A stretch of DNA of 34,582 bases from NCBI GenBank assembly GCA_955652835.1, contig CATPBO010000007.1, positions 1 through 34,582 of the forward strand, read 5' to 3'. Both the position numbers and the translations under genes were made by a program. The notes below the pieces were generated by a model that was not told where the DNA came from, did no database searches, and saw nothing but the letters and a program-made list of their open reading frames with translations. Shown in pieces: positions 1-34,582 of this stretch; the stretch's first letter is position 1; each line of letters starts with the position of its first letter. Source of the stretch: Candidatus Dormiibacterota bacterium (GTDB lineage Bacteria > Chloroflexota > Dormibacteria > Dormibacterales > Dormibacteraceae).

Positions 1-88
1 AGACGATCGCTCGGATCAACCGACTAAATGTAGCCATCAACGTACCAACGGCTTAGGATCGCCCTCGTCGTGTTGTTGAGTTCGTCGC

Positions 89-1780
89 ATGGCTGAGGAA
101 GCTCGGAAGCCGACCTTGCGGCAGTCGGATAGGAGCACCGCACGCTGGGTCGCGGCCGCCCTTCCGGGCCTGGCGCTGGTTTCGGTGGCGGTCATGATGT
201 TCATCCTCTTCGGCGTCCTCGACGCCATCCACTTCGGCTCGATCAGAGACTTCTTCACGCCCGACCCGCTGGCTGCGGGCGGAGTGCTCGCCCTGGTCGG
301 CGGCGCCGAGGGGGTGACCCTGAGCATCGTCATCGTGGCCGTCGTCTTCGGCATCCAGACGACGTCGTCGCGGTACTCGCCACGCATCATCGGCATCTTC
401 ACACGCAACCCGCTGAACGCCCTTGTGCTGAGCTTCGCGCTTGCCTCGATCCTCTACACCTTCCTGGTCCGGAGCGAGGTCAAGGCCGGCTACGTTCCGA
501 TGTGGAGCGTTGGCGTGGCTGAGGTTCTGGCGCTCATCAACTTCGCCATCCTGCTGCCGTACGTCAGCTACATCTTCGAGGTGATGCGGGCAGAGACGTT
601 GGTCGACAGCATCATGCGACGCGCCCGGCGAAAGCTGCGAGCCTCGACGAGCACCCGCCACACGCGCAGCAACCGCACTGCCCTGATGACATCCATCGCA
701 CAGGTGACCGATATCGCATTCGGCTCGATCCAGCTCGGCGACATGCCAATGGGCGTTCTCACGATCGATTTTCTCGGCCGCTTCCTGGCTGAGGACTACA
801 TGAAGCTCAGGAAGGATTTGTCGGCCGACTGGTTCCAGGTCGGACACGCGGAGCTGCCCGGTGCCTCCGACCAGATCGTGGCCGAGGTCAACCGCGCGCG
901 GACCTGGTTCGCCTACACGATCATGTCGAGCTTCGTCGACATGGTTGGCCTCACACCCGTGCACCGCAAAGAGGCGGTACACGCGATCGCGGTCGCCACT
1001 CGCGATGTCGGGATCAGCGCCATCCGGGTAGGTGACTCGGAAGTTGCAGAGCTCTGCGTTCGATTCTTCAACACATATTTGAGAGCGGCAATCAACCGCT
1101 CCGCGCCAACGTTCGCGTCCGGGATCATGAACGAGTACCGGAGGTTCGCCATGGGCGCGCTGGTGTGGCGCCCCGACCTGGCGATAGAGGCGGCGGCACA
1201 TCTCCTCCGATACGGCCGCCGCTTCGACGAAGCGGGCATGCCGGCGACCCTCGGAGCCGCGGCCGAGGACGTCGCGGACCTCGCCATCGAAGCCCGCAAT
1301 CGTGACGCCCAGGTCTCCCTCCAGCTGGCGCGCCTTCTGCTGCGCAACTTGCTCGACCTGAGCCCGAACGCCCGACCGATCGGACTAAACGGCATGTTCA
1401 AGGGTGTCGCCAAGCTGACCTTCTGGGCCATGGCCTCGGATCAGAAGGACATCGCCCGGGTTCTGGTCGAAGGCATCGCGGCGGCTCCGCCCGACTTTGT
1501 GGATGCCGCCCTCGACCGGATGGAGTCCATGCAGAACGGACTCTTCTGGGAGGTCAACGAGCGGGTCATCGCGTTTGACTGGGTCGAAAAGCCCCTACGC
1601 GACGAGATCCCTCGCCTGCGCGCGGCTCTGCGCCGTGCCAAGGCAACTGGAAACGGACTGCTGGTGGAGCTCGAGCAAGCTCCGACGGTCGCGCCAGACC
1701 TCGTGGCGCCTTCGCCGGCCGCCGCTCCGGTGGCTGCGCCCGCCAAGGCCGCGCCCGCTAATCCGGAACCGGCTGATTGA
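89..1780 (+). CDS. DUF2254-like predicted membrane protein
   Basis: 563-aa ORF; four N-terminal hydrophobic segments, 'FGIQTTSSRYSPRIIGIFTRN' resembling DUF2254 proteins, Ala/Pro-rich tail. Confidence 0.7.
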   Translation: MAEEARKPTLRQSDRSTARWVAAALPGLALVSVAVMMFILFGVLDAIHFGSIRDFFTPDPLAAGGVLALVGGAEGVTLSIVIVAVVFGIQTTSSRYSPRIIGIFTRNPLNALVLSFALASILYTFLVRSEVKAGYVPMWSVGVAEVLALINFAILLPYVSYIFEVMRAETLVDSIMRRARRKLRASTSTRHTRSNRTALMTSIAQVTDIAFGSIQLGDMPMGVLTIDFLGRFLAEDYMKLRKDLSADWFQVGHAELPGASDQIVAEVNRARTWFAYTIMSSFVDMVGLTPVHRKEAVHAIAVATRDVGISAIRVGDSEVAELCVRFFNTYLRAAINRSAPTFASGIMNEYRRFAMGALVWRPDLAIEAAAHLLRYGRRFDEAGMPATLGAAAEDVADLAIEARNRDAQVSLQLARLLLRNLLDLSPNARPIGLNGMFKGVAKLTFWAMASDQKDIARVLVEGIAAAPPDFVDAALDRMESMQNGLFWEVNERVIAFDWVEKPLRDEIPRLRAALRRAKATGNGLLVELEQAPTVAPDLVAPSPAAAPVAAPAKAAPANPEPAD

Positions 1781-2144
1781 TCATCGCGAGCGATGCCGTT
1801 TCGAAGTAGTCGAGCAGAGCCTTGCAGACCGCCGGCGCGAGCTCGAGCGATTCGACGGCCGCGGTCATGTGGCTCATCCAGGCGTCGCGTTCAGCCTGGC
1901 CGATCGCAAACGGCTGGTGCCGCAGCCGCAGGCGCGGATGGCCGCGGCGCTCGCTGTACGTCTGCGGCCCACCCCAGTACTGAATCAAGAAAAGCGTGAG
2001 CCGCTCGGTGGCGCCTGCGAGGTCCTCCTCTGGGTAGACCGCACGCAGGACCGGGTCCTCAGGCACGCGGGCATAGAACCGCTCGACCAGCAGCTTGAAA
2101 GTCTCCTCCCCGCCCGCGAGCTCGTAGACGCTCCGGTTCAGCAT
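1758..2144 (-). CDS. glbO: Group II truncated haemoglobin (trHbO-like globin)
   Basis: Globin signature: 'FYARVPEDPVLRAVYPEEDL', 'YWGGPQTYSERRGHPRLRLRHQPFAIG..RDAWMSHM'. ORF open to 2165, but ATG at 2144 (MLNRSVYELAGGEE) is preceded by TAGCAT-N7. Confidence 0.9.
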   Translation of the reverse strand: MLNRSVYELAGGEETFKLLVERFYARVPEDPVLRAVYPEEDLAGATERLTLFLIQYWGGPQTYSERRGHPRLRLRHQPFAIGQAERDAWMSHMTAAVESLELAPAVCKALLDYFETASLAMINQPVPD

Positions 2145-2170
2145 CGCCTCGATGCTACCGGCCAATAAAC

Positions 2171-2635
2171 TTGCAGACCGAAATGGATCGCGAACGGATG
2201 CGCAATCAGTTCCTGGCGAGTTTGATCTTCCTCATCATCCAGTTCCTGCTGGGCATGGCGGTCAACCTCTTCGTGAAGATCTCTCTCAACCATCCAGGCG
2301 CTAATCCCCCGGAATACTTCAGCGGGGTCGCACAGAGCGTCACGTGGGCGATCCTTCACGGCCACGTGCTCCTCATCCTCCATGCCAGCCTTGGGCTGAT
2401 CCTCGTGTTGAACGGGGTGGGACTGCTGATCGCCGCCATCAGGATGCGAGCCAGAAATCTCATCACCGCCACCGCATTCGGAGCCTTCGGCATCCTCGCG
2501 GCAGGCTTCAACGGCGGCAGCTACCTGAACTATCACGAGGATTTCAGCTCGATGTTGATGGCGACCTTTTTCGCCGTCGCCGTCGTCTCTTATGCGGTGG
2601 GTCTTTTCGTGACCGGCCGTCCCGCTCGCGCTTAG
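2171..2635 (+). CDS. Small integral membrane protein, unknown function
   Basis: 154-aa ORF with about four TM helices; ATG at 2183 is an alternative to TTG at 2171. Confidence 0.65.
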   Translation: MQTEMDRERMRNQFLASLIFLIIQFLLGMAVNLFVKISLNHPGANPPEYFSGVAQSVTWAILHGHVLLILHASLGLILVLNGVGLLIAAIRMRARNLITATAFGAFGILAAGFNGGSYLNYHEDFSSMLMATFFAVAVVSYAVGLFVTGRPARA

Positions 2636-3558
2636 GTTTTCGTTTCGACCCCCGCTCCGGCCAAGATTTCGTCGGTCGGGCGGACGATCGCCTGCGCCGC
2701 CTTGAGCCCGGTCTTGGCCAGGTAGCGTTCGACGATCCGGCGACCAACCGCGTACCCACCCATGTGCGGAATGCCCGCCGGCCGCCGGCCCATGCGTTCG
2801 GCTACTACGTCGCCCAGGACGTATGAGGTCCACTCGGGGAAGGAGCTCCCCGTCCCAAAAGCGCTCGTGACCTTGTCAAACGCGTCATCGAGAGCTGGGC
2901 CTGTCACGCCCGCATACCAGGCACCGGTCGATTCCGGTCCGCAAACCTCGACCGTGAACATCTCGGCCAGGCCTTCGTGGACCACCCACTCGGCAAGGTT
3001 GAATCCAGTATCGACGTTCGGCGTGCGGAGGTTGTGAGCGAGCTCATGGACACCGCACGCACCGATCCTCGTCACGTTGTAGTCGCTCGGCCATGCGACC
3101 ATCCAGATGCTTCCGGGCGTCGCGCCCATTCCGTAATAGCCGAGAGTGCGCTCGATGAAGATCGGGTCGTCCGGGTTGCCGAGCGTCAGCTCCACCTTGA
3201 TCTTCTCTGGGTGCCGGATACCCGGCAGGACAGAACGCTGATACTCCCACGCGCGCGCCAGCTCACGGCGGAGCTGGCCCCAAGCGTCGGCCTCGATGAG
3301 TCGCTTCAGCGCGTCGGGGTAGCGTGGATCGTCCACGCCGACGCGAAAACCGTCGCCCTCCTCATGGATCTGCTTGAGCAGCTTCAGCGGTTGCTCATCG
3401 AAGGCGGAGATGCCTCGCATCGCGGCCAGAGCGTCCATGCGGGCGGATGCCGGCAGAGTGAGCAAGCGAGTCATCGCGGCCGCGTCGTCGCGGACGTCGA
3501 TCTCAATCTGGTCGTCAGTCGTCAGAACCAAGGTCTTGCTTTCATGGTGCCAGCACAC
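2632..3558 (-). CDS. Predicted Zn-dependent protease (DUF2268-like)
   Basis: HEXXH motif in 'GVHELAHNLRTPNVD' followed by 'EWVVHEGLAEMF'. Confidence 0.75.
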   Translation of the reverse strand: MCWHHESKTLVLTTDDQIEIDVRDDAAAMTRLLTLPASARMDALAAMRGISAFDEQPLKLLKQIHEEGDGFRVGVDDPRYPDALKRLIEADAWGQLRRELARAWEYQRSVLPGIRHPEKIKVELTLGNPDDPIFIERTLGYYGMGATPGSIWMVAWPSDYNVTRIGACGVHELAHNLRTPNVDTGFNLAEWVVHEGLAEMFTVEVCGPESTGAWYAGVTGPALDDAFDKVTSAFGTGSSFPEWTSYVLGDVVAERMGRRPAGIPHMGGYAVGRRIVERYLAKTGLKAAQAIVRPTDEILAGAGVETKT

Positions 3559-3606
3559 GCTGGGGCCCTGCCTTCTGCCCCCCTGGCCACCAAGTGCGAC
3601 AGGGAC

Positions 3607-3625
3607 GGCCGGAGTGAATCCGGCC
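3607..3625 (-). terminator. Hairpin, possible terminator of the 3640-3903 minus ORF
   Basis: Perfect 7-bp stem GGCCGGA-gtgaa-TCCGGCC just downstream of the minus ORF stop; no strong T-tract. Confidence 0.4.
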
Positions 3626-3639
3626 TACGTCAATGACTC

Positions 3640-3894
3640 TTACGAGGTCTGACTTCCGGTGCGCTGCCGGGAGGACAGAGCCAGTGCCCTGTCAACGGCA
3701 CCGGCTCCGTCTGCGTCGGTGACCGTCGTGTAACCGAACCCCAAGCCAGGGCGGTGGTAGACAACACGCCAGAGGTGCGCCCGGCGGCCATCCTTGCCCT
3801 GGTTCCTCACGGCCCCGCCGTAAACGGTCACTGCGTCCGACGCTACCCGTCGCGGCCCCCGACAGCCATCCTGAAAATCAATGAGGGCCGTCAT
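3640..3894 (-). CDS. Small hypothetical protein
   Basis: ORF MTALIDFQDGC...HLWRVVYHRPGLGFGYTTVTDADGAGAVDRALAL; followed by a hairpin; no recognised family. Confidence 0.4.
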   Translation of the reverse strand: MTALIDFQDGCRGPRRVASDAVTVYGGAVRNQGKDGRRAHLWRVVYHRPGLGFGYTTVTDADGAGAVDRALALSSRQRTGSQTS

Positions 3895-3897
3895 TGA
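3878..3897. promoter_or_regulatory. Inverted repeat TCAATGA-N6-TCATTGA, candidate operator
   Basis: Perfect 7-bp arms; overlaps TTGAAA (possible -35) and lies upstream of TATCAT (3915-3920) and GTG 3929. Confidence 0.4.
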
Positions 3898-3928
3898 AAT
3901 CAAGCAGGCGGCTTTATCATCGCCCCCT

Positions 3929-4879
3929 GTGGGCGAACTCCTCTATTTGAGCCGTGCAGATGTTGAGCGGCTGCTCGATATCGACTCCATGCTCGACGCG
4001 CTGGGCAAGGCGCTCGTCGTCTTCTCTTCGGGGATCACCTCCGTCCCCCCGCGAGTGGGCGCGCGGGTCGGTGATCTCGGGATCCTGGGAGCGATGGCGG
4101 GCTATGTGCCCGGCATCGCGCTCGAGGTGAAGCTCGTCTCCGTCTTCCCGGCCAACCATGACCATGGATTGCCCTCACACCAGGGCTTGATCGCGGTTTT
4201 CGATGAGGACACCGGAGCCCCGCTAGTTGTGATGGACGGCACCTACATCACGGCGATCAGAACGGGCGGCACGGCCGCCGTGGCGGCGCGACTCCTCGCC
4301 CGCGACGACGCCTCGGTGCTGGCAATCCTGGGCGCAGGCGTGCAGGGTGGATCGCATCTCGAGACTTTTCCACGTATCCGCGACTTCAAAGAGATACGTG
4401 TGGCCTCCCGCCACGCGGACAAAGCCAAAGCCCTGGTGTCGCGACATTCACGTGCCGTGTTCGCGGAGTCGTTTGAAGCTGCCGTGCGAGGGGCAGACGT
4501 GATCGCCTGCTGCACCGACGCGCGCGATCCGATCCTCCGGCGTGAATGGTTGAAGCCCGGAGTCCACCTCAGCTCCGTCGGCGGGACCTGGGGGCCAGAG
4601 CTCGATGCCGCGACGATTGCCGCGGGCAGAGTGTTCGTCGAGTGGCGCGGCGCCGCGACCAATCCTCCGCCGGCAGGCGCGGTCGAGCTGCAGGGCTTGG
4701 ACCCGGATAGCATCACCGAGGTTGGCGAGGTCCTCGCGGGCACGAAGCCTGGCCGCATGTCCCCCGATGAGATCACCATCTACAAGTCCACCGGCCACGC
4801 GGTCGAAGATGCCGCTACCGCGCGGTTGATCTATGACAGGGCGAAGGCCGAAGGTGTTGGTGTCTCGCTCGTCCTTTAG
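3929..4879 (+). CDS. Ornithine cyclodeaminase / mu-crystallin family protein
   Basis: 'LGAGVQGGSHLETFPRIRDFKEIRVASRH', 'GADVIACCTDARDPILRREWLKPGVHLSSVGG', 'IYKSTGHAVEDAATA'. ORF open to 3881; GTG 3929 preferred because of the upstream -10-like element. Confidence 0.9.
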   Translation: MGELLYLSRADVERLLDIDSMLDALGKALVVFSSGITSVPPRVGARVGDLGILGAMAGYVPGIALEVKLVSVFPANHDHGLPSHQGLIAVFDEDTGAPLVVMDGTYITAIRTGGTAAVAARLLARDDASVLAILGAGVQGGSHLETFPRIRDFKEIRVASRHADKAKALVSRHSRAVFAESFEAAVRGADVIACCTDARDPILRREWLKPGVHLSSVGGTWGPELDAATIAAGRVFVEWRGAATNPPPAGAVELQGLDPDSITEVGEVLAGTKPGRMSPDEITIYKSTGHAVEDAATARLIYDRAKAEGVGVSLVL

Positions 4880-5514
4880 ATCTCGATTAGGCGCGACGGA
4901 ATTGCGTTGACGATGCGTGCGCCGTCGAGATGCAGCTCAGGAAGATTCCGGCCATAAGGGTGAACGTGCCCGTGGACCAGCAGGAGCGGATGAAATTCCT
5001 TGAAGAGCCGGTTGAAGGCTTTGAACCCCTCGTGGGTTGCGTCCTTCGCCTCGGCGACACCGAACGGCGGCGCGTGCGTGACCAAGACGTCGAGCTTGCG
5101 ACCCGCGCGAACGCGTTTGAGGCGAATCCAAAGCTCCAGCCTGATGGCACGTCGCAGCATTTGGGCTTGTGAGTACTGGTTGGGACCTTCCTTGTACCGA
5201 AGGCTTCCGCCAAGACCGGCAATGCGCAGGCCGTTGACCTCGAGCACGCGACCGTCCACGTTGTCGCACCCCTGCGGCCCAGGGACCGGAATCTCGGACT
5301 GCAGAGGCACCCAGGTGGTGTCTGGCGGCTTGACGTTCGGATCATGGTTGCCCGGCACATATAGGAGTGGAACGTTGGCGCGGCTGACCAGGTATTCGAG
5401 GTAGTCGAACGGAAGGTCTCCGCACGACACGACGAGGTCCGGCGCCAGCGTCGCGAGCTTGTCCCCGTAAAGCGATTCGTCGACCTCGTCGGCGACCGCG
5501 AGAATTCTCGTCAC
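4876..5514 (-). CDS. Calcineurin-like metallophosphoesterase
   Basis: Motifs 'VSCGDLPFDYLEYL', 'LLYVPGNHDPN', 'LVTHAPPFG', 'LLVHGHVHPYGR'. Confidence 0.9.
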   Translation of the reverse strand: MTRILAVADEVDESLYGDKLATLAPDLVVSCGDLPFDYLEYLVSRANVPLLYVPGNHDPNVKPPDTTWVPLQSEIPVPGPQGCDNVDGRVLEVNGLRIAGLGGSLRYKEGPNQYSQAQMLRRAIRLELWIRLKRVRAGRKLDVLVTHAPPFGVAEAKDATHEGFKAFNRLFKEFHPLLLVHGHVHPYGRNLPELHLDGARIVNAIPSRLIEI

Positions 5515-5578
5515 CGCTCCCCTTCTCGCACCCGCTCTAAAGTGCGCCCTGCGCGCGCCCGGCGGACAGCGAGGATTC

Positions 5579-7330
5579 TCAGGCGAGGACCTCGTGCCTC
5601 GCCGTCAGCCGCTCGATCTCGGCAGCGCGAGCCTTGTCGAAACCTTCCGCGAGTCCCTGCTTCAAGATGCGCGCGATCTCCGGCGCGGAATGCAGTCGCG
5701 GAAGGTAGACGAAGTCGGCGCCCGCCTCGTAAAAGCTCAGAGCCTGGGCTATGTGCTCGGTGGTCAGCATGACCTTCGCCTTCGGACAGGTCGCGCGGAT
5801 GTTGCGCAGCAGCCTCAAGTTGCTGGTGCCGCGAAGGATGTCGTCGGTGATGCTCGAGACGACGAGCTCGGCGTCCTGCATGCCGATGTGCCGCAGCGTA
5901 TCGGCGTGCGCAACGTCACCGTAGATGCTGCTGATCCCACGCTGGCGGAGCTCGCGCATCACCTTCGGGTTGAAATCGACGACCAGGATCTTGCTGAGGA
6001 ACTCCTTGACCTGCAGCGGCTCGCCGTCGTGCTCGAACTCGTGAAGGATGGAGCTGGCGTCTCGGAAGAAACCCAGGAAGACAAACGTCTCGTGCCGCGT
6101 CTCGGAGCGCTCTTGCTCTGTCTCCGCGGAGTCGAGGTCCTTGATCCGCAGCGCCCGCAACAAACCGCCGAGCACCCGCTGCACGCGATGGCTCGAGTTG
6201 ATCATGTAAGTCGAGACGACGGACGTAAGCGCAAACGTGATGATGACGATCGTCAGCACCTCTGACGGGATCTGGGGCGGGTGGCGGGCCAACCCGAGCG
6301 AGGCGATGACAATCGAGAACTCGCTGACCTGCGCGAGGTTGATCGCAGGCAGAAGGCTGGTCCGGAGGCCGAGGCGCAGCCAGTACAGAATGGGGACGAT
6401 CGAGAGCCGGCTCACCATTACAAACGCGGACGCGGCCAATGCGATCAAGACGACATGAAGGCTCGGCACCGTGATCTGCATGCCGAGCGCGACGAAGAAG
6501 AGGGTGACGAAGAAGTCCCTGATGCTGACCGCTTTGGCCATGACGTCCAGGTTGTAGGGAAAGGTCGAAAGGCTGATCCCGGCGATCAGCGCACCCATCT
6601 CTCGAGAGAGCCCGATGTAGCTGGCGACTCCGGCGAGGAAAAAGCACCAGGCCAGAGCGCTGACAAGCACCAGCTCCGGAGCCTTTGCGACTGCACGAAA
6701 CAGATACGGGAGGACGTACTTCGACAGGGCCAGCCCGCCGACGACGAGCAGTGCACCCTTCCAGAGCGAGAAGGCGAGCGGCAGCAGGTTGGGGCTCTCG
6801 ATGTTCGGCTGGACGGCGATCATGGCCACGGCCCACAAGTCCTGAATGACCAGGACTCCGAGCGTGATCCGGCCGGGCAGCGTGTCGAGCTCGAACTTGT
6901 CGTACAGGAGCTTGACCACGACGAGGGTGCTCGACAGGCTCATGCAGGCGGCCAGGTAGATCAAGGAGTAGTTGCCAGACGTGACGCGCTCCCCGAGGAG
7001 GTAGAAGAAGCCGAGGCCAAGCGCGATGCAGATCGGAACCTGCAGAGCGCCCGTGACCAGAACCGCAGGCCCGGCAGTGGCGAGTTTCTTGAGGTCGATC
7101 TCCAGGCCGATGATGAAGAGCAGGAGGATCAGCCCGATCTCCGCGACGGTCGCGATGCTCGCCTGGTCGGTCACCAGGCCAAGGCCGATGTTGGGTCCGA
7201 TTACCACCCCGGTCACCAGGTAGGCGAGGATCAAGGGCTGCCGGAGGCGCCATCCGATCAGAGCGAGAAGCGCAGCTGCGCTGACGCAGATCCCGATGCT
7301 GTAGAGCAGGTCGTTGGTGGGTACGCTCAT
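5579..7330 (-). CDS. Kef-type cation/H+ antiporter (CPA2) with C-terminal TrkA-N domain
   Basis: Multi-TM N-terminus plus 'KILVVDFNPKVMRELRQRGISSIYGDVAHADTLRHIGMQDAELVVSSI'. Start MSVPTND at 7330 overlaps the SDR stop as ATGA. Confidence 0.9.
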   Translation of the reverse strand: MSVPTNDLLYSIGICVSAAALLALIGWRLRQPLILAYLVTGVVIGPNIGLGLVTDQASIATVAEIGLILLLFIIGLEIDLKKLATAGPAVLVTGALQVPICIALGLGFFYLLGERVTSGNYSLIYLAACMSLSSTLVVVKLLYDKFELDTLPGRITLGVLVIQDLWAVAMIAVQPNIESPNLLPLAFSLWKGALLVVGGLALSKYVLPYLFRAVAKAPELVLVSALAWCFFLAGVASYIGLSREMGALIAGISLSTFPYNLDVMAKAVSIRDFFVTLFFVALGMQITVPSLHVVLIALAASAFVMVSRLSIVPILYWLRLGLRTSLLPAINLAQVSEFSIVIASLGLARHPPQIPSEVLTIVIITFALTSVVSTYMINSSHRVQRVLGGLLRALRIKDLDSAETEQERSETRHETFVFLGFFRDASSILHEFEHDGEPLQVKEFLSKILVVDFNPKVMRELRQRGISSIYGDVAHADTLRHIGMQDAELVVSSITDDILRGTSNLRLLRNIRATCPKAKVMLTTEHIAQALSFYEAGADFVYLPRLHSAPEIARILKQGLAEGFDKARAAEIERLTARHEVLA

Positions 7331-8160
7331 CGGCTCGCCGCCTTGGCGTCGAGGTGATCCCAACGGCCTTCGAACATAGACGCCTCCGACGGGTCGCCGA
7401 GGATGAGGAAGCGCTGATGGCGCATGCCTTCGATCAGCGTTGAGGCCAGCTGTTCCAGCTGCAGCGGGGAATCCGGCGCTCTATCGGAACCGCTGAAGAG
7501 GCGGCCGACGCCTCGCGACCTCGTGTTCTGCCCGATTCGTGGCCCCTTGGCCCCCGGGCAGAAAATCGAAACGCAGACACCGCTGCCCTGCAGCTCGCGG
7601 GCTAGGCCCTCGGTGAAAACAGCCAGCGCCGCATGGCCGGTGTCATATGGCAACGACAGGGGGTCGGTTGGCTGCAGCCCGCCGTATGACACGACGTTGA
7701 TGATGTGGCCCGAGCCACGCGATGTCATGTGCGGCAGGAAGGCCGTCGACGTGCGCACCGTGCCGACGAGGTTCGTCCCCAGCATCCAGGTCCAGTCATC
7801 GCCCGAGATCTTTTCCACCTTGCCCTGGAGCAGCACGCCCGCGGCGTTGACGACGACGTCGACTCGTCCCATCGACTTCACCGAGTCGCGGACCAGCGAA
7901 CGGACCGACGCATCGCTCCTCACGTCGGTGGACAACGCGATCGCCGCCTCGGACGTGCCCAGCCGCAGCACCTCCTCCACCGTGCGGTCCATGCGAGGCC
8001 CGTCGAAGTCTGCCACCACGATGTTGGAACCCTGGCGGGCCAGCGCCTTCGCGACCGCACGACCGAGCCCGCTGCCCCCGCCGACGATGACAGCCACCCG
8101 TTGTGAAAAGCTGCCGTGGGAGAGCGGTCCGGCCTCGGGGTCTATGGACACCGGCCGCAT
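7327..8160 (-). CDS. Short-chain dehydrogenase/reductase
   Basis: 'VAVIVGGGSGLGRAVAKALARQGSNIVVADFD' cofactor motif, 'VVNAAGVL'; YxxxK-equivalent region is YDTGHAA. Confidence 0.85.
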   Translation of the reverse strand: MRPVSIDPEAGPLSHGSFSQRVAVIVGGGSGLGRAVAKALARQGSNIVVADFDGPRMDRTVEEVLRLGTSEAAIALSTDVRSDASVRSLVRDSVKSMGRVDVVVNAAGVLLQGKVEKISGDDWTWMLGTNLVGTVRTSTAFLPHMTSRGSGHIINVVSYGGLQPTDPLSLPYDTGHAALAVFTEGLARELQGSGVCVSIFCPGAKGPRIGQNTRSRGVGRLFSGSDRAPDSPLQLEQLASTLIEGMRHQRFLILGDPSEASMFEGRWDHLDAKAASR

Positions 8161-8161
8161 T

Positions 8162-8860
8162 CTATTTGCCAGCGCTCACCATCGAACCAGTGAACAGCCT
8201 CCCATCCTCGATTTTCACGGCGCGATCGGCCATGGCGGCGATGGCTTCGTCATGGGTGGCCACGATGATGGTCGTGCGGCCGCGGAACGAGCGGATCAGG
8301 TCGACGATCGCGGCTGAAGTCTCGCTGTCGAGCTGGCCGGTCGGCTCGTCGGCAAGAAGCAGCCTTGGCTCTTTGACGATGGCGCGGGCCAGGGCGACCC
8401 GCTGCTGCTCGCCACCTGAGAGCTCAAACGAACGGTGGCGCATCCGAGCTTCCAGGCCGACAGAGACCAGGGCTTTGAAAGCGCTAGTTTCGGCGCCCGC
8501 AGGAGGGCGACCCATGAGCTGCAACGGCAGGGCTACATTCTCGGCTGCAGACATGAGCGGCACTAGACCCGGCGACTGGAAGACGAATCCGATCGTGCGA
8601 AGCCTATAGACGGCAAGCGGGTCGCCACGGAGCGCGGCGACGTCGATGCCGCCGACCATCACCGACCCGGCATCCGGGCGGTCAAGGCCGCCGATGACGC
8701 CCATCAGAGTCGTCTTGCCCGAACCCGACGGCCCGAGCAGGGCGACCAGCTCCCCTTCAGCGACGTCCAGGTCGACACCCTGCAGTGCCGCCACCGAGGT
8801 CCCGCCTGCCAGGTACCGGCGTTCAACACCGCGCAGCTGCACGAGCGGCTCAGCCATCAT
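8162..8860 (-). CDS. ABC transporter ATP-binding protein (LolD/MacB-type)
   Basis: Walker A 'GPSGSGKTTL', signature 'LSGGEQQRVALARA', Walker B 'LLLADEPTG'. Confidence 0.95.
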   Translation of the reverse strand: MMAEPLVQLRGVERRYLAGGTSVAALQGVDLDVAEGELVALLGPSGSGKTTLMGVIGGLDRPDAGSVMVGGIDVAALRGDPLAVYRLRTIGFVFQSPGLVPLMSAAENVALPLQLMGRPPAGAETSAFKALVSVGLEARMRHRSFELSGGEQQRVALARAIVKEPRLLLADEPTGQLDSETSAAIVDLIRSFRGRTTIIVATHDEAIAAMADRAVKIEDGRLFTGSMVSAGK

Positions 8861-9680
8861 CGGCCCGTTCGATGATCACCCGCCCGCCGTCCACGCGCAC
8901 CCGTACTCGAGCGCCCAATCCTGCTTCCTGGCGAACCGATTTCGGCAGCTGCAGCCGTCCGGCTGGGTCGACGATGAGAAGCTCTCCCGTCTCAGCGCGC
9001 GTCTCCGTGGACGTGCGGCCGTCTCGGATGCGCAGCACTCGGTCGACGTGACGCTCCACCTCATGGTCGTGCGTCACCATCACGACGGTGGTCCCGTCGC
9101 GGTCTCGAAGCTTGCCCAGATCCTCGAGCATGCGACGCGCTGAGGCGCGGTCCAGCTCCGCCGTCGGCTCATCGGCCAGCAGCACCTTCGGACGGTTAGC
9201 GACCGCGACCCCTAACGCCAGGCGCTGCTGTTCGCCGCCAGACAGCTGCGCCGGGACGTGGTCGCGACGGTGCGAGAGCCCGAGTGTGTCGAGAAGCTCG
9301 GTCGCGCGGTCGAGCCTCTCCTTTCGCGGTCGCCCGGCCAGCAACTGTGGCAGCTGCAGGTTCTCTGATGCGGTGAGCTCAGGCGTAAGGTTCAGCGTTG
9401 CGTTCTGCCATACGTAGCCGATGACGTCGCGGCGGTACGTATCGCGTGCTCGATCCGTCAGCGATCCGAGTTCGATGCCCTCGACCAGCGCCTGGCCGGC
9501 GCTGGGCTTCTCTACGGCGGCTAGAACGTTCATCAATGTGGTCTTGCCGCTGCCGCTGGCGCCGACGATCGCGACGACCTCGCCCTCCTCGATCGTCATG
9601 TCCAAGCCCTGCAAGGCGAAGACCTCAAGGTCTGTTGCCTTGTAGATGTGCACCAACGACCGGCACTCGATCACAGTCAT
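8850..9680 (-). CDS. ABC transporter ATP-binding protein with C-terminal AbrB/SpoVT-like segment
   Basis: Walker A 'GASGSGKTTL', 'LSGGEQQRLALGVA', 'VLLADEPTAELD'; C-terminal 'LLIVDPAGRLQLPKSVRQEAGLGARVRVRVDGGRVIIERADDG'. Confidence 0.93.
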   Translation of the reverse strand: MTVIECRSLVHIYKATDLEVFALQGLDMTIEEGEVVAIVGASGSGKTTLMNVLAAVEKPSAGQALVEGIELGSLTDRARDTYRRDVIGYVWQNATLNLTPELTASENLQLPQLLAGRPRKERLDRATELLDTLGLSHRRDHVPAQLSGGEQQRLALGVAVANRPKVLLADEPTAELDRASARRMLEDLGKLRDRDGTTVVMVTHDHEVERHVDRVLRIRDGRTSTETRAETGELLIVDPAGRLQLPKSVRQEAGLGARVRVRVDGGRVIIERADDG

Positions 9681-12600
9681 CCGAGTGCCCTGAGCTCAGT
9701 CATGATCCGCGGCCGCTCAGCCGCCGCGGCCAGCGCCGGCCCGGCGAGCAGTGCACCGGCAACGACAACCGCCAACGCCATCGCGAGCCGTAAGGGGTCC
9801 AGGGTCACGATGGTCGCGGGCGCGTTGTCGGGCACGCTCGCACCAAGCTGCAGCCCAGGCAGGAGGACAACCGATGCAAGGGCCCCGAGCACGGCGCCGA
9901 AGACCAGGCAGAACGCTGCCAGGGTGAGCTCTTCCCAAACCAGGCTTCGCCGCACATGTGCCGGCGACATGCCGTTCGCTTCCAGCACCGCGTATTCCGG
10001 GAGGCGGCCGCGAGCCAGCATCAGGAAGTGGTACGCGAATGCGAGGAGCGCCAGCCCGACCGCGGCGATGAAACCCAGCAGCAAGTTCGACTCAAGTCCA
10101 AGCTGCAGCGGCGAATGGGCCGCGTCGCGGGCGATCGACCGCTGGTCGAGGACGCCAATGAGCCCCGGCGCCGCTCGCAACGAGGCGACGGCCGTGTCGC
10201 CACCTCCCGGGGCAGCGCGGACCCAGATCTCATTCGGCCAGGGGCTTTGGTGGTGGCCGAAGGCGAGCGCTATCAGCAACGGATCGCGGTCCAGTACCAA
10301 GAAGTCGCCGAGCTCTGGATAAAGGGTCGGGAAGTGATCTGCCACCCCAACGATGGTGGCGGTGACGGCGATTCCGTCGATCTGTACCTGCAACGGCTTG
10401 CCGACGCCGAGGCCGAATCGAGTCAGCATCTGGGATGGGACGAGCGCGGGGATGGTCCCGGGTCTAGCCGAGACTACAGTTGAGAACCTGGCGACACCCG
10501 GGCGGATGTAGGTCGGGTAAGGCCCAGTACCAACGCGTAAGGTCGCGGTCCGATTGCCGTCCCGCGTCACAACCGTGGTCGGCAGGAGTGATTCGTAGAA
10601 TGTGCCCGACTCCGCGTCTGTCCGCCACCACAGGCCGGGAGAGTATTGAGCCCCGACGCCGTCAATCTGCTCGGCGAAGCTCTCGAGCATCTTTCCGTCG
10701 ATGGCAAGTGAGCTCAGCGAGATGACGTCCGGCTTGGTCACGGGAGAGATCGAGAGATCGCGAAAGCGAAGCGGCTCTGCAACCGCCCCCGCGTCGGCTA
10801 TGAGCGCGGCTGTCAATTGCTTCCAGCCTGAAAAGTCGAGCTTTCCAAGGTCAGCGTGGACAGGCCGTCCATGCGTGTCTGACAGATGCGCGGTCAGCGA
10901 GCCGCCCGTGGATGCGCCGAAGACCCAGATCGAAAGTGATTTGGCCTGGGGTGATAGCAGCACGCCGCCGGTCTCATCGTCGGCGAGGCTCTGAACCAGC
11001 TCGGAAAGCGGAGATGCGGCCAGGTCGGGCCGCGTCCACATAACCGAATCGAAGGTGTACGGATCGACGGCCAGCGCCGGCACGTCACCACCGGGTTGGC
11101 GGGCGTAGCCTCGGAAGACGTCACTTCGTGCGGCGGCGCCGGCGACCGGGATCGAGTACGGTGGCACACCAACGCCTGGTTGCAGGACTCCTCGCACGTC
11201 GGCGCCCACCTGATAGGCGGCGCGGTCGGCGCTGTTCCGAGCAGAGGTCGTGGCATAGGTCGTCGCGAACACGCCCAGAGCAATGGCCAGCATGAGCAGC
11301 ACGGCCAGGGCGGCGTGCTGACCGGGTGCGCGGATCAGCTGCACGCCCGCTAGCTGCGCCGCCACCGTTCGTCGCGCCCGCAACAGCAAGCGGGCGACCA
11401 GCGGGAGCAAACGCAGCGCTGCCAACGCAATCAACGCGATCGCAAGACCCGGAAGCACTAGGTTGAGAGGGTTGTCCGCGGCGCCGGACTGTCTCACCTG
11501 CGCGCTGCCTAGGAGCCGGGCCTGCGCCAGCAGCGGTATGGCGAGCAGGGCGAGCAGCAGGTCGAGGTGCCGCATCCTCCACCACGGCACAGTCGGCCGC
11601 GACGCGGCAGCGCGCGTCTGCAGCACCCCGTGCCGGCTCGCGAGGATGGACTGCCCGCCGACGAGAAGGAGCTCGAGAGCGAGGACGGCGGCAACTGGCG
11701 GACCCAGCTTGAAAATGTCGAAGCGGAACGCTGGGATCACCACGCCGGCGTACGCCCATCGCGCCACGGCCTCTGATGCCGCCCATCCGCCGAACACTCC
11801 AAGCGGAGCAGCGATTAGAACCACCGCAGCGAGCTCGATCCACAGCAATGCGGCGACCCCCGGCCATGACCAACCGCGAGTGCGCCACACCGCGATCGTT
11901 GGGCGCAGCTGCCTGAGGAGGTTGCCGGCCATGAACCACACGCAGTAGAGAGCGATGAGGAGAAGCTGGATTGCGACGAGCTGCACGGCAAAATAACCGA
12001 TCTGCGCATCGCTCACGTACGACTCGAGTGCGCTGGGCAGGTCGCTTACGACAACGATGTCCGCGCGCTGAATGCCAAAGCGGCCGCGCAGACGGTTCAC
12101 ACGCTCGAGCGTCGCCGCTGCACCGACTGATCGAATCGCTGCGACGTCTGGTGCCAGGGTTGCCGAGGCGACCGAGATGACTGATGCATGCAGCGCACCA
12201 GTCGCAGGGTTGGTCTGACGCTTGAGCATCGCGAAGTACGACTGCACGTCCATGTAGGCCGCGACCTCAGGCGCGCGGTTGGGACCCCAGTAGGCCTCCT
12301 GAAGTTGAAACGGACGCCAGATACCTACGATGCGCAGGCACACCACGTCGTCGCCGTCCTGAACTTTGGCGCAGACGACATCCCCCACCCCCAATCGCAC
12401 GAAGCTCACGAATGCCTCTGGAAGAGTGACTTCCAACATGCCGCTGGCCGCGCCCGACGGCCAGGCCCCGGCGACCAGCGCAGCATGGGCAGGGAGGTCT
12501 TCCGAGGCCGCGATCCGAAAGTCGGCGCCCGGCGCTACGGGTTTTGTCCCATTGATCAGCTGCGGGACATAGCCACCAGAGATCAAGCCGGTCTGACGGG

Positions 12601-12889
12601 GCGCGATGATCCCGCCCATGTCGTCGCGCGCCGCGCGCCGGACCTCCGCGGTGAACGCCTGGTACGACTGCTGGTCGGTGACTCCCGTGAGATGCACGCT
12701 TACCAGGCCCTGTGAGCCGAGGCGGCTGACCGTCTGCTGGAGACCGGCTTCCTCTGTGCGCGACTGCGTTAACGAGACTGCAGACGCCAGCGCAAGTGCA
12801 ACCCCGAGTCCGACAGCGGTCGGTACGAATGACATCCAGCGGGCGGTCAGCTGGCGGCGCGCGAGGCCCGCCAGAGTCAATGTCCGCAA
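9677..12889 (-). CDS. Large FtsX-like ABC transporter permease
   Basis: 1070 aa; N-terminal, central and C-terminal TM clusters with large extracytoplasmic regions; ATGA overlap with the downstream ATPase. Confidence 0.85.
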   Translation of the reverse strand: MRTLTLAGLARRQLTARWMSFVPTAVGLGVALALASAVSLTQSRTEEAGLQQTVSRLGSQGLVSVHLTGVTDQQSYQAFTAEVRRAARDDMGGIIAPRQTGLISGGYVPQLINGTKPVAPGADFRIAASEDLPAHAALVAGAWPSGAASGMLEVTLPEAFVSFVRLGVGDVVCAKVQDGDDVVCLRIVGIWRPFQLQEAYWGPNRAPEVAAYMDVQSYFAMLKRQTNPATGALHASVISVASATLAPDVAAIRSVGAAATLERVNRLRGRFGIQRADIVVVSDLPSALESYVSDAQIGYFAVQLVAIQLLLIALYCVWFMAGNLLRQLRPTIAVWRTRGWSWPGVAALLWIELAAVVLIAAPLGVFGGWAASEAVARWAYAGVVIPAFRFDIFKLGPPVAAVLALELLLVGGQSILASRHGVLQTRAAASRPTVPWWRMRHLDLLLALLAIPLLAQARLLGSAQVRQSGAADNPLNLVLPGLAIALIALAALRLLPLVARLLLRARRTVAAQLAGVQLIRAPGQHAALAVLLMLAIALGVFATTYATTSARNSADRAAYQVGADVRGVLQPGVGVPPYSIPVAGAAARSDVFRGYARQPGGDVPALAVDPYTFDSVMWTRPDLAASPLSELVQSLADDETGGVLLSPQAKSLSIWVFGASTGGSLTAHLSDTHGRPVHADLGKLDFSGWKQLTAALIADAGAVAEPLRFRDLSISPVTKPDVISLSSLAIDGKMLESFAEQIDGVGAQYSPGLWWRTDAESGTFYESLLPTTVVTRDGNRTATLRVGTGPYPTYIRPGVARFSTVVSARPGTIPALVPSQMLTRFGLGVGKPLQVQIDGIAVTATIVGVADHFPTLYPELGDFLVLDRDPLLIALAFGHHQSPWPNEIWVRAAPGGGDTAVASLRAAPGLIGVLDQRSIARDAAHSPLQLGLESNLLLGFIAAVGLALLAFAYHFLMLARGRLPEYAVLEANGMSPAHVRRSLVWEELTLAAFCLVFGAVLGALASVVLLPGLQLGASVPDNAPATIVTLDPLRLAMALAVVVAGALLAGPALAAAAERPRIMTELRALG

Positions 12890-12895
12890 CCTGGG

Positions 12896-13354
12896 CTACC
12901 CCCGCTTGAATCGAAGGGCTGTGTAGTTGTCGTCGATCGCGACAAACGCGACGGGCTTGTAGCCGGTCACGGAGGTGATCTCGCCGAGGACGTCACGCTT
13001 CGTCCACCAGGGGGTGGGTGGCAGGTCAGTGACACCTCGCGTCTTGCCGCCCTTCGGATACGTGATCCAGAGCATTCCGGCCGGTTTCACGGCCCGAATC
13101 GCTTCTGGACCCAGGCGTCGCAGCTCGTCGACAGTGTTCACGAACAGCTGCACCACGTCGTAAGCCTTTGATGACTGGACGTGCGCGCTGATCGCCGACG
13201 TCCCAGGCCTGAGCTGCGCCAGATAACCCGCCGGGGAATTCAGGACGGCGACTCTTTGGCCGGGGCCCAGCCTAAGCTTCTTCGCGATGAGGCTCATCCC
13301 GCTCTTATCGTCGCCCAGTTTTGGCAGCGACCGCTGGGAGTCGAGTTTGCCCAT
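12896..13354 (-). CDS. Hypothetical protein, DUF3052-like
   Basis: 'KLRLGPGQRVAVLNSPAGYLAQL...GMLWITYPKG'; ATG 13354 preceded by TAAGCT-N8. Confidence 0.6.
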   Translation of the reverse strand: MGKLDSQRSLPKLGDDKSGMSLIAKKLRLGPGQRVAVLNSPAGYLAQLRPGTSAISAHVQSSKAYDVVQLFVNTVDELRRLGPEAIRAVKPAGMLWITYPKGGKTRGVTDLPPTPWWTKRDVLGEITSVTGYKPVAFVAIDDNYTALRFKRG

Positions 13355-13375
13355 CGGTTGTCAGCTTATATAAAG

Positions 13376-13858
13376 GTGAGGCATTCCCCGCGGCCCGCCC
13401 AACTCGGACTGGTCCTGCTGCTCAGCGCCTGTGCCGGCGGGTCTCCGTCCACCTTTACGCTCAACAGCGCCTCTGTCGACTCCGCGTACACGTGCCCGGT
13501 TGGGACGGCCAACGCCCCCTACACCCTCCAGGCCACGATCGACGTGCGCAACGGCACGGCAAGCAGCGTGACCATCAAGTCGGTGGCCGCCGCGCTGACG
13601 TTGGCCGCAGTCAAAGGCGGCTGGCTCGAGCACGTTGGTGACAAGTACGACGCCAGCGGCGTCACGTATTCGCCCAACGCGGTTGGGGCCGGCAGCTCCG
13701 CGTCATTGAAAGTCAGCATCCCGAGCGCGTGCACAAATGGCAAAACCCCGAGCACCGGATCCAACTATGGCGAGTATTCAGTCGATCTCACCGTCGTCAC
13801 CTCTTCCGGCACTCACACGATCACGAGCAAGAACCGGCACCGCATCATCGCCGCCTAG
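13376..13858 (+). CDS. Predicted lipoprotein, unknown function
   Basis: GTG start; lipobox-containing signal 'LGLVLLLSACAGGSPS'; beta-rich Ser/Thr/Gly body. The 13181 upstream extension lies antisense to the neighbouring gene. Confidence 0.7.
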   Translation: MRHSPRPAQLGLVLLLSACAGGSPSTFTLNSASVDSAYTCPVGTANAPYTLQATIDVRNGTASSVTIKSVAAALTLAAVKGGWLEHVGDKYDASGVTYSPNAVGAGSSASLKVSIPSACTNGKTPSTGSNYGEYSVDLTVVTSSGTHTITSKNRHRIIAA

Positions 13859-13895
13859 CTCTTGCAGTCGGCGCGGCCGTAACAAATCGGCGATC

Positions 13896-13928
13896 AAAGT
13901 CAGCGGCACCGACTCCGCCGATGACTTT
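13896..13928 (+). terminator. Intrinsic terminator-like hairpin
   Basis: AAAGTCA-GCGG...CCGC-cga-TGACTTT followed by CTCTTTT, 38 bp downstream of the lipoprotein stop. Confidence 0.5.
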
Positions 13929-13951
13929 CTCTTTTGCCCCGTCACGGCAAA

Positions 13952-13970
13952 CTCACAGATTTCTCACACG
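13952..13970 (+). promoter_or_regulatory. TCACAG-N5-TCACAC direct repeat, candidate response-regulator box
   Basis: Two 6-mers spaced 11 bp start to start, upstream of the 14043 gene. Confidence 0.3.
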
Positions 13971-14042
13971 ACGCACTGAGGCCGACCCCTCAGCGTTCGT
14001 TCCGACGCTCATGCGAGCGATTACCAACGAAGGAGGAAAGCA

Positions 14043-14300
14043 ATGAACGGCATTCGAAAGTCCATGGCAGCGGCCGCAATCGCGGGGTCGATGCTCATCG
14101 GAGGCGTTGTCGGCGCCGTGATGTACGGCGCGACGACGATCGCCGCCTCGGCAGCCACGAACCCCGCGGCCGCCGCGAGCCCGACTCCGGGCACGGCGTC
14201 TGGAACGTTCGTGTCCAACGAGACCGCGGCTCATGAGGCCACCGAGAGCGCGGCCCGCGAGGCACAAGAGAACGCTGGCCAGGTCCCCACAGTTCCTTAG
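14043..14300 (+). CDS. Small secreted / membrane-anchored Ala-rich protein
   Basis: AAGGAGGAAAGCA-ATG; N-terminal hydrophobic signal; 85 aa. Confidence 0.65.
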   Translation: MNGIRKSMAAAAIAGSMLIGGVVGAVMYGATTIAASAATNPAAAASPTPGTASGTFVSNETAAHEATESAAREAQENAGQVPTVP

Positions 14301-14330
14301 AGTCCCCGTCCACTCACATGTTCGGCATTG

Positions 14331-14357
14331 GAAGGGCCGGTGGAATGCCGGCCCTTC
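14331..14357 (+). terminator. Hairpin, probable terminator
   Basis: Perfect 10-bp stem GAAGGGCCGG-TGGAATG-CCGGCCCTTC between two genes; no T-tract. Confidence 0.5.
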
Positions 14358-14387
14358 ACTATATGAACAAGCGGAAACCCTGGAGAA

Positions 14388-15098
14388 ATGAGAAGAAACC
14401 TGATCATCGCCGCGGCAGGCGGGATCGCCGTCATCGTGTTGATGGGCGTAGGCGCATACGCCTACTTCTTCTCCGGCCTGCGGACTTCACCGTCAAGCCT
14501 CGGACTGAGCGCCAGCCCAAGCGCAAGCGCTGCCGCTGTCTCGTCAAGCCTCGCGGGAACGTGGACGGTGACCACCGGCTCGCTGGCCGGATATCGGGTA
14601 CAAGAGCTGTTCGCGGGCGAGACCTCCAAGCACCTGGCCGTCGCACGAACATCCAGCGTAAGCGGCGGCCTGACCGTCACTGGCGACGCGAACGGCTACC
14701 AGGTGAGCAGCATCAAGCTGAGCGCAGACCTGACCAGCCTGCACAGCGTCGACCAGGTGGTCGGCCGCAACGTCACTCAGCGTGACGGCGTCGTTTCAAG
14801 ACAACTTAGCGTTCAGCAGTTTCCAACGGCAACGTTTATCGCCAGCGCGGCATCCGTTCCTGGGCCGATAACCACCTCGCAAGTAGACGTGACAGTGGCG
14901 GGCAAGCTCACCATTCACGGCGTGACCAAAGACGTTACGGCCACCGCGAAGGCACAGGTCATCGGCGGCAAGATCGAGATCGCCGGCACTATGACGATCA
15001 ACATGACCGATTACGGCGTCTCGCCGCCTCAGGTTCCGTTCACGACCGTCGACCCGACGGCAACGATCGAGTTCGACGTGTACTTGACGAGGTCGTAG
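14388..15098 (+). CDS. YceI-family protein with N-terminal TM anchor
   Basis: 'VAGKLTIHGVTKDVTATAKAQVIGGKIEIAGTMTINMTDYGVSPP' typical of YceI. Confidence 0.88.
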   Translation: MRRNLIIAAAGGIAVIVLMGVGAYAYFFSGLRTSPSSLGLSASPSASAAAVSSSLAGTWTVTTGSLAGYRVQELFAGETSKHLAVARTSSVSGGLTVTGDANGYQVSSIKLSADLTSLHSVDQVVGRNVTQRDGVVSRQLSVQQFPTATFIASAASVPGPITTSQVDVTVAGKLTIHGVTKDVTATAKAQVIGGKIEIAGTMTINMTDYGVSPPQVPFTTVDPTATIEFDVYLTRS

Positions 15099-15101
15099 AA
15101 G

Positions 15102-16019
15102 TCAGGGAAGAAGCTGGCGCGCGACAAACAGCATGTTTGCGGGACGTTCCGCGAGCCGTCGTAAATACCATGCGTACCAAGCGTCTCCATAGGCGATGAG
15201 GGCCTTCACGGAGTAGCCCTCGGCCGCCAACCGGACCTGCTGGTCGGCGCGAATTCCGTAGAGCATCGCCACCTCCAGCTGGGCGCGTTGCATGCCCAGG
15301 GCGAGTCCGAAGCGTGCGATCCGCGCGATCAGGTCGACATCGTGGGTGGCCATCACCAACCGCAGCTCACCCCGTTTTACCACCGGCAGCATGAACGAGC
15401 ACAGCGCGAGGTAGTTCGAATCCACATCCTTCTTCGCCTGGTAGGCGCGGTCAGGCGGCTCGGCGTAGGCACCTTTGACAAGCCGTATCGCGGGATTGAG
15501 AGGCAGCAGCTTGACAACGTCATCGACGGTGCGGTGGAGGTAAGCCTGAAGGGCTATACCAGTGCGCGGGTGATTGACCCGCAGCCGCCTGTACAGGTCT
15601 AGGGTCGGCTCCGTATAGGCGCTTCCCTCCATGTCGATCCACAGGAAGCTCTTTGCCTTGTCGGCAGCAAGGGCCAGCCGCTGAAGGTTCGCGTACGCCG
15701 CCGTCGCGTCGATGTCGAGTCCAAGCTGGGTCGGCTTGACGGAGACCTCGGCATCGACACTCGCCGCGTTCCCTTTCGCGAACACGGATTCGTAGTGCTC
15801 GACGGCCGCGCTCGCTGCCGAGAGTTCCGTGACGTTTTCACCGAGGCGCGTGAAAAGCACTCCGATGCCCTTGGTTTTGAAGCCGCTCGCGGCCTTCAGC
15901 GCATCGTCGAATTCTTCGCCCGGCAAAAAGCGCCTGACCGCGCGGCGCGCGAATCCCCAGCGGGGCACGTGCGCTGAGAGCCAGGGATTCTGCGCGCACC
16001 ACAACAGGATGCTTCTCAT
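15102..16019 (-). CDS. Proline dehydrogenase
   Basis: 'LWIDMEGSAYTEPTLDLYRRL', 'IALQAYLHRT', 'IRLVKGAYAEP', 'QLEVAMLYGIR', 'YGDAWYAWYLRRLAERPANMLFVAR'. Confidence 0.92.
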   Translation of the reverse strand: MRSILLWCAQNPWLSAHVPRWGFARRAVRRFLPGEEFDDALKAASGFKTKGIGVLFTRLGENVTELSAASAAVEHYESVFAKGNAASVDAEVSVKPTQLGLDIDATAAYANLQRLALAADKAKSFLWIDMEGSAYTEPTLDLYRRLRVNHPRTGIALQAYLHRTVDDVVKLLPLNPAIRLVKGAYAEPPDRAYQAKKDVDSNYLALCSFMLPVVKRGELRLVMATHDVDLIARIARFGLALGMQRAQLEVAMLYGIRADQQVRLAAEGYSVKALIAYGDAWYAWYLRRLAERPANMLFVARQLLP

Positions 16020-16137
16020 CGGGCACTGGAAACGTTAAAGCGTCACCTACCGTGCAACCCCTGGCTCTCGCCGAACGCGCTCACCGCGCGAAGCGGAAGC
16101 GAATTCCGGGCGCGGGCGAGGAGTCGCCGCATCGCTG

Positions 16138-16626
16138 CTAGTCGGACGCGGGGATCGTGGAGCGAGAGGGTGTGTCGTCAGATCGGTCGGGCGCCGTTGT
16201 GAAGCGATGGATCAAGGCGCTTGACGCAGAGCCCGCGACCGCGGGCGCGACCCGTCGCACGATGCGCTCGAGCCTGCCGAGCTCTCGCGCTGCGTTATCG
16301 CGGTTCACAACGACTGTGACCGAAGGCAGCGACTTCTTGAGCCTGTCCGTCAGCTCTTCGGGCAGATCACGAAGCGAATCGGGGAGATCCTTCAGCGCCT
16401 CGAACAGCATGCGCCTCAGCTGCTCCCGGCGCGTAGGTCGGTTCATCCGTCGATAGATCAGCACGCCTACACCGGCCACTGCCGCCACGCCGAGAACGAC
16501 CGCAGCGATGCGCGCGTAGCGCATGGCGTTGGACGCGGCGCGCTGCTCCAGCTCACCCAGGTCCTCGTCCATTTGATCCTCGGTCTCTTTTATCTGACGG
16601 GTGATTTCATCCGCCTCATTGCCCAT
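16138..16626 (-). CDS. Membrane protein, possibly DUF3618-like
   Basis: AAGGAG ribosome-binding site; 'ITRQIKETEDQMDEDLGELEQR' followed by one TM helix. Confidence 0.6.
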   Translation of the reverse strand: MGNEADEITRQIKETEDQMDEDLGELEQRAASNAMRYARIAAVVLGVAAVAGVGVLIYRRMNRPTRREQLRRMLFEALKDLPDSLRDLPEELTDRLKKSLPSVTVVVNRDNAARELGRLERIVRRVAPAVAGSASSALIHRFTTAPDRSDDTPSRSTIPASD

Positions 16627-16803
16627 TCTTTGTTCTCCTTAAGGTTCGCCCAACGTGGTGGGAAGCTTCAGCGCAAAGCACGCCTTTCCAGTCAAGGCCA
16701 GACTAACGCCGAGCGGGACGTAGGGGAAGATCCACCTTCTATAGAAGCACGCACCACGAAAGATGAACGCCTCGCGTACAGGGGCTACGCGCGAACGCGG
16801 ACT

Positions 16804-18012
16804 CTAGCTCAGGCGCGCTGCCCGCAGCGCGAGATAGCGCTGCTCGGGGAGGCTCGCAGTCATCCTCGCCGCGCGCTGGTAGGACGCCCGAGCCCCGGCC
16901 AAATCCCCCGCGAGCTCGAGTAGGTGCCCTCGCACGGCCTCGAGGCGGTGGGTGTGGGCCATGCGTTCGTCGGTATCGAGGGTCCCCAGCACGGCCAGAC
17001 CGGCGCGCGGCCCGTGGACCATGGCGACTGCAACCGCCCGGTTGAGCGTGACAACCGGACCTGGCAACACCTGTTCGAGCACCTCGTACAACGCCAGGAT
17101 CTGCGGCCAGTCTGTTTCCTTGGCGCTCGGCGCTTCGTCGTGTACCGCCGCAATCGCCGCCTGCAGCTGGTACGGACCAATCGGCGCCTTGCCGAGGGTT
17201 CGGGTGAGAAGTGCCACGCCTTCGTCGATCTGGGAGGTATTCCAGAGAGCGCGCCGCTGTTCGTCGAGTGGAACGATCGAGCCGTCCTCCTCGGTTCGTG
17301 CGGCTCGCCGCGCATCGGTCAGCACCATGAGCGCGAGGAGACCGGCGACCTCGCCTTCTTCCGGCATGAGGGTGTGGAGCATGCGCGCCAGGCGGATGGC
17401 CTCGGTGGTCAGGTCGGCGCGGTTCAATGCCGCCCCGAAACTCGCTGTGTACCCCTCGTTGAAGATGAGATAGAGCACCTGCAGCACCACGCGTAGTCGG
17501 TCGGCCCGCTCCGGCTCCGGCGGGAGCTCGAATCGCATGCCCGTGTCCCTGATGCGCTCCTTGGCTCGGCTGATGCGCTGCGCCATGGTGGTTTCAGGAA
17601 CGAGGAAGGCCTTGGCGATCTCGGCAGTGGTCAATCCGCCGACCGCTCGCAGAGTGAGTGCGAGCTGCGAAGGCGCGGACAGCGACGGATGGCAGCAGAG
17701 GAACAGGACGGCGAGCGTGTCGTCATGGTTTGAAGGCTCACCCTGGACTGCCATCGCCAGCGCCGCGGTTTCCTCTCGCTTCCTGCGGGCGCTCTCACTG
17801 CGCCACTCGTCGAACAGGCGTCGGGTCGCGACGGTCAGAAGCCACGAGCTCGGGTTGTCAGGGACCCCCTCCTCCGGCCACTGCCGCGCCGCTGCCAGCA
17901 GCGCCTCCTGCACTGCGTCCTCGCACGCGTCGAACTGCCCGTGCCTTCGCACAAGATTGCCGAGGACCTGCGGCGCAAGCTCGCGCAGCAGGTCCTCGAT
18001 TCGGTCTTGCAA
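16804..18012 (-). CDS. RNA polymerase sigma factor, ECF42-like (COG4941 / DUF6596 type)
   Basis: Sigma2 region 'AVQEALLAAARQWPEEGVPDNPSSWLLTVATRR'; long C-terminal extension 'LYLIFNEGYTAS...'; adjacent to a DGPF protein. Confidence 0.92.
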   Translation of the reverse strand: MQDRIEDLLRELAPQVLGNLVRRHGQFDACEDAVQEALLAAARQWPEEGVPDNPSSWLLTVATRRLFDEWRSESARRKREETAALAMAVQGEPSNHDDTLAVLFLCCHPSLSAPSQLALTLRAVGGLTTAEIAKAFLVPETTMAQRISRAKERIRDTGMRFELPPEPERADRLRVVLQVLYLIFNEGYTASFGAALNRADLTTEAIRLARMLHTLMPEEGEVAGLLALMVLTDARRAARTEEDGSIVPLDEQRRALWNTSQIDEGVALLTRTLGKAPIGPYQLQAAIAAVHDEAPSAKETDWPQILALYEVLEQVLPGPVVTLNRAVAVAMVHGPRAGLAVLGTLDTDERMAHTHRLEAVRGHLLELAGDLAGARASYQRAARMTASLPEQRYLALRAARLS

Positions 18013-18014
18013 CC

Positions 18015-18377
18015 TCAGAACTCAGGCGGCGCGTCCATCACCCGGCGCACCTCGATCGGCACCTTGACGAACGCGACGATGCGCGATGCGATCTCGATCG
18101 CGCGCGCCTCGTTCTCGACATCGACGATCCAGTAGCCAACGAGCGATTCCTTCGCCTCCGCAAACGGTCCATCGGTCGCGACCGGCATGCCTTTCTCGAA
18201 GCGAACGGTCTTGGCCTGGCTGCCATCTGCAAGCCCTTCGGCACTGACGAGCTCGCCAGACTTCTTCAGGTCCTCGTCCAGCTTCTGCATGAACTGGATC
18301 ATCTCGAGCATCCACTCCTTGCCCATGGCTTCCAGCCCAGCTTCGGCGGACCCGAACGTCATGATCATGTACTTCAT
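18015..18377 (-). CDS. YCII-related / DGPF-domain protein, sigma-factor partner
   Basis: 'MKYMIM...', 'VATDGPFAEAKESLVGYWIVDVENEARAIEIASR'; start preceded by AGGAGA. Confidence 0.92.
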   Translation of the reverse strand: MKYMIMTFGSAEAGLEAMGKEWMLEMIQFMQKLDEDLKKSGELVSAEGLADGSQAKTVRFEKGMPVATDGPFAEAKESLVGYWIVDVENEARAIEIASRIVAFVKVPIEVRRVMDAPPEF

Positions 18378-18536
18378 CGAGGTTCTCCTATTATTCGGCG
18401 CCTGAAGGGGCGCCTTCACAACTCGGTCGGAGCCGGCGCCTGGTTCTCGACATCTGGTGAAAAGAACCGTAGCCGCCCTTGCACCGGTCGTGACCCTTCT
18501 TCGCAGTCTTATCCCAGAGGACTTTTTGGGTGACGT

Positions 18537-18569
18537 GCGAAAGGCGCGCGAAAGGCGCGCGAAAGGAGA
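18537..18569 (+). repeat. Three tandem 11-bp units GCGAAAGGCGC (third partly diverged)
   Basis: GCGAAAGGCGC | GCGAAAGGCGC | GCGAAAGGAGA read directly. Confidence 0.7.
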
Positions 18570-18811
18570 TTGATGGCGCGTCTATGAAACCCATCCCGTT
18601 TATCCGGGCTCGAAGGTTCGACTCGACGGCCGGCGACTGCGCCTTTCGGGAGAGCTGGCGTCGGAGGAGGACCGCAGCGTATTCCTGCCGCTCATGCATG
18701 ACGACAACGCCGCGAGCGGGGCTTTACCCCCCTCAAATGGTGGAAAGCCCGGCCCTTGCAGGCCAGGCTTCCCACTAGAGTCAACGCCCTCGGCTGCCTG
18801 ACTACCCGTCG

Positions 18812-19021
18812 ATGGCCGAGCCCTCTGGCCGGGTCGCAGACTGCCGCTGCCCCAGCGTGCCTGCCGGGGAGGAATGGCCGTTCGGCTGCAGGGCCGCCGA
18901 GATGCGGCAAACCACCTACGCCTGCTCCGGGACATGCACGGAAAAACTCCGACATCAACTAGGCCCCGACGCCCCTGGACCGTCTACCCTTTCGGGACCG
19001 TGGCCATCCGCAGCGAGCTAA
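18812..19021 (+). CDS. Small Cys-rich ORF overlapping the start of the HEXXH gene
   Basis: 69-aa ORF 'MAEPSGRVADCRCPSVPAGEEWPFGCRAAEMRQTTYACSGTCTEK...'; five Cys; fairly GC-rich third positions; no clear RBS. Confidence 0.35.
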   Translation: MAEPSGRVADCRCPSVPAGEEWPFGCRAAEMRQTTYACSGTCTEKLRHQLGPDAPGPSTLSGPWPSAAS

Positions 19022-19476
19022 GCGGGTTCAGCAGCGCCCAGGCGAGGCATGCTCTGGCGGGCCTGCCGCGGTGCGACTACGAGGTCGTGATCAAGCCTCT
19101 GCGCTACCGGCGGTTCCCCCATCTGGCGGCTCTCTGCGAGTTCGAAGACCGCCGGATCTTGCTGCAGGTGCCGATCCCGTTCCACGCCTTCAAGGAGCCG
19201 GTCATCTTCGCCGCCCACCGAAAGCGCGGGCAGGGTATGCGCTTTGCCTGGGTGTCGGAGACGGTTCACTTTCGGGGGCGCCGCGACGTGCTCCGATTCC
19301 TGTACTGCCACGAGTGGATGCACTGGTACCTGCACGAGGTGCTTGGCAAGCCCTCTGCCGCCGAGACGGCGTGTGATCGTTTCGCCCTGCGGAACTTCCG
19401 GCGCCGAGTCGTCACCAGCGATGACGCGGACGAAGCGCTGGTTCGCAGGACCAGGCTCCTGGTCGCGCGAGGCTAG
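19000..19476 (+). CDS. Small putative metallopeptidase (HEXXH, SprT/zincin-like)
   Basis: 'LYCHEWMHWYLHEVLGKPSAAETACDRFALRNFRR'. GTG 19000 chosen; ORF open to 18874. Confidence 0.6.
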   Translation: MAIRSELSGFSSAQARHALAGLPRCDYEVVIKPLRYRRFPHLAALCEFEDRRILLQVPIPFHAFKEPVIFAAHRKRGQGMRFAWVSETVHFRGRRDVLRFLYCHEWMHWYLHEVLGKPSAAETACDRFALRNFRRRVVTSDDADEALVRRTRLLVARG

Positions 19477-19482
19477 CGCGTT

Positions 19483-19857
19483 TTAACCAAACGCCTCTTT
19501 TGGCTTTCGTAACAACAGCAGGAGCGCGACGGGCAGCGCGACATTCGTCATCAATGCGACCGGGCCGTGGTTGGCGCCGATCGGCAGCACCAGCAGCAGG
19601 AGCGAGCCGACCAGGCAGGTGATCTCTAGCCCCATGACCCAGCGTCGCGCCCGGCGGCGACGCCACAGGACTCCAATCGCCAGCAGGCACGTTGCAAGCG
19701 CCAGTAGGAGCGAAGCCATGCCTAGGCCGAGCATGAAGACTTCTCCTGCCAAGGCAAACGGTATCGCGGAAAGCCCGGCGATCACCCACAACATCGCCTG
19801 CATGGAAAGCAGGACAAAAGCGGCCTCCGGCCGGCTTGAGGTTCTAGCTTCGATCAA
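19483..19857 (-). CDS. Small integral membrane protein
   Basis: 124 aa with four hydrophobic segments. Confidence 0.6.
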   Translation of the reverse strand: MIEARTSSRPEAAFVLLSMQAMLWVIAGLSAIPFALAGEVFMLGLGMASLLLALATCLLAIGVLWRRRRARRWVMGLEITCLVGSLLLLVLPIGANHGPVALMTNVALPVALLLLLRKPKEAFG

Positions 19858-20926
19858 TTCTCTTCACCACCGAGTCGTCGATGTCGACCGCGAACGGTCC
19901 GCCCTTAGGGTTGTCGACGATCCATACGTGGAGCATCGGCGAGGCGCTGATGTCGATGGCTCCCAACGGACAGGTGGCCAACGGCGTCATGAAGCTGAAC
20001 TCAAGCCCGAATGGCGTGAAGCAGATGTTCTCGTGCTGATGCCACGCGGTTAGCGGACCACCCGGGTCGGGACCGAACTGGCCGAGGTGCTTCATCTGGA
20101 ACATCGCGCCAAGCAGCACCGGCCCATGCTTTGTGTTGGCGTAAACGAGGCCCTGTGGACGATGCGGGTCCATCACGTAGCCGGCATCCACATAGCTCTG
20201 GTTCATCCAGTGGGTCGATCCAAGGTTGGCCCCACCGCCGGGTCGGTAACCCGCAGCCCAAGCCAGGTGCCAATCCTGGTAAGGCAGGATCGCAGCCTTG
20301 GTGTGTGCGTAGAGCTGGGCCGCGGCCGCGACCTGCTCCGGCGTCGCGACCTCATTGGTCGACTGGAGAAGAGCACCCGCATGCGCGTGCTGGGCGTCGG
20401 GACGGGCAAGCGCCACGATCCAGACGGTCGAGGTGGTGATCAGAGTCAACACAGGGATAGCGACGCCGAGGGAAGCCCAGCGCCAGGCTCGGCGCGGCCG
20501 TCCGGCCTCTCCTGGAGCCGGCACCAGGACCAGCCCGAGTGCGGTCAGCTCGAGAAGATTGGTCGCCAGCGCCACCTGGTCCGGGGAGTCGAAACCAAGC
20601 GCTATGTACCCGAGGTAGCCGAGCAGCGTCGCGATCAGGAGCGAGGCTGAAGCCAGGCGCCACCAGCGCCAGGTGAAAACGAAGGACATCACCATGTAGC
20701 CGGTCCCGTTCATCAGGAACAGGAGCGCCGTCACCGGTTCTTGGAGATGGCTGGAGATGAGTCCGAGGTGAATCGCGCCTGCCATCGCCATCAGGAGTGA
20801 CGCTCCAAGCACGGTCCCGGGCACGCGGCGACGAGCAGGCCTGAGCCTGATCGCGATCAGCGCGAAGGGCAGCGCGAGAAGGCCGGCGTAGAGACCGATG
20901 GCGTGATCTGGGGCGATGTCGAACAT
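19844..20926 (-). CDS. Membrane protein with conserved His-rich C-terminal domain, unknown function
   Basis: Start MFDIAPDHAIGLYAGLL; several TM helices; C-terminal 'THWMNQSYVDAGYVMDPHRPQGLVYANT...PLTAWHQHENICF'. Upstream extension overlaps the HK gene and is rejected. Confidence 0.7.
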   Translation of the reverse strand: MFDIAPDHAIGLYAGLLALPFALIAIRLRPARRRVPGTVLGASLLMAMAGAIHLGLISSHLQEPVTALLFLMNGTGYMVMSFVFTWRWWRLASASLLIATLLGYLGYIALGFDSPDQVALATNLLELTALGLVLVPAPGEAGRPRRAWRWASLGVAIPVLTLITTSTVWIVALARPDAQHAHAGALLQSTNEVATPEQVAAAAQLYAHTKAAILPYQDWHLAWAAGYRPGGGANLGSTHWMNQSYVDAGYVMDPHRPQGLVYANTKHGPVLLGAMFQMKHLGQFGPDPGGPLTAWHQHENICFTPFGLEFSFMTPLATCPLGAIDISASPMLHVWIVDNPKGGPFAVDIDDSVVKRIDRS

Positions 20927-20948
20927 GTCATGAGCGTCGCTGCCGACG

Positions 20949-22313
20949 CTAAGAGCGACGTAAGAAATCGTCGCTTGCGTGCAGGGGCAGGTCCACGTAC
21001 ATCGCCGCCCCGCCGCCAGGTCCCTCGCCGGCGAGTATCCGGCCCTGATGCTGCTCGACGATCCACCGCGCGATCGACAAGCCGAGCCCGGCGCCATGGC
21101 CTGTACGAGCACGGTCGGAGCGGTAGAAACGCTGGAACACGCGCTCGCGCTCGTCCGGCGCGATGCCAGGCCCGTCATCAGCGACCGTCAAGCGGGCCCA
21201 ATCCCCCTCGCTGACAAGCGTCATCGAAACGTGCGATCGCGCGTAGCGGCTTGCGTTGTCGAGCAGGATCCAGATCAGCTGCCGGATCGCATCTTCGTCG
21301 CCGGCGATCGTGGCATCAGCAACGGCGCATTCCAGCTTGCGATCGGGATGCGCAGTCCCGGCCTGGCGGCAGACCTCGTTGACCACCGGCCCCAGCTCGA
21401 TACGGGCGAGCTCGAGCTTCATGCCGGAGTCGGCCTTCGCGAGTGTGAGCATGCGATCGACCAGCCGCGTCATTCGTGCGGTCTCGGCGGCTATGTCCGC
21501 GGCCGCGTCGCGCCGCACCTCATCGGAGACCGCCGGCCCGCGCGCGAGGAGCCCCGCGTTGCCCTGGATCGTGGTCAGCGGAGTGCGCAGCTCGTGGGAG
21601 GCGTCCGCGACGAATCGGCGCTGCGACTCGTACGAGTCCTGGAGCTGTTCGAGCATGCGGTTGAAGCTCGTCGAAAGCAAGGCGACCTCGTCGCGGCTGC
21701 GACGCTTTGGGAGCCGGCGGCCGAAGTCTCGCGCGCGCCCGATCTCGTCTGCGGCGCCGGCGACATCCTTCAATGGCTTCAGCGCGCGGCCGGCGACAAG
21801 CCACGAGGCGACCAGCGCCGCGATCAACGTCGGAACGCCCGAGATGATCAGGAACCCGAGCACACCCGAGAGGTTCGACTGCGGGACGCGGGTCGACTGT
21901 CCGGCGACGACAAAGCCACCGGTGAACGGCAGCGCGTAGAGCCGAAAGCCGCCCTCCGTATCGAACGCGCCGCCGGCGATCTGCGCCGCGTCCTGGCGCA
22001 GCCGTGGCCCGATCGCCGGAGGCACGCCGTTCAGGTCGCCGGTTGAGTAGACGACTGACCAGTTCTGATCGAGCACCTCGACGAAGATCTCCGTGCTCGT
22101 CCGGAGGTCCACCGGCGCGACCGGCGGCCGAGGCGCCAGGTCTGAAGCGCGGTTCAGCGCCCCAACTGCTTCACGCGCGCGACCGCGAACTGCCACGTCC
22201 TGGTTTGTAGTCACGCCCCGCGCGAGGAGCCCGTAGAGAAGCGCTCCGAACAGGACCAGCGTCAGCGCGACCACTGCCGTGCCGAACAGCGCCAGGCGCA
22301 GCCTTAGAGACAC
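20949..22313 (-). CDS. Sensor histidine kinase (HAMP-HisKA-HATPase)
   Basis: 'DASHELRTPLTTIQGNAGLL', 'DNASRYARSHV', 'DDGPGIAPDER', 'GAGLGLSIARWIVEQHQG'. Confidence 0.95.
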   Translation of the reverse strand: MSLRLRLALFGTAVVALTLVLFGALLYGLLARGVTTNQDVAVRGRAREAVGALNRASDLAPRPPVAPVDLRTSTEIFVEVLDQNWSVVYSTGDLNGVPPAIGPRLRQDAAQIAGGAFDTEGGFRLYALPFTGGFVVAGQSTRVPQSNLSGVLGFLIISGVPTLIAALVASWLVAGRALKPLKDVAGAADEIGRARDFGRRLPKRRSRDEVALLSTSFNRMLEQLQDSYESQRRFVADASHELRTPLTTIQGNAGLLARGPAVSDEVRRDAAADIAAETARMTRLVDRMLTLAKADSGMKLELARIELGPVVNEVCRQAGTAHPDRKLECAVADATIAGDEDAIRQLIWILLDNASRYARSHVSMTLVSEGDWARLTVADDGPGIAPDERERVFQRFYRSDRARTGHGAGLGLSIARWIVEQHQGRILAGEGPGGGAAMYVDLPLHASDDFLRRS

Positions 22314-22978
22314 TATTGCCGGAGCGCGTAGCCGGCGCCTCGGACCGTGTGCAGGAGACGCGGCTCACCGCCTTCTTCGAGCTTCTGCCTCAGATATCCG
22401 ATGTACACAGCGACGACGTTGTCGCTTTCCGGCTCACCCTTCCAGACCGCCTCCAGAAGCTGCTCACGCGTCAGGACCTGGCGAGGATGTCGCATGAAAT
22501 GCTGAAGCAGGTCGAACTCTGTCGCCGTGAGACTTATGGACCGCTTGCCGCGCCAGGCGCCCCGGCTTGGCGGCTCCAACAGCAGGTCGGCGAAACGAAG
22601 GTGGTCGTGGGGGCCGGCTCGCCGCAGCAGGGCGCGGACTCGCGCGAGGAACTCCTCATAGGCGAAGGGCTTGACCAGGTAGTCATCGGCTCCGGCGTCA
22701 AGGCCGCGAACGCGTTCGTCCGTGCCGCCGAGAGCGGTGAGCAGAAGGATTGGCACCTGTGCAGTCGCACGCAGCCGGCGGCAGACGCTGACACCGTCCA
22801 GGCTGGGCAGCATGATGTCGAGCACGACAAGGTCGAAAGGCTGGTCGCGAGCCCGGCGCAGCGCCTCCAGGCCATCTCCCACGAGCTCGACATGGTGACC
22901 TTCGGCAGCGAGGACGCGCTCCAGCGTCGAAGCCAAGCGCAAATCGTCCTCAACCACCAGGATCCGGGAGCTCTTCAT
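22313..22978 (-). CDS. OmpR/PhoB-family response regulator
   Basis: 'ILVVEDDLRLASTLERVL', 'LVVLDIMLPSLDG', 'LLTALGGTDERVRGLDAGADDYLVKPFAYEE', C-terminal wHTH; stop/start overlap (TAGTG) with HK. Confidence 0.96.
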   Translation of the reverse strand: MKSSRILVVEDDLRLASTLERVLAAEGHHVELVGDGLEALRRARDQPFDLVVLDIMLPSLDGVSVCRRLRATAQVPILLLTALGGTDERVRGLDAGADDYLVKPFAYEEFLARVRALLRRAGPHDHLRFADLLLEPPSRGAWRGKRSISLTATEFDLLQHFMRHPRQVLTREQLLEAVWKGEPESDNVVAVYIGYLRQKLEEGGEPRLLHTVRGAGYALRQ

Positions 22979-23050
22979 TGGAGCGATATATAAGCGCTAA
23001 GTGAGGATTCGATAAGAGAGCTGTCGATTTAAGCCGCCGCCAATCGTCGT

Positions 23051-23419
23051 GTGGATGAGACCGCGACCGTGGGTCATCACCAAGTGGGAGAAACGAAGCT
23101 GGCGAATTTTGTTCTGGTGTACTCAGGCGGAAGCGCCGGCGCGACGGAAGCCGAGCGAGGCAAGGTCATGGAGGCGTGGGGCGGGTGGTTCGGCAAGCTC
23201 GGAGACAAAGTCGTCGACGCGGGCAACCCATTCGGCGAACACGCCAAGAACATATCGAACGGTGGAGCTGTTCACGATGGAGCGATCGGTACGCCGGCCA
23301 CTGGCTACTCGATCATCAAGGCGGATTCGCTCAACGCGGCGGTCGACCTCGCCAAGGGGTGCCCGGTGTTGACGTCCGGCGGCAAGATCACGGTCTACGA
23401 AGTCACGCCGGCGATGTAG
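23051..23419 (+). CDS. YCII-related domain protein
   Basis: 'NFVLVYSGGS...MEAWGGWFGKLGDKVVDAGNPFG...GYSIIKADSLNAAVDLAKGCPVL'. Confidence 0.75.
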   Translation: MDETATVGHHQVGETKLANFVLVYSGGSAGATEAERGKVMEAWGGWFGKLGDKVVDAGNPFGEHAKNISNGGAVHDGAIGTPATGYSIIKADSLNAAVDLAKGCPVLTSGGKITVYEVTPAM

Positions 23420-23424
23420 CGGTC

Positions 23425-23444
23425 GGAGGGGGCATCCCCCCTCC
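23425..23444. terminator. Bidirectional hairpin between convergent genes
   Basis: Perfect 8-bp stem GGAGGGGG-CATC-CCCCCTCC between stops at 23419 (+) and 23446 (-). Confidence 0.6.
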
Positions 23445-23445
23445 A

Positions 23446-24321
23446 CTAGCCGGCGTAATCCAGGTTGATCAGAGTCACGCGCTTGCTGGTGAAGAGGCGA
23501 CCCCTCGCCGACGAGAGATACGTTCCCGAGGTCGGCGCCACATCTGAGTAATCGCCACCGACCGCGATCGTCACGTAACCCAGCCCGCCTCGGCTCGCGT
23601 GTGTCGGGTCAAAGGTCGAGGCGATCGCGTCACCGGTGCCGTCCTTGGTCGGCAGCACGACCTCCACCCATGCGTGCGAGCCACCCTGTCCGAGCAGGTG
23701 GCCGGACACGTAGCGCGACGGAAGCCCGCATGCTCGGCATGCCGCGAGCATCACATGCGCGTAGTCCTGGCAGACGCCCGACCCGATCTCGAGCGCTTCA
23801 GCCGCGGTGGTCCGCACGCCTGTCACTCCATGCTGGTACGTCATGGACTGATACACCCAGTCATTGATGCTGTCCGCGAGCGGCAGCCCCCACTCAGCCG
23901 AGTCCGCCAGGGCTTTGGCCGCCTCCCGGATGCGCTCGTCGGCGTCCGTCAGCTGCGATGGTTCCAGGAGATAGCCGTCCGCGAGCCATCCGTCCGCAAG
24001 CCGGTTGGGCTGGGCCGCGTGCCGCTCGACCGAGACCTCGGCAACGAACTCGATCCCCTCGGAGACTCGAGGAGCGAAGGCGTCAACGACCACGTTGCCG
24101 AACCGATCGGTCCGATTCTCGAAACGAACGCCGTCCCTATCGACAGACAGCTGATGGCGGAGCCGGCGCTGATCGCCAAACCGTTCGGGCGGGATCACGA
24201 CGAGGCGATGATTGAGCTCGCGGATCGGCTCCGGGTATTCGTACCGGAAGCTCTGCCGGAGCAGATAAGACACGCGACGTGCCGCGGCCCAGTCGACGGA
24301 GATCGGCTCGATCGGCATCAC
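23446..24321 (-). CDS. Transglutaminase-like protein (bacterial TGase N-terminal + TG core)
   Basis: 'GVCQDYAHVMLAACRACGLPSRYVSGHLLGQGGSHAWVEVVLP...FDPTHA'. Confidence 0.92.
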   Translation of the reverse strand: MMPIEPISVDWAAARRVSYLLRQSFRYEYPEPIRELNHRLVVIPPERFGDQRRLRHQLSVDRDGVRFENRTDRFGNVVVDAFAPRVSEGIEFVAEVSVERHAAQPNRLADGWLADGYLLEPSQLTDADERIREAAKALADSAEWGLPLADSINDWVYQSMTYQHGVTGVRTTAAEALEIGSGVCQDYAHVMLAACRACGLPSRYVSGHLLGQGGSHAWVEVVLPTKDGTGDAIASTFDPTHASRGGLGYVTIAVGGDYSDVAPTSGTYLSSARGRLFTSKRVTLINLDYAG

Positions 24322-25139
24322 GAGTCCTTCACCTCGTCAGCCCAAACGGTCATCGACTGGAAGGCCGCCGGGCCGAAGGTGGTGATCATGGCCACGTCGA
24401 GGGCGTCGCGGCCGCGCCCGATGAGCACCCGTCCGACCCGGCGCTCGTTGTTCCGCGGGTCGAACGTCCACCACCGATCGCCCAGCCAGACCTCCATCCA
24501 GGCCGCGAAGTCCATCGGGTCTGGGTTGAATGGCACGTACAGGTCAGGCAGATAGCCGAACACGTAGCGCGTCGGGATGTTCATGGCCCGGCAGAAGCTG
24601 ATCGCCACATGTGTGAGATCCCGGCACACGCCGATCCGGTCCCTGAGCACGTCGGCGGCCGTGGTCATCGGATTGCTCGTGCCGTACTTGAACCTGATGT
24701 TGTCGTGTACCCAGTCGCAGATCGCCTGGACGCGCGCGGCGCCCGGCGGCGTCTGGCCGAACAGCTCCCAGGCCATCCCCATGAGCTGGTCTGACAGGCA
24801 GTACCGGCTGGGTAGGGTGAAGTGCAGGAGGTCGCCTGGCACGTGCTCGACCGGATCCTGTGCCACCCCCGTCGGGTCCGGGTCCGCCTCGTCGGGCACG
24901 GCGCAGATTGCGTCGTAGCGCAAGGTCACGGATCCGGCCGGCATCACAAAGCGCTTGACCGGGTTGCCGTAGATATCGTTGTACTCGTCAACGGGCAAAG
25001 GAGGCATTGTCGACCAGGTTTCGGTGACCAGCTGGTGGCTGGAGTCGGACCGGGGTCGGACCTGGGCCGTGACCGGGGTCGGTGCGCTCACGTCGTAGGT
25101 GAACTCGCAGCCGACACGCACGTTGATCGTCTGCCGCAT
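24318..25139 (-). CDS. Transglutaminase-like protein, variant active site
   Basis: Start MRQTINVRVGCEF; 'GVCRDLTHVAISFCRAMNIPTRYVFGYLPD...MDFAAWMEVWLGDRWWTFDPRNN'; 4-nt overlap with 23446-24321. Confidence 0.92.
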   Translation of the reverse strand: MRQTINVRVGCEFTYDVSAPTPVTAQVRPRSDSSHQLVTETWSTMPPLPVDEYNDIYGNPVKRFVMPAGSVTLRYDAICAVPDEADPDPTGVAQDPVEHVPGDLLHFTLPSRYCLSDQLMGMAWELFGQTPPGAARVQAICDWVHDNIRFKYGTSNPMTTAADVLRDRIGVCRDLTHVAISFCRAMNIPTRYVFGYLPDLYVPFNPDPMDFAAWMEVWLGDRWWTFDPRNNERRVGRVLIGRGRDALDVAMITTFGPAAFQSMTVWADEVKDS

Positions 25140-25202
25140 GGACTGGGGCAGGTTGGGAACAGCTGATCGCCTACTTTTTGTCGGTATAGCGAAACTATAA
25201 CG

Positions 25203-26675
25203 GTGGCCTCCGTGAATTCCCTGGACGCTGACTACAAGACAAACGGTTTCTATGACGAGATGCTTGCGGCTTCGGGCCAGCCGAGGCCCGGGTACCGCCG
25301 GCTCTACAAGCAGCTCCACCGGCTCGGCTCTCGAGAGCTCGCCCGGCGCCATGACCTGGCGATGCAGATGTTTCGCAACCACGGGATCACGTTCGCTGTG
25401 TACCCGGACGCGCAGGGGCTGGAGAAGGTTTTCCCGTTCGACATCATCCCGCGGGTCATCTCCGCCCAGACCTGGCGGGGGCTGGAGGCTGGACTCAAGC
25501 AGCGCCTCGCGGCGCTGAACCTGTTTCTCGACGACGTGTACGGGCGCAAGCTCATCCTGACTCAGAAGGTGGTCCCGCCCGAGATCGTGCTGACGAGCCC
25601 CCAGTACGTGCGGGAGATCGAGGGGCTGCCCGTGCCGCATGGAGTCCACTGCCACATCGCGGGCATTGATCTCGTCCGCGATCACAAGGGCGATTTTTTC
25701 GTGCTCGAGGACAACCTGCGGACACCTTCAGGCGTCTCGTATGTCCTTGCCAACCGGCACGTCATGAAGCGCGTCCTGCCCGATCTCTTCGCCGGATATC
25801 CAGTCCGGCCGGTCGAAGGCTACGTGCACGAGCTGCTCCGCCACCTGCGGTGGCTCGCGCCGGATGGCGTCGACGACCCGACCATCGTCCTACTCACGCC
25901 CGGCATCAACAACGCCGCCTACTACGAACACCTGTACCTGGCCAAGCAGATGGGCATCGAGCTGGTCGAGGGCACCGACCTGGTCGTCGACCAGGAACAC
26001 GTTTTCATGAGGACCACGCGGGGCCTCAAGCCGGTCCACGTCATCTATCGGCGGCTTGACGACGACTGGATCGATCCGATCTTCGGACGCCAGGAATCCC
26101 TGGTCGGAGTCGCCGGCCTCGTCAACGCATACCGTGCCGGCAACGTAGCCATCGCCAACGCGCTGGGAAATGGCGTTGCGGACGACAAGGCGGTCTACGC
26201 GCTGGTCCCGAAGATCATCCGCTACTACCTCGACGAGGACCCCATCCTGCCGAACGTGCACACATTTCTGTGCGCGCTGGAGGACGACCGCCGCTACGTG
26301 CTCGACCATCTGGAGCAGCTGGTGGTCAAGACCGTCGACGCCTCAGGGGGTTACGGCATGCTGATCGGGCCCGAGTCGACCAACAAGCAGCGCGAGGACT
26401 TTAGGCGGCGCATCCTGGCACGGCCTCGAATGTTCATCGCTCAACCGGTTGTCAACTTGTCGGTGCAGCCGATCTTCGACGGCGGCCGGTTGCGCCGCAC
26501 GCACCAGGACCTACGCCCGTTCGTCCTGACCGGCCCAGACGTGTATGTCACTGCAGGCGGGCTCACCCGAGTCGCGCTCAAAGACGGGTCACTGGTCGTG
26601 AACAGCTCGCAGGGCGGCGGCAGCCGCGACACATGGGTCATGGCCGAAGACGGAGCGGAGAGCTTCGATGCTTAG
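25203..26675 (+). CDS. Circularly permuted ATP-grasp type 2 protein (DUF404/DUF407)
   Basis: 'RRHDLAMQMFRNHGITFAVY', 'IAGIDLVRDHKGDFFVLEDNLRTPSGVSYVLANRHVMKR', 'VVKTVDASGGYGMLIGP', 'NSSQGGGSRDTWVM'; GTG start (25203 or 25212). Confidence 0.95.
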   Translation: MASVNSLDADYKTNGFYDEMLAASGQPRPGYRRLYKQLHRLGSRELARRHDLAMQMFRNHGITFAVYPDAQGLEKVFPFDIIPRVISAQTWRGLEAGLKQRLAALNLFLDDVYGRKLILTQKVVPPEIVLTSPQYVREIEGLPVPHGVHCHIAGIDLVRDHKGDFFVLEDNLRTPSGVSYVLANRHVMKRVLPDLFAGYPVRPVEGYVHELLRHLRWLAPDGVDDPTIVLLTPGINNAAYYEHLYLAKQMGIELVEGTDLVVDQEHVFMRTTRGLKPVHVIYRRLDDDWIDPIFGRQESLVGVAGLVNAYRAGNVAIANALGNGVADDKAVYALVPKIIRYYLDEDPILPNVHTFLCALEDDRRYVLDHLEQLVVKTVDASGGYGMLIGPESTNKQREDFRRRILARPRMFIAQPVVNLSVQPIFDGGRLRRTHQDLRPFVLTGPDVYVTAGGLTRVALKDGSLVVNSSQGGGSRDTWVMAEDGAESFDA

Positions 26676-27615
26676 CCGAGCCGCGACATCGCTCACACTG
26701 CTTGGGCGGCATCTCGAGCGGGCTGACCATCTCGCCCGCATCCTCGGCGTGCACGTCTCCCTTTCCCTCGACCGTACAGACGAGCCGGGCCCGGAATTCT
26801 GGATCCGGTTCATGGAGCTCGCCGGCTGGCGCGGCAGCGACACTTACCGCCGCGACCAGGTTGTCGAGGTGGTGATCACCGGATCGCTCGGCCCGTCGGT
26901 TCGTGCTAGCGTCGCCGCCGCCCGCCTCGCCGCGCAGGCAGTTCGTCCGTCTCTTCCCACCGAGCTCTACGAACAGGTCAACGCTCTCCACTGGCGGATC
27001 CAGGAACCTAAGTGGAAGCCGGACCTTTATCCGTTTCTCAACGACGTGCAGCTGACCATCAGGCTGGTTGACGGCCTGCTCGAGGACACGATGCAGCATG
27101 ACGAGGCGCGCGACTTCGTCCGTCTCGGCAAGTTTGTCGAGCGCACGGCCAACGTCACAGCCATCGTGACGCGCAAGTCGGCCGAGCTGGCTGACACGCC
27201 TGAGGATACTCTGGAGTGGTCCGCGGTCCTGAAGTCGTGCTTCGCGTTCGAGTCCTATCAGGCGCGTTACTCGGGCGGAGTGACGCCAGAGCGGGTGATC
27301 GAATGCCTGCTCCTCGACCCTGCGCTGCCCCGGTCGGCTCGGTTCTCGGCGCAGGTTGCGCTCGACTCGGTTTCGAGGATCGACGGCCCGGGCCGGCGCT
27401 CACGACCGAGGCGCCTGCTGTTGCGTCTCCATGCGCTGTTCGAGGCGGCGGACACCGAGTTCGTCGCCGCGCAGCCGCGAGAGTTCGAGACAGACTGCCG
27501 AGATGTCCTGCGGCAGCTCGAGCTGGCCATGCGCGAGACCTACTTCCACCCGAGCAAGGTTCCGGCGAACGTGATCGGCGAGGAGGGGCGAGCGATGCCG
27601 CAGCAGCAGCAATGA
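26668..27615 (+). CDS. Alpha-E domain protein (DUF403)
   Basis: 'MLSRAATSLTLLGRHLERADHLARIL'; helical protein that always accompanies the ATP-grasp partner. Confidence 0.93.
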   Translation: MLSRAATSLTLLGRHLERADHLARILGVHVSLSLDRTDEPGPEFWIRFMELAGWRGSDTYRRDQVVEVVITGSLGPSVRASVAAARLAAQAVRPSLPTELYEQVNALHWRIQEPKWKPDLYPFLNDVQLTIRLVDGLLEDTMQHDEARDFVRLGKFVERTANVTAIVTRKSAELADTPEDTLEWSAVLKSCFAFESYQARYSGGVTPERVIECLLLDPALPRSARFSAQVALDSVSRIDGPGRRSRPRRLLLRLHALFEAADTEFVAAQPREFETDCRDVLRQLELAMRETYFHPSKVPANVIGEEGRAMPQQQQ

Positions 27616-28451
27616 AGCTCGAGATCATCCATAGCACCCGTTATCGGTACTCTGGCCCCATCGCCGAAACGGTCATGGAGGTGCGCCTCCGCCCGATGGA
27701 CGGCAACGGACAGGTCTGCCGCCAGTTCGAACTGGAAGTCAGCTCCGGGATCCAACCACGCACGTACCGCGACGGCTACGGGAACAACGTCCACTACTTC
27801 AACCTCGTGCGACCTCACACTCGCTTGAACGTGACCAGCAGGTCGGTGGTCGAGACCGGCGGCGAGCTCGATGCCGAGCCAGGCGAAGAGCTGGTGATCG
27901 ATTTCTTGCGGTTCCGCTCCCCGGTGAAGGACGTGCCCGGCATCCGGCAGCTGGCGAGCCGGCACCAGATCGCCGATCCAGGATCGAGCGCCTTAGTAGA
28001 GCAGGCGCTCGATGAGCTGACACTTGCGATCAGCCGGGATTTCACCTACGACCGCGCGGTGACCAACGTGTACAGCGCCGTAGACGAGGTGCTCGCGTTA
28101 CGAGCCGGGGTATGCCAGGACTTCGCGCACCTGTTCATCGCCGTGGCCAGGGCCATGGGCGTGCCGGCGCGGTACGTGAGCGGCTATATTCACGCGCCAA
28201 CCGAGCGAGCACCAGGCAGCGGTGGGAACGTCGCCAGTGCATCGCACGCCTGGGCGGAAGCCTGGGTGCCAGGGCGAGGCTGGATCGGGTACGACGCCAC
28301 TCACCCGGTTCGGACCTCAGACCATCACGTCCGGCTGGCCGTGGGGCGCGACTATAGCGACGCCGCGCCTACTCGGGGGATCTACGTGGGCTCCGCCACC
28401 GGCACGATGGTAGTCAGCGTTAGAACTCGGGAGCTGTCTGCGCCCCACTAA
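27612..28451 (+). CDS. Transglutaminase-like protein (bacterial TGase N-terminal + TG core)
   Basis: Start MKLEIIHSTRYRYSGPI, ATGA overlap with DUF403; 'GVCQDFAHLFIAVARAMGVPARYVSGYI...SHAWAEAWVPGRGWIGYDATHP'. Confidence 0.93.
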   Translation: MKLEIIHSTRYRYSGPIAETVMEVRLRPMDGNGQVCRQFELEVSSGIQPRTYRDGYGNNVHYFNLVRPHTRLNVTSRSVVETGGELDAEPGEELVIDFLRFRSPVKDVPGIRQLASRHQIADPGSSALVEQALDELTLAISRDFTYDRAVTNVYSAVDEVLALRAGVCQDFAHLFIAVARAMGVPARYVSGYIHAPTERAPGSGGNVASASHAWAEAWVPGRGWIGYDATHPVRTSDHHVRLAVGRDYSDAAPTRGIYVGSATGTMVVSVRTRELSAPH

Positions 28452-28519
28452 TTGGTGAGCCGCGATTTGGTGCCCGGCTCCATACGCTTGCCAGGGCCGA
28501 TGATCTAGCTTTCCAGTTA

Positions 28520-28582
28520 ATGCGCAATTGGGTCGAGATCGGGATTGAGATCGAGATTATCCGGGGAGGTCCCCCGACTTAA
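28520..28582 (+). CDS. Isoleucine-rich leader peptide MRNWVEIGIEIEIIRGGPPT (putative attenuator leader)
   Basis: 20-codon ORF; Ile codons at 28538, 28544, 28550, 28556, 28559; TAGCTT -10-like element ends 8 nt before ATG. Confidence 0.75.
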   Translation: MRNWVEIGIEIEIIRGGPPT

Positions 28583-28611
28583 GGCGCCTCGCTTGAGTCG
28601 TTGGACCTCCC
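28564..28611 (+). promoter_or_regulatory. Antiterminator hairpin of the cimA attenuator
   Basis: GGGAGGTCC(28564-72)-CC-CGACTTAAG(28575-83)-gcgcctcg-CTTGAGTCG(28592-600)-TT-GGACCTCCC(28603-11): 9 bp + 2x2 loop + 9 bp with one G-U. Confidence 0.75.
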
Positions 28612-28636
28612 GGCCGAAAAGTCGGGAGGTTTTTTT
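28605..28636 (+). terminator. Intrinsic terminator directly before cimA ATG; its 3' arm carries the SD
   Basis: ACCTCCCGGC-cgaaaa-GTCGGGAGGT then T-tract to 28636; ATG at 28637; GGGAGG in the 3' arm is the plausible SD. Confidence 0.85.
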
Positions 28637-30211
28637 ATGTCTAATCGGCGGATCGTCGTCTACGACACGACGCTGCGCGACGGCGCACAAGGACCGGCTG
28701 TGTCCTTTTCCGCCTCCGACAAGCTGCGGGTCGCCCGCACGCTCGACGAGCTGGGATTCGACTATGTGGAAGGCGGCTTTCCCGGGTCCAACCCGAAGGA
28801 CGAGGAGGTATTCGCCGGCCTTCAAAGGCACCCGCTCAAGCGTGCGCGACTGGCCGCATTCGGTGCGACCCGGCGCGCCAACAGCAGCTGCGAGGACGAC
28901 GCGAATCTTGACGCGCTGGCCCGCAGTGGAGCACCGGTCTGGACGCTTGTCGGCAAGAGCGACCCGTGGCAGGTCAGCACCGTGCTGCAGACCACGACGA
29001 CCGAGAACCTGGCGATGGTCGAGGAGTCGGTTGCGTACGGCGTAGGCCTTGGCCGGGAGCTGATCTTCGACGCCGAGCACTTCTTCGATGGCTTTGCCCG
29101 CGACTCCGAGTACGCGCTCGAGGTCTGCTTGGCGGCCGCTAGAGCTGGGGCGGCGTGGATCGTCCTGTGCGACACCAATGGGGGGAGTATGCCTGCCGAA
29201 GTCCGGCAAGGCGTGGAGGCGGTGCGCCTCGCGCTTGCCGGCCTTGACCGTCCGCCTCGAGTCGGCATCCACACGCACAACGACTGCGAGCTCGCCGTGG
29301 CCAACTCGCTCGAGGGCGTGTTGGCGGGGGCGGACATGGTGCAGGGCACCATCAACGGCTACGGCGAGCGGTGCGGCAACGCGAACCTGGTCTCGGTCGT
29401 GACGAACCTGGTGGTAAAGCTCGGCTTCGAAGCTCTGCCGCCCACCTCGATCGCGCGCTTCACCGACCTGTCGCGCACTGTCGCTGAGATCGCGAACCTT
29501 GCCCTACCGCTCCAGCAGCCCTTTGTCGGCAACGGCGCCTTCGCGCACAAGGGCGGCCAGCATGTCGCGGCCGTGCTGCGACACAAGGACTCGTACCAGC
29601 ACATCGACCCAGGCGTGGTCGGCAACGAGCCGCGTGTGCTCGTCTCGGAGCTGTCGGGTCGGGGCAATGTCCTGGCCAAGGCACGCGAGTTCGGGCTGGA
29701 GCTCGACCGCGACGATCCTCAGACCCGCTGGTTAGTTCAGCATCTCAAAGAGCTCGAGCATCGCGGCTACTCGTACGAGGCCGCCGAGGCTTCGTTCGAG
29801 ATGCTGGTCCGGCGGCTGCAGCCGGGCTATAAGGCCCCCTGGACCGTCGCCGACTTCACGACCCAGGTCCGCAAGAACGGTGACTCGGTGAGTGCCGAGG
29901 CCACGGTCCGGGTCGAGGTGGCCGGGACCGTCTTTCACACTGCCGCTTCGGGAAATGGTCCTGTCAATGCGCTCGACGCCGCCCTGCGGAAAGCGCTCAG
30001 CCCGCGTTTTCCACGACTACGCGGAGTGAAGCTGCACGACTACAAGGTCCGCATCCTCGACGGGGACGCCGGCACGGCCGCGACCACTCGTGTCCTCATC
30101 GAATCGGGCAAGGGCCTCAAGCGGTGGACCACCGTCGGGTGTTCCAGCAACATCATCGAGGCGTCGCTGCTGGCGCTGGTCGATTCCCTGGAGTACGCGC
30201 AGACCGCTTAG
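28637..30211 (+). CDS. cimA: (R)-citramalate synthase
   Basis: 'YDTTLRDGAQGPAVSFSASDKLRVARTLDELGFDYVEGGFPGSNPKDEEVF', 'HTHNDCELAVANSLEGVLAGADMVQGTINGYGERCGNANL', C-terminal LeuA-type regulatory domain. Confidence 0.92.
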   Translation: MSNRRIVVYDTTLRDGAQGPAVSFSASDKLRVARTLDELGFDYVEGGFPGSNPKDEEVFAGLQRHPLKRARLAAFGATRRANSSCEDDANLDALARSGAPVWTLVGKSDPWQVSTVLQTTTTENLAMVEESVAYGVGLGRELIFDAEHFFDGFARDSEYALEVCLAAARAGAAWIVLCDTNGGSMPAEVRQGVEAVRLALAGLDRPPRVGIHTHNDCELAVANSLEGVLAGADMVQGTINGYGERCGNANLVSVVTNLVVKLGFEALPPTSIARFTDLSRTVAEIANLALPLQQPFVGNGAFAHKGGQHVAAVLRHKDSYQHIDPGVVGNEPRVLVSELSGRGNVLAKAREFGLELDRDDPQTRWLVQHLKELEHRGYSYEAAEASFEMLVRRLQPGYKAPWTVADFTTQVRKNGDSVSAEATVRVEVAGTVFHTAASGNGPVNALDAALRKALSPRFPRLRGVKLHDYKVRILDGDAGTAATTRVLIESGKGLKRWTTVGCSSNIIEASLLALVDSLEYAQTA

Positions 30212-31599
30212 GCGATCGCGGCCCTGGATTCGATCGCTGGCTGCCGCGTGCGCGACCCGAGCGCCAGCTTGAGGTGCTGTACCGCGCCGCCCATGTCGCC
30301 GCGTGCCTCGAGGATCTCGGCGTAGTCGGCATGAGCGCGACTCAGACGGTCCTTTGCCTGAGCCTTTTCGAGCAGCTCGAACGCGACGTGAAACTCAGCG
30401 TCCCCAGTGGCGTGATCACCACGGGCAACCGCGACGCGGCCAACCCACTCATGTGATTCAGCGATCGACGATTCTTCCGCAAGCCGCGTCGCCAGTTCAA
30501 GAGCTGCTTTCGCGTGCCGACCCGCCTCCTCCAGCTCGGACTCGGCGAGAGCCAGCTCGCTGAGACTAAGCAAGAAAGCCGCCTTGCCAGCTTCGACACG
30601 GTCCTGCTCAAGGAGGCGGACCGACCGTTCGAGGTGGCCTCGCGCTCTGACCAGCTCTCCCGCACCCAACAGCATCAACCCGAGGTTGTTTTCGGACCGG
30701 GCGAGGGAAATGCGGTCGTTGAGCGTCTCGTGGATGGCCATCGCCCGTTGGGCGTAGTGCGCCGCCTGGTTGAACTGTCCTGTCTCCTGGCAGGCCAAAC
30801 TTAGGCCGCTGTACATGAGAGACAGCCGGCGGAGGTCCTGCACCACGTCGCCGGCTTCGATCGCTTGCTCGTACGACTTGATCGCTGCTTCCCAATTGTG
30901 GTTGGTCGCGTGGACGTGCCCGAGGATGGCCAGGAGACGGCTTTCGGTGAGACTCGGGATCGGGAAGAGCGATCGACAGGTAGCCAGCGCACCCTCGGCG
31001 ATGGCGAGAGCGCCAGGGTCCTGCATCAGGTAGGCGGCGGACGCTTCGCTGCCCAGGCACTCCGCGGTCATGAGCATGTCTCCAGCCTGTTCGAAGTACG
31101 CCCGCGCGGCGGCAGCGGCCCGGCGCGCAGGCACCGGCTGCGCGAGTCTCAAGTGCGCCGTAGCCAGGAGGAACCTGATTCGCGCCGCGATCTCCGCGTC
31201 CCGCTCAGTGTCCAGCATCGTTTTGCCGGCGACGATGGCAGCGTCCGCGTCACCGGCGGTGATGAGGCGTTCGACCTCAGCCGTCCCAGCGCTTGAACGA
31301 GGTTCCATGGTGCTTGGCTGGCTCAGGAAGTAGTCGAGGGGCCTCCCCGTACGCTCGGCGATGAGCTTTAGCGTCTCCATCGAGGGCTTAGCCTTGCCGG
31401 TCTCAACGAAGAAGATGGCGGTCCGGCTGATGTCTGTGCCTGCCACCTGTCCGAGGCTGAGGCCGGCTTCCAGCCTTGCTTGCCGAGCCGTACCAGGCTT
31501 GATCTCGACGCCCAACCGGCGCCCACGACGGCCTGAGGTCGCCTTCCCATTCGCGCCTGGTGCCTCAGCAGCCGATGGGTGCGCAGACACCTCTGACAT
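30208..31599 (-). CDS. XRE-family HTH regulator with TPR repeats (RNPP/RRNPP-like architecture)
   Basis: HTH 'TARQARLEAGLSLGQVAGTDISRTAIFFVETGKAKPSMETLKLIAERTGRPLDYFL' followed by several TPR-like repeats ('NWEAAIKSYEQAIEAGD', 'GQFNQAAHYAQRAMAIHE'). Confidence 0.9.
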   Translation of the reverse strand: MSEVSAHPSAAEAPGANGKATSGRRGRRLGVEIKPGTARQARLEAGLSLGQVAGTDISRTAIFFVETGKAKPSMETLKLIAERTGRPLDYFLSQPSTMEPRSSAGTAEVERLITAGDADAAIVAGKTMLDTERDAEIAARIRFLLATAHLRLAQPVPARRAAAAARAYFEQAGDMLMTAECLGSEASAAYLMQDPGALAIAEGALATCRSLFPIPSLTESRLLAILGHVHATNHNWEAAIKSYEQAIEAGDVVQDLRRLSLMYSGLSLACQETGQFNQAAHYAQRAMAIHETLNDRISLARSENNLGLMLLGAGELVRARGHLERSVRLLEQDRVEAGKAAFLLSLSELALAESELEEAGRHAKAALELATRLAEESSIAESHEWVGRVAVARGDHATGDAEFHVAFELLEKAQAKDRLSRAHADYAEILEARGDMGGAVQHLKLALGSRTRQPAIESRAAIA

Positions 31600-31627
31600 A
31601 ACGCCAGCTTAACCGACAGCCAGTCAC

Positions 31628-31649
31628 TTGACGAACGATGAATTGACGA
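31628..31649 (-). promoter_or_regulatory. Direct repeat TTGACGA x2 upstream of the XRE-TPR gene
   Basis: TTGACGA at 31628-31634 and 31643-31649, 15 bp apart, between the peptide ORF and the regulator start. Confidence 0.4.
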
Positions 31650-31679
31650 CAACCACTTGTGCCGCTGTTTAGCTGCGGT

Positions 31680-31778
31680 TTAGGAGCAGCACGGCGCGAC
31701 GGTCGTGGCACCGACGCCAATCGACAGCACCAGCACGAAGATCGTCGCCAGCATGGCGGCAAAAAATAGCTTTCGCAT
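31680..31778 (-). CDS. Putative secreted signalling peptide precursor, 32 aa
   Basis: MRKLFFAAMLATIFVLVLSIGVGATTVAPCCS*; SD AAAGGAGGTGA ending 5 nt before ATG; N-terminal RK, hydrophobic core, VGA signal-peptidase-like site. Confidence 0.7.
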   Translation of the reverse strand: MRKLFFAAMLATIFVLVLSIGVGATTVAPCCS

Positions 31779-31785
31779 TCAAATC

Positions 31786-31835
31786 ACCTCCTTTGCGGCA
31801 CAGACCAGCGCCGCAGAAGGGCACCGAAGGGAGGT
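31786..31835 (-). promoter_or_regulatory. Potential SD-sequestering stem-loop in the peptide 5' region
   Basis: ACCTCC (31835-31830) complements GGAGGT (31791-31786); nested TGCGGC/GCCGCA stem (31815-31810 / 31799-31794). Confidence 0.45.
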
Positions 31836-32213
31836 TCAATCGGAGGGGGCGACGGCTACTCTGACCTGGCGCGGCCCCGACAGGCGCGCTCCCAAGCCCC
31901 ATGCCATCGCAATCAACTTCACCCCACTCACAGCCGTGCCCAGGATTCCCAGCGCGGCGGCGCCAACCCATCCGGGCGGCAGCTCGAGCACTCGCAACGC
32001 GACCGCAGCCGGCAGCAGCGGCAGGAAGACGGCAACCGAGGCAACCAGGATCGCGGCGATGCTCCATGGCAAGCTTGATCCTTCGAGGGCAGAGTCGATC
32101 TCGTCGACCACTCGTCGTCGATCCGAGCCGTACTCGACTGTCAGGTCGATGGCAGCGCCTCCGTCATAGCCGTCGCTGCACGCCTCGCGGCTGTGGTACA
32201 AGTGACTCCCCAA
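31836..32213 (-). CDS. Small two-TM membrane protein, unknown function
   Basis: 125-aa ORF, 'LPWSIAAILVASVAVFLPLLPAAVALRVL...GWVGAAALGILGTAVSGVKLIAMAWGL'; non-ATG start uncertain; same strand as peptide and regulator. Confidence 0.6.
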   Translation of the reverse strand: MGSHLYHSREACSDGYDGGAAIDLTVEYGSDRRRVVDEIDSALEGSSLPWSIAAILVASVAVFLPLLPAAVALRVLELPPGWVGAAALGILGTAVSGVKLIAMAWGLGARLSGPRQVRVAVAPSD

Positions 32214-32216
32214 TGA

Positions 32217-32244
32217 TGTTAATTGAAGTCAGGATGAATTAACA
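32217..32244. promoter_or_regulatory. Perfect dyad TGTTAATT-N12-AATTAACA between divergent genes
   Basis: 8-bp arms at 32217-32224 and 32237-32244, in an AT-rich island between starts at 32213 (-) and 32261 (+). Confidence 0.5.
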
Positions 32245-32260
32245 GGGAATTGGGGAACTA

Positions 32261-34465
32261 GTGTCGAGGTCAGCGTCTCCGACGTTCGCCCCGGCCCTAC
32301 AGCCCGCGTCGCCGGCGGGCGGGCCACCGATCCTGGAAGGTTCGCCACTGGGCGTCACCGGTCTGGGCCTTCGCGGCTGGCGGGTGTTCACGATCGCCGC
32401 CGCAGCGGCCGCCCTTGTGTCGGTGGCCTTCATGGCCTGGACCGCGTACCGCATCGGCGGCGACCAGGTGACGATTGCTGTAGACGACATCGGCGAGGCG
32501 GTGGCGGCGCTAACCGCCGCCTTCAGCTGCGGTCTCGCCGCCTACCGGACTTCACGGCGAACACGAATCGCATGGGCGTTCCTTGCTGCTTCGGCCGCCA
32601 GCTGGGGAATCGGCGAGGTGATCTGGTCCGTCTACGAGGTCGGGTTGGGCGTCAGCGTTCCGTTTCCTTCGGCCGCCGACGCCGGCTTCTTGTTCGCGAT
32701 TCCGCTGGGCGTCATCGGAGTGTTCGCCTTCACGGCTGCTCCAAGCCGCTTGACGACCCGCGGCGAAGCGCTCCTGGCGGGCGCCCTGGTCGCCCTCTCT
32801 CTGCTGTTCGTCTCCTGGGCGCTTGGCCTCAGCAAGGTTTACGACACATCGGCAGCATCACCCGCAGCGCAGTTGATCGGCCTCGCCTACCCGGTCGGCG
32901 ACATCCTCATGATCACCGTCCTCGTCCTTGCGCTGCGGCGCGCGCGACGGACGGAGCTGGGCCGGATGTTCCTACTGCTCGGCGGCCTGGCCGCCAACGC
33001 GCTCGCCGACAGTGCGTTCGCGTATCTCACCGCCAACGGGTCGTATCACGCGATCGGCAGCATCCTCGATGCCGGCTGGGTGATCGGCTACCTGATGATC
33101 GCGCTCGCGCCCCTGTGGCCGTCATCTGACACGGAGAGGTCTGCCGCGGAAGGCCCGATCGGGCTGTGGCAGCTCGCCCTGCCCTGGGCCGCGGTGTTCG
33201 TCGCGTCGGTCACGGCTATCAAGCTGGCTCTCAGCGACCAGGTGCTGGACCGCTTCGAGACTGTCCTCGCGGGAAGCATCGGAGTCCTCCTGGTCGGCAG
33301 CCAGGTCCTTTCGCACCGGGATTCGCTGTCGATGCTGCTCAAGAGCCAGCGCGCGGAAAGCCAGGTTGGACGCCGCAACAAGCTGCTGAACGACATCATC
33401 AACCACGCGCCCCTGGGCATCGCGCGTGTAGGCACCGATATGCGGATCATCGACGTCAATCCGCGGATGTCGTCTCTCCTGCGGATGGACGCGGATAAGC
33501 TTGTCGGCGCGCCCGTCGCCGACTACCTCGACCCCAGCGAGTTCGCGCGTGTGTTCGAGATCTTCCAGCCGCTGTGGAACGGATTGGTCGACACCGTCGA
33601 GTCGGACAGCCAGGCCGTCCGCGGCGACCGGACGAATGTCTGGCTTCACTGGAGCGCGACCACGGTGCGCAATGCTGCGGGGCGCGTCCAGTACTTCCTC
33701 ATCTTGTACGAGGACACCGACGCCGAGCACGCCGCCAACCAGGCGGCGATGGCGCATCTGGCGGGTATCGAACGGCTGAACCAGCTCAAAAGTGAGTTCA
33801 TCACGCTCGCCAGTCACGAATTTCGTACCGGGCTCGTCGGAATTCAGGGCTTCAGCGAGATGATGCGCGACGCAGACCTTCCGCTTGCCGAGATCAAGAG
33901 CTACGCCGGTGAGATCAACAAGGACGCCGAGCGCCTCAACCGCATGATCAGCGACATGCTCGACCTCGATCGCATAGAGGCCGGCCGCCTGGTCCTGCGT
34001 ACGGAGCCGGTGAACATCAACGTTGTGCTGCGTGAGGCAGTCGAGCGAGCCCGCGCGTCAGGCGGCCATCACGTGATCGACGCCCATCTCGACTCCACGC
34101 AGCCGATCGTCCACTGTGACGCCGACCGCGTCGCGCAGATCATCTCCAACCTTCTGACGAACGCCGTCAAATACTCACCTGACGGGGGCGACATCCTGGT
34201 CACAAGCCGAGTCAGCGAAGCATTCGTCGAGGTCAGCGTGCGAGACCACGGCGTCGGCATCGCACCTGAATTCGCCGACCAGCTGTTCAGCCGTTACGAG
34301 CGATATGAGAAGAACAGCAACAAGATCGTCGGCACTGGGCTGGGGCTGGCAATCGCGCGACAGATCGTCCAGCTTCATGGCGGCCGGATCTGGGTGGACA
34401 GCAAGGTCGGCGAGGGCTCGGACTTTCACTTCACGCTGCCGCTGCCCATGACGAAGCTCGGCTGA
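32261..34465 (+). CDS. Multi-TM PAS-domain sensor histidine kinase, no adjacent response regulator
   Basis: About nine N-terminal TM segments; PAS 'DIINHAPLGIARVGTDMRIIDVNPRMSSLL'; H-box 'ITLASHEFRTGLVGIQGFSEMM'; 'NLLTNAVKYSPDGG', 'DHGVGIAPEF', 'GTGLGLAIARQIVQLHGG'. Confidence 0.95.
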   Translation: MSRSASPTFAPALQPASPAGGPPILEGSPLGVTGLGLRGWRVFTIAAAAAALVSVAFMAWTAYRIGGDQVTIAVDDIGEAVAALTAAFSCGLAAYRTSRRTRIAWAFLAASAASWGIGEVIWSVYEVGLGVSVPFPSAADAGFLFAIPLGVIGVFAFTAAPSRLTTRGEALLAGALVALSLLFVSWALGLSKVYDTSAASPAAQLIGLAYPVGDILMITVLVLALRRARRTELGRMFLLLGGLAANALADSAFAYLTANGSYHAIGSILDAGWVIGYLMIALAPLWPSSDTERSAAEGPIGLWQLALPWAAVFVASVTAIKLALSDQVLDRFETVLAGSIGVLLVGSQVLSHRDSLSMLLKSQRAESQVGRRNKLLNDIINHAPLGIARVGTDMRIIDVNPRMSSLLRMDADKLVGAPVADYLDPSEFARVFEIFQPLWNGLVDTVESDSQAVRGDRTNVWLHWSATTVRNAAGRVQYFLILYEDTDAEHAANQAAMAHLAGIERLNQLKSEFITLASHEFRTGLVGIQGFSEMMRDADLPLAEIKSYAGEINKDAERLNRMISDMLDLDRIEAGRLVLRTEPVNINVVLREAVERARASGGHHVIDAHLDSTQPIVHCDADRVAQIISNLLTNAVKYSPDGGDILVTSRVSEAFVEVSVRDHGVGIAPEFADQLFSRYERYEKNSNKIVGTGLGLAIARQIVQLHGGRIWVDSKVGEGSDFHFTLPLPMTKLG

Positions 34466-34478
34466 GCGGCGCGTCCGG

Positions 34479-34582
34479 TCAGTCGCGATCCAGGAATTCG
34501 GTCACCAGCGACTGGAAGTGGTGAACACCGTTCTCGCGCAACGCTGAGAACCGCCCGCGATTGTAGGAGCGCGACCGTAGGC
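34479..34582 (-). CDS. C-terminus of an unidentified gene truncated by the window edge
   Basis: Reads ...RSRSYNRGRFSALRENGVHHFQSLVTEFLDRD* with GC-rich third positions. Confidence 0.5.
   Translation of the reverse strand, partial: LRSRSYNRGRFSALRENGVHHFQSLVTEFLDRD

Follow-up and report, generated by a model that had tools for sequence, protein, structure and literature searches.

Gene content and a dyad at a divergent locus

The window analysed here, a stretch of 34,582 nt that constitutes an entire contig, ends shortly past a gene encoding a multi-TM PAS histidine kinase of 734 aa with HisKA and HATPase_c domains (32261-34465, plus strand). A cluster on the minus strand faces away from it, comprising a small two-TM-like ORF (31836-32150), a 32-aa propeptide (31680-31778) and an XRE-TPR regulator of 463 aa with HTH_3 and TPR domains (30208-31599), which we propose as a peptide receptor and as the protein that binds the site described below. 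The propeptide, MRKLFFAAMLATIFVLVLSIGVGATTVAPCCS, has a conserved C-terminal CC and is separated from the XRE-TPR gene by 80 bp.

Between the cluster and the kinase lies the dyad TGTTAATT-N12-AATTAACA, a candidate operator noted in the first-pass annotation, which we located exactly at 32217-32244. Its half-sites are everted, with ACA pointing outward: the left one, TCAATTAAC, is read on the minus strand at 32218-32226 and the right one, TGAATTAAC, on the plus strand at 32235-32243. Viewed as hexamers, the dyad here is TGTTAA-N16-TTAACA, with 16-17 bp between hexamers. It was the sole match in the window when up to 3 mismatches were allowed, and 100 shuffles yielded none. The search for many genome-wide copies, which the first-pass annotation had suggested as a check, returned no second match at the same tolerance in the genome (2.63 Mb in 263 contigs, 85% complete). 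We also noticed an outer inverted repeat, absent from that annotation, TCCCCAAT/ATTGGGGA at 32207-32214/32249-32256, whose right arm overlaps the Shine-Dalgarno-like GGGGA of the kinase; it is not conserved in relatives and was rejected as part of the operator.

The divergent gap had been given as 47 bp, between starts at 32213 (minus) and 32261 (plus). The arithmetic is correct for the listed ORFs; the minus start, however, is open to doubt: the matching TTG of relatives runs into TAG, and TTG at 32213/32201 was rejected as a conserved start. From the sequence, the true minus start is likely an ATC at 32150 following GGAGG (32158-32162), which would widen the divergent gap to about 110 bp. 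The conserved frame of the small ORF, in the window and in the orthologs of L071-L073, L078, L080, L081 and L084, opens with a non-canonical ATT or ATC about 6 nt past GGAGG. This ORF evolves fast, and we regard it as a marginal gene candidate given its frameshifts in several relatives (L033, L034, L079 and L085) and a weak third-position excess.

Conservation of the dyad among relatives

The relatives compared are uncultured Candidatus Dormibacterota from soil. We found 21 distinct copies of the dyad upstream of orthologous histidine kinases, and it is kept in about twenty related species. The half-site consensus over the 21 dyads is T[CG]AnTTAAC[AG], with two copies off at one position; TTAAC and A4 are invariant in 42/42 half-sites, and position 3 is C or G in 40/42. 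The 8-bp arms stand 12 or 13 bp apart, for a total length of 28-29 bp. The dyad is present in same-genus kinase orthologs (75-77% identity) while the flanking DNA diverges, and also in three or more further genera of the family (kinase identity about 61-70%), again with diverged flanks. When the whole genomes of 37 relatives were searched for the pattern GTTAAN{15,17}TTAAC, each genome containing the locus gave a single match, located at the kinase, except that G016 has two, each at a kinase copy. The one remaining match, in G012, is unlike the half-site and unrelated. On this comparative evidence we consider that the dyad is a conserved regulatory site.

Such conservation might simply be that of core promoter elements. 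In that case the arms would be TTAACA -35 or TAACAT -10 elements of two divergent promoters with no dedicated regulator, and the symmetry would arise from their back-to-back arrangement. TTAACA is near the -35 consensus, and on the minus side TAnCA is conserved in 16 loci, 17-18 bp past TTAACA. In the window, TACCAC at 32193-32198 (minus strand), 18 bp after TTAACA, may serve as the -10 of a promoter on that strand, and the TTAACA of the left half-site (32222-32217) could have a second role as the -35 of this promoter. However, the conservation exceeds the hexamer, extending to A4 and to C/G at position 3, which a -35 element does not need. In the window's genus the right arm cannot be the kinase -35, because just 16 bp separate the dyad from the start codon. 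Furthermore, the extended motif recurs in inverted pairs at XRE-TPR paralogs (see below), and the second arm of these pairs is not oriented as a promoter would require. We therefore hold it unlikely that the arms are mere promoter elements.

A scan for sigma-70 promoters and terminators over 31500-32500 returned nothing, and an Rfam search of the window gave zero matches. For the minus-strand leader, a conserved RNA fold was considered and rejected, the structure being weak (7 pairs, -2.6 kcal/mol). Past the dyad on the minus strand, the sequence of the block GGCAGT-ACTTGTAGCACAGCCG (32183-32215) is conserved between genera, but an RNA fold is not; the block is possibly the promoter together with a 5' leader.

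Association of the half-site with XRE-TPR genes

Wherever the dyad occurs, G016 included, an XRE-TPR gene is divergent from the kinase. Conversely, 17 kinase-family loci without an adjacent XRE-TPR gene had neither dyads nor half-sites in the 660 bp searched. Since all kinases with the dyad belong to a single ortholog group, shared kinase descent could by itself account for this co-occurrence. An independent test of the binder comes from the XRE-TPR paralogs on other contigs.

We searched the 350-bp regions upstream of 35 XRE-TPR paralogs, with shuffles and the remaining 122 kb of these loci as controls. ACTTAAC was observed 16 times, compared with 0.7 in shuffles (maximum 4), and TGAnTTRAC 25 times, compared with 0.33 (maximum 3); the 122 kb of control sequence contained 0 and 3 matches respectively. 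The half-sites at paralogs are often, if not usually, arranged as inverted pairs, as in L125 (TGACTTAAC-GTTGGT-GTTAAGTCA) and in L120 (TTTGAGTTGAC-ACCGATC-GTCAACTCAAA), where the pair overlaps a -35-like TTGACA. Some of the 35 paralogs have no half-site in the 350 bp upstream. In the window's genome, TTAACN{2,14}GTTAA occurs once, upstream of an XRE-TPR paralog on another contig (C146). A half-site is also found just before the XRE-TPR gene itself in 17/22 loci; the window has two on the plus strand, TCACTTGAC at 31624-31632 and TGAATTGAC at 31639-31647, just upstream of the XRE-TPR start.

The paralog next to the C146 palindrome (G000:C146:10467-10487; L158, L119) adjoins a pheA-like gene; we looked for a propeptide at this paralog and in the group beside pheA and detected none. 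As a genome-wide operator pattern, TTGACN{4,10}GTCAA was discarded as too unspecific, with 13 matches, one of which sits upstream of an XRE-TPR paralog on C38.

These results bear on two other candidate binders. The dyad could be the autoregulatory site of the kinase's own response regulator: it lies directly upstream of the kinase every time and tracks one kinase ortholog group. On the other hand, XRE-TPR paralogs located on other contigs carry the half-site too, kinase paralogs without XRE-TPR have no dyad, and the regulators adjacent in relatives are a lone REC and a REC-HD protein, neither of which has a DNA-binding domain. We judge this role of the dyad distinctly unlikely. That some other, unlinked transcription factor binds both the dyad and the XRE-TPR operators seems very improbable: the assignment of the binding protein to XRE-TPR does come from sequence associations, but the sites track XRE-TPR genes, both TTAAC dyads in the genome adjoin such genes, and a global factor would be expected to own more sites. 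Of the binders proposed by the first-pass annotation, the XRE-TPR protein is therefore favoured, and the response regulators are not.

The kinase had also been described as an orphan, which the comparison with relatives does not support. A single-domain receiver protein directly follows the kinase in L073, L074, L081 and L083, and a REC-HD (HD-GYP-like) protein adjoins XRE-TPR in most relatives (L073, L077 and other loci). The window's contig has neither; a citramalate/isopropylmalate-synthase-like gene adjoins XRE-TPR instead.

A candidate peptide-receptor system

We estimate at roughly 70% the probability that the dyad is the operator of the adjacent XRE-TPR protein, a putative RRNPP-like peptide receptor, and would control both the peptide operon and the kinase. 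The idea that a single symmetric operator lies between the kinase and the peptide-TPR cluster, put forward in the first-pass annotation, is strongly supported by the conservation of the dyad, by its co-occurrence with XRE-TPR and the kinase, and by the half-sites at XRE-TPR paralogs.

RRNPP systems are recognised by a receptor of 250-500 aa matching TPR models, an N-terminal HTH in most subfamilies, and an adjacent propeptide of 10-100 aa at an intergenic distance of -60 to 400 bp, with a Shine-Dalgarno sequence and predicted by SignalP to be Sec-secreted (PMC10075063). The XRE-TPR protein, at 463 aa, matches TPR_12 (E=4.9e-13) and carries an N-terminal HTH_3 domain at residues 39-91 (E=4.3e-9), whose recognition-helix region SRTAIxFVETGK(A/S)KPS is nearly invariant within the group. 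An adjacent propeptide, in the window 32 aa long, 80 bp away and preceded by the Shine-Dalgarno sequence AAAGGAGGTGA, is present in all 22 dyad loci. It lies between the dyad and XRE-TPR, is signal-peptide-like, measures 30-32 aa, has a strong Shine-Dalgarno sequence and follows the pattern MRKL..AAILA..., ending in CC or in CC plus one residue. Read by eye, it has an MRK n-region, a hydrophobic core and, in many orthologs, an A-x-A-like site. In the size and domains of its receptor, and in the length and spacing of its propeptide, the locus agrees with the published signature.

The AlphaFold model of the XRE-TPR protein consists of an HTH and a TPR superhelix (pLDDT 86.7). Foldseek places RapF, RapI, Rap-CSF and Rap-pLS20 among its bacterial matches (TMt 0.62-0.73), with eukaryotic TPR proteins ranking higher and LGN proteins best of all. 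Because TPR folds are generic, the model supports the statement that the protein may work like RRNPP receptors, rather than that it is one of them. Weak similarity in the TPR region to NsdA/AfsR-like and other actinobacterial TPR regulators (NCBIfam) was also seen, with all matches far below the curated cut-offs and no peptide partner implied.

In the mechanism that we propose, the XRE-TPR protein would be a cytoplasmic receptor acting like RRNPP quorum-sensing regulators. It would bind as a dimer linked through TPR, with its two HTH heads on the outward-facing half-sites, 17-18 bp apart centre to centre. The left half-site would overlap the candidate -35 (TTAACA) of an operon encoding the small TM protein and the 32-aa propeptide, and a further half-site lies in the start region of the XRE-TPR gene itself. 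The propeptide would be secreted and processed to about 6-9 residues ending in CC; the processed peptide, once back inside the cell, would occupy the TPR groove and alter the binding of the operator. Peptide output and the divergent kinase would in this way respond jointly to population density. As for the sign of regulation, we favour a scheme in which the peptide operon is repressed when peptide is absent and the peptide relieves this repression. A single rigid dimer does not account for both operator types, because orientation and spacing differ: half-sites are everted at the dyad and inverted at paralog operators, with variable spacing.

The closest parallels are the RRNPP(A) systems of Bacillota (Rap, Rgg, NprR, PlcR, PrgX, AimR), which share the receptor size, the N-terminal HTH and TPR, and a propeptide of 21-50 aa resembling a secretion signal that lies beside the receptor across a short intergenic gap (PMC10075063). 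Unlike these, the receptor family described here occurs only inside class Dormibacteria in our sample of the phylum, its peptide ends in CC, its divergent neighbour is a histidine kinase, and peptide binding is predicted. AimR-AimP arbitrium of the SPbeta/phi3T phages likewise pairs an HTH-TPR receptor with an adjacent small propeptide, and in its operator a long, 25-bp spacer, whose change in length is tolerated, separates two inverted boxes of 6 bp, ATCACT or ATGTTC (PMC6458997). In contrast, the dyad has TTAAC-core half-sites over 28-29 bp in total, with 16-17 bp between hexamers rather than 25, and its hosts are Dormibacterota, not Bacillus phages; the likeness observed is one of architecture.

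RRNPP-type receptor-peptide quorum sensing has been described for Bacillota and their mobile elements, and our literature search found no quorum-sensing work on Dormibacterota. If correct, our reading would add a further lineage, the uncultured Dormibacterota of soil, to those with intracellular peptide signalling, and the dyad would control a bacterial communication system that has not been described before. Such a module would also supply a defined DNA target of 28 bp and a short peptide, made synthetically, for tests in vitro that do not require the organism to be cultured.

We lean, by a little over even odds, towards a broader proposal in which Dormibacterota have a peptide quorum-sensing family of their own, with receptor pairs composed of XRE-TPR proteins and propeptides of 26-36 aa with tails such as PCC, GPTP, HCS and GPGI. 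These pairs would share a common half-site vocabulary in varied orientations and spacings, the dyad at 32217-32244 being the everted form, through which pheromone sensing would be linked to a transmembrane histidine kinase. Signal-peptide-like propeptides of 26-36 aa with distinct tails (GPTP, HCS/HCF, GPGI, WPPHI, SPSGW) lie upstream of several XRE-TPR paralogs, at L120, L123, L126, L129, L132-L134, L136-L144, L151 and L154-L156, which suggests that such peptide/receptor pairs form an entire family.
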